Position numbers and translations under genes: made by a program. A stretch of 64,000 nt of DNA from a gamma proteobacterium HTCC2207 (lineage in GTDB: Bacteria; Pseudomonadota; Gammaproteobacteria; Pseudomonadales; Porticoccaceae). The notes beneath the pieces are model-generated. The model saw only the letters and a list, made by a program, of their open reading frames with translations. It made no database searches and was not told where the DNA came from. Shown in pieces: positions 1 to 64,000 of the stretch (its first letter is position 1; each line of letters begins with the position of its first letter). Where the stretch lies: positions 10,782 through 74,781 of the forward strand of contig CH672400.1 of the NCBI GenBank assembly GCA_000153445.1, written 5' to 3'.

Positions 1-104
1 TGGTTGATTTTTGGTAGATCTATCGGTATTCTACCGCGCCTTTTCGCAGTACGCGTCAGGTGTGTTAGTACTGATAAAACCCTAGTATAAGTGGAGTAAT
101 GTGA
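1..104 (+). other. Leader upstream of rpsM, no gene seen
   Basis: I see no coding sequence here. A six-base inverted repeat (GGTAGA at 13-18, TCTACC at 30-35) forms a small hairpin, and a GGAG at 93-96 lies upstream of the rpsM ATG as its ribosome binding site. In related genomes rpmJ or secY lies just upstream, but neither C-terminus is recognisable in these bases. Confidence 0.5.
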
Positions 105-461
105 ATGGCCCGTATTGCCGGTGTCAACATTCCTGATAACAAGCACGCAGTGATCTCACTGACTTACGTGTTTGGTATTGGTCGTCCTACCGCCAGAAAG
201 ATCTGTGCGGATGTGGGCATTGCAGAAGACACAAAGATCGCTGCATTAGATGAAGCGCAACTCGATTTGTTGCGTGCTGCTGTAGGAACCAACGAAGTTG
301 AAGGTGACCTGCGCAGAGAAAATAGCATGAATATCAAGCGTCTGATGGATTTGGGTTGCTATCGCGGCCTTCGTCACCGTCGGAATTTGCCTGTACGTGG
401 ACAGCGTACTAAGACGAACGCACGCACCCGTAAAGGGCCGCGTCGTCCCATTAAAAGATAA
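105..461 (+). CDS. rpsM: 30S ribosomal protein S13
   Basis: S13 of the small-subunit head, which contacts the P-site tRNA and forms bridges to the large subunit. The 118-residue length matches the bacterial family. The N-terminus [10 protein letters not shown], the helix-two-turn-helix region and the basic C-terminal tail ([11 protein letters not shown]) are typical. It is the first of five genes in the order rpsM-rpsK-rpsD-rpoA-rplQ, the standard end of the alpha operon, with 15 bases to rpsK. In E. coli this operon is repressed by S4; no S4 target structure could be confirmed here. Confidence 0.98.
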
Positions 462-476
462 TTCCTAGGAACGGTA

Positions 477-869
477 ATGGCAAAATCAGCAACTAAGACC
501 ACCCGTAAAAAGGTCAAGAAGACAGTAATCGACGGTGTTGCGCATATTTATGCGTCTTTTAACAACACCATCGTTACTATTACTGACCGTCAGGGCAACG
601 CACTTTCGTGGGCTACCTCCGGTGGTTCTGGCTTCCGTGGTTCTCGTAAGAGTACTCCTTTCGCTGCTCAGGTTGCAGCAGAGCGAGCCGGCGAAGCAGC
701 AAAAGACTATGGTTTGAAAAACCTCGATGTTCAAGTCAAGGGCCCAGGCCCCGGTCGCGAATCAGCGGTCCGTGCACTGAACAATGCCGGTTATAAGATC
801 ACCAATATTACGGATGTGACGCCTGTGCCACACAACGGCTGTCGTCCACCCAAAAAGCGTCGCGTGTAA
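477..869 (+). CDS. rpsK: 30S ribosomal protein S11
   Basis: S11 of the small-subunit platform, which binds 16S rRNA near the mRNA exit site. The protein has 130 residues. The conserved core includes [19 protein letters not shown] and the [13 protein letters not shown] segment, and it ends with the family tail [14 protein letters not shown]. It lies between rpsM and rpsD in the alpha operon with short spacers, so it is surely cotranscribed with them. Nothing is unusual. Confidence 0.98.
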
Positions 870-881
870 GAGAGAAAGAGA

Positions 882-1502
882 ATGGCTAGATATCTTGGAC
901 CAACTTGTAAATTGTCACGCCGTGAAGGAACAGATTTGTTCCTCAAGAGTGGCGTTCGACCTCTAGAATCTAAATGTCGTGCAGATAGCGCACCTGGCCA
1001 GCATGGTCAGCGTCGCGGTCGTTTATCTGACTACGGTGTTCAGCTGCGTGAAAAGCAGAAAGTACGTCGTATCTACGGTGTATTGGAAAAGCAGTTCCGC
1101 AACTACTACAGAGATGCTGCGCGTCAGAAGGGTAACACAGGTGAAAATCTGTTAACTCTGCTGGAACGCCGTCTTGACAATGTTGTATATCGTATGGGCT
1201 TTGGTGCTACTCGTGCCGAATCGCGCCAGCTTGTTGCTCACAACTCTATTGTGGTCAACGGTCAAAAGGTCAATATTCCCTCTTTCAAAGTTCAGGAAGG
1301 TGATGTTGTTGGTCTGCGTGAGAAGTCTAAAAAGCAGTTACGCGTTCAAACCGCTCTGCAGCTCGCTGCACAACGTGGTGAAGTTGAATGGATGAATGTA
1401 GATAGCAGCAAGATGGAAGGCACGTTTACGCGCAATCCAGATCGCTCTGATCTGCCAGCCGAGATCAACGAAAACCTGATCGTCGAACTATACTCGAAGT
1501 AA
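882..1502 (+). CDS. rpsD: 30S ribosomal protein S4
   Basis: S4, a primary 16S rRNA binder that starts assembly of the small-subunit body; in E. coli it also represses this operon and joins antitermination complexes. The protein has 206 residues. The N-terminal [16 protein letters not shown] segment and SAPGQHGQ are family hallmarks. The S4 RNA-binding domain is seen from about residue 95 ([18 protein letters not shown]) on. Only one of the zinc-binding cysteines of zinc-type S4 is present near the N-terminus, so this is the zinc-free form. It sits 12 bases after rpsK. Confidence 0.98.
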
Positions 1503-1527
1503 TTTTTGAGATCACACGGGTAAAAAT

Positions 1528-2523
1528 ATGCAAAATTCTGCGAATGAATTTCTGACGCCACGCAATATTGACGTCACGTCTTACAGCCCTACTCATGCCA
1601 AGGTTGTTTTGGAGCCGCTCGAGCGTGGATTCGGACACACCTTGGGTAATGCGCTACGTCGCATTTTGCTCTCTTCAATGTCTGGCTGTGCCATTGTTGA
1701 AGTTGAGATTGAAGGTGTAGAGCACGAGTACAGCGCGATTGAAGGTGTCCATGAAGATGTTATGGGTATCCTGCTGAACCTTAAGGGTGTGGCAGTCGTG
1801 ATGGAAGGTCGTGATGAGACCACCGTATCGCTGAGCGTGAAAGGTCCCTGTGTTGTAACCGCCGGGGATATCGAAGTTGATAGCCACGTTGAAGTTATCA
1901 ACCCAGATCACGTGATTGCTACTATCTCTGATAAGTGTACTTTGAATATTCAGCTGAGAATCGAGCGTGGACGTGGTTACCAGCCGTCTGATGCCAGAAT
2001 CTCTGATGAAGATAATCGCACTATTGGTCGTCTGCAGTTGGACGCATCATTTAGCCCGATTCACAAGGTATCTTACAGTGTCGAAAATGCCCGTGTTGAG
2101 AACCGTACGGATCTCGACAAGCTGGTTCTTGAACTAGAGACCAACGGCACTATAGATCCAGAAGAGTCTATCCGTCGCGCCGCGACTATCTTGCAACAGC
2201 AGATGGCCGTATTCGTGAACTTGGAAGGCGAAACTGCTGCTGAGCCAGAAGAGAAAGAAGAAGAGATTGATCCAATCCTGTTGCGTCCGGTTGACGATCT
2301 TGAGCTGACTGTACGTTCAGCTAACTGTCTCAAAGCAGAGAGCATTTACTATATTGGTGATCTTATTCAGCGCACAGAAGTTGAGTTGCTGAAGACGCCA
2401 AACCTCGGCAAGAAATCGCTGACTGAAATTAAGGATGTCTTGGCTTCACGCGGTCTTTCTCTGGGCATGCGCCTTGAGAACTGGCCACCAGCCAGTCTGA
2501 AAAGTGAACGCGAGCTGGTTTAA
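1528..2523 (+). CDS. rpoA: DNA-directed RNA polymerase subunit alpha
   Basis: Alpha subunit, whose dimer nucleates RNA polymerase assembly. The protein has 331 residues against about 329 in E. coli. The N-terminal dimerisation domain carries [21 protein letters not shown] Glu-rich linker ([11 protein letters not shown], about residues 238-248) leads to the C-terminal domain with the DNA/UP-element and activator contact surface ([12 protein letters not shown], then [16 protein letters not shown]). It is the fourth gene of the operon. Nothing is odd. Confidence 0.98.
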
Positions 2524-2598
2524 TCGATTTTAGAGATCGTTTAATAACAAGTTGGCATACATCATTGCTGAGAAAGCAACGAATTAAGGAATAAGAAC

Positions 2599-2997
2599 AT
2601 GCGTCATCGCTACAGTGGCCGCAAGCTAAACAAGACCGGCACTCACAAGAGAGCTATGTTCCGCAACATGACTGCTTCATTGGTTGAGCACGAGTTGATT
2701 AAGACCACTCTGCCCAAAGCTAAAGAGCTCCGTCGTTTTGCAGAGCCGTTCATCACTCTTGCTAAAGAAGACAGCGTCGCTAACCGTCGCCTAGCTTTTG
2801 ATCGTCTGCGTAACAAAGCAACAGTCGGCAAGCTCTTCACCGATTTGGGTCCACGTTTCCTCGAGCGTCCAGGTGGATATGTTCGTATTCTAAAGTGCGG
2901 TAACCGTACTGGCGATAACGCACCTATGGCCTACGTTGAATTGGTAGACCGTGCAGCGAACGATATGGCTGATGTTACAGAGACTACTGGCGAATAA
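2599..2997 (+). CDS. rplQ: 50S ribosomal protein L17
   Basis: L17, near the exit tunnel of the large subunit. The N-terminus [20 protein letters not shown] is diagnostic, and [15 protein letters not shown]-type sequence (here [16 protein letters not shown]) is conserved near the end. The length of 132 residues is normal. An AAGGAATAAG ribosome binding site precedes the ATG. It is the last gene of the operon; a Rho-independent terminator follows 16 bases downstream. Confidence 0.98.
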
Positions 2998-3012
2998 GCT
3001 TAATCTTCGCTC

Positions 3013-3050
3013 AAAAAAACCGGACCCTGAATAAGTGTCCGGTTTTTTTT
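3013..3050. terminator. Rho-independent terminator after rplQ
   Basis: An A-run and ACCGGAC (5' arm ending at 3025) pair with GTCCGGT from 3037, followed by eight Ts. Because the stem is flanked by A-runs on one side and T-runs on the other, it can end transcription in both directions. That suits its place between the plus-strand alpha operon and the convergent M13 peptidase gene. Confidence 0.9.
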
Positions 3051-3125
3051 CGTCCCCTTTTTTTTAGTTACCAGACCCGACCGAAGAATAGCGCGGGTGA
3101 TTGCGGCAAGCTTAGGACTCTAGGA

Positions 3126-5171
3126 CTACCAGATTTTAACCCGCTGGTTCTCAGGTAAGAATAAACCATCCCCCGGTTGCACATCATAGGTTCGATAAAA
3201 GTCAGGCATATTGGGGAATACCCCATTGATGCGATAGACATCAGGGGAGTGGGGATCAGTTCTAACAATAATCTCCAGTATCTGGTCGCGCCACTTAATT
3301 CGGCTGGACTGTGCGTTACCCAGGAAGAAGCGCTGTTCTCCTGTGAAGCCATCTATTACTGGGGAAGCCCTTCCCTCTAGTGACATGCGGTAAGCCTTCA
3401 GGGCGATACTCGTGCCGCCTAAATCCCCTATATTCTCACCCAGTGTCAGTTCGCCATTAACAAACAATCCTGGGAGTGCTTCGAACTTACTGAATTGCTC
3501 CACTAGGCCATTGGTGCGTATTTCAAATCTTTCTCTATCTGCATCTGTCCACCAGCTTACTAGATTGCCATCGCCATCGTACTTGCTACCCTGATCGTCA
3601 AAACCATGCCCAATTTCGTGGCCGATAGTTGAACCAATAGTGCCATAGTTATAGGCATCCTCAGCCTCTGGTATAAAGTTCGGTGCTTGCAAATAGGCAG
3701 CCGGAAAGACTATCTCATTAAGGCCAGGGTTGTAGTAGGCGTTCACTTCTTGTGGCGCCATAAACCATTCGTCACGATCTATTGGAGCACCTAGTTTGGC
3801 CATATTTTGATCGTGGCCGAAGGTGCGTGCCCGTTTGATGTTTCCGGCTAATTCATCTGATTTTATTGTCAGCGCTGTATAGTCTTTCCAGGTATCTGGG
3901 TAACCAATCTTAGGGGTAAATTTAGACAGCTTGACCAGCGATTGTCGTTTGGTTGCATCACTCATCCAGTCTAAATTCTTGATCGATTCGGCATAGGCGG
4001 CAATCAAATTATCCACCATGGTCACCATACGCGCTTTTGACTCAGGGGCAAAATGCTTGGCCACATAGAGTTGTCCTAGGAGTTCGCCAATATTGCCATT
4101 GATAGAACTTATCGCCTTGCGCCATCTTGGCTGCTGCTCTTCCCGACCATAGAGAAACTTGGAGTAAAAATCGAAGTGTGCATCGACAAATTGTTGAGGC
4201 AGATAATTAGCGTAACTAGAGAGGACTTTGGCGCGTAGATAATCTTTCCACGCCGCCAGTTCAACTTCTCTAAATAGACCGTTCAGTGCGGATAGATAGC
4301 TGGGCTGGCCAATAATCACATAATCCGGAAGCGGTACGCCGATTCCCACCATATAGCGCTCTATATCAAATGCCGATAGCAGGTCTTTAAACTCAACCCC
4401 CGATAGTTTGTTGTAGCGTTTGTCTGCATCTCGGTTATCGACTTTGTCCCACTGATGACCGGCGAGGCGGCTTTCTAGGGCCACAATACGCTGAGCGGCA
4501 ACACCCGGCTGGTCTTGCTTAGCAAGTGTGAGTAGCTCTGCTAGATACTGCTGATAGCGAGCGAGTATGTCTTGGCCGCGGTCTGACTTGTCACTGTAAT
4601 AGTCTCTATCTGGAAGCCCAAGACCTGACTCAACAAAGTGCAGTATATAGCTAGTGGCTTGTTTATCGTCCTGCCCGACATAGAGGTTAAATGGCCCGTC
4701 GATACCTGCAGGATTTATCTTACCGAGAAATTCGGCGACCTGATTGTGGCTGTTTATTTTATCTATCGCATCTAGGTAGTCACCGATGGGTGCCAGACCC
4801 AGGGTTTCAACTAACTCTAGGTTAAGAAAGGCATTGTAATAGTCCCCGATCTTGCGCTTGGCTGCATCGTCTCCCGGATTGCTTGCAGCTTCTTCGACTA
4901 TAGCCCGAGACTGCCCAAGACTTTCCTTGCGCAATGTCATATAGCTGCCCCACCCCACTTCATCGGCGGGTATCTCAGTGCTCTCTAGCCAACCGCCATT
5001 GGCGTATCTATAGAAGTCATCCTGTGGTCTTACCGAAGTGTCCATGCCAACTTTATCTATACCTGAGGTCAAGGCTGCTGGCTCAACTGATGTCTGCTTT
5101 TCGGCGCAGGCGGCAAGCAGGACAAGGCTGAACAAAGAGAGGGATAATTTAGATAAGGATAAGCTTCGCAT
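3126..5171 (-). CDS. M13 family zinc metallopeptidase (neprilysin/PepO-like), lipoprotein
   Basis: A zinc endopeptidase of the M13 (neprilysin) family, expected to cut peptides at the cell envelope. The 681-residue protein starts with a lipoprotein signal peptide (lipobox LAAC, Cys about residue 22). The N-terminal M13 domain fills most of the length. The catalytic HEIGH zinc motif lies near residue 517 and the second zinc ligand in GENIGDLGG about 55 residues on. NAYYNPGLNEIVFPA is a conserved family segment before the active site. The C-terminus VKIW resembles the usual CxVW ending without the cysteine. It is monocistronic by appearance. Confidence 0.93.
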   Translation of the reverse strand: MRSLSLSKLSLSLFSLVLLAACAEKQTSVEPAALTSGIDKVGMDTSVRPQDDFYRYANGGWLESTEIPADEVGWGSYMTLRKESLGQSRAIVEEAASNPGDDAAKRKIGDYYNAFLNLELVETLGLAPIGDYLDAIDKINSHNQVAEFLGKINPAGIDGPFNLYVGQDDKQATSYILHFVESGLGLPDRDYYSDKSDRGQDILARYQQYLAELLTLAKQDQPGVAAQRIVALESRLAGHQWDKVDNRDADKRYNKLSGVEFKDLLSAFDIERYMVGIGVPLPDYVIIGQPSYLSALNGLFREVELAAWKDYLRAKVLSSYANYLPQQFVDAHFDFYSKFLYGREEQQPRWRKAISSINGNIGELLGQLYVAKHFAPESKARMVTMVDNLIAAYAESIKNLDWMSDATKRQSLVKLSKFTPKIGYPDTWKDYTALTIKSDELAGNIKRARTFGHDQNMAKLGAPIDRDEWFMAPQEVNAYYNPGLNEIVFPAAYLQAPNFIPEAEDAYNYGTIGSTIGHEIGHGFDDQGSKYDGDGNLVSWWTDADRERFEIRTNGLVEQFSKFEALPGLFVNGELTLGENIGDLGGTSIALKAYRMSLEGRASPVIDGFTGEQRFFLGNAQSSRIKWRDQILEIIVRTDPHSPDVYRINGVFPNMPDFYRTYDVQPGDGLFLPENQRVKIW

Positions 5172-5218
5172 TTACTACCTCATTGGTTAAATAGGGCTCG
5201 TTAAAGGGAATTTCTGGC

Positions 5219-6031
5219 TTAGGGTCTCTGCTCAGTATAGCCGCCGGTGCTGAGGTTCATTAGGCGCATTGCTCCGCCCCACACATAGCCGGTATCTAGA
5301 GGGAAAAGATTCTCGCCAAGATACTTTCCCTCAAGCGCGGCCCAGTGGCCAAAGATAATTTTATCGTCCACAGTTTGTCTGGCTGGATGGCTAAACCAGG
5401 GCGAAAATTTTGCCGGAAGATCTTCGCCCTTTTGCTGTGGCGCAGTTTTCGCCTGCAATTCCAGCTGACCCGAAGCCGTGCAGTAACGCATCCGAGTCAG
5501 GTAGTTAGTAATCAGTCGCCAGCGTCCTTGGCCGCTGAGTTCGCCAGACCAGCTGTTGGGTTGATCGCCATACATGCCTTGAAAATAGCTCAACGCTTGG
5601 TCAGATTTCAGCACCTGCTCAACCTCCGCGGCCAAGGTTCGCGCAGTGCTCATAGTCCAGTTGGGCGGTATGCCTGCATGCACTATGGTGTATTGATCGA
5701 TACTGAGAAGAAGGGGTTGTTGCTGCAGCCAGTTGATCAGTTCATCGCGATCACTGGCGCTGAGAATGTCATCTAAGGTGTCTTTTGGGGTTGGCTTGCG
5801 AATGCCATGGGCAATCGCCAACAAGTGCAGGTCATGATTGCCAAGTACGGTTTTAAAGGCACTGCCGAGACCCATGCAAAAGCGCAGTGTTTCCAGGGAC
5901 TGGGGGCCACGATTAATTAAATCGCCCGTGGCAATTAGACGATCTGTGGTGGGCTCAAATTGCACTCTATCCAGCAGCTTGTGCAGCGGATCCAGGCAGC
6001 CTTGAAGATCGCCAACCACATAGTCAGTCAT
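5219..6031 (-). CDS. apaH: Symmetrical bis(5'-nucleosyl)-tetraphosphatase
   Basis: ApaH hydrolyses Ap4A and related dinucleotides to two NDPs and can remove Np4 caps from RNA. The 270-residue protein shows the metallophosphatase motifs GDLQGC (about residue 7), GDLINRG (about residue 37) and GNHD (about residue 64), and a downstream VHAGIPP histidine motif. It is the last gene of the lptD-surA-pdxA-rsmA-apaG-apaH series and directly abuts apaG, the same order as in E. coli. Confidence 0.96.
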   Translation of the reverse strand: MTDYVVGDLQGCLDPLHKLLDRVQFEPTTDRLIATGDLINRGPQSLETLRFCMGLGSAFKTVLGNHDLHLLAIAHGIRKPTPKDTLDDILSASDRDELINWLQQQPLLLSIDQYTIVHAGIPPNWTMSTARTLAAEVEQVLKSDQALSYFQGMYGDQPNSWSGELSGQGRWRLITNYLTRMRYCTASGQLELQAKTAPQQKGEDLPAKFSPWFSHPARQTVDDKIIFGHWAALEGKYLGENLFPLDTGYVWGGAMRLMNLSTGGYTEQRP

Positions 6032-6406
6032 TTAGTTCACGGCGTGGGGCGTTGAAAGTAAGAAGGGCTCTATGGTGGCGTCAAACTCGCAGCCCTCATC
6101 ATCGCGCATCTTATAGCAGCCCTGCATAGTGCCGATGGGTGTGTCGAGCATCACACCGCTGCTGTACTTGTAGGACTGTCCCGGGGCGATCAAAGGTTGC
6201 TCGCCGACAACACCGGCACCGCGAACTTCCTGCTTAGCTTCATTGGCATCGGTGATTATCCAGTGGCGTCCTAGTAGTTGCGCTGGGATGTCGCTCTGAT
6301 TGTGTATGGTGATGTGGTAGGCGAAGGCAAACTGAGCCTGATCAGGCTTTGACTGTTGCAACAGATATTCGGTTTTGACTTTTACGGTGATAGCTTCGAC
6401 GCTCAT
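6032..6406 (-). CDS. apaG: ApaG family protein (Co2+/Mg2+ efflux-associated)
   Basis: A small fibronectin-III-like fold protein of 124 residues. The conserved core GRHWIITDANEAKQEVRGAGVVGEQP and the segment GTMQGCYKM are diagnostic of ApaG. The family is linked by genetics to divalent-cation resistance, but its biochemical role is unsettled. Its start overlaps the rsmA stop by four bases (ATGA-type) and its stop abuts apaH, so the three genes are translationally coupled. Confidence 0.95.
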   Translation of the reverse strand: MSVEAITVKVKTEYLLQQSKPDQAQFAFAYHITIHNQSDIPAQLLGRHWIITDANEAKQEVRGAGVVGEQPLIAPGQSYKYSSGVMLDTPIGTMQGCYKMRDDEGCEFDATIEPFLLSTPHAVN

Positions 6407-7203
6407 TTTTTACTTAATATCCTTTGGTTAATATAGTTCGACAGGGCGACAAAATCGGCCACTGACAAATCTTCAGCACGGCGCGATAAATCCACAACCG
6501 CCTCCACGCCAACCAGATGCTCGGCGTAAGCTCGAATGCCGTTTCTAAGGGTTTTACGTCGCTGCTGAAAAGCCAGACTAACGATCTGGCTCAGTAGCTC
6601 TTCATTCTCAGCCAGGCAAGGTTTGGTGCTGTGGGGCTTGAGTCGCACAATCGCCGACTGAACCTTGGGCGCTGGACGAAAAGCCGATGGTGGCACAGGT
6701 ATTAGTGGCATTACTCGGCAGTGATACTGCACCATAATCGAGAGGCGACCATAGGTCTTACTGCCCGGTGCTGCACTGAGACGATCAACTACTTCGCGCT
6801 GCAGCATAAAGTGCATATCTTTAATCAGCGTACGATTTTTTAATAGGTGGAACAGTATGGGTGTTGAAATATTGTAGGGCAGATTGCCTACAAGGCGCAG
6901 CTGCCGGCCATCGTGAAACTGAGCGAAGTCGGTTTTGAGGGCGTCGCCACTATAAATACTAAAGTCTGGGTAGTCGGCAAATTTTTCAGTCAGAAAACCC
7001 ACCAGATCGCGATCTAACTCAACCACTTTCATCGTTGGGCAGCGCTGGATTAAGTGCTCGGTAATAGCTGCTGTGCCGGGGCCGATCTCAATTAAATTAT
7101 CATCAGCGCTGGGGCCAATGGCGGCAACAATCTGCCCAATAATATGCTGATCGACGAGAAAGTTCTGGCCGAAACGTTTTCTAGCCTGGTGTTGAATTGT
7201 CAT
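6403..7203 (-). CDS. rsmA: 16S rRNA (adenine1518-N6/adenine1519-N6)-dimethyltransferase
   Basis: RsmA (KsgA) dimethylates two adjacent adenines in the 3' hairpin of 16S rRNA, a late checkpoint in small-subunit biogenesis. The 266-residue protein begins with RKRFGQNFLVD, followed by the SAM-binding EIGPGTAAIT (about residue 39) and the catalytic NLPYNIS motif (about residue 107). It lies three bases after pdxA and overlaps apaG, within the conserved operon. Confidence 0.97.
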   Translation of the reverse strand: MTIQHQARKRFGQNFLVDQHIIGQIVAAIGPSADDNLIEIGPGTAAITEHLIQRCPTMKVVELDRDLVGFLTEKFADYPDFSIYSGDALKTDFAQFHDGRQLRLVGNLPYNISTPILFHLLKNRTLIKDMHFMLQREVVDRLSAAPGSKTYGRLSIMVQYHCRVMPLIPVPPSAFRPAPKVQSAIVRLKPHSTKPCLAENEELLSQIVSLAFQQRRKTLRNGIRAYAEHLVGVEAVVDLSRRAEDLSVADFVALSNYINQRILSKK

Positions 7204-7206
7204 TAT

Positions 7207-8193
7207 TTAACCGCGTAGGGTTTGATGGGTCGCCATATCGACGGCGACTTGAATAGCTGTGTGCAGACTGCCCTGGTCGGCATTACCACTGCCGGCAAGG
7301 TCCAGTGCCGTGCCGTGATCCACCGAGGTGCGAATAATCGGCAGACCCAGTGTGATGTTGGCCGCGCGACCAAATCCTTGATATTTCAATACAGGTAAGC
7401 CCTGATCGTGATACATAGCCAACACCGCATCGGCATTATCCAGATACTTCGGGGTAAAGAGTGTATCCGCGGGCAGTGGCCCAGTTAGATTGACACCCTG
7501 CTGGCGAAACTGTTGCAGTACTGGCTCAATCACATCTATTTCTTCATATCCCAAATGACCGTTCTCACCAGCATGGGGATTTAGACCGCAGACTAGAATC
7601 GACGGGTCGGCGATGCCAAATTTGGTCTTAAGATCGGCGATTAAAATGTCGATCACCTGACGCAATGAAGATTGAGTAATGCTATCGGCGACCTCTCGCA
7701 GAGGTAAGTGGGTCGTCGCTAGGGCAACTCGAAGTTCGGTGGTTGCCAGCATCATTACAACCAGAGGAGTAGAGGTCTTGTCTGCAAGATATTCAGTGTG
7801 GCCGGAAAAGGCGAAGCCGGCATCGTTGATAATCGACTTCTGCACTGGGCCGGTAACCATCGCCTGACAGTAGTCTGTGGCGCAGGCCTCTATAGCGGCA
7901 TCTAGGCAGGCTAGTACATAGGGGGCGTTGGCTTTGTTTAGCTGACCGGGAATCGATGACTGTGCCAGGGCGATGGGAACAATTGATAGTTCACCCGGAG
8001 CCAGGGGCATTGCTGTCGTACCTGGCTCGCGCAGCTTCAGAGTTAATCCAAGCTGTGCTGCCCGCTGCTGCATTAACTGTGGATCAGCGTAGGCAATCAG
8101 TTCATGGTCACAGCCTTTCTGCACCAGACTGATCAAAATATCAGCGCCAATGCCGGAGGGTTCTCCTGGCGTCAGCGCCAATCTCAGAGTCAT
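7207..8193 (-). CDS. pdxA: 4-hydroxythreonine-4-phosphate dehydrogenase
   Basis: PdxA oxidises 4-phosphohydroxy-L-threonine in the DXP-dependent pyridoxal phosphate pathway, so this organism probably makes its own vitamin B6 de novo. The 328-residue protein carries the metal-ligand histidines in [21 protein letters not shown] and AMYHDQGL. Its start overlaps the end of surA by four bases. The gene order is as in E. coli. Confidence 0.96.
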
Positions 8194-9494
8194 GACTCTT
8201 TGGACTCTTTTATTTCAACAAAGGCTTCGTCACGAATCTCTTGCAGCCAGACCTGAAGCTCTTCTTCGTACTTGCGTTGGCGCAGCAGATTTTGTGCACG
8301 ATTGCGGGTAATGTTTTCGCTAAAGTCTTGATTGCGACGCTCGGTGACCTGAAGTATGTGCCAGCCGAACTGTGATAGGAACGGCGCACTGACTTCATTT
8401 AATTCTATGCTGCCCATAGTCTGCTCAAACTCGGGAACAAACATGCCTGGAGTTGACCAGCCCAGTTCGCCACCATTGAGTGCAGAGCCTGGATCTTCAG
8501 AAAATTCCTTTGTTAAGAGGGCGAAATCTTCACCGGCTTTAATACGTTCGCGGAGTTCAGTGAGTTGGCTAACAACCGTTGCCTCATCGCGGATCTGGTT
8601 AGGTTTGATCAGGATATGACGGGCAAAGTGTTGCTCAATAAGTTGCTCACCGCCGCCTTTGCGCTCATAGAGTTTAATTAGGTGATAGCCGGCATCGCTG
8701 CGGATCGGCTCGGACACCTGATCTATTTCTAGCTTTTCTACTGCCTCAATAAATACCCCTGGCAGCTGCGCCATTTTGCGCCAGCCGAGATCACCGCCCT
8801 GAAGAGCAGTCTGATCCGCGGAGTTGGCAATCGCCAATTGGCGGAAATCGGTGCCACTGTTAGCTTGGTCGAGTATGCCCTGGGCGCGCTGAAGAATAGC
8901 ATTGACCTCATCAGTGTTTTTACCGCTGGGAACGGGCAGTAATATATGGCCAACATTGACGTCTGGAGAGGTCATAAAGCGACCTTCCTCAGAGTTGAGA
9001 AAGTTATCCAGCTCTTGATTGCTGATACGAATGCGACGCATCACCTGGCCCTGTTGTACACGCATCAGAATCATTTCGTTGCGAATTTCTTCGCGCACAT
9101 TTGACAGAGTTGATCCCGTGGCATGGATCTGCTCGGCGTACTGCTCCATGGTTAGCTGATTGCTTTTGGCGATCCGAGCCATTGCATCGTTCAGTTCCGC
9201 ATCAGTGATACGAATGCCGGCGCTGTAGCCCATATTCAATTGCAGGCGTTCGGAGATCAGGCGCTCTAGGACTTGCTGAACAATAATTTCTTGCGGCGGA
9301 GGCTGAGTGCCAGACTGCTGGATCTGAGCGTAGATAGTCGCCAGTCGACGCTGCACTTCACTCTCCAGAACTACGTCTTCATCGACTATAGCAACCACCT
9401 TGTCGAGAATTTCAATCTGGGCGCTGGCAGTGACTGAAAAAGCACCCAGTAAGACTGCGAGCAGGGCTGTATTACAAGTTTTCTTGAGATCCAT
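8190..9494 (-). CDS. surA: Periplasmic peptidyl-prolyl isomerase/chaperone SurA
   Basis: SurA escorts outer-membrane proteins such as LptD through the periplasm to the BAM complex. I chose the ATG at 9494 (MDLKKTCNT), because it gives a clean signal peptide ending VTASA|Q; an in-frame codon at 9509 would only add five residues. The mature protein has a SurA N-domain (about 30-150) and two parvulin domains, one around [11 protein letters not shown] and one around [10 protein letters not shown]. Its 5' end overlaps the lptD coding end, so the chaperone and its main client are coupled. Confidence 0.96.
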
Positions 9495-12051
9495 AACCGT
9501 AGATACCATTTTTTAGCATTGAATCAACCCGACCATTTGCACCGGCCAGACCTTTAAACTGTATTTGGAAAAAGAGGCCATTAGTGAGCTTCAAATCTTC
9601 TTCCGGTAGTAGTATTTCATCTTTTCTATCTAGGGAACGCCGCGCAACCAGGCTCGCCCGCCAGCAGCAACTGTTGTATTCAAACCCAGCAAAGACGTCG
9701 AGCATGCGACTATTGGTAAAGTCATGATTCCAACGACCCACCAGATTGAAGTTACCTCTCAGGGGCATAAAGCCGGATATATCTGCCTGCTTGATATTCT
9801 GGTCTAAGGACGTCCCGTCAAATACTCTCGGCGCTCGGCGAGTTGAGTTGTAGCTCAGATTCAATAAGCGATTCTGGCGGTCATTGTAGCGCAATGCAAT
9901 GCTACTTTTAGCCATATCATTATCGTGGGTGTCGTAAATAATATCACTGCTAAAACGCCAGCTCTTGTTAAGCCGCCCAGCCAGTTTGACGGCCAGAGGA
10001 GATTGTCTGCGCACCAGCTCCCCGAGCTCGTCTTCAGAGGGGTTGGATGACAGGGTCACCCTGCGATCAATATAGTTAATTGCCTGGGCGATGCTGGCGC
10101 TAAAGCGCTCTTGACCAGATTTACTGTCGATATAGCGGGTGGTGAGAGCAATGGTTAAACGCTCCTCATCAGAGATCCGGTCACCACCATTAAAGCGGTC
10201 ATCGCGAAACAGCAGATCATAGGAGGGGGTAAATTCACGAGTGTCAAAATCAGGAAGTCCCGATTGGTCCCTAAATTTTGATTTCACATAGTAGAGTCGC
10301 GGCTCTAAGGTTTGGGTATAGCCATCGAAAAAGCTCGCAGGACGCTCAAGGAGCAGGCTGGCGTCCAGCGAGGACACTGGAACAGTCACGGCTGAAACAT
10401 TGTTGTTTTGCTGAATACCCTGCTGGTTGTCAAGATTATAGGCTAGATGTTTAAGGCGATACTGTGGTCGGAAGTAGCCCCAGCTCCAGCGCTTGTCCCA
10501 ACTGATGCCATAATCAAGGCGATGTCTGTCACCGGTAACAAAATCGGGGTCATCATGATCAAAACGTGCAGTTTGGTTATTTAAGTCGACGACTAAATTA
10601 TTATCAAAACGATAGTAACCATTGGCGATGACCTTAGGTAGCACGGAGTATTGCTCTTCCAGTCCATCAATAATAATTTGATGATCCTGGGCTTCGATTC
10701 GATAATCCCAATTGTCGGTTTTATAGCTCACACCGGCGATTCGGCGCAGATTAATCCGACTTTTCGACTCCTGACCTAGGCTGCCGAAGTCATTGAAGTA
10801 GTCGTTGTCGGACACATTATTCAGGTCAAGGAAGGTGGACCACGCTTTTCCTATGCCGCCGAGATGAGTCAGTCCCGTTAAGTAGCGGTCTTCGCCAAGG
10901 TGTTCAGGCCGGCCAGTGTCTGGGTCTATATTCTCTTCGTCGCTCCCGCCTTTGTCACTGCCCAAAAATGCGCCAGTCATTGTGGTCTCGGAATGGCGAG
11001 ATAAGTGGCGAAGTTCAACCTCAAGACCTATGCCGCGCTCCTGAATCAGTCTTGGAGTAATGGTCGCATCGTAATCTGGCGCCAGATTCCAATAAATAGG
11101 CTGGGAGTAATCAAGGCCGTTATCGCTACTGGAGTTAATGGTTGGGAATAATAATCCCGAACTGCGTTGATCATTAATCGGAAATGTAATCCACGGAAAG
11201 TAGAATACAGGGATATCTTTGACCCGCAGTTGGGCATTTTTCACCGTGGCAAATCCGGATTCTTGATCAATGGCAATCTCATTTGTCGCCATCTGCCAGG
11301 TTGAGTCACCGGGCTCGCAGGTTGAATAGGTCGCATCATTAATCTTGATAACGCCATCCTTGGTCCGCGTCAGGGTCTTCGCGCTGCCACGCACTGCTGC
11401 TTCATGCAGAACATAAGTGGCATTGTCGATTTTGACCTCTTTGCTGTCGATATCAATTTCTGCATTGCTACCCAGCAGCAACATGCCGGGTTCGCGAAAC
11501 TGTACATTACCCTGCAGTTCAACATTGCGGTTGGTTTGGTCAATACGTGCGCTGTTACTTCGAATTTGGCGATAGCCCTGAGATATTTGTACATCGCCAT
11601 CTAGGAGCGCGACATTGTTCTCCAGCGCCTCGGTAGAGTTAGCGTTAACTTGCAGTGATGCTTCCTCGGGGTTGAGATCGGCATCGGGATAGTCTCGCGC
11701 TGGCTCGACATAGCCGCCACAACAGTTACCCTCAACTTTTAGTCGCTGCTCATCGGTCATCTGCTCTTCTTCCAGCCAGTCCAGATTGCGCACGGCGGCA
11801 ACTCTGGGTTCATCTGACGCTGCTAGGCTGTTTTGATTAGCTCGCGCTGGGCGGTTTCGATTAGAGGTGACTATCTGCTCTTCGTTACACAGCCATTGAT
11901 TGTTCGGCCCGGCGGCACAATTCCAGGTGACATGGATTTCATCAGCGGCGACAGAAGGTGACAATACGATGCATAGGCAGGGTAACACTAGCGTAGTGAA
12001 CAGGCAGTGGCGACGTCGCCCTGCAAAGGCAAAATACAGGCTCTGCACCAT
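9472..12051 (-). CDS. lptD: LPS-assembly protein LptD
   Basis: LptD is the outer-membrane beta-barrel that inserts lipopolysaccharide with LptE. I prefer the ATG at 12051, which gives about 859 residues and a signal peptide (RRRHCLFTTLVLPCL... cleaved after SVAA); an in-frame TTG lies at 12096. The N-terminal OstA/LptA-like jellyroll spans roughly residues 110-280, followed by the barrel. The cysteine pattern is of the pseudomonad kind: WNC and WLC at the mature N-terminus, GNCCGGYVEP near residue 105, and the adjacent CC in NSCCWRASL near the C-terminus, which would form the disulfides needed for function. lptE lies 5 kb away with leuS. Confidence 0.95.
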   Translation of the reverse strand: MVQSLYFAFAGRRRHCLFTTLVLPCLCIVLSPSVAADEIHVTWNCAAGPNNQWLCNEEQIVTSNRNRPARANQNSLAASDEPRVAAVRNLDWLEEEQMTDEQRLKVEGNCCGGYVEPARDYPDADLNPEEASLQVNANSTEALENNVALLDGDVQISQGYRQIRSNSARIDQTNRNVELQGNVQFREPGMLLLGSNAEIDIDSKEVKIDNATYVLHEAAVRGSAKTLTRTKDGVIKINDATYSTCEPGDSTWQMATNEIAIDQESGFATVKNAQLRVKDIPVFYFPWITFPINDQRSSGLLFPTINSSSDNGLDYSQPIYWNLAPDYDATITPRLIQERGIGLEVELRHLSRHSETTMTGAFLGSDKGGSDEENIDPDTGRPEHLGEDRYLTGLTHLGGIGKAWSTFLDLNNVSDNDYFNDFGSLGQESKSRINLRRIAGVSYKTDNWDYRIEAQDHQIIIDGLEEQYSVLPKVIANGYYRFDNNLVVDLNNQTARFDHDDPDFVTGDRHRLDYGISWDKRWSWGYFRPQYRLKHLAYNLDNQQGIQQNNNVSAVTVPVSSLDASLLLERPASFFDGYTQTLEPRLYYVKSKFRDQSGLPDFDTREFTPSYDLLFRDDRFNGGDRISDEERLTIALTTRYIDSKSGQERFSASIAQAINYIDRRVTLSSNPSEDELGELVRRQSPLAVKLAGRLNKSWRFSSDIIYDTHDNDMAKSSIALRYNDRQNRLLNLSYNSTRRAPRVFDGTSLDQNIKQADISGFMPLRGNFNLVGRWNHDFTNSRMLDVFAGFEYNSCCWRASLVARRSLDRKDEILLPEEDLKLTNGLFFQIQFKGLAGANGRVDSMLKNGIYGYGSQENL

Positions 12052-12331
12052 AGAGGGTATAAGACTTAAAATAGGGCTCAAAGGCGCGCCTGACAACTGG
12101 TTGCTAATGTTCTGGCATTTTACCTGATATCTTGCCAGAGTAGAGGCCTGAATTAGCCTAAATGCACGAGAATACTATTTTTCAGCTAGTGCTTATGGCT
12201 GCGAAGCAAACGCCAAAAAAAACAGCATTGAGGAATCGAACACCATCGACCCGTTAATCACTCAACGCCGCCAAGCTTTTATTGATTGGATAGAGGCCTG
12301 TTTACCCGCATCACATCAGGTAGATCTGCCG

Positions 12332-13336
12332 TTGCTGCCGCAGCCGCTCGCCGGCGATGCTGGATTTAGGCGTTATTTTAGACTGCCCGGCCAGCCTTCA
12401 CTGATTGCTGTGGATTCCCCACCCGAAAAAGAGAACAACCTCGCCTATATAGGAGTGGCAATGGCCTTTCAGCGCCACAGGGTGGTCACGCCGAAAATCT
12501 TCGCGGTAGACTTTGCCAATGGCTTTTTACTGCTTGAGGACTTTGGTCACCAGCTGCTGCATCCGGAACTCTTGGCTGGCACTCTGGCTGAGGATGATTC
12601 TCCGGCGCGTCTATCGGCGGCCAATTATTATCAGCAAGCTGAATCGGTACTGTTGGATATCCAGGCGGTGCAGCCCAGGTCCAGTGTATTTTCTGACTAC
12701 GACAGACAGCGCCTACAGCTCGAGATGGATCTGTTTGCCGACTGGTTCCTCGGCCAGCTTGTCGGTATTGAACTTGACCCTCAAGAGCGCGGCATACTGG
12801 GTCAGTTATTTGACCGCTTAATTGAGAATGCAGTGCAGCAGCCCCAGGTGGTTGTGCACCGGGATTATCATTCGCGCAACTTGATGCTTTTGGAGGATGG
12901 CTCGCTCGGCGTAATTGATTTCCAGGACGCCGTGATCGGACCGATCACCTATGACCTGGTGTCGTTACTTAAAGACTGCTATCTGCGACTGCCTAGAGAG
13001 CAGGTGGTTCGCCGTGCACTGGATTACAAAAAACGCCTTGAGGCGGATCTGTCGATGGCGGCTGTTAGCGACGATCAATTTCTATACTGGTTTGATTTGA
13101 TCGGCTTGCAGCGTCACATTAAAGTGTTGGGTATCTTTGCGCGGCTGTCACTGCGGGACGGCAAGCAGGCCTATCTGCAGGATTTACCGCTGGTGATTCG
13201 CTATGCTCTCGAGGCCGCTCAGGGATTTGATGAAGGTCGCGTATTCTACGCTTGGTTTATCGAACGCATCGAACCATTATTGCCGAGCCAAGACTGGTAT
13301 AGCGGCTGGCGCACTGCTGGAGATAACCATCAATGA
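12332..13336 (+). CDS. amgK: Anomeric MurNAc/GlcNAc kinase AmgK-like phosphotransferase (5' end uncertain)
   Basis: An aminoglycoside-phosphotransferase-fold kinase. With MurU next door, the likely role is phosphorylation of N-acetylmuramic acid at C1 in the peptidoglycan recycling bypass. Core motifs are VVHRDYHSRNLMLLEDG (catalytic loop) and VIDFQDAVIGPITYDL (metal-binding DFxD). TTG at 12332 is the first conventional in-frame start. The frame stays open far upstream, and codons from 12227 on (ATT GAG GAA TCG AAC) encode an N-terminal helix (QRRQAFIDWIEACL) that looks family-like. No in-frame ATG/GTG exists there; an ATG at 12195 would enter this frame only if the A8 run at 12215-12222 were A9. 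Confidence 0.85.
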   Translation: MLPQPLAGDAGFRRYFRLPGQPSLIAVDSPPEKENNLAYIGVAMAFQRHRVVTPKIFAVDFANGFLLLEDFGHQLLHPELLAGTLAEDDSPARLSAANYYQQAESVLLDIQAVQPRSSVFSDYDRQRLQLEMDLFADWFLGQLVGIELDPQERGILGQLFDRLIENAVQQPQVVVHRDYHSRNLMLLEDGSLGVIDFQDAVIGPITYDLVSLLKDCYLRLPREQVVRRALDYKKRLEADLSMAAVSDDQFLYWFDLIGLQRHIKVLGIFARLSLRDGKQAYLQDLPLVIRYALEAAQGFDEGRVFYAWFIERIEPLLPSQDWYSGWRTAGDNHQ

Positions 13337-14037
13337 AAGCCATGATACTGGCCGCCGGCCGGGGTGAAAGGCTGCGCCCGCTCACCGACAGCACGCCAAA
13401 ACCAATGCTACAGGTGGCGGGTAAGCCATTACTTGAACATCATCTGGTGAGTCTTGCCGAGGCAGGGGTCACCGAAATAGTGATTAATACCAGCTGGCTT
13501 GCAGAACAGATTGAAGCGTATTTTAGTGATTGTGAGGCTCGCCTCGGCGTAACCATTAGCTGGTCACGTGAAGTCACGGCCCTAGAAACTGGGGGTGGCA
13601 TTGTCAACGCGTTGGCCCTGCTGGGTGACGAACCTTTTATATTGATTAATGGCGATGTGTGGAGTGATTACCCACTCCTCGAACTGCGAGACAACAAGCT
13701 CTCCGATGACCTAGATGCCTGGCTGTTGTTGGTAGGCAACCCGATCCATAATCCCGCTGGAGATTTCGCGCTGCAAGATGGCCGAGTCAACTATGCTGAG
13801 GAGCATTCAGCAACCTTTAGCGGTATTAGCCTGATGCGGCCGGCGCTGTTTGCCGAACACCTTGAGCGCGATGGCGCATTTCCGCTGCGCGATGTATTGC
13901 GCCCGGCTATTGTTGCCGGCAGAGTCGGTGGCGAGCTTTACACTGGTAGCTGGTGTGATGTCGGCACTCTTGAGCGCTACCAGCAATTGCAGGCGTCATT
14001 GAACCAAGCAAATAAAATCCAAGGAAAAGCACATTAA
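13333..14037 (+). CDS. murU: N-acetylmuramate alpha-1-phosphate uridylyltransferase MurU
   Basis: A nucleotidyltransferase that makes UDP-MurNAc from MurNAc-1-phosphate, completing the recycling shortcut that bypasses MurA/MurB. The 234-residue protein begins with MKAMILAAGRGERLRPLT and TPKPMLQVAGKPL, the sugar-nucleotidyltransferase signature, and has the INGDVW metal motif near residue 107. It overlaps amgK by four bases (ATGA), the arrangement found in Pseudomonas and relatives. The short length without a C-terminal beta-helix fits MurU rather than RmlA or GlmU. Confidence 0.92.
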   Translation: MKAMILAAGRGERLRPLTDSTPKPMLQVAGKPLLEHHLVSLAEAGVTEIVINTSWLAEQIEAYFSDCEARLGVTISWSREVTALETGGGIVNALALLGDEPFILINGDVWSDYPLLELRDNKLSDDLDAWLLLVGNPIHNPAGDFALQDGRVNYAEEHSATFSGISLMRPALFAEHLERDGAFPLRDVLRPAIVAGRVGGELYTGSWCDVGTLERYQQLQASLNQANKIQGKAH

Positions 14038-14385
14038 ATGATCACCGTTGCCAAGTATCAAATTCTCTTTTGGCTGTGCTTGATCGGCACTGTATTTTTG
14101 TCGCTGATGCCGGTGGTCGGCGGCGCACAGCTGTTCGAACTGCAAGACAAGATCGGTCATAGCAGTATCTATGCCGCACTGTTTTTTCTCTGCGCCAGTG
14201 CCTATGGGCGCCGTTACCCGCTCGCCCTGCTCGCGTTTATTCTCGCGGCCTTTGGTTTGAGTATGGAGATCGCGCAGTCTATGACCAGTTATCGACAGGG
14301 TGATCACTGGGATATGCTGGCTAACCTAAGTGGCATTTTGGCGGTTTGGGCAGTGATGGCTTGGAAGCGCAGACAGCATGATTGA
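14038..14385 (+). CDS. VanZ-like family membrane protein
   Basis: A 115-residue protein with about four membrane segments (FWLCLIGTVFLSLMPVV, GHSSIYAALFFLCAS, PLALLAFILAAFGLSMEIAQ, WDMLANLSGILAVWAVMAW). The motifs DKIGHSSIYAALFF, EIAQ and GDxWDMLANLSG place it in the VanZ-like superfamily, whose biochemical role is mostly unknown; VanZ itself gives low-level teicoplanin resistance. It starts immediately after the murU stop codon, so it belongs to the same operon. Confidence 0.85.
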   Translation: MITVAKYQILFWLCLIGTVFLSLMPVVGGAQLFELQDKIGHSSIYAALFFLCASAYGRRYPLALLAFILAAFGLSMEIAQSMTSYRQGDHWDMLANLSGILAVWAVMAWKRRQHD

Positions 14386-14608
14386 AGTCTATCGCGGTAG
14401 CGACTATTTCGAAGCCCAGTTGCTTAAAGGACTTATGGAACAGGATGGGTTACAGGTATTTTTGCATGGCGCTGCATTGCAGGGTGGATTGGGAGAGGTG
14501 CCCGCTCTGGGGCATCTGTCGATTACCGTCAATGACGCCGATGCGGATTTGGCTGGGGAGATTATCCTCGCCTATGAACGTGGCGATTATTCTTTAGAGG
14601 ATGAGTAG
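14378..14608 (+). CDS. DUF2007 family protein
   Basis: A 76-residue soluble protein. The opening MIEVYRGSDYFEAQLLKGLMEQDGLQVFLHGAALQGG and the following DADADLAGEIILAYERG fit DUF2007, a ferredoxin-like-fold family often labelled putative signal-transducing protein. No biochemical function is established. It overlaps the VanZ-like gene by eight bases and the next gene by one base, so it is embedded in the operon. Confidence 0.85.
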   Translation: MIEVYRGSDYFEAQLLKGLMEQDGLQVFLHGAALQGGLGEVPALGHLSITVNDADADLAGEIILAYERGDYSLEDE

Positions 14609-16011
14609 TGACACCTAAACTTCGACGACTTTCACTGTGGTTAGCCCCGCTGATTGCGGTGGCAGTCACTCTGTTGATGATGAGAGTCGGCTGGGCTCGG
14701 GAGGGCGCACTGACCGGTGGTTTGACCGTCCTCTGTGCGCTGTGGTGGATTTTTGAGCCGATTCCTATTCCTGCCACCGCTATGATTCCCCTGGGCGTTT
14801 TTCCACTGTTGGGTATTCTTGATGGCAAGCAAGTGGCTCAGGCCTACGGTGATCCGCTGATTATTCTGCTGATGGGTGGCGCGATGCTTTCAAAAGCGAT
14901 GGAAAAAAGCGGCGCTCACCGACGTCTTGCCCTATATATGGTCAATCTATTTGGTGGCGACAGTCAGCGTCGGCTGGTGATGGGCTTTATGGTCGCCTCA
15001 GCGGCATTAAGCATGTGGGTGTCCAATACTGCCACCACTTTGATGTTATTGCCGGTGGCCTACGCGGTATTACAGAGCGTCGATAGTAGCGGTGGGACTA
15101 GTCAGGATTCAAAAAAACTCGCCGTACCTCTGTTCTTGGGTATTGCCTATGCTGCCAGTATTGGTGGGTTGGGAACGCCAATCGGTTCGCCGCCGAATAT
15201 TGTTTTTCTCAAAATCTATGGCGAAGCAACAGGTTCGGTTCCCAGTTTTACGCAGTGGATGCTCTGGGGTTTACCGGTGGTTATGGTGCTGCTACCTCTG
15301 GCTGCGCTGTGGATTACCCGTCATCTGGATGCTACCGCGCCACTTAGAATTCCACAGGCTGGTGCCTGGCGCAGTGAAGAGGCAAGGGTGCTGGTGATAT
15401 TTTTCCTCACGGCCCTGGCTTGGATTACTCTGCGCGAGCCCTTTGGCGGCTGGAGCCAATGGTTAAACGTACCCAGTGCTAACTATGCCGCGGTGGCTTT
15501 AACGTCGGTGATACTGATGTTTATTCTACCTAATGGTCAAGGCGGAAAATTACTCGACTGGGAATCGGCGTCGACTATTCACTGGGGCGTGCTGTTGCTG
15601 TTTGCCGGCGGTATCGCCATAGCCAAGGCCTTTGCTGTGACCGGTATTAGTGGCGCTATTGGCGAATCTCTATCAGGCGTTACGCGATTATCCATTATTG
15701 TTTTAATTGCAGTGGTTGCTCTGACAGTTACCTTTCTCACCGAAATCACCAGCAATACCGCGACTACAACCTTGTTGATGCCAATTCTTGCCGCCGCTTC
15801 GCTGGGGGCTGGATTTGAACCAGCGCTATTAATGTTACCTGCAGCGCTGTCCGCCAGCTGTGCCTTTATGCTGCCGGTGGCCACCGCACCCAATGCCATT
15901 GTCTTTGGCACTGGGAAGATCACTGTCGAACAGATGGTTCGCGAGGGCTTCGCTCTCAATTTGATTGGCGTTGCGGTGATTACCGCTGTGGTTTACTTCT
16001 GGCTGGGCTAG
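14608..16011 (+). CDS. DASS/SLC13 family sodium-coupled anion (dicarboxylate) transporter
   Basis: A 467-residue inner-membrane symporter of the divalent anion:sodium family, predicted to import dicarboxylates such as succinate; the exact substrate cannot be read from sequence. The two SNT sodium/substrate hairpin motifs are both present: SNTATTLMLLP near residue 137 and SNTATTTLLMP near residue 384. GTG is the start, sharing one base with the preceding TAG. It ends the amgK-murU operon and converges on holA. Confidence 0.9.
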   Translation: MTPKLRRLSLWLAPLIAVAVTLLMMRVGWAREGALTGGLTVLCALWWIFEPIPIPATAMIPLGVFPLLGILDGKQVAQAYGDPLIILLMGGAMLSKAMEKSGAHRRLALYMVNLFGGDSQRRLVMGFMVASAALSMWVSNTATTLMLLPVAYAVLQSVDSSGGTSQDSKKLAVPLFLGIAYAASIGGLGTPIGSPPNIVFLKIYGEATGSVPSFTQWMLWGLPVVMVLLPLAALWITRHLDATAPLRIPQAGAWRSEEARVLVIFFLTALAWITLREPFGGWSQWLNVPSANYAAVALTSVILMFILPNGQGGKLLDWESASTIHWGVLLLFAGGIAIAKAFAVTGISGAIGESLSGVTRLSIIVLIAVVALTVTFLTEITSNTATTTLLMPILAAASLGAGFEPALLMLPAALSASCAFMLPVATAPNAIVFGTGKITVEQMVREGFALNLIGVAVITAVVYFWLG

Positions 16012-16045
16012 TGTCTAGCCAAGGATTGGCTCGTCGGCAAGGCGT

Positions 16046-17092
16046 TTAATTCTGCAGCAGAACTTTAATATTGCTCGGCTGCAATGTTTGGCTGCCGGCG
16101 AAGGAGAGTACCAAAGTGGTAAGCTCGTCCCACACATCGCCATCACGCATGCCTTTTATCCCGCGGTCGATAGCGCCAGCCTGACGCAACAGCATGCGCA
16201 GGTGAGCTGGGCGCAAACGTTGCAGAGCGCTCTTAAATAACGGCAAGCGCTTTTCCCAAACTCCCGAGTTTTTAAGTGCCCAGTCGCTGTGTTCACCACC
16301 GGCCACTAGATCACTGGCTTTCACTAAAATACGCAACTCTCGGGTGATCGCCCAGAGTAGCGGAATGGCGTCGGTGCCTTCATTTTGTAAACCGCGCAGT
16401 GATCGCGCTGCGGACTGACCGTCGCCGATAAGGATCTTGTCGACAAACTCGAATAGATTGTACCTGGCGCTATCGGCCACCACCGATGACATAGTGCTGC
16501 CGTCGACTGTGCCGTCTGTGGCCAGTAGTTTGAGTTTCTCAATCTCTTGAACAGCCGCCAGTAGATTGCCTTCAACTCGGTCAGCAAGGATTTGCACTGC
16601 TTCCTGATTGGCACTGATATTAGCACTGCGCAGGCGCTGTTGAATCCAGCGTGGCATCTGCTTGGCATCCACTGGCCAGACCTGAATGTGCCCGCCAGCG
16701 GCCTCAAGGGTTTTCATCCATTTGCTATTTTGCGCGCTGCGCTCAAGCTTGGGCAAAATAACCAGTACCAAATTGTCTGGGTTGGGATTGGCGCATAGCT
16801 CGCTGAGCGCCGCCGCTCCCTTATCACCGGGCTTGCCATTGGGGATTCGAATTTCTAGAATTTTTTTGTCAGAGAAGAGCGATAATGCATTGGATTCGTT
16901 GAGTATTTGGTTCCAGTCGAAATTGCCTTCGGCATGAAAAATATCGCGTTCGGAAAATCCCTGAGCACGCGCACCAGTTCGAATACTGTCGGCGGCTTCC
17001 TGCGTTAAAAGTGGGTCGCCACCGCTGATAATATAGATTGGCAGCAGCTGCTTTTTGACTTGGTCTTGAAGTTGCTCTGCGCGAATTTTCAT
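16046..17092 (-). CDS. holA: DNA polymerase III subunit delta
   Basis: The delta subunit opens the beta sliding clamp within the clamp loader. The 348-residue protein starts MKIRAEQLQDQVKKQLLPIYIISGGDPLL, matching the HolA N-terminal domain that contacts the clamp, then a LERSAQNSKWMK segment, and a C-terminal collar domain. It lies three bases after lptE in the leuS-lptE-holA series common in gammaproteobacteria. Confidence 0.95.
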   Translation of the reverse strand: MKIRAEQLQDQVKKQLLPIYIISGGDPLLTQEAADSIRTGARAQGFSERDIFHAEGNFDWNQILNESNALSLFSDKKILEIRIPNGKPGDKGAAALSELCANPNPDNLVLVILPKLERSAQNSKWMKTLEAAGGHIQVWPVDAKQMPRWIQQRLRSANISANQEAVQILADRVEGNLLAAVQEIEKLKLLATDGTVDGSTMSSVVADSARYNLFEFVDKILIGDGQSAARSLRGLQNEGTDAIPLLWAITRELRILVKASDLVAGGEHSDWALKNSGVWEKRLPLFKSALQRLRPAHLRMLLRQAGAIDRGIKGMRDGDVWDELTTLVLSFAGSQTLQPSNIKVLLQN

Positions 17093-17095
17093 CGC

Positions 17096-17647
17096 TTACT
17101 GCTCGACTGGCTTAGGCATCTCAGCTGAATCGTCTAGCTGAATTGCCTCAGTTACGTCGCCCTGTGCCGGCAGGACTTTCAATCGATTAAGTATCTGGCG
17201 GACGATTTCCTGACGCATTTCTCGCTTAATTAATCGCTCTTCGTTCTCCGATGACAACAGGTCGCGCTCTTCAATTTCATAGTTGCGCTCAACTGAAGCG
17301 GTGAACAGATTCGTCAAAGGTGTACCTGAGGCATTGGCGATTAAAAAGTCGACGTCTTCATTGAGCTGGTATTCGGCCACTCGAGCGCTGGCATTTAAGG
17401 TACCGATAAATCGGTTTTGGCGGAAATCGACAATGACCACTGAGTAGTCGGCCGCCGCCGCAGAGGAGATCACTTCTACGCCATAGACATCCAGTGCTCG
17501 AGTCAGCTCACTGACAAAATCGCGATCAGCCAGTTGGGTGGCAATATGCAAACTGCCGATACTCTGGGGCACTACCTGTGCATCGCGCAGTTGCCAGCCG
17601 CAACCGCAGAGCAGGGTAATCATTGTCGCTAACAGAATATTTCGCAT
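17096..17647 (-). CDS. lptE: LPS-assembly lipoprotein LptE
   Basis: LptE is the lipoprotein plug inside LptD. The 183-residue protein has a short lipoprotein signal (MITLLCGCGWQLRD; lipobox LCGC, lipidated Cys about residue 17) and the GWQLRDA start of the mature LptE fold. The C-terminus ends in a charged disordered tail. Its position between leuS and holA is the classic context. LptD is made from a separate operon in this window. Confidence 0.93.
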   Translation of the reverse strand: MRNILLATMITLLCGCGWQLRDAQVVPQSIGSLHIATQLADRDFVSELTRALDVYGVEVISSAAAADYSVVIVDFRQNRFIGTLNASARVAEYQLNEDVDFLIANASGTPLTNLFTASVERNYEIEERDLLSSENEERLIKREMRQEIVRQILNRLKVLPAQGDVTEAIQLDDSAEMPKPVEQ

Positions 17648-17650
17648 TCT

Positions 17651-17706
17651 CGTTACTCGCTCTTTAGTCGCTCGTTAGTCGCGCTTTAGTCAGCTTTTAG
17701 CTGCTC
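17651..17706. repeat. Degenerate TTTAGTCGC-type repeats between leuS and lptE
   Basis: Five imperfect 10-12 base units run in tandem on the plus strand: CGTTACTCGCTC, TTTAGTCGCTCG, TTAGTCGCGC, TTTAGTCAGC, TTTTAGCTGC. They fill most of the 72-base gap between leuS and lptE. The same TTAGTCG core recurs inside the 5' end of miaB (about 27057-27077, where it encodes KPTKPTK). No function is known; slippage-prone DNA is the simplest reading. Confidence 0.55.
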
Positions 17707-17719
17707 TATTCGAAGCCGT

Positions 17720-20329
17720 TTAATTAGCGACTATATTAACCAGTCTTCCTGGAACAACAATCACTTTTCGAATTGTCACACCATCGGTAAAACGCTGAAC
17801 ATTGCTGTCCGCTAGCGCCAGTTCTTCAATACTTTCCTTTGACGCATCCGCGGCCACCTGAATCTTGCCACGGACTTTGCCATTTACCTGAATCACAAGT
17901 TCAATCGAGCTGCGCACCAGCGCAGATTCGTCGAGTTTAGGCCAGGCGGCATCGGCTACTGCTTCAGAGTTACCCAGTGCTGACCAAAGGCTGTGGCAAA
18001 TATGTGGCGCTATGGGCGCCAGCAATAATACTGCACTGTTCAGAGCCTCCTGACGCACAGCGACACTTTGAGCGTCATTGTCGCTGTGTTTAGCTACTTC
18101 GTTTAATAGCTCCATCACCGCGGCAATTGCGGTGTTAAAGGTGTTGCGGCGTCCGTAGTCATCATTCACCTTGTTGATGGTTTCGTGTGTCTTGCGGCGC
18201 AGATCTTTGTGACTCTCATTGAGCGATTCTGGATGTATCTGAGCTGGTTTACCGCCAGCTGCAGCCTGATCTAAATGACTGTGTACCATTGTCCAGAGCT
18301 TACGTAAAAAGCGGTGAGCACCGGAAACACCGTCGTCGCTCCACTCCAGAGTCTGCTCTGGGGGCGCTGCGAACATAGTAAACAGTCGCACTGTGTCGGC
18401 GCCGTGCTTGTCGATCGCAGTCTGTGGATCAACACCATTATTTTTCGATTTTGACATCTTAGTAATGCCGCCGCTGAGAACGTCTTCCCCAGTCGCCGTC
18501 TCGATCGCCTTGAGACTTTTGCCTTTGGCATCGCGTTCAACAGTGACTTCGCTGGGATATAGCCACTGCTTGCGTCCGCCATTGTCTTTGTAAAAAGACT
18601 CAGCCAAAACCATGCCCTGACAGAGCAGGCTCTTGAATGGCTCGTTGCTGTTAACCAAGCCTTCATCGCGCAACAGTTTGTGATAAAAACGCGCATAGAG
18701 CAGATGCAAAATCGCGTGTTCTATACCGCCAACATATTGATCCACTGGCAACCAGTAATCGGCGCGCTCTGGGTCAAGCATGGCGCTGTCTAGATCGGAG
18801 CACGTAAAACGCGCGTAGTACCAAGAGGATTCCATAAAGGTGTCAAAGGTATCGGTCTCGCGCTCTACGGCTTGGCCATTGAGCGTATCTTTTTTCCACT
18901 CCAAGTCCGCTTTGATCGGGGACTGAATACCATCCATCTCCACCTCGGTGGGCAGCAGCATGGGCAGCCTGTCGAGGGGTACGGGAATCTCGCCGCCATC
19001 GGCCAGATTAAACATTGGGATGGGCGCCCCCCAATAACGCTGACGACTGACACCCCAGTCACGCAGACGATAGTTAGTGGTCACTGAGCCATGATCGCAC
19101 GCTTCAAGAGCTGCGGCGATAGCATCAAAGGCGGCATTAAAGTCGAGGCCATCATAGGCATCGGAATTAACCAAGGTGCCCTTGTCGGTAAAAGCTTCAC
19201 TGTCTATATCGCAGGACTCGTCACCCGTGGGGGCAATCACTTGCTTGATGGCTAGCTGATATTTTTTGGCAAATTCGTAATCGCGTTGGTCGTGAGCTGG
19301 CACTGCCATTACTGCGCCAGAGCCATATTCCATCAGTACATAGTTACCCACCCAAACTGGAACCGTCTCGCCAGTCAGGGGATGAATAGCGGTGATACCA
19401 GTATCCATACCGCGCTTTTCCATGGTCGCCATTTCGGCTTCCGAGCTCTGTTGAGTTTTACATTCGCCGATAAAGGCTGCCAGTTTCGGGTTGGATTCGG
19501 CAACGGTTAGTGCAATCGGATGCTGCGTTGCCAGGGTAAGATAGGTCACGCCCATCAGCGTATCTGGACGCGTAGTGTAGACATCAAAGCTAGGGTAATC
19601 GCCAACCGCGGAAGACAGGTCAAAGGTCATGGTCACGCCACGACTCTTGCCAATCCAATTGCGCTGCATAGTCTTTACTTGCTCGGGCCAGTGCTCCAGT
19701 TCATCGAGATCATTGAGCAGCTGTTCAGCGTAATCGGTAATACGGATAAACCACTGGGGAATTTCTTTGCGCTCTACTGGGCTGTCACAGCGCCAGCAGC
19801 AACCGTCGATAACTTGCTCATTGGCCAGCACTGTTGCGTCGTGGGGACACCAGTTTACTGCGCTGGTTTTTTTATAGACCATGCCTTTTTCATAGAGCTT
19901 GGTGAAAAACCACTGTTCCCACTTGTAGTAATCAGGATCACAGGTGGCCAGTTCTCGCGACCAGTCGATGCCAAAGCCCAGAGACTTCAGCTGCGCTTTC
20001 ATATAGGCAATGTTTTCGTGAGTCCACTTTGCCGGAGCAGTCTTATTCTGAATTGCCGCATTCTCCGCTGGCAGACCAAAAGCATCCCAACCCATAGGAT
20101 GCAGCACATTTTTACCCTGCATTCGCTGATAGCGAGCGATCACATCGGTAATTGTGTAGTTGCGCACATGTCCCATATGCAGCTTACCGCTGGGATAGGG
20201 GAACATGGCAAGGCAGTAAAACTTCTCGCGATCAGGATCTTCGGTGACTTCAAAGGTCTTATTTTCGGTCCAGTATTGCTGCGCGTCACGCTCTAATTCA
20301 GCGGGGAGATAGGGATGTTCCATGGTCAT
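17720..20329 (-). CDS. leuS: Leucyl-tRNA synthetase
   Basis: Class I synthetase that charges tRNA-Leu, with an editing domain. The protein has 869 residues; an ATG six bases downstream (MEHPY) is an equally good start. The HIGH motif appears as [15 protein letters not shown] near residue 46, and the KMSKS loop as [14 protein letters not shown] near residue 623. The CP1 editing domain (residues about 220-420) holds the [12 protein letters not shown] editing pocket. The zinc-like [21 protein letters not shown] region is present. It is the first gene of the leuS-lptE-holA unit. Confidence 0.98.
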
Positions 20330-20366
20330 GAAGAGTCACTGCTTATTGAATTGAAAAGAGGCGCGA

Positions 20367-20372
20367 ATTATA
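20367..20372 (-). promoter_or_regulatory. Candidate -10 box for leuS
   Basis: On the minus strand TATAAT lies about 38 bases upstream of the leuS start codon. No good -35 element is seen at the expected distance, so this rests on a perfect -10 hexamer in the right place only. Confidence 0.35.
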
Positions 20373-20516
20373 AGGTAACCGGGCCCTAGATAGATAGGTT
20401 TGGGTCGCCTCAGCGACAGGTAGTATTGGGGAGGCTGGACGATGTGACGCTGTGGTCTACGATTAATCAGAGTGTTCAGCGGTAACTGTGGTCGATAAAT
20501 CAATGAGGCTTAACCT

Positions 20517-21053
20517 ATGTATAGAGAGATTATCAAATTTTGGTTCGAAGAAGTTAGCCAAACCCAGTGGTGGAAAAAGGACGTCCAGTTCGATCAGTTA
20601 ATAGCCAGCCGTTTTTCGGAGGTTCATGGGCAAGCATCTCGCGGTGAGCTTTATCATTGGCGCGATACGGCAGCAGGGCGCTTAGCTGAGATTATTGTGC
20701 TGGATCAGTTTTCGCGAAATATCTATCGCAATTTACCGTTGTCATTTGCAGCGGATTCACTGGCTCTCGTGCTGGCCCAAGAAGCGATTCGTTTTGCAGC
20801 GGATAAGGAGGTTTCAGAAGATCAGCGGAGCTTTTTCTATATGCCATTTATGCACAGTGAATCGGCGATAATTCATCAACAGGCAGTTCTACTGTATAAG
20901 GCTTTTGGAGACGAAGGAAATTTGAAGTTCGAATTGCGGCACAAAGCGATCATCGATCGATTTGGCCGCTATCCTCATAGAAATGAAATTTTGGGGCGTG
21001 ATTCAACAGCGGATGAAATTGAGTTTCTATCCCATCCCGGATCAAGCTTCTAA
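20517..21053 (+). CDS. DUF924 family protein
   Basis: A 178-residue soluble all-helical protein. The start IIKFWFEEVSQTQWWKKDVQFD, the segment GRLAEIIVLDQFSRNIYRN and the end HKAIIDRFGRYPHRNEILGRDSTADEIEFL are hallmarks of DUF924 (YbgA/TPR-like fold), whose function is unknown. It stands alone between the divergent leuS operon and the convergent peroxiredoxin gene. Confidence 0.9.
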   Translation: MYREIIKFWFEEVSQTQWWKKDVQFDQLIASRFSEVHGQASRGELYHWRDTAAGRLAEIIVLDQFSRNIYRNLPLSFAADSLALVLAQEAIRFAADKEVSEDQRSFFYMPFMHSESAIIHQQAVLLYKAFGDEGNLKFELRHKAIIDRFGRYPHRNEILGRDSTADEIEFLSHPGSSF

Positions 21054-21084
21054 CCGTTTAGGCCAGATCAAATGCTTATAGCGC

Positions 21085-21612
21085 CTAGCTCGCAATTCTT
21101 TCCGGCACACCCAGCTCTCTCAACTTTGCAGCCATATCCTCAGCCGAGGAGGCTGGGCGAATATTTTTGTCGATAAATAGAATCGTGCCATCTGTCCCTA
21201 TGTAAAATGTATGGCGCTTGGGCAGCCCGTAGACCGCGAGCACATCATAGGCTTTGGCGGTTTTTTTGCTCGGGTCACTCAGCAGAGGGAAATCCGCTTT
21301 GTACGCTTCGGCAAATTCAATATTCTTTTCAATTGGGTCAACGCTGGCCATAAAGTAGGCAACTTCTAAATTCTTCAGCAGGTGGCCATTGTCTGCCAGG
21401 GATTTACATTCGATGGTACAGCCGCCGGTAAAGGCTTTCGGGTACCAAGCGATAACGACAGTTTCTTTACCCTCAAATTGGCTGGCGCTGTAAGTCTTAC
21501 CGTCTGTTGCTTCGAGTAAAAAGTCTGGAGCCTGATCGCCGACTTCCAATGCCCCAGCGGCGCTTGCCGCTAGGCTAAATGTGATTGCAGTTAAAAATGT
21601 TTTAACGTTCAT
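21085..21612 (-). CDS. Exported PrxQ/BCP-type peroxiredoxin
   Basis: A thiol peroxidase of the AhpC/TSA superfamily. I chose the ATG at 21612 because it gives a signal peptide ([21 protein letters not shown]) and overlaps the lnt stop by four bases. The mature protein has the peroxidatic motif [14 protein letters not shown], with a second cysteine four residues on, resembling PrxQ. It is 175 residues. Export to the periplasm is unusual for the PrxQ type and suggests envelope peroxide defence. Confidence 0.88.
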
Positions 21613-23147
21613 ATTTGTTTCCCCAATCTCTCTTTTAAATGCCGTCTTATTATTAATACACTGCAGATTAGCAGCGCCATGATCACGACCGGCCATGAGC
21701 CAGTCCGTGCAAAAAAAGTCTTTCCAGCTCTTGGCAGCACATTGCCCCTGAGTTCGCCGGTACTAAATTGGTCCAGTTGCTGTTCAATGCTGCCGCGGTG
21801 GTCGACTATCGCGGTAACCCCATTGTTTGTGCCGCGCAGCATGGGTTTGGCGACTTCAATGGCGCGCATGCGAGCCATTTGCATATGTTGCTGCGGCGCA
21901 AAGGAATCACCGAACCAAGCATCGTTACTCACTGTTAACAGCATTGTTGCCTCGCGGCTAATGCGGGCCACCAAATTAGGGTAGACAATCTCGTAACAGA
22001 TTGCCGTAGCCAGGGGCTCGCCGGCTATGGTTAGCAACGACTGATCCGACGCGCCGAGAGAAAACGATGACATCGGCAGGTTAAAAAAGCGGATCAGACC
22101 GCGCAACACAGCTTCAAAAGGCACATATTCACCGAAGGGCACTAAGCGGGTTTTATCATACTGCCCAGATGCTGCGCCTAGGGCTAACACCGAGTTGTAG
22201 TACTTACCGCTCTGCCAGTCTTTGGTAGGTATACCGGTTAAGAGAGCGGTTTGGTTCACTTTTGCGCGGTTGTCGATACCAACAAGAAATTCACTGACAG
22301 ACTGGGGAATTGCTGGAACAGCAGCTTCTGGCCAGACAATTAGGTCGGCACCCCAGTAGGGCTCAGACTGTTGTTGCAGTTGGGTAAAAATATTCTGGCG
22401 TTCGCTAGGTGACCACTTTTTGTTTTGATCAGTGTTGGGTTGAATCAATACCACTGAGAGATTTTTGCCGGTTTCCTGAGTCCACGAGACGGTCTGAAGT
22501 AAGCGCCCGCTTACAGTAACGGTTATTATTATAAGGAGTGAGAGCTTTAATGTGGCAGGGATAGGCTGTCTTTCTCCCGACGCTTTCCCCTTCAAAAGTG
22601 ATTGACCTAATTGCGCAAGAGTCGCTGCCGCCAACGCAGTAATAAAGCTTAACCACATTACCCCACCAATCGGTGCCCAGCCGTTAAGCCAGGTGTCAGT
22701 GTGAATATAGCCGGCATAGAGCCAAGGGAATCCGGTAAACATCCAGCTGCGAAACCATTCGCTGAGCACCCAGACTGCCGGCAGCCCAAGCAGCCATGAG
22801 GTTGAATGCTGAGGAATCAGTGCACTGAGCGCAAAGGGCAGAGCAAAAAGTAAGGCCAGGAACAAACAGAAAAGCGCAGTTGTCAGCAGAGCCAGTGGCG
22901 CGGGAATAAAGCCGTGTTCATGGATGCTGATATAGACCCAGCTAACACCCGCAAAGAACATGGCGAAGCCAAATACGCCGGCTTTGACTAGAGCCTGTTT
23001 GACGGTTTGATGCTGTAATTTATAAAACAGTACGGCGATGCAGGGAATCGCAATGGGCCAGAAATTAAACGGCGCTAGGGCCATTGGCAGCATAGCTCCG
23101 GAGGCAAATAGTAGGAGAAATGTTTGCCCGCGGGCTGAACGCATCAT
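21609..23147 (-). CDS. lnt: Apolipoprotein N-acyltransferase
   Basis: Lnt adds the third acyl chain to lipoproteins in the inner membrane. The 512-residue protein has about six N-terminal membrane segments, then a nitrilase domain with the catalytic triad region: Glu in [11 protein letters not shown], Lys in [14 protein letters not shown] and Cys in [10 protein letters not shown]. It overlaps corC by four bases and the peroxiredoxin gene by four, so it is tightly coupled within the miaB-phoH-ybeY-corC-lnt operon. Confidence 0.96.
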
Positions 23148-23983
23148 GGCGTTATTTTAGTGACTTCCAGCTGGGTGATTTTGCGGTTATCACCATCTGT
23201 GACCTTGAAGGTAAAGCCATCAAAGTCGATGCTTTCATTGATCTCTGGCAACCGTCCAAAGGCGTGCAGAACTAGGCCGCCCACCGTATCAAACTCATCG
23301 TCTGCCAAGCCTACGTCAAAGAACTCGTTAAACTCGCTAACTTCAGCAATGGCCTCAACATTAAAGCTGCCACTTGTGGTGGCTTTAATCGGTGCTTCTT
23401 CATGCTCGTCGGTTTCATCTTCGATTTCGCCGACAATCTCTTCAAGGATATCCTCAATAGTTAGCAGACCGGAGACGCCGCCGTATTCGTCCACAACAAT
23501 GGCCATGTGATAGCGCTGTTCGCGAAACTCTTGCAGCAGCACATTGAGGCGCTTGCTCTCTGGAATAATGGTGGCGGGGCGCAGCAGGGCTTTTAGATCA
23601 AATGATTCATTGCCCGACAGCAGCAGTGGCAGCATTTCTTTTGCCAGGAGTATGCCCTTGATATCGTCTGAGGATTCTCCGACCACGGGGAAGCGCGAGT
23701 GCTGGGAACTGATAACGACTTTGAGAACTTGCTCGAGGCTGAAGTCGTCGTCGATGATCACCATTTGCGAGCGAGGGATCATAATTTCACGGGCCTGCTG
23801 ATCTGAGACTTTTAGCGCCCCCTCCATAATCTGCAGCACGCTGGCATCAATAATTGATTCATTTTCCGCACTGCGCAAGATATCGGCAACATCTTCACTG
23901 CTGCGTGGCGTTTGCGAAAAGACGTCAGAAATCCTTTTAAAAATGGATTTTTCGGCAGCGCTAGTGGTTGTTTCATCGTTCAT
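23144..23983 (-). CDS. corC: CBS-domain protein CorC (YbeX)
   Basis: A cytosolic protein with paired CBS domains (about residues 60-190; IMIPRSQMVIID, then FPVVGESSDDIKGILLAKEM and MAIVVDEYGGVSGLLTIEDILEEIVGEI) and a C-terminal CorC/HlyC domain (EFDTVGGLVLHAFGRLPE). It is linked to Mg2+/Co2+ efflux and, through its operon, to ribosome maturation. It lies three bases after ybeY. The 279-residue length is normal. Confidence 0.95.
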   Translation of the reverse strand: MNDETTTSAAEKSIFKRISDVFSQTPRSSEDVADILRSAENESIIDASVLQIMEGALKVSDQQAREIMIPRSQMVIIDDDFSLEQVLKVVISSQHSRFPVVGESSDDIKGILLAKEMLPLLLSGNESFDLKALLRPATIIPESKRLNVLLQEFREQRYHMAIVVDEYGGVSGLLTIEDILEEIVGEIEDETDEHEEAPIKATTSGSFNVEAIAEVSEFNEFFDVGLADDEFDTVGGLVLHAFGRLPEINESIDFDGFTFKVTDGDNRKITQLEVTKITP

Positions 23984-23986
23984 TGT

Positions 23987-24481
23987 TTAATTGCTCGTGA
24001 CTTTAGTCAGGTCGTCGGAGGACTCGTCGAGAATCCGGTAGGGGGCTGGGAAGTCTAGTTTCAGCATAATCTCTGTTTCTAAACCTTCCATCTGCTCGGC
24101 ATCTTGATCTTCAATATGATCGTAACCGAGCAAGTGCAAAACGCCGTGGATCACTATATGTGCCCAATGTGCGTCGACAGTTTTTTGTTGATCGGAGGCT
24201 TCCCGGATTACCACCGGGGCGCAGATCACCAGATCGCCGAGAATCGGCAAGGGTTCGGGTGTGACTGCATCAAAGGGAAAGCTGAGAACGTTGGTGGCAC
24301 CGCTTTTACCGCGGTAGCGCTGATTGAAATCGGCGCTCTCTTGCTCATCGACAATCCGAATACTCAGCTCGCATTCATCCCGCTCGTCACGTATCGCAGC
24401 GCCTAACCAGCGCTTGATACTGTCTTCGTCGGGAGAGTCTTCAGAGGCGCAGGCCTTCTGAATGTCGATCGTTAAATTCAT
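23987..24481 (-). CDS. ybeY: Endoribonuclease YbeY
   Basis: A metallo-endoribonuclease needed for 16S rRNA 3' maturation and ribosome quality control. The three-histidine zinc motif is seen as HIVIHGVLHLLGYDH near residue 120. GATNVLSFPFD and LGDLVICAPVV are also conserved. The 164-residue protein carries a short acidic C-terminal tail. It sits 11 bases after phoH. Confidence 0.96.
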   Translation of the reverse strand: MNLTIDIQKACASEDSPDEDSIKRWLGAAIRDERDECELSIRIVDEQESADFNQRYRGKSGATNVLSFPFDAVTPEPLPILGDLVICAPVVIREASDQQKTVDAHWAHIVIHGVLHLLGYDHIEDQDAEQMEGLETEIMLKLDFPAPYRILDESSDDLTKVTSN

Positions 24482-24492
24482 TTGTCGGTTAT

Positions 24493-25626
24493 TTATTCAG
24501 TTTTCTCGTGGGCATCATAGGCATCTACGATGCTTTGGACAATAGGGTGACGGACGACATCCCGCGATATGAAGTGAGTGAAGCTTACTTCCTCGACAGT
24601 TTCGAGCACTTCGCAGGCATGAATCAAGCCGGATTGCACGCCGCGTGGCAGGTCAATCTGTGACATATCGCCAGTAATCACCGCCGTCGAGCCGAAGCCA
24701 ATGCGAGTGAGAAACATCTTCATTTGCTCGCGAGTGGTATTTTGCGCTTCATCGAGCAGGATATAGGCGCCATTTAGGGTGCGGCCACGCATATAGGCTA
24801 GCGGGGCAATCTCAATGACGTTGCGCTCCTGCAGTTTTGCCACGGTTTCAAAACCGAGCATTTCATGCAATGCGTCATACAGAGGGCGTAGGTAGGGGTC
24901 GACTTTTTGTGCCAGATCTCCGGGTAAAAATCCCAGTCGCTCGCCGGCTTCCACTGCGGGCCGAACCAGCAGGATGCGTTCAACTTCATCTCGAAGTAGT
25001 GCTTCCACTGCGCAGGCAACTGCTAGATAGGTCTTTCCTGTGCCGGCAGGCCCAATACCAAAATTGACATCGTGAGTCTGAATCGCACGCACATAGCGCT
25101 GCTGATTGAGGCCGCGAGGTTTGATATTGCCTTTTTTGGTGCGAATCACGCTGAAGTTTTCAGCGCTGTCTATTGGCTCGGGTCTGTTAGCTGGGGGTGT
25201 TTGCATTAACGACGCCTCTTTACGAGATGGTTTGCCGGTGGTGTTGGCTTGTTGGTTGGAGGGCTGGTTAGAGCGCTGTTTTGAGGGCTGTTTTGAGAGC
25301 CGGGTAGGTTTCGGCTCTGGCTGGCTCTGACGTAAGTTAAGGTGCACTTCTTCGGGAGACAACTCAGTGCAATGTGCTGTTTGTTGGTAGAGATTATAAA
25401 TAACCGCTGTGGCTTGACTGGCTGCAGTAGCATCGCCGTAGGCGGCAAAAAAATTGTCTCGCGAGCGAATATCAACATCAAGGCGTTTTTCGATTAAGCG
25501 GATGTGTTCATCAAATTGGCCACAGAGTGCAGCGAGACGGCGAGCATCATTGGGCTCAAGAGTGAGCGTCGAGGCAGATGGTTGGTTATCCGATCTTTTC
25601 AATGAGTGCTTTTGTACCTTAGTCAA
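24493..25626 (-). CDS. ybeZ: PhoH family ATPase (YbeZ)
   Basis: A P-loop ATPase that works with YbeY in RNA metabolism. The N-terminal KH-like/AAA-adjacent region (residues 20-95) is followed by a low-complexity linker rich in Gln, Ser, Pro and Lys (about 108-150), then the PhoH core with Walker [14 protein letters not shown] near residue 197 and Walker B ILLDEAQN near residue 295. The 377 residues slightly exceed E. coli YbeZ because of the linker. Confidence 0.94.
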
Positions 25627-25736
25627 GTGAGCGTACTGCTAGCATAGCGCGATCTGTGAAGCAGGGTAAACCCTTTGTCTTGCTCAAATAGTATAAGAAC
25701 TTGGCCCCTTAACGTGATTGCTTATATGCAGGCTGG

Positions 25737-27092
25737 CTAGGCTAATTCGCCACGCAGTGAGTTGGTTAGTGCCTCGGTGACAATACTGTCGACAAAGGTG
25801 CCTATCAGCGCGTGGTTATCGCTGCGGAAGTTCACCACACGATTATTCTCAGTACGCCCCTGGAGCTGCCCTGGATCTTTCTTCGAAATGCCGGTGACCA
25901 GCAATTTTTCGCGCTTACCAACCATGCGACGACTAATCTCGGCAGCGTTCTGGCTGATGCGATCCTGAAGGATTTTCAAACGCTGCTTTTTCACTGCTTC
26001 CGACGTGTTGTCGGGCAGATCTGCTGCCGGTGTTCCGGGTCTGGCGCTGTAGATAAAACTAAACGAGGTATCAAAGCCAATATCGCTAATTAGCTTCATG
26101 GTTGCGGAAAAATCCTCTTCACTTTCATTGGGAAAGCCAATAATAAAGTCCGATGAGATGCTGATGTCGGGGCGCACTTCGCGCAGGCGGCGAATTTTTG
26201 ATTTGTATTCGATCGCTGTGTGGCCTCGCTTCATGGCCATCAATATTTTGTCGGAGCCGCTCTGCACCGGAAGGTGCAAATGACTGACTAGCTCGGGTAC
26301 GCGAGCATAGGTTTCGATTAGGCGATCGGAAAACTCTACTGGGTGAGAGGTCGTATAGCGAATTCTATCTATACCGGCAATATCGGCTACATAGGGCAGC
26401 AGTTCGGCGAAGTCGCAAATGGATCCATCAGGCATCTCGCCGAGATAAGCATTGACGTTCTGGCCCAGCAGATTGACCTCGCGAACACCCTGTTGGGCCA
26501 GTGCGGCGATTTCGGCGAGCACATCGGCCATGGGGCGGCTGACCTCTTCACCGCGCGTGTAAGGTACTACGCAAAAAGAACAGTATTTCGAACAGCCTTC
26601 CATAATCGAGACAAAGGCGGATACGCCATCGGCTTCCGGTGTTGGCAGGCGATCGAACTTTTCAATTTCCGGAAAGCTAATATCAACGACTACTGTGCCA
26701 TCGGCTTGATTGGTCTCCATCATCTCGGGTAGGCGGTGCAGGGTTTGCGGGCCAAATACCAAGTCGACAAAGGGAGCGCGCTTGGCAATGGCCGCGCCCT
26801 CCTGGCTGGCAACACAGCCGCCCACGCCAATAATTAAGTCCGGATTAGCCTCTTTTAAATGTTTCCAACGACCGAGCTGGTGAAATACTTTTTCCTGAGC
26901 CTTCTCACGAATCGAACAGGTGTTGAGCAAGATTACATCGGCATCTTCCGCACTGTCTGTGGCAATCATCTGGTGACTGTCGCCGAGCAAGTCGCGCATG
27001 CGCGCAGAGTCATACTCATTCATTTGACAGCCATGAGTGACGATATGGAGCTTTTTAGTCGGCTTAGTCGGTTTAGTCGCAGTTTCGGTCAT
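25737..27092 (-). CDS. miaB: tRNA-2-methylthio-N6-dimethylallyladenosine synthase
   Basis: A radical-SAM methylthiotransferase that acts on A37 of tRNAs reading UNN codons. The 451-residue protein has the N-terminal MTTase domain ([29 protein letters not shown], three cluster cysteines), the radical SAM motif [17 protein letters not shown] near residue 167 and a C-terminal TRAM domain. The N-terminus carries a TKPTKPTKK stretch encoded by short TTAGTCGG repeats. It is the first gene of the minus-strand operon ending in the peroxiredoxin. Confidence 0.97.
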
Positions 27093-27258
27093 CGAATTGG
27101 TTAATCTTTGATCAATTAAAGAGGTCGAGCATTATAGCCCTGCAAACCCAATTCGCAACATAAAGCCACTATTTCGGGTCGCCATTTAATGGCGTTATAT
27201 AAAAACATCCTGTGCTATTATTGTCGCCCTCTAAATGCACCAAATTGGCAGACTATTC

Positions 27259-27606
27259 ATGTCCAGTGAACCCATCTATCGAATTACCTTTTTTAACCAG
27301 GAACAGGTCTACGAGATCTACGCGCGGCATGTCTTTCAGAGTGATCTCTGGGGCTTTTTAGAGGTGGAAGAATTTATATTTGGTGAGCGCTCACAGATGA
27401 TTGTTGATCCCGCCGAAGAGAAGCTTAAAAATGAGTTCTCAGGGATTAAGCGCAGCTTTATTCCGATGCAGTCCATTGTGCGGATAGATGAAGTGGAAAA
27501 AGAGGGAGCCGGCAAAATCACCGAGGCTAATGCCAGCGCATCCGGCGGCAATGTGCGGCCCTTTCCGTTCCCGTCGATGGCTTCAAGCAAGCCGTCAAAA
27601 GACTAA
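27259..27606 (+). CDS. DUF1820 family protein
   Basis: A 115-residue soluble protein. The start at 27259 (MSSEPIYRITFFNQEQVYEIYARHV) matches the family; an in-frame ATG at 27235 adds eight residues. The core DLWGFLEVEEFIFGERSQMIVDPAEEKLKNEF and RSFIPMQSIVRIDEV identify DUF1820, found widely in gammaproteobacteria and of unknown function. It is divergent from miaB and is followed by the type II secretion locus after 165 bases. Confidence 0.9.
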   Translation: MSSEPIYRITFFNQEQVYEIYARHVFQSDLWGFLEVEEFIFGERSQMIVDPAEEKLKNEFSGIKRSFIPMQSIVRIDEVEKEGAGKITEANASASGGNVRPFPFPSMASSKPSKD

Positions 27607-27771
27607 CGAGCAAGTGCAGCAAGTAGTTTTACTAGGCTTCGCCTAAGGCATTGTTAAGCCAGCTTAGCCGTGTATCGCTGGGGTCCACTATGATAGAGTT
27701 TGCGGTTTAAAGAACCGCTCGCGCACCGTAATTACTGAAAGCGATTGCGAAACGTAAAAACAGAGGTACCA

Positions 27772-29250
27772 ATGACAGACGAAGTGCTCGACTTACTGCC
27801 CTATGAGTTTGCGCGGGTCAACCGTGTCCTTCTGCGTGCCGTCGAAAGCGATTTATTGTTGGCACCAGATGCGCCAGATTGGGCGATCAGTGAAGTTGTT
27901 CGTATGAGCAGCGGCAGTTTGAGTCATAGCAGTCTTGCTGTGCATGCTGTTGGTGACCAAGAGTTTGATGCTCAGTTGAGCCAGCTATACAGCGGCCAGC
28001 AGGGTTCTTCTGAAGCGGTCATGGCGGATATGAAAGACTTCGTCGATATGGAGTCTGCAGCAGCAGAACTCGAAGACGCCGGAGATCTTTTAGATGCAGA
28101 GAATGATGCGCCAATTGTGCGCTTGCTCAATGCCGTGATCGCCGAATCTTTAAAAGAAAATGCCTCCGATATTCATATTGAACCCTACGAGAAAGAAGCG
28201 CTGGTGAGGTTTCGTCTCGATGGCGTCTTGCGCACCGTGCTAACACCCTCTATTCAAATTGCACCGCTGCTTATCTCGCGGATTAAAGTGATGTCAAAGC
28301 TGGATATCGCCGAGCGTCGTCTGCCTCAAGATGGTCGTATGGGCGTGCGCCTCGGCGGCCGCAGTATTGATCTGCGTGTCTCCACTATGCCCTCCAGTCA
28401 TGGCGAACGGGTAGTAATGCGACTGCTGGATAAAGATGCTGGCAAGTTGAAAACTGATGATCTGGGTATGCCTCAAGACACCAAGGCGGAACTGGTCGAT
28501 CTGGTGTCGCGGCCTCACGGTATTATTCTGGTAACCGGCCCCACTGGTTCGGGTAAGACAACTACTCTTTATGCTGCCCTGCAGCAGATGGATCGTCAGC
28601 AGCGCAACATTATGACTGTCGAAGATCCTGTGGAATATGATCTTCCGGGCATTAGCCAGACGCAGATTAACCTGCGTGCAGGAATGACCTTTGCCCGCGG
28701 CCTGCGCGCTATTTTGCGTCAGGATCCCGATGTAATCTTAATTGGTGAGATTCGCGACGGCGAAACTGCCGAAATTGCTACTCAGGCCAGTTTGACTGGT
28801 CACCTAGTGCTCTCAACCCTTCACACAAATACTGCTGCGGGCGCCATCACGCGACTGCAGGACCTAGGTGTCGATAGCTTTTTACTCGCCTCTACTGTGC
28901 GCGGCATAGTCTCTCAGCGTCTGTTGCGAAAACTCTGTACTGACTGTCGCGTTTCTGAGCAGCCAAATGAATTTAATCGCAATTTATTGCAGCTGCAGCC
29001 CGGCGAGGAGATATTCCAGTCTTCTGGTTGCAGCGAGTGCAATAATACTGGCTTTAAAGGCCGTCAGGCACTCTTTGAACTGGTCTCGGTAGATGCCAAT
29101 TTACAAACCTTGATCCATGAAAATGCCGGCGAATTAGAGCTTGAAAGTGCCATTCGCAAAACCGTGCCCAGTATCCGCGATGCAGGCTTCGAATTAGTGC
29201 GCCGTGGCGTCACCACTATCGAAGAAGTGCTTCGTGTCACCAGCGTTTAA
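27772..29250 (+). CDS. gspE: Type II secretion ATPase GspE
   Basis: The cytoplasmic hexameric ATPase that drives pseudopilus assembly. I chose ATG 27772, preceded by AGAGGT; the reading frame is open to 27745. The 492-residue protein has an N1E-like region, a central domain with DIHIEPYEKEALVRFRLDG, Walker A GPTGSGKTTTLYA near residue 261, Asp box and Walker B ILIGEIRD. The zinc-binding CM domain has CTDC and CSEC pairs near residues 386 and 423. It is the first gene of the locus. Confidence 0.97.
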   Translation: MTDEVLDLLPYEFARVNRVLLRAVESDLLLAPDAPDWAISEVVRMSSGSLSHSSLAVHAVGDQEFDAQLSQLYSGQQGSSEAVMADMKDFVDMESAAAELEDAGDLLDAENDAPIVRLLNAVIAESLKENASDIHIEPYEKEALVRFRLDGVLRTVLTPSIQIAPLLISRIKVMSKLDIAERRLPQDGRMGVRLGGRSIDLRVSTMPSSHGERVVMRLLDKDAGKLKTDDLGMPQDTKAELVDLVSRPHGIILVTGPTGSGKTTTLYAALQQMDRQQRNIMTVEDPVEYDLPGISQTQINLRAGMTFARGLRAILRQDPDVILIGEIRDGETAEIATQASLTGHLVLSTLHTNTAAGAITRLQDLGVDSFLLASTVRGIVSQRLLRKLCTDCRVSEQPNEFNRNLLQLQPGEEIFQSSGCSECNNTGFKGRQALFELVSVDANLQTLIHENAGELELESAIRKTVPSIRDAGFELVRRGVTTIEEVLRVTSV

Positions 29251-29265
29251 CTCAGGGCTCTAATC

Positions 29266-30474
29266 ATGCCAGCTTTTGACTATGCAGCCTATGATCCCTC
29301 CGGTAAGCAGGTAAGCGGTGTTATCTCCGCTGACTCTGAGCGCCATGCCCGACGCCTGTTAAAAGAAAAGAAGCTGCTGCCATCAAAGCTCTCAGAAGTC
29401 AGTCAAACCAAGACTAAAAAGTCCGGGCCTCGCCGTGAAGCGCGAGTAAATAATTTTGATCTCTCCTTACTGCTGCAGCAACAGGCGATTTTGATCGAGT
29501 CGGGTCTGCCATTAGAAGATGCCCTGCGCATGACTATCGAGCAGGCGGAAACTGAAAAGCAACGGCGTATGCTGCAGAGCTGGCGCAGTGAAATTATCGA
29601 GGGCCGCAGTTTCTCCGACGCCCTTCGTCGCTCCCCCTACAAAATTCCCGATAGCATTGTCGCCGGTATCAGTGTGGGTGAAGAGAGTGGCCATCTGCAC
29701 AAAGTATTGATGCGTATTGCCGAAGATCTTGAAAGCAGCGCTGAAAACCGCAAGACCATTAGTCGCGCCATGATTTATCCGGCGACACTGATCAGCACTT
29801 CAATAATTGTTGTCGCCATTATGATGGTGTGGGTCGTGCCCAAAATTACCGCTATTTTTATGAGCTCCAATCGTGAGCTGCCTCTGATTACAAGAATCAT
29901 TGTCAATCTCAGTGAATTTACTCAGAGTTATGGCTTGATTGTGTTGATCCTATTGATCGGGCTTTATCTGGGCTTTGTCCAGGCCATGAAAGATCCTCAG
30001 CGCAATGAGAGATGGCACGGATTTATGCTGACCATGCCGGGTCTCGGGCGCTGGATTCGCATGGCCAATATTGCTGATTGGTCCCGCAGTCTTGGTGTTC
30101 TGTTAAGCAATGGCGTGCCGGCACTGGCGGCGCTGAAAATCTCCTCCTCGGTGGTGACCAATCTCCACTTGCGCAGCAAAATGGAAGGGGTTACTGAGTC
30201 TATGCGTCAGGGGTCTACTCTGCATAAGGCATTACTCGAAGTTGATGTGGGCAGCGGTTTCCTGGTGCATATGGTGGGCAGCGGTGAGGCCTCTAGTGAG
30301 TTGGATAAGATGCTATTGCGGGTCTCGGATTATTATTCTCTGCGGCTTAATAATGCGGTGGAAGTATTTTTGAAATTGATTAATCCGATTTTGATTGTTT
30401 TTATGGGGGTGATAATTCTCTCCGTCGTAGCAGCAGTGATGCTCCCAATAATGGATATGAACAATATGATCTAA
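29266..30474 (+). CDS. gspF: Type II secretion inner-membrane platform protein GspF
   Basis: The polytopic platform protein that links GspE to the pseudopilus. The 402-residue protein starts MPAFDYAAYDPSGKQVSGVI, and has two T2SF domains (about 70-195 and 272-395), each followed by membrane helices (SRAMIYPATLISTSIIVVAIMM; LINPILIVFMGVIILSVVAAVMLPI). It lies 15 bases after gspE. A 204-base gap separates it from gspG. Confidence 0.96.
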   Translation: MPAFDYAAYDPSGKQVSGVISADSERHARRLLKEKKLLPSKLSEVSQTKTKKSGPRREARVNNFDLSLLLQQQAILIESGLPLEDALRMTIEQAETEKQRRMLQSWRSEIIEGRSFSDALRRSPYKIPDSIVAGISVGEESGHLHKVLMRIAEDLESSAENRKTISRAMIYPATLISTSIIVVAIMMVWVVPKITAIFMSSNRELPLITRIIVNLSEFTQSYGLIVLILLIGLYLGFVQAMKDPQRNERWHGFMLTMPGLGRWIRMANIADWSRSLGVLLSNGVPALAALKISSSVVTNLHLRSKMEGVTESMRQGSTLHKALLEVDVGSGFLVHMVGSGEASSELDKMLLRVSDYYSLRLNNAVEVFLKLINPILIVFMGVIILSVVAAVMLPIMDMNNMI

Positions 30475-30678
30475 TTGTGGGGGATCTTTTTCCCCATGGC
30501 GGCGTTGAAAATGTACTCAATCGGTCACTTACAGCAAGTAAGCTCCCTTATTCCGTGCACTTTCGCCTTGCTACAGAACAAAAGCCCTGCTCGTAATCGT
30601 TCTAAATCGAATTGGGTCTATATAACTTTTTGTTGGTGATCTGCCGGCAGAGTAGAAAAAAATTTAAGGGGTTTGAAA
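30475..30678 (+). promoter_or_regulatory. gspF-gspG gap with hairpin and possible gspG promoter
   Basis: This is the longest gap in the secretion locus. Right after gspF a G/C hairpin (GGGG at 30478-30483, CCCC at 30492-30495, T-rich loop) could slow or end some transcripts. A TATAAC at about 30620-30625 is a candidate -10 box, without a convincing -35. A separate promoter for the abundant major pseudopilin would make sense; this is inference. Confidence 0.3.
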
Positions 30679-31104
30679 ATGGTATCTAGGAATAAGCAGG
30701 CAGGTTTTACGCTGATTGAGATGATGGTTGTCGTGGTGGTGATTGCGCTGTTGGGCGCGATGATTGGGCCAACGTTGTTCAAGAAGGTGCAGCAGGCAGA
30801 GCGCACGCGTATCGCTCAGGATATTCGGGTTGTTGAGGGGGCGCTGAAGTTTTATCGCTTAGATAACTATCGCTACCCGAAACAGAGTCAGGGTCTTGAG
30901 GCTTTGATGACCAATCCCGGCGGTGCGGATAATTGGAATGGTCCCTATCTTGAAAAAGAGCCATTGGATCCCTGGGGTGAAGCCTACCAGTACAGCAACC
31001 CTAGCCAGAACGGTAAAGATGTTGATATCTATACGCTGGGGGCCGATGGTCAACAGGGCGGCGAAGGCTCTGATGCGGATTGGGGCAACTGGAACATAAA
31101 ATAA
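30679..31104 (+). CDS. gspG: Major pseudopilin GspG
   Basis: The main subunit of the type II pseudopilus. I chose ATG 30679, with AAGGGG upstream. The 141-residue prepilin has a basic leader cut before FTLIEMMVVVVVIALLG (G|F prepilin peptidase site), then the hydrophobic helix. PLDPWGEAYQYSNPSQNG and DIYTLGADGQQGGEGSDADWGNW form the calcium-binding loop typical of GspG. No prepilin peptidase (gspO/pilD) is in the window, so it must lie elsewhere. Confidence 0.97.
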   Translation: MVSRNKQAGFTLIEMMVVVVVIALLGAMIGPTLFKKVQQAERTRIAQDIRVVEGALKFYRLDNYRYPKQSQGLEALMTNPGGADNWNGPYLEKEPLDPWGEAYQYSNPSQNGKDVDIYTLGADGQQGGEGSDADWGNWNIK

Positions 31105-31105
31105 T

Positions 31106-31651
31106 ATGAGATCTTCCCCGGGTCGCCAAACTGGTTTTACGCTGATCGAGATTGCGGTGGTGGTGGTTATTCTCGCCACCATTTCGGGGATGAGTGTGTT
31201 TGCGATTAATCAGGCATTTGATCGACGCTACCAGAGCCAGGCAGAAAATTTGCTCACTTGGCTCAATCAGCTGTCTGAACAAGCTGCTCTAGAAGGAGTT
31301 GCCTATGGCATTGTCGGTGATGCCGAGGATTCTCAAGAGAGCAAAAATTTACAGCCAGTGGCCTATTTTCGTCAGCACTGGTTTGTCACCAGCTACCCCG
31401 AAGCGTTTGTCCTCGACAATCAGGCCAAAGCTGAATGGACGGTCTACAGCAGTGCCGAATACGATGAGATTGAAGATCCTCTGGCCGCTGAAGAAGATGC
31501 TTTGATACCTCTAGTGGCTATGCTGCCCGATGGCATTATGGAGCCAGCCGGCGAGCTGTTGTTGAGCTTTGCCTCAAATCCGTTGACCTACAGCTATAGC
31601 TGGGATGTTGAGACCTCGTCAATGGTTATGAAGAAGATATCAAAGCCATGA
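31106..31651 (+). CDS. gspH: Minor pseudopilin GspH
   Basis: A 181-residue minor pseudopilin with the prepilin cleavage motif QTGFTLIEIAVVVVILATISG near residue 10, followed by a globular domain rich in acidic residues. The position directly after gspG with one base between them and before gspI supports GspH. Sequence divergence in the globular part is normal for this subunit. Confidence 0.9.
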   Translation: MRSSPGRQTGFTLIEIAVVVVILATISGMSVFAINQAFDRRYQSQAENLLTWLNQLSEQAALEGVAYGIVGDAEDSQESKNLQPVAYFRQHWFVTSYPEAFVLDNQAKAEWTVYSSAEYDEIEDPLAAEEDALIPLVAMLPDGIMEPAGELLLSFASNPLTYSYSWDVETSSMVMKKISKP

Positions 31652-32049
31652 AAAATGCTCATTCGTCCCGTGGCGCTCGGGGTTTTACCCTAATTGAAGT
31701 GGCTGTTGCCCTGGCGATTCTCGGCTGGGTAATGGGCAGTGCGCTCTATTTGGTGCAGCAGTACGCCGATGAGCGTATCCGTCTGCGGGAGCAATTTTAC
31801 TCATCCCAGGTATCCTGGAATCGTCTTTTAGAACGCTATCAGAATTCGGAAAAATGGCTGGTCAGTGGTCAGAGTTCCGGCCTTTCAACCAAAGGTGTGG
31901 CCAGTCAGGGCGATCAAGAATGGCGCTGGCAGGTGGAGATCAAAGAGGCGATGGGCAATGACCTCTACCGCTATGAGGCACAAGTGGGCGCCAAAGGTGC
32001 CGAGCGCGATAGCGCCAGACTATTTGTCTATCTGGTCGAGAAAAACTGA
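31648..32049 (+). CDS. gspI: Minor pseudopilin GspI
   Basis: A 133-residue minor pseudopilin, part of the GspI-J-K tip complex. The cleavage site is ARGFTLIEVAVALAILGWV near residue 11. Its start overlaps gspH by four bases (ATGA) and its stop overlaps gspJ by one base. Size and order fit GspI. Confidence 0.92.
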   Translation: MKNAHSSRGARGFTLIEVAVALAILGWVMGSALYLVQQYADERIRLREQFYSSQVSWNRLLERYQNSEKWLVSGQSSGLSTKGVASQGDQEWRWQVEIKEAMGNDLYRYEAQVGAKGAERDSARLFVYLVEKN

Positions 32050-32765
32050 TGCTTGTGGCGGCGCGTTCGCGCAGTCCTCAGTTCGGGAGAGCTCGTCAGA
32101 CTGGCTTTACGCTGATCGAGGCGGTGGTTTCACTGATGCTGTTGGCGGTGATGTCGGTGATGTCCTATCAGGCCGTGGAGGTAATCCTAGGAGCTAATGA
32201 TCGCAGTCGCGGCCAGCTTGAGGATGAATCGCAGCTGCATAGGGCTTGGCAAGTGATCAGTCGCGACATTATGCATCTGCGGCCACGGGCCTTTGCCGAT
32301 GGCTTGGGGGCAGTTGAGCCTGCATATATAACCGATCCCAGCGAGTTTGGTCTGCGCTTTAGTCGTGGCGGCGGTCCGATGGTGCGTTCAAATCCGACCG
32401 GTATCAGCCGCATCGAATATCGTATCAACAGTGAAGATCAGCTCGAGCGACTGTCTTGGCCGATTACCGCATCAGCTCTCAATGTCGAGGGCAATCGCGT
32501 AATCCTGATCAATGGTGTCGAGGACGTGGAAGTTGAGCAATTCTCAAGGGGCAATATTTTTTCCCCTGACTGGCCGCCAACTAACGAAAGCCATCACGAG
32601 CTCAGCTTGCCAAGGATGATCCGATTTACCGTCATATTGCAGAACGGCTCTGAGACCACGCGGCTATTGCCGGGGCTTGCTTTCGATCCCAGTCCAACCT
32701 CTGGCTTGACGGGCTCAGGTTCCGGCTCGACGCCAAATGGAGATGCTGGTACCAATGAAAACTAA
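32049..32765 (+). CDS. gspJ: Minor pseudopilin GspJ
   Basis: A 238-residue minor pseudopilin of the tip complex. The leader ends QTGFTLIEAVVSLMLLAVMS near residue 19. The middle RAWQVISRDIMHLRPRAFAD and RFSRGGGPMVRSNPTGISRIEYRI are conserved in GspJ. The C-terminus is a Ser/Gly-rich tail. It overlaps gspK at its 3' end by 11 bases. Confidence 0.94.
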   Translation: MLVAARSRSPQFGRARQTGFTLIEAVVSLMLLAVMSVMSYQAVEVILGANDRSRGQLEDESQLHRAWQVISRDIMHLRPRAFADGLGAVEPAYITDPSEFGLRFSRGGGPMVRSNPTGISRIEYRINSEDQLERLSWPITASALNVEGNRVILINGVEDVEVEQFSRGNIFSPDWPPTNESHHELSLPRMIRFTVILQNGSETTRLLPGLAFDPSPTSGLTGSGSGSTPNGDAGTNEN

Positions 32766-33963
32766 ACGCCCACCAATGGTTGGCCTTGGCCATCGCCCTC
32801 AGCGGCAGAGCGGCGTGGCGCTGCTGGCAACGCTGATTTTGGTGTTGGCGCTGACGCTGATTCTTGGCAATATATTTTATCGTCACCAGATCGATGTCTC
32901 ACAGGCAACCGGCTCACTTCATGGTGATCAGGCGGTGCTACTAGCGATCAGTGCCGAGAGTTGGGCTAGAGATTTACTTTCTTCGGATAATGATGACCTT
33001 GAAGTGGATCATTTCGGCGAGGATTGGGCTCAAGCGATTCCTTTGTTGCCCGTTGATGGTGGCACTATTGTCGGTTGTCTGGTGGATCTTGAATCGCGGA
33101 TTAATATCAATAATTTTTCAACTTACACCGATTCCAGCTTGAATGCCGAGCGCCAAGCCAATGCCAATACCATGGGCTTGGTTAAGCTGTGGGAGGGTTT
33201 GCTCCAGAATATGGGTTTTATGGTCAATGAGAGTCGAGTGTCGGTGATTGTTGACTGGCTCGATAAGGGTGACGAGTTAATCAGCCCTGCCGGAGCAGAG
33301 CAGTCGGATTACAGTGGCTTTAACCCGCCGCGTTTCCCAGCCAATACAGATATAGCCGATACCGCTGAGCTAGCTGCCATGGCAGGCTATAGTCTGGCCG
33401 AAGTGCAACGCTTAATGCCCTTTATTAGTGCATTGCCCGGCCCCACAACAATCAATATCAATAGTGCACCTGAGCCAGTATTAATGGCTCTGAGTGGTGA
33501 TCTGGGTATTGATTTTGTCGATATGGTTGTGGATAACAGGCCTTTTCTGACTCTGCAGGAATTTTACCAGGCTATAGATATTCGTTTGATGGTCGGTGAG
33601 CCGGCACTGGCGATACGCTGGCCGGCTAAGTTAATTGATGTTAAGTCTGATTTTTTCCAACTTAATCTCGAAGTCACATTGGGGCAGTCAAGACTCGAGG
33701 TAAAAAGTATAATGCACCGCGGCGCAAATGGCCGCCCAGCAGTGATTCGCAGGGAGATAACGGTTGTACCTGCAGGTGTCACAACTGTACCATCTAGGGC
33801 TAGTGACTCTGATGAGGAAAATGCAGATGATTTGAGTGGTTCCGGTAGGGATCGATTTCGAGACCAGGATGAATATGACCGTGAGTATTACCTGCGTCCG
33901 ATCTGTGAAATCGCCGATAGTTATACCACTGGCGATTTAAATGGGTCTGCTGAGCAGTTTTAA
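32755..33963 (+). CDS. gspK: Minor pseudopilin GspK
   Basis: The large tip pseudopilin. I favour ATG 32755 (MKTKRPPM); in-frame ATGs at 32737 and 32743 are possible. The leader ends QRQSGVALLATLILVLALTLI, with Val-Ala-Leu in place of the usual Phe-Thr-Leu and no Glu5, typical of GspK. The helical insertion domain has SRINI-NNFS and the INSAPEPVLMALSG segment. The C-terminal tail is long and acidic. About 402 residues. Confidence 0.94.
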   Translation: MKTKRPPMVGLGHRPQRQSGVALLATLILVLALTLILGNIFYRHQIDVSQATGSLHGDQAVLLAISAESWARDLLSSDNDDLEVDHFGEDWAQAIPLLPVDGGTIVGCLVDLESRININNFSTYTDSSLNAERQANANTMGLVKLWEGLLQNMGFMVNESRVSVIVDWLDKGDELISPAGAEQSDYSGFNPPRFPANTDIADTAELAAMAGYSLAEVQRLMPFISALPGPTTININSAPEPVLMALSGDLGIDFVDMVVDNRPFLTLQEFYQAIDIRLMVGEPALAIRWPAKLIDVKSDFFQLNLEVTLGQSRLEVKSIMHRGANGRPAVIRREITVVPAGVTTVPSRASDSDEENADDLSGSGRDRFRDQDEYDREYYLRPICEIADSYTTGDLNGSAEQF

Positions 33964-33968
33964 AAAGT

Positions 33969-34061
33969 AGCTCTACTAGACAGCTCTACTAAAATAGCTC
34001 TACTAAAATAGCTCTACTAAAATAGCTCTACTAAATAGCTCCACTAAACAGCCCCACAAAT
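33969..34061 (+). repeat. 14-base tandem repeats AGCTCTACTAAAAT between gspK and gspL
   Basis: Seven head-to-tail units fill the gspK-gspL gap: a 13-base unit at 33969, three perfect 14-base AGCTCTACTAAAAT copies at 33982, 33996 and 34010, then decaying copies at 34024, 34037 and 34050. The gradient of divergence on both flanks indicates slippage expansion from the centre. The region is untranslated and lies just upstream of the gspL ribosome binding site, so copy number could tune the spacing or structure of the message. Confidence 0.9.
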
Positions 34062-34098
34062 TGGCAATTTAAAAAGTAATAACCAGGACTTTGTAACA

Positions 34099-35202
34099 AT
34101 GACAGTATCTGTTGATCATCTTCACCACCTAGACCGGCATCAGCTCGGCAGTGGTGACGCAAACAGAGCGATGGCGCTATGGGTGCCATCCCAGCGTATT
34201 TGCCTGCACGTCATTGAAGCCCCTACTGCACCGCAGCGCAAATGGGCCGAGTTGATTCCCTGGATTCTCGAAGACCGTATTTTACAGCCAGTAGATGAAA
34301 TGCACTTTGCTATCGGTGACAGTTTTATTCAAGAGGGCAAAAAGCAGCTAAGAGTCTCGGTTATCAGCAAACAGGATATGCGTGAATGGTTGCGCATTGC
34401 CGACAATGCCGGTGTTACCGCCACTGCTATGGTGCCGGATTATCTGGCACTGCCTTTTGAATCTGGGCGCATTAGCATGGCCTGGTGCGAGGGTCAGTTT
34501 TTGGTGCGCAGCGACACTGACAGCGGGTTTTCCGCGGCTCCAGATTTCGCCTGGTTATTAGTGCGTCGCCTATTAGAGCGGGCCGATATCGCACCGCGAC
34601 TATCTATCTCTATACTAGATGCAGCGTTGATGCCCGAAGATCTCCGCGAGGCCGCTGACGTCAATGATGCTGAGATCGACTGGCAGTTTTCCGATATGCC
34701 CATGTCAGCCAACCTGTTGACCGATGAGTTTAAACCCCAGACCACCGAAGTATCCGCTTCATCATGGCTATCGACTGCAGCTCTGCTAGTGCTGGCGATA
34801 GTGCTTGGTTTTGGTTATCTGCAACTGTCCAATGTGCGCTTCGAAGAGCGTATTGCCGAGCTCGAGACTCAGGCTAGTGCCGGTTTCAGTAATTTATTTT
34901 TAGGTAAGCGTGCCAAGCCAGACGATATCCGTAGTAGCGGCGAGCTGCTAATGGCGGATATGTTTAAGCAGCGCGAGAGCTTGCAGGCTCCTGTTATGAA
35001 GGCCCTTATCGCTTCAGATCCTATAATGACTAACTGTAATTGTGAATTAGAGACTCTGGTTGCCAGTGACTCCGGTGTTAGCTTGGGACTCAAGAATGTT
35101 GCCAGTGGCAAGATCAAAGCCACTACTGTGCCTGGTTTTAAGGTTGATCAAAAAGTCGCTGACGGCGTCACAACACTGACACTGCGCAAGGTGGGTCAAT
35201 AA
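34099..35202 (+). CDS. gspL: Type II secretion inner-membrane protein GspL
   Basis: A bitopic protein that anchors GspE to the membrane and pairs with GspM. The 367-residue protein has an actin-like cytoplasmic domain (KWAELIPWILEDRILQPVDEMHFAIG near residue 50), one membrane helix (STAALLVLAIVLGFGYLQL near residue 220) and a periplasmic ferredoxin-like domain. It follows the tandem-repeat spacer and overlaps gspM by one base (TAATG). Confidence 0.93.
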   Translation: MTVSVDHLHHLDRHQLGSGDANRAMALWVPSQRICLHVIEAPTAPQRKWAELIPWILEDRILQPVDEMHFAIGDSFIQEGKKQLRVSVISKQDMREWLRIADNAGVTATAMVPDYLALPFESGRISMAWCEGQFLVRSDTDSGFSAAPDFAWLLVRRLLERADIAPRLSISILDAALMPEDLREAADVNDAEIDWQFSDMPMSANLLTDEFKPQTTEVSASSWLSTAALLVLAIVLGFGYLQLSNVRFEERIAELETQASAGFSNLFLGKRAKPDDIRSSGELLMADMFKQRESLQAPVMKALIASDPIMTNCNCELETLVASDSGVSLGLKNVASGKIKATTVPGFKVDQKVADGVTTLTLRKVGQ

Positions 35203-35702
35203 TGAAAGGGTTGACCTTTGTAAGAGGAATTAGCGCTTGGTTATCACAGCGACAGCCGCGTGAACGAATCATTGTGGTGGTTGGCGCTGGGATTGTCTTT
35301 GTAGTCGCCGTCTATTTGGCCCTGCTACCGAGCCTGGAACGATCCACTGAGCTGCAAGAGCGCCACCGGATTCTGCAAGCTGATCTGCACTGGTTAAGCG
35401 AGCAGAGCGACAGCGTCAGTCGACTGAGCAATAGCTGTGTCGATAAAACGATTAAACCGGGCGCCGCTAAAGATGTGATAAACCGATTGGTTCGACGCAA
35501 TCAAATTAAGTTGGTTAAGATTGCCGAGCAGGCTCAGGGAAAGTATGCGCTTAGTCTAGAAAGCATCAATGCCAATCGCCTATTGCAGTTTGCTCATCAA
35601 TTGGCCTGCCAGGGACTGAAAACAAATCTCCTCGATGTCAGCCGCTCCGATGCTACTGTGACTAATTATACGGCGCGCATGGAGGTTCAGCATGTCAATT
35701 AA
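35202..35702 (+). CDS. gspM: Type II secretion inner-membrane protein GspM
   Basis: A 166-residue bitopic protein that dimerises with GspL. A short cytoplasmic start (WLSQRQPRERIIVVVGAGIVFVVAVYLAL) leads into one membrane helix, then a coiled periplasmic segment and a small ferredoxin-like domain. RQPRERxxV and the length fit GspM. It overlaps gspL and gspC. Confidence 0.9.
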   Translation: MKGLTFVRGISAWLSQRQPRERIIVVVGAGIVFVVAVYLALLPSLERSTELQERHRILQADLHWLSEQSDSVSRLSNSCVDKTIKPGAAKDVINRLVRRNQIKLVKIAEQAQGKYALSLESINANRLLQFAHQLACQGLKTNLLDVSRSDATVTNYTARMEVQHVN

Positions 35703-36537
35703 TAGCGCTAGCATAAAAGCCTATCTGCAACGTGCTATATCCGGTTCGCCGGTACAAAAATTGCTCTTATTGAGTACTGTTTTACTCACAGCACTGGTGC
35801 TCTCACTATTTATAACCATTGCGATATTGTTCGTTCGAGACGAGCCAGCTGCCAAGGCTGTTTCTCGAACATCAACTCCAGTAGTGGCGAGTTTGCGCTG
35901 GAACTGGTTTAGCGGCGTCGCGATCACTGCGCCGATTGTAGAAGTGGATTCTAGCAATCTCGCCGATGCGGATCTCAACGCCAAGCTTCTCGGCGTTATG
36001 CTTAGTGAGAACACTTCCTCAGCGACTATCTCCTATAATGGGCGGCCAGAACGGGTTTACCATATTGGTGATAAGCTCGGCTCATCGGTAGTGATTAAAC
36101 AGATACAGGCGTTTCGTATTATCGTTGAGCAAAACGGCGCCAAGCGACAAATCCTGCTGAAGAAACCAGAAAATGTTATGCAAACTGAGGACGTTCCCGA
36201 CACTTATAAAAACGCTCAGCCTGCAGATGAGGGTTTTGCCATGGCCAATATGTTTGGTGCGCTGCCGGTTAAAGTGGATAATTATGGCAGCGGCTTTAAA
36301 CTCAACAAACTCTCCAGTGAAATGAAAATGTTAGCTGATATTGAAGACGGCGATGTGGTCGTGGATATTGGCGGCACAGGGGTTCAGGAACTGATGTCGG
36401 ATCCCGCAGGCTGGATTAAGTATAGCAGCCAGACCAGCTTGCCTGTGACAGTGATACGCGATGGTGAGCAGGTAGTGATCTATGTGAATGCTGCGAGCTT
36501 GTCGGCTAAAATGTTACCCAAGTTCGGATTAAACTAA
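35692..36537 (+). CDS. gspC: Type II secretion inner-membrane protein GspC
   Basis: GspC connects the inner-membrane platform to the secretin. The 281-residue protein has one membrane helix (residues about 22-46), then the HR domain (LNAKLLGVMLSENTSSATI, GDKLGSSVVIKQIQAFRIIVEQNGAKRQILLKK) and a C-terminal PDZ-like domain (GSGFKLNKLSSEMKMLADIEDGDVV). Here it lies after gspM and before gspD, whereas many loci start with gspC-gspD. Confidence 0.92.
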   Translation: MSINSASIKAYLQRAISGSPVQKLLLLSTVLLTALVLSLFITIAILFVRDEPAAKAVSRTSTPVVASLRWNWFSGVAITAPIVEVDSSNLADADLNAKLLGVMLSENTSSATISYNGRPERVYHIGDKLGSSVVIKQIQAFRIIVEQNGAKRQILLKKPENVMQTEDVPDTYKNAQPADEGFAMANMFGALPVKVDNYGSGFKLNKLSSEMKMLADIEDGDVVVDIGGTGVQELMSDPAGWIKYSSQTSLPVTVIRDGEQVVIYVNAASLSAKMLPKFGLN

Positions 36538-36574
36538 TTAAGTATAAAATCGCGAAACATAAATAGTAAATAAA

Positions 36575-38476
36575 ATGAGAAAAATAATGACCGGCCAGAA
36601 GCAGACTTTTGCCAAACGAATTATCCGCCTATTGGGGGCTCTGAGCATCGTGCTGAGCATGATTGCAGAGATTAGTGCGGGCGAAGTGGTACGAATTAAT
36701 TTCCGCGATGCGGATATTCGCAGTGTCATAGAGAGCGTTGCAGAAATCACCGGCAAATCTTTTGTCCTCGACCCGCGTGTTAAAGGCAAGGTCACCATTA
36801 TTGCTCCTGAGGCAATCGATTCAGATCTGCTATATGAGGCGGTGCTTTCAGCGATTCAGGTGCAGGGCTTTCAGGCAATTGAAGATGGTGCGGTGACACG
36901 TATAGTGCCGTTTACTCAGGCGTTTAATTTTGCCGGTGGCGCAGGCGACAATCGGCTGATTACCAAAGTGATTCAAATCGAACATGTTCAGGTTGCGACA
37001 TTGGTTCCTGTGCTTAAACCCGTAATGAGTTCTGGTGCGCGGCTAAATGCCTTTACGCAGAGCAACTCTATGGTGGTCACCGACGTGCAATCCAATATTC
37101 TGCGTCTTGAATCCTTGATCGCCGACCTCGACGACCCAACTTTAAATGCCGTTGAAGTGATTCGCCTTAAAAATATTTCAGCTGGTGAAGCCGTGTATAT
37201 TGCCGGCCAGTTAAAGCAGCTAAAAAATCAGGACCTGTCTTTGGTTGAAGATGGCATGAACAATCGTGTCATTATCAGCGGGACCGCTTCTGCTCGTCGC
37301 GCGTTTAAAGCGATGTTGAAAACGTTAGATCAGCCTTCGACGAAAAAGGGCAGCGTCGAGGTTATCTATCTGGATTATTCTCGCGCCGCAGAGATGAAGC
37401 CAATCGTTGAAGGCATGTTGCAGTCAGATGTGTTTCTCCAGCTTGCCGGCGAAGCTGTAGCAGATAAGAAAGCTAAAGCGGCCTATCAAATTCAGATCGA
37501 TGAGCTGAATAATGCTTTGGTCGTCGCTGCGCCCACCGCAGTCATTCGCGAAATTAAAAATGTTGTTGCTCAGCTTGATCGTTCGCGACCCCAGGTTTTG
37601 ATTGAGGCTGTTATTGCTGAGTTATCAGAAGATCAGGCTCAAGAGTTGAGTTCCCAGCTTGCGTACAGTAGTAAAAATCGCGGTGGCTATCTAACCAATT
37701 TCGATGGTCTTTTAGCTACTTTGACGGGGTTGGGTATCTCGGGCGTGGAGCCGACGGCTGCCGAGTTGGGCTTGCTGCCCAAAAAAGTCATGGCCGTGGC
37801 CGGAGATTTTGATTCTGAAACCGGCAAAGGCATTGGCCTATTAATCCAAGCGTTGAAAACCGATGGCAGCACCAAGATTCTCTCAACACCGTCGGTGGTC
37901 ACTCTAGACAATGAAGAGGCGACCCTCTCTGTGGGTGAAGAAGTGCCCTTCCAGACAGGCAGCTTTACCAGCAGCAATAATGGTAGCAATAATCCTTTCA
38001 CGACGATTAATCGTGAAGAGGTTGGCGTCAAGTTAAAGGTCAAGCCGCAGATAAGCAAAGGCGATTCGGTGCGTCTCGAGATAGAGCAGGAATCCTCTAA
38101 AGTTAAGAGCGGTGTGCCGGGGCTGCAAACCACCTCAAAAAGTACCATGCAAACCAATGTCTTAATACAGGATGGAGAGCTGCTAATACTCGGGGGCTTA
38201 ATCGAAGACCAAACCGGTGGCAGTGCCACTAAAGTCCCGCTTCTGGGTGATATTCCGCTGCTTGGACGACTGTTTCGGTCAACCAGCAAGGCGGATTCCC
38301 AGTCGGTATTGATGATGTTTATTCGACCGACCATTATTCGCACCGCAGAAGACGCGCGCAAACTATCGGGCAGTAAATATAGCCACCTGATCAAGCGCGA
38401 TATGGACAGTAAAGAGAGCGGATTGATTCAGCCAATGCTCGAAGAATTTATCAATCAAGGGCAGGACCAAAACTAA
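36575..38476 (+). CDS. gspD: Type II secretion outer-membrane secretin GspD
   Basis: The multimeric outer-membrane channel of the system. The 633-residue protein has a signal peptide (LLGALSIVLSMIAEISAG), an N0 domain (VVRINFRDADIRSVIESVAEITGKSFVLDP), three N1-N3 ring domains (residues about 130-340) and the secretin domain with VPLLGDIPLLGRLFRS near the C-terminus. No pilotin gene (gspS) is present nearby. Start codons at 36575 and 36587 are both possible. Confidence 0.96.
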   Translation: MRKIMTGQKQTFAKRIIRLLGALSIVLSMIAEISAGEVVRINFRDADIRSVIESVAEITGKSFVLDPRVKGKVTIIAPEAIDSDLLYEAVLSAIQVQGFQAIEDGAVTRIVPFTQAFNFAGGAGDNRLITKVIQIEHVQVATLVPVLKPVMSSGARLNAFTQSNSMVVTDVQSNILRLESLIADLDDPTLNAVEVIRLKNISAGEAVYIAGQLKQLKNQDLSLVEDGMNNRVIISGTASARRAFKAMLKTLDQPSTKKGSVEVIYLDYSRAAEMKPIVEGMLQSDVFLQLAGEAVADKKAKAAYQIQIDELNNALVVAAPTAVIREIKNVVAQLDRSRPQVLIEAVIAELSEDQAQELSSQLAYSSKNRGGYLTNFDGLLATLTGLGISGVEPTAAELGLLPKKVMAVAGDFDSETGKGIGLLIQALKTDGSTKILSTPSVVTLDNEEATLSVGEEVPFQTGSFTSSNNGSNNPFTTINREEVGVKLKVKPQISKGDSVRLEIEQESSKVKSGVPGLQTTSKSTMQTNVLIQDGELLILGGLIEDQTGGSATKVPLLGDIPLLGRLFRSTSKADSQSVLMMFIRPTIIRTAEDARKLSGSKYSHLIKRDMDSKESGLIQPMLEEFINQGQDQN

Positions 38477-38487
38477 ACTGAGGCGCT

Positions 38488-40224
38488 ATGAGCATCTACC
38501 TGCAACATTTTGCCCTTGCCCGAGAGCCTTTCTCGATAGTTCCTGATCCTGGATTTCTCTATCCCAGTATCTATCACCGCCAAGCGGTCGCCCATTTAAA
38601 ATATGGTCTCGACCGCGAAGGTGGATTTATCTTGCTCACCGGCGAAGTGGGTACAGGTAAAACTACCCTGACCCGCACCATGATTAAGCGCATTCCGCCC
38701 CATGTGCGCGTTGCCTATATTCTCAATAGTAAGCTCAATGTCGCAGATGTGCTGGCCAGTATTTGTGATGAGCTAGATGTAGAGTTACCTGACGCCTCTG
38801 CGCTGTCGCTGACTAAACAGTCTTTCACTAAACAGTGCATAGATGCGTTGAATCGCGATTTGCTTGCCAATCATGCGGATGGCAGAAAAACATTAATTGT
38901 TCTCGAAGAAGCCCAGAACCTTACACCGGAAGTGCTGGAAACACTGCGTCTGCTTAGTAATCTTGAAACCAGCACGCATAAACTTTTACACATATTATTG
39001 GTCGGTCAGCCCGAGCTTTTGGATATTCTCGCCCAGCAAGAGTTGCGCCAGTTAAATCAGCGAGTAGTTTCTAGATTCCATCTATCGCCCCTGGATAAGA
39101 ATGATCTGTCCAACTATATCAATCACCGACTGCACCGTGCCGGCGCCAAAAGAGCAATCTTCGATAACGACTGTGCGGCGGTTTTATTTCGCCTTACTGG
39201 CGGTGTGCCACGGCTGATTAATTTGGTTTGTCACCAATCTCTGGTCGCGGCTTACTCTACTGGTGCCCAGACTGTTTCTGCAAAATTGGTCAAGCAAGCC
39301 GCCAGTGAAATTCTTAGCGAACCGAAAAAATCTGTGGGAAAAAAATTCTGGTTATTGGGCATTATTGTTGCACTGGCATTGAGCGCTGGACTGATATCTA
39401 AACTCGCTCCGCCAGAATTATTAAATAAAATGTTTCCGGCAGTGGCGCATCTAGATGCGCAGGAAAAAACGCTTCAGACTGTTATTGACCCGCCATTGAC
39501 CACTGCGGATATTGCAGACTTGGACAACGCGCTAGAGCCATTATTCTCAGAGCCGGCTATCGAGATTCCAGTTGAGCAGCAAATTAGCTCACAACCAGTG
39601 GCGATAGCCCCGCAGAGTAATGCTAATCCCTTTGTTGGCCTCTTAGGCCTCTGGGGGACCGACGCTACAGATGTTTACAGTGAAGAAGAGCTAGCAGCAG
39701 TTGCTGGTCTGACTAACCTTCGTAGCGAAAAAATCAGCACAGCTAATATGGCCTCGCTCGAACAGATTAATCGTCCTGGGATTGTTTGGCTGTCAGAAGA
39801 CACAGGGTATTTAAAATCCTATGTCCTGGAACAGCTGGGTGCTGAGCAAATCCGGCTGCAGGATCGTCGGGGTAGCGTAAATATCTCAGCGGAAGATTTT
39901 CAGCAGCGCTGGAATGGCAGTTACCTTTATTTGTGGCGTCCGCCACAGAGCTATGTCTCGCCACTGAGTGCGACGAGTATAGGGATTGAAAATATCAGCA
40001 ACCCAGAGCTCGTTGATTGGCTTCAGGCACAGCTTGCTTCCTTAGATAACAGCAACGATATCATTATCAGCGGCGGCCGTTACACCGCCGCAATTGCGCA
40101 GCAGGTGCGGCTTTTTCAGCAGCAACAGGGTCTTGCGGCTGATGGAATTTTGGGGCGCGAGACATTGATGCGTTTGGCTCAGTTAAGCGGTGAGAATATT
40201 CCGCTGCTGAGGGAGGACGCTTAA
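38488..40224 (+). CDS. ExeA/GspA-type AAA ATPase with peptidoglycan-binding domain
   Basis: ExeA-type proteins act with GspB to open peptidoglycan for secretin assembly. The 578-residue protein has an AAA domain (ARREPFSIVPDPGFLYPS start; Walker A LTGEVGTGKTTLTR near residue 53; Walker B LIVLEEAQN near residue 135), one membrane helix near residue 290 (FWLLGIIVALALSAGLI), and a C-terminal peptidoglycan-binding fold (VRLFQQQQGLAADGILGRETL). It lies 11 bases after gspD and abuts gspB. Confidence 0.92.
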   Translation: MSIYLQHFALAREPFSIVPDPGFLYPSIYHRQAVAHLKYGLDREGGFILLTGEVGTGKTTLTRTMIKRIPPHVRVAYILNSKLNVADVLASICDELDVELPDASALSLTKQSFTKQCIDALNRDLLANHADGRKTLIVLEEAQNLTPEVLETLRLLSNLETSTHKLLHILLVGQPELLDILAQQELRQLNQRVVSRFHLSPLDKNDLSNYINHRLHRAGAKRAIFDNDCAAVLFRLTGGVPRLINLVCHQSLVAAYSTGAQTVSAKLVKQAASEILSEPKKSVGKKFWLLGIIVALALSAGLISKLAPPELLNKMFPAVAHLDAQEKTLQTVIDPPLTTADIADLDNALEPLFSEPAIEIPVEQQISSQPVAIAPQSNANPFVGLLGLWGTDATDVYSEEELAAVAGLTNLRSEKISTANMASLEQINRPGIVWLSEDTGYLKSYVLEQLGAEQIRLQDRRGSVNISAEDFQQRWNGSYLYLWRPPQSYVSPLSATSIGIENISNPELVDWLQAQLASLDNSNDIIISGGRYTAAIAQQVRLFQQQQGLAADGILGRETLMRLAQLSGENIPLLREDA

Positions 40225-40769
40225 TGTCCTATATTCTCAATGCCTTAAAAAAAGCCGAGCACGATAGATCGCGCGAAGAGCCGGAAAATCTTGACGATTT
40301 TGTCAATTCTGGGTGGGATCCCTATGAAAAAACGGCAAAAAGTTCTACGAGATATTGGTTGCCAGTGGCCATTTTGGTGATTGCAGCGCTGCTGTTTTAT
40401 GGGTTCTCAAACCTGAGGTCCCACATGGAAATACGTTCTATGCCTGCTGTCGTGAATATTGAAAAAGCCACTGTAGCTAGCTCAACTGCTGAGTCAGTAC
40501 TCGAGGCTCCAACAGTTGCAGAAAAGCCGGAGATTCGTGATACACCTAAAGCTATTACTACGCCAATGGTAAGTACTTTATTGCCTGATGTGAGTATTAC
40601 CGGCCATATATTTATTCGCAGTGGCTCGCGACTCAATCGAATTTTTGTCGGTGAAAGCACTTACCATGTGGGTGATATGTTAGATGGCAAGTGGCTGATT
40701 GAATCGATTAATAGCGACAGTCTAGAACTCCGTTCCGGCACTCAGACCACAGAGCTGCCGCTGCGATAA
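40224..40769 (+). CDS. gspB: Type II secretion assembly factor GspB
   Basis: The inner-membrane partner of GspA/ExeA. The N-terminus MSYILNALKKAEHDR is the GspB hallmark, followed by one membrane helix (YWLPVAILVIAALLFYGF) and a C-terminal domain (LLPDVSITGHIFIRSGSRLNRIFVGES.. WLIESINSDSLELRSG). The 181-residue protein overlaps the ATPase gene stop by one base. It is the last gene of the locus and converges on aceK 23 bases away. Confidence 0.93.
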   Translation: MSYILNALKKAEHDRSREEPENLDDFVNSGWDPYEKTAKSSTRYWLPVAILVIAALLFYGFSNLRSHMEIRSMPAVVNIEKATVASSTAESVLEAPTVAEKPEIRDTPKAITTPMVSTLLPDVSITGHIFIRSGSRLNRIFVGESTYHVGDMLDGKWLIESINSDSLELRSGTQTTELPLR

Positions 40770-40792
40770 CCGCAGAGCCTTGGGTTAGATAC

Positions 40793-42562
40793 CTAGTCCG
40801 AAAAGACTTCGAGCCCAGACTCTTTACCGCGATCGAACCGCTTGGCGCGGCGATAGGGGAATACGTCGAGTACAAATCCATCGCGAATTTTTTCTTGCAG
40901 GCCCTGCCAAAAATCCACATCGTAGAGATCGCTGTGCATCTCTTCAAACATCCTTCGGGCTTTGGTATTGCCGGAAAAAAACAGTCTAAATTCTTCTGGG
41001 AAAATATCGTCTGGACCCACCGTATACCAAGTGCCAGCCTGCATCTCTTCTTCTTCGGTGCGCGGCTGAGGAATCTTGCGGAAGTTGCAGTCGGTCAGCG
41101 CGGCGATTTCATCGTAATCATAGAACACCACCCGAGCGTGGCGGGTCACACCAAAGTTTTTCAGTGGCATATCGCCTGGGAAAATATTGGCTGCCGCCAA
41201 CTGTTTAATACAGTTGCCGTACTCTTCCATCGCGCTGCGCATCTGTTCGTCATTAGCAGTTTCTAAATAGATGTTCAGCGGCGTCATATAGCGTTCGGTG
41301 TAGAGATGTTTAATCACCAGCTTGTCACCGCGAATTTCAATGGTCGACGCCGCCACTTTTTGGAGTTCCTCTAAAAGCTCAGGTGAAAAACGGTCCAGAG
41401 GAAACACCAGATTATCGAAATCCTGAGTGTCAGCCATTCGGCCAATGCGGTCATGCCGTGAAACTAGACGGTATTTATCGCGCACTATCTGGTGGGTAAC
41501 TTCTTTCGGTGGGGCAAATTTATCTTTAATAATTTTAAATACAATATTGTAGGAGGGCAGTGTAAACACCGTCATCACCATACCCTTAATGCCTGGCGCA
41601 ATAACAAACTGATCATTAGAGCTATCTAAATGATGAACCAGCTGACGATAAAATTCAGTTTTTGCATGCTTGGGGAAGCCCAGAGAATTATAGATTTCAT
41701 AATCCAATTTTTTCGGCATTAGCGTTTTTAGAAAGTGCGCATACTGATAGGGCAACGGCGCATCAACCATAAAATGATTGCGTGTAAAACTGAAGATAAC
41801 ACTCAGATCATCAGTGTTAAAGATCGCGGTATCCACATACAGCTGACCCTTCTCATTATTTAAGATCACAATTGCCATGGGGAAAGTCTGATCCCCATCG
41901 ATAACACGGCCGACCATATAGGCGGCCTTGCTGCGATAGAAGGTGGATTCCAGCAGATCAAATTTGAGATCATCCGGCGAGCCAATCAGATTGGGTGTTA
42001 CCTCGCTGCAGAAAACACTGAGGATACAATCCAGATCCAGCTCTATATCTTCACCGGGCAAAGAGAACTCTGACTCTTTGAGAATGCGGCGAAAAATATC
42101 GCGTCGATCGTCGCCTTCATAGCGCACAAAAATACTGTATTCAGCGGCTGGCGCTTCAATCATATGAGACGACAGCACATAGATAATATCGTCATTAATT
42201 TTGTCGTGATCGTGCAGGTCGGCAAACACCGAGTTAAAAAAGGTCTCGGCAATCTCGAAATTGGGAAAATTAAATACCAGTTGGGTATAGGCTTTTTTCG
42301 ATTCGGCCCAGAGGTCCAGATCAGCAATATCCTTGTTGGTTACCATACCCAGATACATTACTGTCTGAGCTACTTTGGCTTTATACATTTCTAAGCGATC
42401 CACATTGGCTTGCTGTACACCGTGCCAATCCGCTTTCTCAAAGCGCGCTTTAGCACTGAGAGTAGAGTTTAAGTAGTCGGCAAAATAACTGCGAAAGCCA
42501 TTGAGAATGGTTTTTGCCATGCGTCTTGCGGTGGAGTTATGGATCAGTGGAGTTTGCGCCAT
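40793..42562 (-). CDS. aceK: Isocitrate dehydrogenase kinase/phosphatase
   Basis: AceK switches isocitrate dehydrogenase off by phosphorylation, sending isocitrate into the glyoxylate bypass. The 589-residue protein has the regulatory domain and a kinase-like domain with APGIKGMVMTVFTLPSYNIVFKIIKD (ATP-binding region near residue 320) and NFGVTRHARVVFYDYDEIA (catalytic/metal region). No aceA or aceB is in the window, so it is separated from the glyoxylate enzymes. It is the last gene of a five-gene minus-strand run. Confidence 0.96.
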   Translation of the reverse strand: MAQTPLIHNSTARRMAKTILNGFRSYFADYLNSTLSAKARFEKADWHGVQQANVDRLEMYKAKVAQTVMYLGMVTNKDIADLDLWAESKKAYTQLVFNFPNFEIAETFFNSVFADLHDHDKINDDIIYVLSSHMIEAPAAEYSIFVRYEGDDRRDIFRRILKESEFSLPGEDIELDLDCILSVFCSEVTPNLIGSPDDLKFDLLESTFYRSKAAYMVGRVIDGDQTFPMAIVILNNEKGQLYVDTAIFNTDDLSVIFSFTRNHFMVDAPLPYQYAHFLKTLMPKKLDYEIYNSLGFPKHAKTEFYRQLVHHLDSSNDQFVIAPGIKGMVMTVFTLPSYNIVFKIIKDKFAPPKEVTHQIVRDKYRLVSRHDRIGRMADTQDFDNLVFPLDRFSPELLEELQKVAASTIEIRGDKLVIKHLYTERYMTPLNIYLETANDEQMRSAMEEYGNCIKQLAAANIFPGDMPLKNFGVTRHARVVFYDYDEIAALTDCNFRKIPQPRTEEEEMQAGTWYTVGPDDIFPEEFRLFFSGNTKARRMFEEMHSDLYDVDFWQGLQEKIRDGFVLDVFPYRRAKRFDRGKESGLEVFSD

Positions 42563-42614
42563 GCTTATGGGCCTCGGCAGATTAGCTCGGGATCAAGTTA
42601 GAAATCAGAAGTGT

Positions 42615-43280
42615 TTATTTTAAAAGCTGCTTTAAATTATCCAGCTCAGATAAGGCCTGTTCTTTGCTCGCTCGCTTCATCGATGTCTCGGGCAATGCCG
42701 CTGGGGGTTCCACAGTAAACACTTCACCGGCGATTACGCGCGCGCAAAACTGCTGATAGGTTTCTGCAAATTGCGGAAAGGCTTTGCTCTCGACAGTGTT
42801 GGCCAAAAAGTGCCAGCCACAGTCGCGGCCTGCTGCATAGACTGCTGGGTGAGACCATTTCTGTGCCGCCTTTGGACTCGGCATATTGCACGCTTCAAGA
42901 TAGGCTTTTCGCGGCGAGGGCAGACCGTCGGGCATACCCACCGCGCGACAGGCATTGAGCATCTTGTGCAGAGTTGGCAGGTAGTCATTATCGGCGATTA
43001 TCTTTTCTGCGGCCAACAAAATAATACGCGGAGCAAAATCTCCCAGGCTCGACAGCCACAACTTTTTCGCCAGACCAACAGATTCGTTTTTATCACCAAA
43101 GGCCGCGTAATACTGGTTGTGGTAATTGGCACGGAACAAGGCAAAGGTCTGATTGATTGCGTCAATCAGTTCCGGAGTCGCTGGGGTCGGTTTAGCTTGC
43201 CCAGCTGCGGTCGGTGAGGTCTTCGACGAAGCTGCGATCTCGGATGCGACCGTTTGGATTAGATCCTTGTTGTTTGCCAT
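42615..43280 (-). CDS. Phage lambda P-like replication protein (putative helicase loader)
   Basis: A 221-residue protein starting at ATG 43280 (MANNKDLIQ); the frame extends upstream but that part only shadows the next gene. A low-complexity Ala/Ser/Pro/Thr linker is followed by a helical domain (LIDAINQTFALFRANYHNQY, LWLSSLGDF), LPSPRKAYLEAC, and KWSHPAVYAAGRDCGWHFLA, then FAETYQQFCARVIAGE. These motifs fit the phage replication protein P family, which loads DnaB helicase. It overlaps the DnaT-like gene by 89 bases. The role in this chromosome is inferred. Confidence 0.8.
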   Translation of the reverse strand: MANNKDLIQTVASEIAASSKTSPTAAGQAKPTPATPELIDAINQTFALFRANYHNQYYAAFGDKNESVGLAKKLWLSSLGDFAPRIILLAAEKIIADNDYLPTLHKMLNACRAVGMPDGLPSPRKAYLEACNMPSPKAAQKWSHPAVYAAGRDCGWHFLANTVESKAFPQFAETYQQFCARVIAGEVFTVEPPAALPETSMKRASKEQALSELDNLKQLLK

Positions 43281-44388
43281 GTGCTGTATCCGTTGACGAA
43301 GGTTGAATATGTCGCGCCCACTGGCGCTTAACGAACTGAAGAAACTTAGTACTCCAAGAACTCTGGGGCATGCCATTCTCTTGCCAATAGAGAATAAATT
43401 CCGGCACCAACTGCTCGGCGAACTGGCGGTTGATATTGGCCATCTGCAGTACATCGTAGACCGATGCTCTGGGCTGCCACTGAGCTTCAATTTTGCGCGG
43501 CATACTGTCTTGTTCCATCATGCCAGAGAAAAACTGCCACTGGCGACGTATATGCTGGATAAACTTCGAGTCCCAGGTGCTGGATAGATCACCGCGATCG
43601 CGCCAGTAGAGAATAAACTCGGGGATCGAATCTTCAATAAAATTGCTATTTATACCCCCCTGACCAATCAATATTTGCAGGGCATCTCGTGAGGGTCGCC
43701 ACTCATTGGTCAGTGCCACCTCCTGACGGCGGCGATGGGAGCTAGCTTCAGCCTGTTGCCACTGACGCCAGACCTCTTTAATAAATTTCGACTCCCAGCT
43801 ATGACGTGGCACATTGCGCTCGCGCCAATAGGTGACAAACTGCGGAATTTGCTGCTGGGCAAAGAGCTGAGTCACGCCCAGCTGACTCAGCTGCCGCATC
43901 GCATCCTGACTTGGCTGCCAGCTATTGCCCATGGTCTTGGCCGAGGTCGGTATGCCATTGGAGGGCGTGGCTGTTGTTGCACTGTGGTTATAAGCGGGCT
44001 GCTGACGTTGATTGCTATGCTGTTGCGAATTTGGTTGAGAACTTGTTTGAGAGCTCGTTTGCGGGCTCTGACTGATACTAGTCGCCACGCCATCATTAAA
44101 GGCAAAGCGAAAGTCCCGCTGTGAGGAAAAAGGTGCGCCGCCAATCAGCAGCAGGCCCTTCTCATGGAGTCCCGCCGAAAGGCGCAGAATATCGTCCTCT
44201 CGCCAAAAGGGTGCCAGGCTCAGGAGTTTCTCTGATGCCACCGTAAACCATTCAAAACCTTGGTTTTGCTCCGGGGTGCCATGACTGCGGCACTCCTGCA
44301 AAAGTTGCAGCAACACGGTCTCTTCCAGCCCGATAGTGGCGGCCAGAGTAGGTGAAATAGTGATCGGTTTTTCGGGTATCAAAGACAT
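43192..44388 (-). CDS. Replication-restart type protein with three tandem DnaT DNA-binding domains
   Basis: A 398-residue protein. The N-terminal 95 residues (ISPTLAATIGLEETVLLQLLQE) look like a winged-helix module of the phage replisome-organiser kind. A Gln/Ser/Thr linker follows (about 105-155). Then come three repeats of the DnaT single-strand-binding domain: WQPSQDAMRQLSQLGV...WESKFIKEVWRQW, WRPSRDALQILIGQGG...WDSKFIQHIRRQW and WQPRASVYDVLQMANI...WSTKFLQFVKRQW. E. coli DnaT has one such domain. Pairing with the P-like gene suggests a primosome/helicase-loading unit. Confidence 0.82.
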   Translation of the reverse strand: MSLIPEKPITISPTLAATIGLEETVLLQLLQECRSHGTPEQNQGFEWFTVASEKLLSLAPFWREDDILRLSAGLHEKGLLLIGGAPFSSQRDFRFAFNDGVATSISQSPQTSSQTSSQPNSQQHSNQRQQPAYNHSATTATPSNGIPTSAKTMGNSWQPSQDAMRQLSQLGVTQLFAQQQIPQFVTYWRERNVPRHSWESKFIKEVWRQWQQAEASSHRRRQEVALTNEWRPSRDALQILIGQGGINSNFIEDSIPEFILYWRDRGDLSSTWDSKFIQHIRRQWQFFSGMMEQDSMPRKIEAQWQPRASVYDVLQMANINRQFAEQLVPEFILYWQENGMPQSSWSTKFLQFVKRQWARHIQPSSTDTAHGKQQGSNPNGRIRDRSFVEDLTDRSWAS

Positions 44389-44456
44389 CGCAATACTTTA
44401 TCAGAAAGCCCACGGATGAACGAGGTTAAGATTTTTTTGTCACGGCTTTTTTAGCT

Positions 44457-45137
44457 CTAAACCGCCCAGCCCCCACTCACCGGAAATACCTGACCGACAA
44501 AACAATCCGCCGCATCCGAGCATAAATACGCTGCAAACAGTGCGTCCTCACGCAGTGACACCAATCGCCCAAGCGGCACGTCGCGTTTCAGCCGTTCCTG
44601 AAATTTCGGATTGGCCTTGGTTTCTTCGGGAAAATAGGTGGGGTTATCGACAAAGTTCTGGGCTATCGCATTAATCTGAATACCCTGAGGTGCCATCTCT
44701 ACACCCATGGCTTTAACATAAGAGAGTTGGGCTCCCCGGGCGGCACTATAGGTCGACGCCCGTTTCATGCCGCGCAGTGCCGAGGCGCTGCCCATCACCA
44801 AAATCTTGCCCCCCTGACGCTCAATCATCTGTGGCAGAACCGCAGTGCAGAGTCTTGGCATGGGATCGACTACCGCACTAAAAGTGGCCGACCATTCGCT
44901 GTCATCGACTAGCTCGCCCTTGGTAAAGGGGGCGGGAATCGCCAGATTAATCACCAGTACATCTATATGCCCAGCCTGTTGAATAATCTTGGCAGGCAGA
45001 GCGGGGTCGGTAAGCAGGTTGTTGTCGGCGATCACTTCGGCACCCATCTCGGCAAATACCTCACAGAGGGTAGGGCCCATAAAGGTATCAGCCTGAGTCA
45101 CTAGGATGCGCTTGCCGGCAAGTTGCGAATTGTTCAT
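44457..45137 (-). CDS. Halohydrin dehalogenase-like SDR-fold protein
   Basis: A 226-residue Rossmann protein of the short-chain dehydrogenase superfamily that lacks the dinucleotide-binding TGxxxGxG. It has instead T-QADT-F-M-G (VTQADTFMGPTL, residues about 14-21), the T-X4-F-X-G anion-pocket motif of halohydrin dehalogenases. The catalytic set is Ser-X12-Tyr-X3-Arg (GSASALRGMKRASTYSAAR, residues about 118-135) with Arg in place of the SDR Lys. NFVDNPTYFPEE matches the halide-side loop of HheC-type enzymes. Such enzymes turn vicinal haloalcohols into epoxides. Activity is inferred; the family is established. Confidence 0.82.
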   Translation of the reverse strand: MNNSQLAGKRILVTQADTFMGPTLCEVFAEMGAEVIADNNLLTDPALPAKIIQQAGHIDVLVINLAIPAPFTKGELVDDSEWSATFSAVVDPMPRLCTAVLPQMIERQGGKILVMGSASALRGMKRASTYSAARGAQLSYVKAMGVEMAPQGIQINAIAQNFVDNPTYFPEETKANPKFQERLKRDVPLGRLVSLREDALFAAYLCSDAADCFVGQVFPVSGGWAV

Positions 45138-45158
45138 TGGCTGTCTCCGATACTGATT

Positions 45159-45665
45159 TTAGTTGGCTTGCTTGGCGACGCTTTGTAGCGCTTCGCCAGT
45201 TAAGCGATTAACCGTCCAACCTTCCAAAGGTAATGCACCCAAGGATTGGTAAAAATCGATGGCCGGTTGATTCCAGTCGAGTACCGACCATTCCAATCGG
45301 CCACAGCGTCGCGATACCGCGATCTTGGCCAGATGAGTTAGCAGTGCTTTGCCAAAGCCTTTGCCGCGCATGCTGGTTTCCACAAGTAAGTCTTCGAGAT
45401 AGATGCCGGGTTGGGCGAGAAAGGTTGAGTAGTTGGTAAAGAACAGTGCCAAGCCGACCGGCTTGCCCTGATACTCGGCAATAATCACCTCGGCGCCGGG
45501 CTGGTCGCCAAACAGTGTAGCCGCTAGTTTTTCTTCGTTGGCCACCACTTCATGAGCGAGTTTTTCATACTCCGCTAGTAGGCAAATAAAGTGCAGGATG
45601 GTTGAGCAGTCGCTGACTGTCGCTGGACGTATTTTAAATTCAGGGCTGTTGGACGAGGGCTGCAT
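45159..45665 (-). CDS. GNAT family N-acetyltransferase (SSAT-like)
   Basis: A 168-residue acetyltransferase with the acetyl-CoA-binding motif LLVETSMRGKGFGKALL (residues about 90-107) and the later NQPAIDFYQSLGALPLEGW. The N-terminal IRPATVSDCSTILHFICLLAEYEKL is typical of the diamine/thialysine (SSAT-like) branch, so a polyamine-type substrate is possible. It is the first gene of the minus-strand run and lies 21 bases upstream of the dehalogenase-like gene. Confidence 0.85.
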   Translation of the reverse strand: MQPSSNSPEFKIRPATVSDCSTILHFICLLAEYEKLAHEVVANEEKLAATLFGDQPGAEVIIAEYQGKPVGLALFFTNYSTFLAQPGIYLEDLLVETSMRGKGFGKALLTHLAKIAVSRRCGRLEWSVLDWNQPAIDFYQSLGALPLEGWTVNRLTGEALQSVAKQAN

Positions 45666-45795
45666 ATTGATCCACTATTTTTATTATTTTTGACCCTGCA
45701 TCTTAGCCCCCGTAGGCAAGATTGAGAATAGCGTTATCACTGTACATAACCCCAGTAATACGCTTAAATAAGGGCCATCTTGAAGGAGAAGTTAC

Positions 45796-47169
45796 GTGGC
45801 TACCAAAGTTAAATCCGCCTTTGTCTGCAATGACTGTGGCGCTGACTACACCAAATGGCAGGGGCAGTGCACCGAGTGCCATGCCTGGAATACCCTCTCG
45901 GAAATACGTTTAGGATCGCCGGCGCGCGGTGGCAAAACCTTGCGTTCTGGGTTTGCTGGTGCGGTAGACAGTGCGGTTAAAACGCTTGCGGATATAGCGC
46001 TGGATGAGGTTCCACGCATTAGCACCGGAACTGGCGAGCTGGACCTAGTGCTCGGCGGTGGCTTAGTGCCGGGTTCTTGCGTGTTACTAGGCGGCGAGCC
46101 GGGGGCGGGTAAGAGTACTGTGCTGTTACAGACCTTGTGCAAGCTGGCAGAAAATCATTCGGCACTCTATGTCACCGGTGAGGAATCGCCGCAGCAGATT
46201 GCTATGCGCGCTAATCGCCTGGGCCTGCCCACTAATAAGCTTGAGGTAATGGCCGAGACCTCGGTGGAAACGGTCTGTGCTATCGCGGAGCAAAAGCGTC
46301 CGAAAATTCTGGTGGTGGATTCGATTCAAGTGATGCATATGGAAGAGGTGGCCTCGGCACCGGGCAGTGTCTCTCAGGTTCGAGAAAGTGCCGCCATGCT
46401 GGTGCGCTTCGCCAAGCAGAGTGGCACGGTTCTGATTCTGGTGGGTCATGTAACCAAAGACGGTTCCTTGGCTGGCCCAAAAGTGCTTGAACATATGATT
46501 GACTGCTCGCTGATGCTCGAGGGTTCCAGCGACAATCATTTCCGCACCTTGCGCAGCCATAAAAACCGCTTTGGCGCAGTCAATGAGCTCGGGGTGTTTG
46601 CCATGACCGACAAGGGCCTACGCGAAGTGCCGAATCCTTCAGCGATCTTTTTACAGCGCGCTGAGGAAATTTCCTCGGGTAGCGTGGTGATGATTATCTG
46701 GGAGGGTACCAGGCCCTTGCTGGTTGAGTTGCAGGCGTTGGTAGATGACAGTCATCTGGGCAATCCGCGGCGTGTGACTGTGGGCCTAGATCAGAATCGC
46801 CTGTCTATGTTACTGGCGGTGTTACATAGACACGGTGGTATTTCAGTTGGCGATCAGGATGTTTTTGTCAATGTGGTGGGCGGGGTCAAAGTACTTGAAA
46901 CCAGTGCTGATCTGGCACTGATTTTGGCAGTGATCTCAAGCTTCCGCGACAAGACGCTGCCCCAGGACTTAGTGGTCTTTGGTGAGGTCGGACTGGCCGG
47001 TGAAATTCGTCCGGTGGCCAATGGTCAGGAGCGTTTGCGCGAGGCGGCAAAGCATGGTTTTACCCGCGCTATTGTGCCGGCGGGCAATGTGCCAAAGCAG
47101 CCGATTAAAGGGATGCAGGTGATTGGTGTGCGCAAGGTGACTGAGGCGTTAGACGCAGCGTCTTGCTAG
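45796..47169 (+). CDS. radA: DNA repair protein RadA
   Basis: RadA is a RecA-like, DnaB-like helicase that extends D-loops in recombination. GTG is the start with AAGGAGAA upstream. The 457-residue protein has an N-terminal zinc finger (CNDCGADYTKWQGQCTEC), Walker A GEPGAGKST near residue 100, the KNRFG signature (SHKNRFGAVNE, near 255) and a C-terminal Lon-like domain (EVGLAGEIRPV). It is transcribed away from the GNAT run and converges on the ABM gene. Confidence 0.97.
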   Translation: MATKVKSAFVCNDCGADYTKWQGQCTECHAWNTLSEIRLGSPARGGKTLRSGFAGAVDSAVKTLADIALDEVPRISTGTGELDLVLGGGLVPGSCVLLGGEPGAGKSTVLLQTLCKLAENHSALYVTGEESPQQIAMRANRLGLPTNKLEVMAETSVETVCAIAEQKRPKILVVDSIQVMHMEEVASAPGSVSQVRESAAMLVRFAKQSGTVLILVGHVTKDGSLAGPKVLEHMIDCSLMLEGSSDNHFRTLRSHKNRFGAVNELGVFAMTDKGLREVPNPSAIFLQRAEEISSGSVVMIIWEGTRPLLVELQALVDDSHLGNPRRVTVGLDQNRLSMLLAVLHRHGGISVGDQDVFVNVVGGVKVLETSADLALILAVISSFRDKTLPQDLVVFGEVGLAGEIRPVANGQERLREAAKHGFTRAIVPAGNVPKQPIKGMQVIGVRKVTEALDAASC

Positions 47170-47174
47170 TGATT

Positions 47175-47459
47175 TTAGGCCGTGACCAATATAGAGATGG
47201 TTTCCGGTTCTTGCAGCAGCGGTTGAATCTGTCCCAGTGCGTCATTGCGCTCAGAGGAGTCTTTCCAAGCCTGCCAGTCGGTCAGAGATTCCATCTGAAT
47301 CAGGGTGTAGCGAATGTCTGGGTCGTTAATATCTTTAAAGGCTTTGCTGGAAATAAACCCTTTGGCGGGCACGGCGGCCTGAATAATTTTTCGTGAAAAC
47401 TCTTCGTAGGTGCTCTCCATTCCGGGAGCCAGGATTCGTTTAATCAGTACTGCAAGCAT
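47175..47459 (-). CDS. Antibiotic biosynthesis monooxygenase (ABM)-domain protein
   Basis: A 94-residue ferredoxin-like small protein. The start MLAVLIKRILAPGMESTYEEFSRKI and PAKGFISSKAFKDINDPDIRYTLIQMESLTDWQAWKDS fit the ABM superfamily, which includes heme-degrading and quinol monooxygenases. Specific function cannot be assigned. It converges on radA with a five-base gap. Confidence 0.75.
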   Translation of the reverse strand: MLAVLIKRILAPGMESTYEEFSRKIIQAAVPAKGFISSKAFKDINDPDIRYTLIQMESLTDWQAWKDSSERNDALGQIQPLLQEPETISILVTA

Positions 47460-47542
47460 GGTTGGTGCACCTTCTAATGGCTTGAGTGCAGATTAACATG
47501 TTGTAGCAGTCAGGATAAATACCGGATCTAAAGGAAATCAAT

Positions 47543-47571
47543 TTGACTTCAATTGTTGAAGCGACTAGATT
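47543..47571 (+). promoter_or_regulatory. Candidate sigma-70 promoter of the cobalamin operon
   Basis: TTGACT at 47543-47548 and TAGATT at 47566-47571 are separated by 17 bases and lie about 40-65 bases upstream of the riboswitch core. This is a fair sigma-70 match. A start near 47578 would place the whole aptamer in the leader. Confidence 0.45.
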
Positions 47572-47611
47572 GCAGGCTCTTGCTTATGCATTAGGTTCTC
47601 AAGTTCGGTTA

Positions 47612-47830
47612 GCTTTGATTTTGACTGGATAAGAGTGAAAAGGGAAGTTGGTGCGCTCCGCCAAGGTTTGGCTGATGGAGCTATCCCAACACTGCCCCCG
47701 CAACGGTAAATAAGAATGTTTAGTAGTGATGCCACTGTGTTTTTTTAAGCATGGGAAGGTTGCTAGACAGAACGGCTATCTTTTACGAGAATATCGCTGT
47801 TCACTTATGAGTCCGGAGACCGGCCTATCG
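47612..47830 (+). ncRNA. Cobalamin (AdoCbl) riboswitch
   Basis: The conserved elements appear in order: AAAAGGGAAGTTGGTG (47638-47653), CAACACTGCCCCCGCAACGGTAA (through 47710; quoted here in two parts as GCCCCCGCAACGG), GATGCCACTG (47728-47737), GGGAAGGT (47753-47760) and the B12 box GAGTCCGGAGACCGGCC (47809-47825). This is a class I cobalamin aptamer. It would lower expression of the downstream btuB operon when adenosylcobalamin is plentiful. Confidence 0.93.
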
Positions 47831-47838
47831 CAACGCAG

Positions 47839-47862
47839 ACAAACCGCGGGGTGCGGTCTTGT
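47839..47862 (+). promoter_or_regulatory. Hairpin after the riboswitch (possible expression platform)
   Basis: ACAAACCGC (47839-47847) pairs with GCGGTCTTGT (47853-47862), with a one-base bulge and a GGGGT loop. It follows the B12 box by about 13 bases. No U-run follows, so it is not a standard terminator; it may act in anti-termination or be a target for the aptamer's kissing loop. The start codon is 87 bases downstream. Confidence 0.4.
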
Positions 47863-47949
47863 GCTGATTGACAGTCTCTGTCGGTTTTCTTGCACGCCCC
47901 CGTAAATTAACTTTTAGTCACTCGGGTGTGAGTGTAAGAGAATCTAAAA

Positions 47950-49880
47950 ATGAAAAATATCCGCTCTATGGCGACAGTTGCTACTGTCTCGCTACTATCT
48001 GTTTTACCTTTTGCGGCCCAAGGACAAACTGCCCAACAAACCGAAATTGAAGAAGTGCTGGTCAGCGCTTCTCTGCTGCCTATTTCCGCCTCGCGCTCGG
48101 CTAATGCGATCACAGTGATCGATAGCAAGCAGCTTAAAAACCGCGCTGCGCTGAGTGTCAGTGACTTGCTGAGGGATGTGCCAGGACTGGCGGTGAGCCG
48201 CAGTGGTGTTCAGGGCTCGGCGACGCAAATTCGTGTTCGCGGGGCTGAAGCCAATCATCTTTTAGTGCTAATCGATGGCGTCGAAGCCAATGATCCTTCC
48301 CAGAGTGATGAGCTCAATTGGGGTACCTTGAGTGCCGCTGATATTGAGCGCATCGAAGTAATTCGCGGTCCACAGAGTTCACTGCGCGGCAGCGATGCTA
48401 TGGCTGGTGTGGTGAATATTGTTACTCGCCGTGCTGACCGACCGCTGAGCGTCAACCTGTTTTCAGAGACCGGTAGCTTTGGAACTTACCATAGTGGTTT
48501 GAGTATTGGCAGCAAGCAGGGCGACTTTGATGGCCGCCTGAGTGTCAACCATATTGAAACCGAGGGTGAGAACATATCTCGCACTGGCAGTGAAAAAGAC
48601 GGTTACCGAAATACCAACATAAACCTCAATGCTGGCTGGACAGTTAGCGACGAGCTGCGACTTTCTGTCGCTGCACGTCAGTCCGATGGTATGAATGAGT
48701 TTGATGCCGACGGGGATTTCGATGGATTGGTTGACGATCAGGAAAAGGTCTCTGAATTCCGCAATAGCACTATGCGTATTCAGGGCGACTATGTCTCTGC
48801 CGATGGCCGCTTCCAGCACAAGTTGGTGATCGCCCAATCAAACAATGATAACGAAGCCTTCGATACTGGCGTATTGGGCACTTACACTTCATCAACCAAA
48901 TATCAATATCAGTATGTTGGTTCAGCTTTCTGGGATGAATCCTCACAGCGCTTGTCTGTATTGGCGGAACATGAAGAGGAAGATTTCCAGCAGCGTGGGG
49001 CAATTGATGACTATGGGATCTATGGTATCTATGACCCCAATCAGGATCGCGAACGCAACACTGACAGTATTGCGATCGAATACCGCAACGATATTTCCGA
49101 TGCCCTGAGCCTTGCTGCCAGTGCACGCTATGACGATAACTCGGAGTTTGATAGTGCCAATACCGTTAGAGTTGAAGCTGTTTATCAGCTCAACGACGGC
49201 ACCCGTCTGCGCAGCGCCTATGGTACCGCCATTAAGAATCCGACGTTCACAGAGCGCTTCGGTTTCTACACTAACTTTATTGGCAACCCCAGCCTAGAAC
49301 CTGAAGAATCTACTAGCTGGGAGCTAGGTATTGATCAGATGCTGTTTGATAACAGCCTGACATTATCCGCAACACTATTTGACACTGAACTTAAAAATGA
49401 AATTAATGGCTCCGCTGTCGATCCGGTTACATTTGGCTATACCGCAGTTAATAAAGAGGGTAAAAGTCAGCGCCAGGGTGTTGAACTAACCGCCATTGGA
49501 ACACTGACTAACAGTCTTTCTTTAAATGCTGCTTATACCTACACCGATTCTGTTGAGTGGGATGATGAGACACGTGTTTATATAGATGAAGTGCGTCGTG
49601 CCCGCCATATGGCGAGTTTAAACCTGTCTTGGCAGGCAATGGACATCTTCATATCAATACCAATGTCCAGCATAACGGCTCTCAAACTGATGTGGTATTT
49701 CCCGATATTGTGGCTTTAGACAGTTATACATTGGTCAATCTTAACGCTAACTTCAGTGCGACTGAAAAGCTGGATGTCTATCTGCGCTTGGATAACCTGT
49801 TCGATGAAAGCTATGAGGAAGTGTTTAGCTATCAAACATTGGGATTCGGCGCCAGCCTCGGTGTGCGCTTTAGTTTATAA
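47950..49880 (+). pseudogene. btuB: BtuB-type TonB-dependent cobalamin receptor, frameshifted near the 3' end
   Basis: An outer-membrane corrinoid importer. It has a signal peptide (SVLPFAAQG|Q), a TonB box (EEVLVSA), a plug domain (AITVIDSKQLKNRAALSVSDLLRDVPGLAVS) and a barrel. In the frame from 47950 the protein ends with 589 residues, but after about 49630 the last barrel strands (GNGHLHINTNVQHNGSQTD... to GASLGVRFSL) continue in another frame to a TAA at 49880. A one-base loss (CAGGGC to CAGGC) or an AGGC tandem loss explains this. The rest is intact, so recent decay or a sequence error are both possible. Confidence 0.9.
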
Positions 49881-50579
49881 ATGACTATTTCAGCCTCTAC
49901 AGGGATCAAGCGTGTGCTGCTTTCATGGAGCAGCGGTAAAGACTCGGCTTGGACTCTGTACCAGTTGCAGCAGGATCCAATGGTTGAGGTGGTGGGCTTG
50001 CTCACCACCTTTAATGAAGAGTTCAATCGTTCGGCGATCCATGGGGTGCGCCAACAGTTGCTGCGCTTACAAGCAGAGGCTGCGGGATTGCCGCTGATTG
50101 AAATCCCACTGCCCTGGCCCTGTTCCAATGAGCAGTATGAGAGCCTGATGGGCACTGCGCTGGATAATGCCCGAGCTCAGTTGAAAATCGATGCTGTGGC
50201 CTTTGGTGATCTTTACTTGGAAGATATTCGCAGTTATCGCGAAGCAAAGATGCAGGGCACGGGCCTAGAATTGCTGTTTCCCCTGTGGCAAATTCCCACT
50301 GATCAGCTTGCACGGCAGATGATTGCAGGGGGCCTCAAAGCAGCGATTACCTGCTTAGATCCACGGGTGATGCCCGAGCACTTTGCCGGCGCTCAATTCT
50401 CCACTCGATTACTCGAAGACTTACCAGAAGCCGTTGACCCCTGCGGTGAGAACGGCGAGTTTCATACCTTTGCCTGGGATGGGCCCATGTTTAGCAAGCC
50501 CATTGCTGTGGTAGGTGGTGAAGTGGTTAAGCGCGATGGTTTTGTCTATGCTGATTTGCTTTTAGAGGACGGCCCGTGA
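49881..50579 (+). CDS. Dph6-like (DUF71) PP-loop ATP-binding protein
   Basis: A 232-residue adenine-nucleotide alpha hydrolase of the DUF71/Dph6 family. The PP-loop SWSSGKDSAWTLYQL (about residues 14-28) and the family-specific GENGEFHTFAWDGPMF (about residues 192-207) are clear. Dph6 in eukaryotes amidates diphthine; the bacterial members are mostly uncharacterised. Its place directly after btuB and before corrinoid genes suggests a role in corrinoid salvage, perhaps an amidation; this is inference. Confidence 0.85.
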   Translation: MTISASTGIKRVLLSWSSGKDSAWTLYQLQQDPMVEVVGLLTTFNEEFNRSAIHGVRQQLLRLQAEAAGLPLIEIPLPWPCSNEQYESLMGTALDNARAQLKIDAVAFGDLYLEDIRSYREAKMQGTGLELLFPLWQIPTDQLARQMIAGGLKAAITCLDPRVMPEHFAGAQFSTRLLEDLPEAVDPCGENGEFHTFAWDGPMFSKPIAVVGGEVVKRDGFVYADLLLEDGP

Positions 50580-51493
50580 AAATAGTCTCATTACTTCCCA
50601 GTGCCACCGAATTGGTCTGCGGCCTAGGTCTGCGGGATCAGTTGGTGGGTGTCTCTCATGAATGTGACTACCCGCCTTCAGTGGTGGGTCTGCCGGTTCT
50701 GACTAGCTCAAGAATTCCTGAGGGTCTCACTAGCGATGAAATCGACAGGCTGGTTAGTGACCAATTACAAAATGATCAAGCGCTCTACGATCTGATTATG
50801 CACACCCTTATAGAGTTGCAACCGGATCTGATTGTTACCCAGGCCCTCTGCGATGTCTGCGCGGTGTCGGGGAATGATGTGGCCAAGGCGATTGGCAGTT
50901 TGCCGGGAAATCCTCAGGTGATCAATCTTGAGCCGATCTGCCTCGATGATGTTCTGGAGACTGTGACTCTGTTGGCTGAAGCGGCCAATAGGGTAGAGCA
51001 GGGCAAGACTTATGTGGCAGAGTTGCGCGGCCGTATTGATCAGGTCGGTGGCCGCTCTCAGAGTATTCCGCTGTCTGCTAAGCCCCGAGTGGCCCTGCTA
51101 GACTGGCTCGACCCGCTGTTTGATGGCGGCCACTGGAGTCCAGAGATTATTGATCTAGCCGGTGGTATCCCGGTATTTGGCGACAAGCGCGAGCCATCTC
51201 AGCGGCGCCAGTGGCAGGAATTAATCGATGCTCAACCGGATATTATTTTTATTGCCCTGTGCGGATTTGATGTCCAGCGCTCAATGCAAGATGTGGAGCT
51301 GTTCTTAAAGGCAGAGGGCTTCACCGAATTACAACAACGCAGTGGCACTCAGGTCTATCTGGTAGATGGCAATGCTTACTTCAGCCGTCCCGGCCCACGC
51401 CTTGTCGATGCCTTGGAAATTATGGCCAATGCATTACACCCTACAATTCATCCGCTACCAGCAGATATGCCGGCGGCGTTAAAACAAATTTAG
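50576..51493 (+). CDS. Cytosolic BtuF-like cobalamin-binding protein
   Basis: A 305-residue protein of the BtuF/TroA substrate-binding superfamily without a signal peptide: it starts MKIVSLLPSATELVCGLGLRDQLVGVSHECDYP directly at a GTG that overlaps the previous stop (GTGA). The conserved QALCDVCAVS has two cysteines absent from transport BtuF. GGHWSPEIIDLAGG and SRPGPRLVDALEIMA are family segments. A separate secreted BtuF lies 2.4 kb downstream, so this is a paralogue with a probable intracellular job. Confidence 0.85.
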   Translation: MKIVSLLPSATELVCGLGLRDQLVGVSHECDYPPSVVGLPVLTSSRIPEGLTSDEIDRLVSDQLQNDQALYDLIMHTLIELQPDLIVTQALCDVCAVSGNDVAKAIGSLPGNPQVINLEPICLDDVLETVTLLAEAANRVEQGKTYVAELRGRIDQVGGRSQSIPLSAKPRVALLDWLDPLFDGGHWSPEIIDLAGGIPVFGDKREPSQRRQWQELIDAQPDIIFIALCGFDVQRSMQDVELFLKAEGFTELQQRSGTQVYLVDGNAYFSRPGPRLVDALEIMANALHPTIHPLPADMPAALKQI

Positions 51494-51512
51494 TCGAAGA
51501 GTTAAAAATACC

Positions 51513-52127
51513 ATGACAGATAATCAGGATAAAAAGCAGCAGTCTCATCAGAAGAAGATGGAGAAGCTAAAAGACAATGTCGACGCCTCAATTGCCGCCG
51601 CCAACACTGAGCGCGGTGTGTCGATTCTGCTCACCGGCAATGGCAAGGGTAAATCCAGTTCAGCTTTCGGTATGGTGATGCGCGCCCTAGGTTATGGCTA
51701 CAAAGTGGGTGTGGTGCAGTTTATCAAAGGTGAACAGCTGTCCGGTGAAGAGCTCTATGTTCGCGATCAGTGTCCTCAGGTGACGTTTCATCAGATGGGT
51801 ACCGGCTTTACCTGGGACACTCAGGATCGTTCCGGTGATATTGCCGCGGCTAAAACCAGCTGGGCTATAGCCGAGAAAATGCTCGCCGATGAGAGTTATC
51901 ATTTAGTGGTGCTGGACGAGCTCACTTATATGTTGAGCTTTAAGTATCTTGAAGAAGAGCAAATTATGACTGCCCTGCGCAATCGTCCAGTCAATCAGTC
52001 AGTGGTCGTCACTGGTCGCGGCGGTGGTTCTGTGCTCTCAGACTGGGCGGATACTGTCTCTGAGATCAAAGAGATTAAGCACGCCTACAACTCCGGCATT
52101 ATGGCCCGCAAGGGCGTGGACTTCTAA
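51513..52127 (+). CDS. cobO: Corrinoid adenosyltransferase (CobO/BtuR)
   Basis: Transfers adenosyl from ATP to cob(I)alamin or cob(I)yrinic acid diamide, giving the coenzyme form. The 204-residue protein has the P-loop TGNGKGKSSSAFG near residue 37, then GEELYVRDQCPQVTFHQMGTGFTWDTQD and VLDELTYML, all CobO/BtuR/CobP hallmarks. The N-terminal 25 residues are lysine- and glutamine-rich. It sits between the BtuF-like gene and btuC. Confidence 0.94.
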   Translation: MTDNQDKKQQSHQKKMEKLKDNVDASIAAANTERGVSILLTGNGKGKSSSAFGMVMRALGYGYKVGVVQFIKGEQLSGEELYVRDQCPQVTFHQMGTGFTWDTQDRSGDIAAAKTSWAIAEKMLADESYHLVVLDELTYMLSFKYLEEEQIMTALRNRPVNQSVVVTGRGGGSVLSDWADTVSEIKEIKHAYNSGIMARKGVDF

Positions 52128-53162
52128 TTGCGCCGCATATCCTCGGCATGGCTGCTCGCGACACTGGCAATTTTATTGCCGGTGATTGTGCTCTATTCCA
52201 TGACCGTGGGCACTGTTTCTATTTCTATGGCCGAGGCTTTTAGTGCCGCGGTCGATCGGCTGTTTTCCAGCGCCGATAGTATCGGCCAAACCCAGGTTAT
52301 TCTGTTTGATATTCGCCTGCCGCGAATTTTACTGGCGCTGTTGGTGGGCGCCATTTTGGCCAGTACAGGTGCTGTTATGCAGGGCCTGTTTCGGAATCCC
52401 CTTGCGGACCCTTCACTGATCGGTGTCTCTGGTGGTGCCTCAGTGGGTGCCAGCCTAATGATTGTGTTGGCCGGTGGTGCGGTGGAGAGCGGCCTGTTAA
52501 TGGGTTTATCCCTGGTGGCGCTGGGTGCCTTTGTTGGTGGTTTTGCTGCCACCATTTTGGTCTATCGTCTGGCCACCTCTGGTATAGGCACGTCGGTGAC
52601 CACCATGCTGTTGGCCGGTATTGCAATTGGTGCCTTAGCTGGCGCCCTAAACAGCCTGTTAAGTTATTTTGCTGACAATGATATGTTGCGCCAGATCAGT
52701 CTCTGGCAGATGGGTAATCTGAGTGCCGCCAACTGGGCCAAGGTGTGGATTATGGCGCTGGTCAGTTTACTGCTTTTAGTTAGTTTCCCGCGGGATAGTC
52801 GGGCGCTGAATGCGCTGCTGCTGGGAGAGTCCGAGGCCCGTCATCTAGGTATAGATGTGCAGCGAGTGAAGCGTCGCCTGATTGTTCTGACGGCACTGGG
52901 CGTGGGTGTTTCTGTTGCTCTGGCTGGCATGGTGGGTTTTGTCGGTCTGGTGATTCCCCATGTTATCCGCTTGCTGATTGGCCCTGACCATCGCTGGTTA
53001 ATTCCCGGATCGGCCATGGCCGGCGCGATTTTGTTGGTGGTCGCCGACAGTTTGGCGCGAGTGGTGGTGTTGCCCGCTGAGTTGCCCACCGGAATTCTTA
53101 CCGCACTATTGGGTGCGCCATTCTTTATTGCCCTGTTATTGCAGCAGCGCCGGGAGGTCTGA
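52128..53162 (+). CDS. btuC: Cobalamin ABC transporter permease BtuC
   Basis: A FecCD-family permease with about ten membrane helices. The 344-residue protein starts at a TTG directly after the cobO stop. Motifs include RLPRILLALLVGAILASTGAVMQGLFRNPLADPSLIGVSGGAS and, near the end, GFVGLVIPHVIRLLIGPDHR. It forms the inner-membrane channel with the BtuD ATPase encoded next. The B12 context makes BtuC more likely than a siderophore permease. Confidence 0.92.
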   Translation: MRRISSAWLLATLAILLPVIVLYSMTVGTVSISMAEAFSAAVDRLFSSADSIGQTQVILFDIRLPRILLALLVGAILASTGAVMQGLFRNPLADPSLIGVSGGASVGASLMIVLAGGAVESGLLMGLSLVALGAFVGGFAATILVYRLATSGIGTSVTTMLLAGIAIGALAGALNSLLSYFADNDMLRQISLWQMGNLSAANWAKVWIMALVSLLLLVSFPRDSRALNALLLGESEARHLGIDVQRVKRRLIVLTALGVGVSVALAGMVGFVGLVIPHVIRLLIGPDHRWLIPGSAMAGAILLVVADSLARVVVLPAELPTGILTALLGAPFFIALLLQQRREV

Positions 53163-53165
53163 CAG

Positions 53166-53939
53166 ATGACCCTGCGCGCTGAGAATATTTCCCTGCATCT
53201 ATCCGGCTTTGATCTGCTGCGCAATGTCTCAGTGCAGGTTGAGGCGGGCGAGGTCACTGCCATTGTTGGACCCAATGGTGCGGGAAAATCCAGCTTGCTG
53301 CGGGTGCTTACCGGTGAGTTAGCGCCCACTAAGGGAGCGGTAAGCTTTAATCAGCGGGATCTCAATGACTGGCCTGTTGAGCAGAGAGCGCAGATGCTCG
53401 CGGTATTGCCCCAGCATTCATTATTAAACTTCCCCTTTACTGCCCATGAGGTGGTTGCTCTGGGGCGTATTCCCCATCAGACCGGCACGCTAAAAGATAC
53501 CGAGATTATCGATCAGGCATTACAGCTAGTCGATGCCGAATATCTGCAAAAGCGTTTTTACACACAGATGTCTGGGGGTGAAAAACAGCGGGTGCAGTTG
53601 GCTAGAGTGCTGGCCCAGGTGTGGTTGCCCTGCAAGGAGGGGGAACAAATATTAGTCTTGGATGAGCCCACTGCAGCCTTTGACCTGGCTCACCAGCAGC
53701 TGACACTGGAAATTGTTCGGCAACTGGCGGAAAAAGGGGTGGGCGTAGTGATGGTGCTCCATGACCTCAATCTGGCGGCGCGCTGCGCCGATAAGCTGGT
53801 GGTCTTTGATGGGGGTTTAGTTGCCGCTCAGGGTACACCGGAAGAAGTATTAACCGAGCAATTAATTGATCAAGTGTTTGGTGTTAAAGCGATGATTTCA
53901 CGGCATCCGCTGACCAATAAGCCATTGGTGATCACTTAG
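53166..53939 (+). CDS. btuD: Cobalamin ABC transporter ATP-binding protein BtuD
   Basis: A 257-residue ABC ATPase with Walker A GPNGAGKSSLLR near residue 40, Q-loop LPQHS, signature MSGGEKQRVQLARVL, Walker B ILVLDEPTAAFD and H-loop VLHDLNLAARC. It resembles the FecE/HmuV-type subfamily. It lies three bases after btuC and shares its last base with the btuF GTG. Confidence 0.93.
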   Translation: MTLRAENISLHLSGFDLLRNVSVQVEAGEVTAIVGPNGAGKSSLLRVLTGELAPTKGAVSFNQRDLNDWPVEQRAQMLAVLPQHSLLNFPFTAHEVVALGRIPHQTGTLKDTEIIDQALQLVDAEYLQKRFYTQMSGGEKQRVQLARVLAQVWLPCKEGEQILVLDEPTAAFDLAHQQLTLEIVRQLAEKGVGVVMVLHDLNLAARCADKLVVFDGGLVAAQGTPEEVLTEQLIDQVFGVKAMISRHPLTNKPLVIT

Positions 53940-54829
53940 TGAAAAATCTCCAACACAGCCTCAATCTCATCCTGCTGCTTGGCGCAGTGTTTTGTCCGTT
54001 TTCTCTGGCAGCAGAGATAAGCATTGAGGACGATTTTGGTAATAGATTAGTGCTCCAGCAGCCAGCCCAGCGAATTATCAGTCTGGCACCCAATATCACT
54101 GAGGTACTATTTCATATTGGCGCTGGCGAGCAGATTGTCGGCGCCGACGAATACAGCAATTATCCAGAGCAGGCTAAGCAGATTCTGCGTGTCAATAATC
54201 ATGCAGCGGCCAATTATGAGCTGATTCTATCGTTGCAGCCGGATCTGGTGATCGCCTGGCAGTCGGGCAATGGGGACAAGATTATTAATCGTATTCGCCA
54301 GCTGGGTATTCCGGTATTTGTGATTGAAACCCGCAGCTTGGAGGATATTCCCAATCTGTTCACACGCTTTGGTGCACTCTCTGGCCATGCAGAGAACGCT
54401 GAGCAAAAGGCCGAGAGCTTTAGTCGGCGACTGAGTTTGCTGCGCGAACAAAACAGTGCCAAGTCTGAGGTGCGAACCTTTTATCAAATCTGGGATGAGC
54501 CGTTGATCACCTTAAATGGCGCGCATATGGTCAGCAGCGTTATTGAACTCTGCGGCGGGCGAAATATCTTTGCCGATGCTATTCCGCTGGTCCCTTACGT
54601 GAATATTGAGTCTATTGTGGCCGCGGATCCTCAGGTGATTATTGCCGGGGGCAGCAAAGAGGAAAAACCCCATTGGTTTAATAGTTGGCGCAAGTGGGGA
54701 CAAATTTCTGCAGTGCGGAATCAACAGGTCTATTTGATCGGAGCGGATTTGATGCAGCGCCATTCAGTGCGAATTCTCGATGGTGCCGAGTTGATGTGTG
54801 ATTATCTGCAGCGAGCTCGCGAAAAATAG
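53939..54829 (+). CDS. btuF: Periplasmic cobalamin-binding protein BtuF
   Basis: The periplasmic binding protein that feeds BtuCD. It starts at GTG 53939 and has a signal peptide (LILLLGAVFCPFSLAA|E). The mature TroA-like fold begins QRIISLAPNITEVLFHIGAGEQIVGADEYSNYPEQAKQ and includes QPDLVIAWQSG and the PHWFNSWRKWGQI segment. It is 296 residues, the last gene of the riboswitch-controlled operon, and its stop abuts the RIO kinase stop of the opposite strand. Confidence 0.92.
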   Translation: MKNLQHSLNLILLLGAVFCPFSLAAEISIEDDFGNRLVLQQPAQRIISLAPNITEVLFHIGAGEQIVGADEYSNYPEQAKQILRVNNHAAANYELILSLQPDLVIAWQSGNGDKIINRIRQLGIPVFVIETRSLEDIPNLFTRFGALSGHAENAEQKAESFSRRLSLLREQNSAKSEVRTFYQIWDEPLITLNGAHMVSSVIELCGGRNIFADAIPLVPYVNIESIVAADPQVIIAGGSKEEKPHWFNSWRKWGQISAVRNQQVYLIGADLMQRHSVRILDGAELMCDYLQRAREK

Positions 54830-55681
54830 TTATTCGTCGCTTTCGCTCATACGTTCTATGCGTTCCTGCTCTTCAGCGAATGCGGCCTTAATCTCTTCCA
54901 TCACCGTATCCAAATCAGCCAGTTCAGTGTCTTCTTCAAAGTAGCCGGTCAATTGGCTATTGGGGGTTAATTTTCCCTCTTCAAATAGCGCCCACATCTC
55001 TTTGTCGTATTTGGTTTCCAGCAGCTCCGGCGCGTATTGACCATAGTACTCAGTCATATTATTCACATCTCGAGACAGCATGCGTTCAGCGTGGTTGTTG
55101 GCGGCGGCGTCCACTGCCTGAGGCAGATCGATAATCACTGGGCCGTAGTCGTCCACCAAGACATTAAATTCCGAGAGATCACCGTGGACCAGGCCGGCAC
55201 AAAGCATACGCAGCACATACTGCATCACCACATAGTGGTCTTCTATGGCCTGTTCTGCCGACATGGAGATATCATTTAAGCGCGGCGCCACCTGGCCGTC
55301 GTCCAGAGTTACTAGCTCCATCAGCAAGACGCCATCAAAGCAGCCGTAGGGTACGGGCACGCGAACATTGGCGGCGGCGAGTTTGTAGAGGGCGTCGACT
55401 TCGGCGTTCTGCCAAGTTTCTTCCTGCTGCTTGCGGCCAAACCTTGAGCCTTTTTCCATGGCGCGCTGGCGGCGGCTATTGCGGACCTTGCGGCCTTCTT
55501 GATAGGTGACAGCCTGTTTAAAACTGCGTTTGCTGGCTTCTTTATAGACCTTGGCGCAGCGAATTTCCGAACCGCAGCGCACCACAAAGACAGCGGCTTC
55601 TTTGCCGCTCATCAATGGGCGAATCACCTCATCGACAATACCGTCTTCGATAAGTGGCTGAATACGTTTCGGAACTTTCAT
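54830..55681 (-). CDS. RIO1-type serine/threonine protein kinase
   Basis: A 283-residue atypical kinase. It has the RIO signatures SGKEAAVFVVRCG (nucleotide-binding loop), AKVYKEASKRSFKQAVTYQEGRKVRNSRRQRAMEKG (RIO-specific flexible loop), the catalytic LVHGDLSEFNVLVDD and the metal-binding VIIDLPQAVD. In archaea and eukaryotes RIO1 acts in small-subunit ribosome maturation; bacterial targets are unknown. An acidic tail ends the protein. It is convergent with btuF, with zero bases between stops. Confidence 0.92.
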   Translation of the reverse strand: MKVPKRIQPLIEDGIVDEVIRPLMSGKEAAVFVVRCGSEIRCAKVYKEASKRSFKQAVTYQEGRKVRNSRRQRAMEKGSRFGRKQQEETWQNAEVDALYKLAAANVRVPVPYGCFDGVLLMELVTLDDGQVAPRLNDISMSAEQAIEDHYVVMQYVLRMLCAGLVHGDLSEFNVLVDDYGPVIIDLPQAVDAAANNHAERMLSRDVNNMTEYYGQYAPELLETKYDKEMWALFEEGKLTPNSQLTGYFEEDTELADLDTVMEEIKAAFAEEQERIERMSESDE

Positions 55682-55775
55682 GCTCTCTATACGCCCTTAT
55701 ATCCTTGCGCCTTTCATATAGTGCAAGGCTGACTATTTTTGCTGAGATTATGTCGCTTTGAGAATAGCGTAGCAA

Positions 55776-55806
55776 TAAAAAAGCCGCTGATAAATATCAG
55801 CGGCTT
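55776..55806 (-). terminator. Rho-independent terminator of amtB
   Basis: Reading the minus strand, AAGCCGCTGATA and TATCAGCGGCTT pair as a 12-base stem with a two-base loop, followed by TTTTTATT. It lies about 95 bases past the amtB stop and before the RIO kinase start, so it separates the two minus-strand genes. Confidence 0.9.
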
Positions 55807-55900
55807 AATGCCCCTTTGGTTCACCCCGCTAGTTCTTTAATCCAATAATTGGATCGGCGGTGGCGTTCGGGCTGTTATTTTTTTCCCCTATCCTTTCTTA

Positions 55901-57211
55901 TTATAAGTCGTACCCCCTCTCATCATGCTCTGCGAGATCAAGACCCATAGTTTCGTCTTCGTCATCGATACGCAATCCTAACATGGCATCAACTAGTTTT
56001 AACAGTACAAATGTCACAATAGCGGTATAGACAAAAGTAGCCACAATTCCGACTATTTGAACCTGAACCTGCGAGGCCATGTTCATTCCTTCATTGTAGC
56101 CCTGACCGCTAAACACGCCGAGTGCGTCTGAAGCGAAGATACCAGCGAGCAATGTACCGAGGATGCCGCCCACACCGTGGACTGGGAATACATCTAGGCT
56201 GTCATCGATTTTCCAGCGTTGCTTGATTGCCTGTGTGGCGTAGTAGCAGATAACACCTGCGCTCAAGCCGATAACCAGTGCGCCGCCGGGGCCAACAAAA
56301 CCAGACGCTGGTGTAATAGTGCCGAGGCCGGCAACCATACCTGTGACTATACCCAGAACCGAAGGTTTACCGTATTTGACCCATTCCATAGTCATCCAAG
56401 CGAGTGAGCCTGCTGCAGCGGAAATATGTGTTACTAGCATTGCCATACCGGCATCGCCATTGGCAGCCAGAGCAGAACCGCCATTAAAGCCAAACCAACC
56501 GACCCAGAGCATACCGGCACCAGTTACAGTCATGGTCAGATTGTGGGGAGGCATCGCCTGCTGTGGGAAGCCTTTGCGGTTACCCAGTACCAGAGCGGCA
56601 ACCAAGGCGCCAACACCAGCAGTAATATGCACAACAGTACCGCCGGCAAAATCCAACAGACCCATCTCGCCGAGCCAGCCGCCACCCCAAACCCAGTGGG
56701 TAATTGGAGAGTAAACCGCGACTAACCAGAGGGCGCTAAACAGCAGCATGGCGCTAAAGCGCATACGCTCGGCAAAAGCGCCGACGATGAGTGCTGGGGT
56801 GATCACAGCAAAGGTCATTTGAAACAGGGCAAATACTGACTCGGGAATATCCCCAGCCATGGTGTCTTCTTTGATATTACCCATCAGGATATTGTCTAGA
56901 TTACCGATCCAGGCGTTCATGGAACCGCCATCGCCAAATGCCAGACTGTAACCAAAGGCAAACCAGATAATCGATGCCAGGCAAGTGATGGCAAAACATT
57001 GCATCAATACCGAGAGCACATTCTTTGAACGAACCAGACCGCCGTAAAACAGCGAGAGGCCGGGAATGGTCATAAACAGCACCAGTGCTGTAGAGGTCAA
57101 AATCCATGATGTGTTGGCTGCATTCAGCTCATCGGCAAATACCTGGGTTGAAAATATGGCTGCCAGGAGTGCAAAAGCAACTGCTGCGAGTTGGCGATAT
57201 CGAAGTAACAT
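55901..57211 (-). CDS. amtB: Ammonium transporter AmtB
   Basis: A trimeric ammonium channel of 436 residues with a signal peptide (AFALLAAIFSTQVFA|D), 11 expected membrane helices and core signatures FYGGLVRSKNVLSVLMQC, GGTVVHITAGVGALVAAL and DVFPVHGVGGILGTLLAG (pore histidines). The C-terminal tail (DLAEHDERGYDL) is the PII-contact region. No glnK lies next to it, unlike the common glnK-amtB pair. The leader has a sigma-54 promoter and NtrC-like sites, so it is expected to be induced by nitrogen limitation. Confidence 0.96.
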   Translation of the reverse strand: MLLRYRQLAAVAFALLAAIFSTQVFADELNAANTSWILTSTALVLFMTIPGLSLFYGGLVRSKNVLSVLMQCFAITCLASIIWFAFGYSLAFGDGGSMNAWIGNLDNILMGNIKEDTMAGDIPESVFALFQMTFAVITPALIVGAFAERMRFSAMLLFSALWLVAVYSPITHWVWGGGWLGEMGLLDFAGGTVVHITAGVGALVAALVLGNRKGFPQQAMPPHNLTMTVTGAGMLWVGWFGFNGGSALAANGDAGMAMLVTHISAAAGSLAWMTMEWVKYGKPSVLGIVTGMVAGLGTITPASGFVGPGGALVIGLSAGVICYYATQAIKQRWKIDDSLDVFPVHGVGGILGTLLAGIFASDALGVFSGQGYNEGMNMASQVQVQIVGIVATFVYTAIVTFVLLKLVDAMLGLRIDDEDETMGLDLAEHDERGYDL

Positions 57212-57231
57212 GGAATTTCCTCTTTAGTAGC

Positions 57232-57246
57232 GCACCAATTTAGTGC
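57232..57246. promoter_or_regulatory. NtrC-like site (amtB leader)
   Basis: GCACCAATTTAGTGC agrees with the classic GCACCAACATGGTGC enhancer at 12 of 15 positions and is a near-perfect palindrome extended by C and G on its flanks. It lies 21 bases before the amtB ATG, downstream of the promoter, so it may add binding or repression rather than act as the enhancer. Confidence 0.5.
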
Positions 57247-57272
57247 GTTAAATTAATAGATAGTGGCGTTGC

Positions 57273-57287
57273 GCACTATGGCTGTGC
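57273..57287. promoter_or_regulatory. NtrC-like site, weaker
   Basis: GCACTATGGCTGTGC matches the E. coli GCACTATATTGGTGC enhancer at 11 of 15 positions. It lies between the sigma-54 promoter and the amtB start. Confidence 0.35.
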
Positions 57288-57335
57288 TGTTTTTATCTCA
57301 AGAAGGGTGCAAAACACCATCCTGCACAAAATAAT

Positions 57336-57351
57336 GCAATTTTTGTGCCAT
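57336..57351 (-). promoter_or_regulatory. Sigma-54 (RpoN) promoter of amtB
   Basis: Reading the minus strand, TGGCACAAAAATTGCA carries the GG at -24 and GC at -12 with exactly ten bases between, matching TGGCAC-N5-TTGCA. It lies about 125 bases upstream of the amtB ATG, which leaves a leader of about 110 bases. Confidence 0.88.
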
Positions 57352-57365
57352 GCTCTGGAAGCTGC

Positions 57366-57380
57366 GCACTAAAGTGATGC
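57366..57380. promoter_or_regulatory. NtrC-like enhancer site upstream of amtB promoter
   Basis: GCACTAAAGTGATGC matches the glnA-type GCACTATATTGGTGC at 12 of 15 positions. It lies about 15 bases upstream of the -24 element, closer than a typical enhancer, but bent DNA or the neighbouring sites may compensate. Confidence 0.5.
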
Positions 57381-57470
57381 GCCCCGCAATTCTTCTCACA
57401 GTCTACACTTTATGAACTGCCCTAAGATGTGGGCAGCGATCAGCGGTTGCCCGAATAAATGGAGTAATAT

Positions 57471-57767
57471 ATGGCCAGCAGTGAAGAGCATAATCAGCGA
57501 AACGAATTAAAAATCCGATTGGAAGAGCTATAGGGGCAGCTGATAAAGTCCTCACATATCAGCGCCGAGGATAAAGATTTGCTGGGTAAAATGGTGGTGG
57601 GAATATTGCAGCTTGAGGATGTTCAGCAGCCTGATGCTGAGACTGTCAACGAACAGGGTTTGCGCGACACCTTGGAGCAAAAGAGTCTTGAGTATGAAGC
57701 TCAACACCCAAAGTTAGCTTTTACATTGCGCCAAATACTGGATGTTCTGGCGCGCATGGGGATTTAA
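57471..57767 (+). pseudogene. DUF4404 family gene interrupted by an amber codon
   Basis: An ATG at 57471 with GGAG seven bases upstream opens a frame encoding MASSEEHNQRNELKIRLEEL, then TAG at 57531-57533, then GQLIKSSHISAEDKDLL... ending LAFTLRQILDVLARMGI. Both halves are in the same frame and together make a 98-codon product with the DUF4404 ending (small helical protein, unknown function). A single CAG-to-TAG change explains the stop. A restart within the downstream part (ATG at 57591) is possible. Confidence 0.75.
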
Positions 57768-57840
57768 TAGCGTCTCTCGGTCCGGCTATCTGCTGGGCGA
57801 GAGATTGAAACTCAGACTAATAATTATAACGATAAATTTT

Positions 57841-58498
57841 ATGTTAAAAAATGTCCTGTCGATTTTTATCCTGCGTCCACTTCTGGTGTTGACGCTTTTT
57901 ATATTGAGTGCCTGTTCAGGGCTTAAGTCTTCGGAGTTTTCCCGTCAATCACCGGGTCCAGATGGGGAATATCTTGGCTGGCACTGTGAGGGGGAAGCGG
58001 TACTGAGGGATAATTGGAACTGTTCTGAGAAATTACTCAAGGATGGACTGGTGGTTGTTGAGCCAGCGGCTCAGGTTGAAGTTGCGGCTGAGACTGAGGC
58101 ACTCGAGGTAGATAGCTTTAAAATTACGGCGGCTGTGGAGGGGGGTGTCAATCCGAAGGCTTCAGTAAATAAAGTACATAGCAATAAAGCACCTAGTAAA
58201 AAAGCACCTGACACAAGATTTCCAAAATTTGATATCAGCGCCAATGGTTACACTGTGCAGCTCGGTGCCTATCTCAGTCAGGCGCTGGCAGAGCGGGCAG
58301 CGGATAATATGATACTGCCAGGGGGGGGAACTGCGGATTCGCGATATAGTCACCGCAGAGCGCCGGTTTTTTGTTCTGGTCTATGGGCGGTATCAAACCC
58401 GTCAACAGGCCGAGGTCGCCTCTGAGCCTCTGGTGGTTTTAAATTCGGGGCTAAATTATTGGATCCGGTCCATTGCATCTATGCGCAAAAGGGATTGA
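57841..58498 (+). pseudogene. SPOR-domain lipoprotein split by a frameshift at a G8 tract
   Basis: The frame from ATG 57841 encodes a lipoprotein signal (LVLTLFILSACSG; lipobox LSAC, Cys about residue 22), a spacer, and the first half of a SPOR domain (YTVQLGAYLSQALAERAADNM). It then leaves frame at GGGGGGGG (58321-58328). With seven Gs the frame continues as GELRIRDIVTAERRFFVLVYGRYQTRQQAE... to a TGA at 58496-58498, completing the SPOR domain. SPOR domains bind denuded septal glycan. It is either phase-variable, decayed or a homopolymer error. Confidence 0.8.
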
Positions 58499-58981
58499 AA
58501 GCTGGTGAGCAAAGAGCTTTTCTTTGATTTCTGTGACCCTTGTCAAATTGTCTTTATAACCGAAGTTGAATAGATCGCTTGACCCTGTTATCGCGAGCCT
58601 ATGCGAGAGATTTTGAGATCCTTCGTCGCTTCGCTCTGTCGGGATGACAGTGGTAGGGTGTTCGGGATGACAGTGGTAGGGTTTTCTTCGGGATGACAGG
58701 TTAGGCTGATTGGGAGGGCAGAAGAGCTTTCTCTCTCTGGGCAGCGTGGCGCAAGATCTACCTAGGATTTGAGTGCGGTTGATTCTCGCATAGCAAGTTT
58801 GATGTTTATTCATAGCCTGTTGTAATTTCGGCCGTTTGGCCAGCCCCTGATATGGCCGTTCTGACTATCTTGATCAGCAGAGTCTCGAATTGCTGCTATA
58901 TCTGTTAGCTGCGACGCTGTAAATAAGGTATAAAAGAGCTCGCTTAGAACAGTAATTACCATCTTTCTTAAGAGACAATTT
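58499..58981. other. Non-coding stretch with a short repeat cluster
   Basis: A 483-base gap between the SPOR lipoprotein and the membrane protein gene. It holds the GGGATGACAG repeats listed separately (58615-58705). An open frame on the minus strand (58451-58813) translates the repeats and is not credible. Apart from a TATAA-like stretch at about 58929 (AGGTATAAAAGAG) near the next gene I see nothing else. Confidence 0.6.
58615..58705 (+). repeat. GGGATGACAG repeat cluster (REP-like element)
   Basis: GAGATCCTTCGTCGCTTCGC leads into CTGTCGGGATGACAG, followed by two further CGGGATGACAG copies (58640, 58663 and 58689) with TGGTAGGGT spacers of 12-15 bases. The left part resembles the widespread intergenic element whose minus strand translates as VIPTERSDEGSQ and is often miscalled as a gene. 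It is likely a mobile repeat family copy with a local tandem expansion. Confidence 0.7.
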
Positions 58982-59821
58982 ATGAGTACCCATCAGCCTG
59001 CCGCTGCGCAGTTTATTTTCCGCCTGTTCAAATACACTGTCTATGCACTGCTAACCTACAATATTTACCTTTTCTTCCAAGAAGAATGGCTGGCCACCGA
59101 GCAGACTTTTAGTCAGGGCATTGTCTTTTCTGATCTAATTTCTGGATTCGCCGCCACTATAGATACCGCGGCTTGGGTTGTGCTGCTGTTGTTATTTGAG
59201 CTGGAGACCTCGGTTATCGATGATCGTGTGTTGCGGCAACCGAGAGTTAAATATGGCTTTATCGCCCTTCGATTTTTTTCCTATAGCTTTATTCTCTACG
59301 CCTTTTACGGTTACTTCGACAAGATGCTGCTGACCTATGATATCAGTCCTTTTTCTTTAGAAGGTTTGGCCGACAATCTCTGCGGTCTGGTGGGGCAGGG
59401 GTATGCCAGTATTATTACTATCGATGAATATCCGCTCTTGGATACTCAGAGTTGTTTGGCGCTGAATGGTCAAGATCTCTATAGACTTAATGGTCAGCAG
59501 GTGATTGGCAGATTACAAGACTGGCAGGCGGTGCAATGGTTGGCATGGGTTGATGTGATCAACTCTATTACTTGGGTCGGAGTGGTGATTATTTTGGAAG
59601 TGGATGTGTGGCTGCAGTTGCAGGGACGCTTCCAGGGTAGATTGGTTACACTGAGCAATCTGATCAAAGGAATTTTCTACAGCGTGCTGTTTGGTGCGGC
59701 TGCCTACTGGGGTCTACTGGGTGATTTCTTGGATTTTTGGGATGCGTTTATGTGGCTGGTAGCCTTTGTCTTTATTGAGATGAATCTATTTCGCTGGCAG
59801 GCTGAAACCAGTTCAGAGTAA
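58982..59821 (+). CDS. Membrane protein of unknown family
   Basis: A 279-residue protein I do not recognise. About five membrane segments are visible: YTVYALLTYNIYLFF, TAAWVVLLLLFELE, FFSYSFILYAFYGYF, INSITWVGVVIILEV and VLFGAAAYWGLLGDFLDFWDAFMWLVAFVFIEMNLFRW. A soluble loop of about 75 residues (ISPFSLEGLADNLCGLVGQGYAS...LNGQDLYRLNGQQVIGR) with two cysteines lies between helices 3 and 4. Several helices hold acidic residues (ELE, EVD, EMN) that may bind an ion. It is monocistronic, with a hairpin after it. Confidence 0.8.
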   Translation: MSTHQPAAAQFIFRLFKYTVYALLTYNIYLFFQEEWLATEQTFSQGIVFSDLISGFAATIDTAAWVVLLLLFELETSVIDDRVLRQPRVKYGFIALRFFSYSFILYAFYGYFDKMLLTYDISPFSLEGLADNLCGLVGQGYASIITIDEYPLLDTQSCLALNGQDLYRLNGQQVIGRLQDWQAVQWLAWVDVINSITWVGVVIILEVDVWLQLQGRFQGRLVTLSNLIKGIFYSVLFGAAAYWGLLGDFLDFWDAFMWLVAFVFIEMNLFRWQAETSSE

Positions 59822-59840
59822 GGTTTACGTAATAGATATG

Positions 59841-59866
59841 AGTGGCTCTAATGATTTAGAGCCACT
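59841..59866. terminator. Hairpin between convergent genes
   Basis: AGTGGCTCTAA (59841-59851) and TTAGAGCCACT (59856-59866) form an 11-base stem with a four-base loop. No strong U-run follows, but the position between two convergent genes suggests a bidirectional terminator or transcript end stabiliser. Confidence 0.6.
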
Positions 59867-59905
59867 GACTTCTAATAAAATTAGTCTGGCTTACTAGCTT
59901 CCCAT

Positions 59906-60334
59906 CTACATAGGCAGTATGGCGAGAGTTAGCTTAGATAAGCAGGTTAACTTGCCGCGATCGTCTTCTAGGCGAATCTCCCAGATATGTGATCGACGAC
60001 CTAGGTGAATCGGTCGCGCAGTGCCGGTGACCAATCCGCTCGAGACTGGGCGCAGATGGCTGGCACTGACTTCTTGGCCGAGGCATTTAGTGGTTTTAAA
60101 ATCAATTACATGGGCGCCGGCAATGCTGCCCAGTGTCTCTGCGAGTACAACATTGGCACCGCCGTGAACCACACCGTAGGGTTGAAAAGTTCGCGCGTCA
60201 GCCGGCATGGTCCCAGTTAAATAATCATCGCCCACTTCGGTAATCTTAATGCCGAGGTGTTCAACAACCGTGCCACTGTTCATCTCACCATTTATCATTT
60301 CAAGTTTGGGTCGGTTGTGCCAAATGCTGCTCAT
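59906..60334 (-). CDS. Hotdog-fold acyl-CoA thioesterase (PaaI/MenI-like)
   Basis: A 142-residue hotdog protein. The core RTFQPYGVVHGGANVVLAETLGSIAG has the HGG motif and the catalytic Glu (AETLGS) of the 4HBT-II/MenI/EntH subfamily. The C-terminal HLGRRSHIWEIRLEDDRGKLTCLSKLTLAIL is conserved in this group. The substrate cannot be set. It lies nine bases after ettA on the same strand, so it is probably cotranscribed. Confidence 0.88.
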   Translation of the reverse strand: MSSIWHNRPKLEMINGEMNSGTVVEHLGIKITEVGDDYLTGTMPADARTFQPYGVVHGGANVVLAETLGSIAGAHVIDFKTTKCLGQEVSASHLRPVSSGLVTGTARPIHLGRRSHIWEIRLEDDRGKLTCLSKLTLAILPM

Positions 60335-60343
60335 AGAAATTTC

Positions 60344-62008
60344 CTACGCTCTCAGGCGCTTATATTTAACTCTGGTTGGTTGTGAGTCTGTGCCTTTTCG
60401 GCGAATAAAGTCTTCATGGTACTCACTGTAACCGCCAGCAAAAAACTCCATTTCACTCTCACCCTCATAGGCCAAGATATGGGTGGCAATACGATCCAGG
60501 AACCAGCGATCGTGAGAGATCACCATGACACAGCCGGGGAAGGAGAGAATGGCTTCTTCCAAGGCGCGCAGAGTTTCAATGTCCAAATCATTGGACGGTT
60601 CATCGAGTAGCAGAACATTGGCGCCCTGCTTTAAGGTGTTGGCCAAATGCAGACGGCCACGCTCACCACCGGAGAGTTCACCAACGCGTTTTTGTTGGTC
60701 GGAACCGCGGAAGTTAAAGCGTCCGGCATAGGCTCTAGAGGAAACTTCATAGCTGCCAATAGTAATCATATCGTGGCCGCCGGAGATGGCTTCCCAGACA
60801 TTGTGATTGTCATCTAATGAGTCGCGGCTCTGCTCAACGTAGGCCACCTTGACTGATTCCCCGAGGCTAACTGTGCCACTGTCGGGTGTCTCGGTACCGG
60901 CAATCATTCTAAACAGAGTAGATTTACCCGCACCATTACCGCCGATAATACCGACTACAGAGCCTTTTGGAATAGCCACCGAGAAGTCATCGATCAGCAC
61001 CTGATCGCCAAAGCCTTTGCAGACATTATTAAGCTCAATGACCTTGTCGCCAAGACGTTCGCCCGGGGCTATATAAATTTCATTGGTTTCGTTGCGGGCT
61101 TGGAATTCCTGAGAATTCAACTCGTCAAAGCGAGCCAGTCGCGCTTTGCTTTTGGCTTGGCGGCCCTTGGTGTTTTGACGAACCCATTCCAGTTCTTGCT
61201 TTAGAGCCTTCTGTCTCGTGGCCTCTTGCTTAGATTCGGTTTTCAGACGGCGGACTTTGCCATCGAGCCAAGTGGAATAGTTACCTTCGTATGGGATACC
61301 GTGGCCGCGATCGAGCTCGAGAATCCAGCCAGCGACGTTATCGAGGAAATAGCGATCGTGAGTTACTGCAACCACGGTGCCAGCAAATTCTTCGAGGAAT
61401 TTTTCCAGCCAGAATACAGAGTCGGCATCCAAATGGTTGGTGGGCTCGTCGAGGAGCAGCATATCGGGCTTCGACAGCAGCAGTCGGCACAGCGCAACAC
61501 GGCGACGTTCACCACCGGACAGGGAGGTGACATCCGCATCCCAGGGCGGCAGACGCAGGGCATCGGCAGCGACATCCAAGGCGTGATCGAGATTGTGTGC
61601 ATCCCAGGCTTCAATGATTTCTTCCAATTCGCCCTGACGTTTAGCCAGTGCATCGAAATCCGCGTCGGGGCTAGCGTAGTCGGCATAGACCTGATCCAGT
61701 TCCGCAAGCGCATCCACAGCTTCGCGAACACCGTCCTCTACATTGCCGCGCACATCTTTGTCCGGATCCAAATGCGGTTCCTGAGCCAGATAGCCAACCT
61801 TGAGGCCGGGCATGGGTCGCGCTTCGCCTTGGAATTCTGTATCCAGGCCGGCCATGATTTTCAGCAGCGTAGACTTACCCGAACCATTGAGGCCGAGCAC
61901 ACCAATTTTGGCGCCAGGGAAAAAAGAGAGTGAGATATCTTTGAGGATTTCGCGCTTTGGGGGAACAATTTTGCTCACCCGATTCATTGTGTATACGTAT
62001 TGAGCCAT
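60344..62008 (-). CDS. ettA: Energy-dependent translational throttle protein EttA
   Basis: An ABC-F protein that binds the ribosomal E site and adjusts translation to ADP/ATP. The 554-residue protein begins MAQYVYTMNRVSKIVPPKREILKDISLSFFPGAKIG, near-identical to E. coli EttA. Two ABC domains have Walker A GLNGSGKST and GGNGAGKST, signatures LSGGERRRVALC and LSGGERGRLHLA, and Walker B MLLLDEPTNHLD and VLLLDEPSNDLD. The linker between them (TTRQKALKQELEWVRQ region) is the P-site interaction motif. Confidence 0.97.
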   Translation of the reverse strand: MAQYVYTMNRVSKIVPPKREILKDISLSFFPGAKIGVLGLNGSGKSTLLKIMAGLDTEFQGEARPMPGLKVGYLAQEPHLDPDKDVRGNVEDGVREAVDALAELDQVYADYASPDADFDALAKRQGELEEIIEAWDAHNLDHALDVAADALRLPPWDADVTSLSGGERRRVALCRLLLSKPDMLLLDEPTNHLDADSVFWLEKFLEEFAGTVVAVTHDRYFLDNVAGWILELDRGHGIPYEGNYSTWLDGKVRRLKTESKQEATRQKALKQELEWVRQNTKGRQAKSKARLARFDELNSQEFQARNETNEIYIAPGERLGDKVIELNNVCKGFGDQVLIDDFSVAIPKGSVVGIIGGNGAGKSTLFRMIAGTETPDSGTVSLGESVKVAYVEQSRDSLDDNHNVWEAISGGHDMITIGSYEVSSRAYAGRFNFRGSDQQKRVGELSGGERGRLHLANTLKQGANVLLLDEPSNDLDIETLRALEEAILSFPGCVMVISHDRWFLDRIATHILAYEGESEMEFFAGGYSEYHEDFIRRKGTDSQPTRVKYKRLRA

Positions 62009-62194
62009 GGGTAAAGACGTCGCTTAAGTGCAGATTAAAGAGTGCGCAGTGTAGCGGAATACCGAGCTTGAGAGAATTGCCAATCGGCAAATAGATGTTT
62101 GTATCAACCCTACCCGTGCTAGGGGAGATCCAGACACAGGCTGAGGGTTTAAATCGGGTTACTGCGAGACTCTAAATTACCTTGATGACCAGTT

Positions 62195-62854
62195 TTACAT
62201 TGGGTTAATTCGTAACCAGGGCTTCATCAAAAAACCCAAGGGGTTGGTCAGTTTAATCGGTGCTGAAAGTGCGGAAAGACAAATACATTCGCCATTCTGA
62301 GCACCCATAGGCTGATGTACATCGCCCGGCTCACGAATCAAGAAGTCACCTTCACGGTAGACCGCGTTTTCGTCTGAGAAGCTGCCTTTCAACACTACCG
62401 TGTACTCGAGTCCCTGATGGTCATGCTTCGGCGTTTTGCCACCAGCACAAATTTTGTGCAGTGCCACTTCAAATTCATCTTGCCCAGTTTCGAAGCGAGC
62501 CACATCGACAGAACCAGAAAGCCGCTTCCAAGTCTGGGAAACCAAGTTGTTTTTCATCAACTTATCAACGCTAAAAGGAAACCTACTTACCTTGACGTCG
62601 CTCTTCGCTGGAGCTTGCTCGGGGTTATCCAGGTTGGCCATCACCGCGTCAAATGCGTCATCTTCTAACTCGAGGGGCTTAGCTTCGCTCATAAGCTGAG
62701 CGCCCACTTGGTCGAGGCGTAGAAGTTGGTTGCGACACTTGGAGCAAAAATGCAGGTGTGCGGAGACACAGATCGAAGGTGCTGTGGCTAGGGTTCCCGC
62801 CGAAAACTCGAGGAGCATAGTTTCATCGGGATGGAATTGGCTTGTGTTGTTCAT
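62195..62854 (-). CDS. ChrR-type anti-sigma factor with cupin domain
   Basis: A 219-residue zinc anti-sigma factor. The N-terminal domain has His-Pro-Asp-Glu start and HLHFCSKCRNQLLRLDQ (HxxxCxxC zinc motif, residues about 33-40). The C-terminal half is a cupin (PKHDHQGLEYTVVLKGSFSDENAVYREGDFLIREPGDVHQPMG, with HxH and later metal ligands). This layout is that of Rhodobacter ChrR, which releases its sigma factor on singlet oxygen or organic peroxide stress. Its start overlaps the sigma gene stop by four bases. Confidence 0.92.
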   Translation of the reverse strand: MNNTSQFHPDETMLLEFSAGTLATAPSICVSAHLHFCSKCRNQLLRLDQVGAQLMSEAKPLELEDDAFDAVMANLDNPEQAPAKSDVKVSRFPFSVDKLMKNNLVSQTWKRLSGSVDVARFETGQDEFEVALHKICAGGKTPKHDHQGLEYTVVLKGSFSDENAVYREGDFLIREPGDVHQPMGAQNGECICLSALSAPIKLTNPLGFLMKPWLRINPM

Positions 62855-63504
62855 TCTTGCGACTCTGTTGACACTATTACTTGCATTTTTTGTAGAGCGA
62901 GGCGTACACGTGACTTCACGGTGCCTAGCGGTAACCCAAGTTCAGCAGACGCTTCAGCGTGAGACTTACCTTCGAGGTAGACCTTGCGCAGAATTTCATC
63001 TTGCTCTTTTGGCAGCTGAGCCAATGAGCTCTGTACCTTATCTTCGCTGCGCTTTTGCTGCAGCAGTGAGATGGGCGTCTCTTCATCTGGCTCATGCCAA
63101 AAGTCTTCATTTTCTAAGGGAAGATGTTGGGTATTGCTCTTTCGACGCAACATATCGATGCGGCAGTTACGCGCGACAGTGTAGATCCAGGTGGTTGCAG
63201 ACGCTTTCTCGGCGTTGTAACCCGCGGCCTTATTCCAAACCTTAATCATGACTTCTTGAACTAAATCGTCACCCAGTCCGGGGAACCAGCCTTCATTGCG
63301 ACTCGCGTGAGCAAAACCTTTGAGCAGTGGGCCGAAATGTCTGAACAGCTGAGCAAAGGCCTGACGATCACGATTCTCACCCACAGAGATAAGCAGCTGA
63401 CTCCACTGGTCAGAGCGTTTTTCCGCAGATTTGAAGACAGCCACACGATCACCGTTGGTTCTAGGAATTGCTTGATTTGTGGGGAGTGATGTTACCAAGC
63501 TCAT
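62851..63504 (-). CDS. ECF sigma factor (RpoE/ECF11-like)
   Basis: A 217-residue extracytoplasmic-function sigma factor. Region 2 (LVQEVMIKVWNKAAGYNAEKASATTWIYTVARNCRIDMLRRK) and region 4 (LAQLPKEQDEILRKVYLEGKSHAEASAELGLPLGTVKSRVRLAL) are clear, joined by an acidic linker with WHEPDEETP. Its coupling to a ChrR-type partner identifies it as the photo-oxidative stress type. Promoter targets cannot be seen except a possible own promoter upstream. Confidence 0.93.
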   Translation of the reverse strand: MSLVTSLPTNQAIPRTNGDRVAVFKSAEKRSDQWSQLLISVGENRDRQAFAQLFRHFGPLLKGFAHASRNEGWFPGLGDDLVQEVMIKVWNKAAGYNAEKASATTWIYTVARNCRIDMLRRKSNTQHLPLENEDFWHEPDEETPISLLQQKRSEDKVQSSLAQLPKEQDEILRKVYLEGKSHAEASAELGLPLGTVKSRVRLALQKMQVIVSTESQE

Positions 63505-63541
63505 AGCGCATTGCCTACCTTTTCATCTTTGACTTTCTAAA

Positions 63542-63567
63542 TACGCTCAACTTAAAAGATTGGATTA
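63542..63567 (-). promoter_or_regulatory. Candidate ECF-type autoregulatory promoter
   Basis: Reading the minus strand, TAATCC (63567-63562) and CGTA (63545-63542) lie 16 bases apart, about 40 bases upstream of the sigma gene start. TAATCC differs by one base from the TGATCC -35 element I recall for ECF11/RpoE-ChrR sigma factors. It is a pattern match only. Confidence 0.3.
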
Positions 63568-63642
63568 TTCCTCTAGTGACTATTTAACCTTTAATAGCAG
63601 GTTGCTATGATTTTAAGAGCCCAGAGGGGCGCGGCTTGCGTA

Positions 63643-63648
63643 TATAAT
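63643..63648 (+). promoter_or_regulatory. Candidate -10 box for the RND adaptor gene
   Basis: TATAAT at 63643-63648 lies about 63 bases upstream of the start codon at 63711. No good -35 is seen at 17 bases (CCCAGA), so the evidence is the hexamer alone. Confidence 0.3.
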
Positions 63649-63710
63649 TAAGCGCAAAGAAAAATAGCGCGTTAGAAAAGCTATTAATAAAAATTTTTTA
63701 GGATATCAAA

Positions 63711-64000
63711 TTGAAAAAAGTTCTTATGCCGGTTGCCGTACTCGCGGCTGCCGCAGCTATTTCAGTCGTCATTACGGTTTTGCGCCCAGCGCCACTTAAA
63801 CTTGAAGCTCCGGACACTGCGGTGGCGGTAAAGACCCTGACGCTCTACTCACAGAGCGCTGATCTGCTGGTTGAGTCTCAGGGCACTGTGCTACCGCGTA
63901 CGCGCACTCAGTTAATTTCAGAGGTATCCGGTGCTGTATTAACTGTTTCACCACAGTTTGTGGTTGGAGGTACCTTTAAAGCAGGTGACGTTTTACTGCA
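63711..64000 (+). CDS. RND efflux periplasmic adaptor subunit (5' part, runs off the window)
   Basis: A TTG start at 63711 with AGGA about eight bases upstream opens a frame that stays open to the window end. The translation begins MKKVLMPVAVLAAAAAISVVITVLR, a signal/membrane anchor, then SADLLVESQGTVLPRTRTQLISEVSGAVLTVSPQFVVGGTFKAGDVLL, which is the start of the biotinyl-lipoyl-like and beta-barrel part of membrane fusion proteins. The stop and any partner gene are outside the window. It is divergent from the ECF sigma gene. Confidence 0.85.
   Translation, partial: MKKVLMPVAVLAAAAAISVVITVLRPAPLKLEAPDTAVAVKTLTLYSQSADLLVESQGTVLPRTRTQLISEVSGAVLTVSPQFVVGGTFKAGDVLL

Follow-up and report, generated by a model that had tools for sequence, protein, structure and literature searches.

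The gammaproteobacterium HTCC2207 and its relatives probably load their replicative helicase by means of a phage-derived gene pair, the usual loader gene being missing. We read the pair, with a probability of roughly 0.7, as a chromosomal helicase-loading module that descends from a phage O-P pair and stands in for DciA/DnaC: the P-type protein would open DnaB, a protein with three DnaT domains would provide the platform and the tail of the latter would dock the P-DnaB complex. On this reading, the platform is a single chain in which the number of DnaT units is set, encoded next to the loader gene and ending in a short tail that permits a point-mutation test of the hand-over.

In the window (the whole 64,000-nucleotide stretch analysed), the O-like DnaT protein (398 residues) is encoded on the minus strand at 43192..44388 and comprises an N-terminal winged helix, three DnaT domains and a conserved tail. 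The gene for the lambda-P-type helicase loader (221 residues) lies on the same strand at 42615..43280 and overlaps the DnaT gene by 89 nt (43192..43280, minus strand), its ATG start falling within codon 370 of the DnaT gene in another frame; we preferred this ATG at 43280 over the upstream TTG given in the ORF list. The original prediction had described the larger product as three tandem DnaT domains behind a winged-helix-like N-terminus, against one such domain in E. coli DnaT, and this description held throughout. First, the Pfam model PF17948 (DnaT) matched the protein three times (213 bits in total, E 3.2e-64), and D1 (43741..43935, 70 bits), D2 (43534..43716, 86 bits) and D3 (43303..43494, 79.7 bits), all on the minus strand, each exceeded the cut-off of 25 bits; the profile search revealed no further DnaT match at E <= 0.001 in the 2.63-Mb HTCC2207 genome (98.6% complete). 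Second, residues 1-99 (44092..44388, minus strand) form a winged-helix domain in the AlphaFold model, in blocks mostly above 90 pLDDT, and the nearest solved chains are initiator N-terminal domains (4pql, Z 9.3; 4pt7, Z 9.0), the winged helix being a common fold and those of CRP/LexA (Z ~8.4) lying within about 1 Z of the top. The N-terminal region also matched the DnaD-like loader family phrog_6493 (2.2e-5, PHROG). Third, E. coli DnaT carries a single DnaT domain in its 179 residues. On the NCBIfam equivalog for primosomal DnaT (NF002770), the 398-residue protein scored 13.5 bits against a cut-off of 201, and we therefore speak of a DnaT-domain protein and do not file it as DnaT proper. In the complete model (pLDDT 83.4), the winged helix is followed by the three DnaT units, all helical, and by a tail modelled at low confidence that includes a short helix; the pTM of 0.44 means that the mutual geometry of the domains is not predicted by it. 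A DnaT unit of the model resembled 4ou6 (Z 8.7) and Salmonella 6aeq (Z 8.6), and a Foldseek search with the model returned nothing at E <= 0.001.

The next gene had been taken to code for a phage-lambda-P-like protein, and profile and fold comparisons agree. The 221-residue protein matched phrog_109, the "P-like helicase loader" family (3.8e-14, PHROG), and a profile of 84 P relatives (alignment A2) reached the lambda P chains of the solved DnaB complexes 8v9t, 9oa1 and 9oa2 in the PDB (E 1.2e-5), which a single-sequence phmmer search of the PDB did not find. Its predicted structure (pLDDT 89.5) had as best fold match the lambda P of 9oa1 (Foldseek probability 1.00, E 5.3e-4), with a Z of 10.2 over 195 aligned residues, a range (below about 13) that can be common among helical proteins, and an rmsd of 7.0, which indicates that parts agree better than the overall arrangement. 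No Pfam or NCBIfam model matched the P-type protein over its cut-off; sub-cut-off Pfam matches to MgsA_C, DUF4391 and RhaT were discarded as chance. A weak match to the G39P loader/inhibitor model (PF11417, E 0.02, 15.8 bits, cut-off 22) is accompanied by a likeness of the model to the G39P structure 1no1 (Z 9.2). This resemblance, together with reports that lambda P ties up DnaB and harms the cell if produced by itself (PMC4926192, PMC3640518), could be taken to mean that the pair serves to inhibit the helicase or to ward off phages and is not a loader, but the replacement of DciA and the vertical conservation over 28 families described below would be unlike the usual defence gene, and we regard such a device as very improbable. 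By analogy with lambda P, we instead favour a loader that would bind DnaB and open its ring.

We surveyed 194 genomes of the same order as HTCC2207 and found by profile search DnaT domains in 119 and DciA in 61 (58 of them above the DciA cut-off), with no genome containing both; 14 genomes had neither DnaT/P nor DciA, which shows that absence judged by profile is imperfect. With the P protein as query, matches appeared in 120 genomes, that is, in all 119 with DnaT and in one with DciA (G060). At loci picked by a P or DnaT match, all 119 DnaT genomes had the DnaT gene directly upstream of P and in the same orientation, and the P match started before the end of the DnaT ORF in 93 of these and more than 60 nt past it in 7, one a split gene. 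The expectation that the pair is conserved in relatives was thus borne out, the pair being present across 28 families. Triple DnaT is not peculiar to HTCC2207: 76 of the 119 genes have three domains, 35 have one (15 short proteins and 20 with a long N-terminus), four have four and four have two, the last class including a gene split into two ORFs (G116). The four-domain proteins (L066, L090, L091 and L100) belong to one family, f16. In another family, f47, three proteins (L052, L056 and L150) have two low-scoring DnaT domains that start 31-82 residues into the ORF, leaving scant room for a winged helix, and have retained the tail motif and the P neighbour.

DnaT+P and DciA seem to occupy the same slot in these genomes, although neither protein of the pair matches the DciA model PF05258 (E up to 1). 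The suspected lack of other loader genes was also observed: the HTCC2207 genome gave no match to DciA (PF05258) and none over cut-off to DnaC/IstB (PF01695), which was searched in this genome and gave three sub-cut-off hits, in ORFs of 528, 845 and 865 residues, and PriC was over cut-off in none of the 194 order genomes (three matches at E <= 0.001 fell below it). Similarly, PriB (TIGR04418) had no match in HTCC2207 and was over cut-off in none of the 119 DnaT genomes; it was over cut-off in 20 of the 194, comprising 15 genomes with DciA and five with neither system. The PriB model also hit ORFs of ~165-270 residues at 20-34 bits, in DnaT genomes as well; these hits were assigned to SSB on length and score only, and two genomes without DnaT had matches of 49.8 bits (G018) and 54.6 bits (G035), below the 72-bit cut-off. 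PriB over cut-off with neither DciA nor DnaT/P matched was seen in family f43 (G043, G080, G109, G160 and G182), in which DciA has possibly diverged; another f43 genome, G136, has a sub-cut-off DciA match.

The fact that PriB and PriC remain below cut-off in DnaT genomes also fits a pair that serves mainly in replication restart, as a PriA-dependent primosome without PriB, with another, unrecognised loader acting in initiation at oriC. In the parts of PMC13377028 available to us, E. coli DnaT docks on PriA in restart, its C-terminal domains (CTDs) assemble along lagging-strand ssDNA into a left-handed filament that extends outward from PriA, and its linker binds PriB. Against a role confined mainly to restart stand the mutual exclusion of the pair and DciA, which is reported as essential for initiation in Pseudomonas aeruginosa (PMC5109545, seen in part), and the initiation of replication by lambda O and P at the phage origin (PMC3640518 and PMC6022878, both in part). 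We consider a restart module unlikely, if deserving of more weight than the inhibitor reading, and prefer a helicase-loading module that replaces DciA/DnaC.

A class sample of 274 genomes, HTCC2207 not counted, added seven with DnaT from outside the order. The four with two or three DnaT domains (G196, G238, G367 and G223) had no DciA match, and DciA was present in the three with a single domain (G459, G292 and G269). P adjoined DnaT in G196, G238, G367, G459 and G292, and the profile search gave no P match in G223 and G269. G223 (0.9 Mb, 97% complete) encodes at locus L368 a 274-residue ORF with two DnaT domains in a genome in which neither P (A2 profile) nor DciA was matched.

Domesticated lambda genes have reportedly been put forward, by Brezellec et al. 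in 2017 (doi 10.1093/gbe/evx111), as a third bacterial helicase matchmaker. The O-like triple-DnaT protein is possibly what has been called DopC. The HTCC2207 pair is probably a member of this system, with which it shares, as far as title and citing texts tell, a genome without a DciA match and without DnaC over cut-off. The name DopE occurs in the context of the domesticated lambda-gene matchmaker in the available part of PMC13326638. According to the portion of Brezellec 2016 that we could consult, neither dna[CI] nor dciA occurs in any member of the order Cellvibrionales, and the question was posed there whether another loader replaces them; we placed HTCC2207 in this group from its loader-gene pattern. 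In the literature covered, with Brezellec 2017 represented by its title and citations, we found no report of the triplication history, the PriB result or the tail shared with lambda O.

The arrangement in HTCC2207 combines traits of several known systems. As in lambda, an O-like gene overlaps P, the P family is recognised by profile and by fold, and a D-x-[S/D]-W tail is common to both O-like proteins; lambda O, however, has no DnaT domain by profile, whereas the HTCC2207 protein has three. E. coli shares the DnaT domain fold and the position of dnaT directly upstream of a loader gene, but that loader is DnaC, its single-domain DnaT has no D-x-x-W tail, and PriB, its partner there (PMC13377028, in part), was not matched in HTCC2207.

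To trace the origin of the repeats, we sampled for each family one three-domain and two one-domain genomes, plus one four-domain and no two-domain protein, and omitted the split gene of G116; the resulting tree (82 of 287 domains, 63 columns) leaves many forks open, its bootstrap not having settled. The D2 domains of 22 families nevertheless formed one starred clade (99/82), and so did the D3 domains of 22 families (96/93); these clades are sisters (94/90) and each includes one domain of the four-domain protein. The D1 domains lie outside both clades and do not form one of their own, some being near single-domain proteins. This pattern is the mark of a single ancient triplication of the DnaT domain, in which D1 has stayed closest to the ancestral unit; a separate origin of the three domains in each lineage was unsupported by the tree. 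Repeats within a protein are 35-38% identical on average, versus 40% (D1), 55% (D2) and 54% (D3) for the same position between genomes. For the one four-domain protein in this tree, domains three and four fall with the D2 and D3 clades, so that the extra, strongly diverged domain seems to lie between D1 and D2, though the branches are long.

The aromatic ssDNA-binding signature F..[arom]W, which corresponds to F124/Y127/W128 of E. coli DnaT, is present in 65 of 76 D1, 76 of 76 D2 and 76 of 76 D3 domains of the triple-domain genes, thus more rarely in D1, and a second signature, W..[KR][FL], in 57, 67 and 67 of 76, respectively. Each E. coli CTD binds 2 nt via F124, Y127, W128 and basic residues, as given in part of PMC4132743. 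On the basis of this figure and the retained signature, the triple protein may be read as a linked filament segment of ~6 nt, a covalent counterpart of the filament that E. coli DnaT assembles from separate molecules.

The DnaT protein ends in a tail motif, LTDRSWA (residues 391-397; 43198..43218, minus strand), defined by conservation in 56 aligned triple proteins (alignment A1, drawn from the 80 three- or four-domain proteins and made up of three-domain ones throughout), in which D393 and W396 are invariant and S395 (0.98) and A397 (0.95) nearly so. The architecture is the last DnaT domain, a variable linker and then the fixed motif. The pattern [DN]-x-[SDNQ]-W followed the last DnaT domain in 117 of 119 DnaT proteins, one-, two-, three- and four-domain proteins alike, the two misses being the split gene and one DRGW; it occurred in 5% of shuffled last-30 tails, and [DN].[SDN]W lay within the last 30 residues of 116 of the 119. 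That the tail is conserved merely because P starts inside it was rejected: the first 30 residues of P have a mean conservation of 0.33 versus 0.49 for the rest, and D393/W396 are invariant.

Related endings occur in phage, in lambda O (TNTDWIYGVDL) and in PAJU2 O (NDTSWAVGLEQDLF). The motif is absent from E. coli DnaT (which ends SQIPPGFRG and neighbours dnaC), from the DnaT-domain protein of phage StM171 (with no P annotated beside it) and from the two-domain protein of G223, in whose genome P was not matched. Of the five class-sample DnaT proteins with P alongside, four have the endings DRHW, DKEW, DTDW or DTSW, of which DRHW and DKEW fall outside the strict pattern; the bacterial DnaT-P pair L370 has none, and L371 (G269), with no DnaT ORF by profile, was excluded. 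In a set of 115 viral loci (L250-L364), the P ORF could be read at 113 and an upstream ORF at 99, with 65 distinct tails; a group of 80 near-identical lambda contigs was kept out of the tail counts. The strict motif was found in 17 of the 65 versus 4 of 1280 other ORFs, and 15 of the 17 sit 6-9 residues from the end, much like lambda O, while two do not. A broad motif, defined after the strict result was known, was seen in 30 of 65 phage tails versus 10 of 656 ORFs around bacterial pairs, so that over half of the phage tails have no motif, and some of the picked ORFs may not be O-like. Two genes that do adjoin P, gp37 of Marinomonas phage P12026 and that of MACPNOA1, have no such motif either. 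According to the available part of PMC6022878, a lambda O amber allele retaining 294 of 299 residues (Oam29 in the text, Oam205 in the tables) had a plating efficiency of 0 without suppressor, from which its authors concluded that O cannot do without its last five residues; they also cite its C-terminal region as P-binding. These five residues directly follow TDWI, so the amber result bears on them and not on W itself.

We propose that the D-x-[S/D]-W tail docks P-DnaB. In such a scheme, the P-type protein would bind DnaB and open its ring in the manner of lambda P, and the triple-DnaT protein would act as the platform, its three domains lying side by side on ssDNA at ~2 nt each, as in the E. 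coli structure; as a pre-linked filament stretch of ~6 nt, it might dispense with PriB. The winged helix could guide the protein to duplex DNA or to DnaA/PriA, and the flexible tail would dock P-DnaB and thereby position the ring on the exposed single strand, whether at oriC, at stalled forks or at both. The loading of DnaB, the shape of the filament, the contact between tail and P, the target of the winged helix and the place of action are all inferred from the comparisons above. More tentatively, and at somewhat less than even odds, the D-x-[S/D/T]-W tail could be an ancient O-to-P docking signal that extends from lambda O to chromosomal multi-DnaT proteins, with the three-domain fusion as a ready-made filament segment by which PriA and/or DnaA recruit P-DnaB without PriB; a whole bacterial clade would then use a loader platform pre-wired in one chain. 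If the tail is a docking signal, it indicates a concrete site for the lambda O-P contact.

The P tree (72 rows; at most two genomes per family and class, nine phage and nine phage-type or extra P rows; G116, G113 and G027 omitted) bears on the descent of the pair. The 54 bacterial rows beside DnaT cluster together (85/89, not starred), with the partners of three-, two- and four-domain proteins in one starred clade (100/98) and a clustering by family, and the phage, prophage and extra P rows fall outside this group. The topology suggests one acquisition of P in the order, and the exclusion of DciA is accordingly not a matter of 194 independent events; the separate grouping of the bacterial P proteins also fits the earlier proposal that the pair was acquired from phage long ago. 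By tblastn, P has phage relatives of 23-30% identity in 19 records (Pseudomonas 15, Marinomonas 2, Halomonas 1, Microcystis 1). The DnaT profile, run on eight phage upstream proteins, matched those of StM171 and VW6S only; the StM171 protein is a single-DnaT initiator of 288 residues, 217 of which align with residues 2-219 of the window DnaT protein (26% identity, E 6e-3).

The phage relatives of P, and the additional phage-type P genes in f35 genomes (3 to 10 P matches per genome), would also suit a phage-derived replicon pair, or what is left of a decaying prophage, that plays no part in copying the chromosome. A remnant of this kind is hardly to be reconciled with a pair retained in 119 of 119 DnaT genomes from 28 families, with a P tree that clusters by family or with the ordinary neighbours in the window, and we give it very little credence. 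The original prediction had noted no phage structural genes nearby, and none was found among the ten flanking ORFs examined. Eight of these have ordinary Pfam matches (secretin, AAA/PG-binding, AceK, SDR, GNAT, a KaiC-like ATPase taken for RadA, TonB receptor and diphthamide-synthase-like) and two have none; the sole PHROG "head and packaging" match, phrog_1012 (M13 protein IV), is the GspD-type secretin of this list. A chromosomal helicase-loading module, the reading we prefer, had itself been part of the original prediction, and the DnaT matches of the repeats, the lack of a DciA match and of a DnaC match over cut-off in HTCC2207 and the retention of the pair in the order all speak for it. 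Elsewhere in the window, at 47950-49880, a TonB-dependent receptor ORF stops at 49719 in one frame and is overlapped by an ORF in another frame (49629-49880) that resembles the end of such a barrel, a possible frameshift or assembly error.
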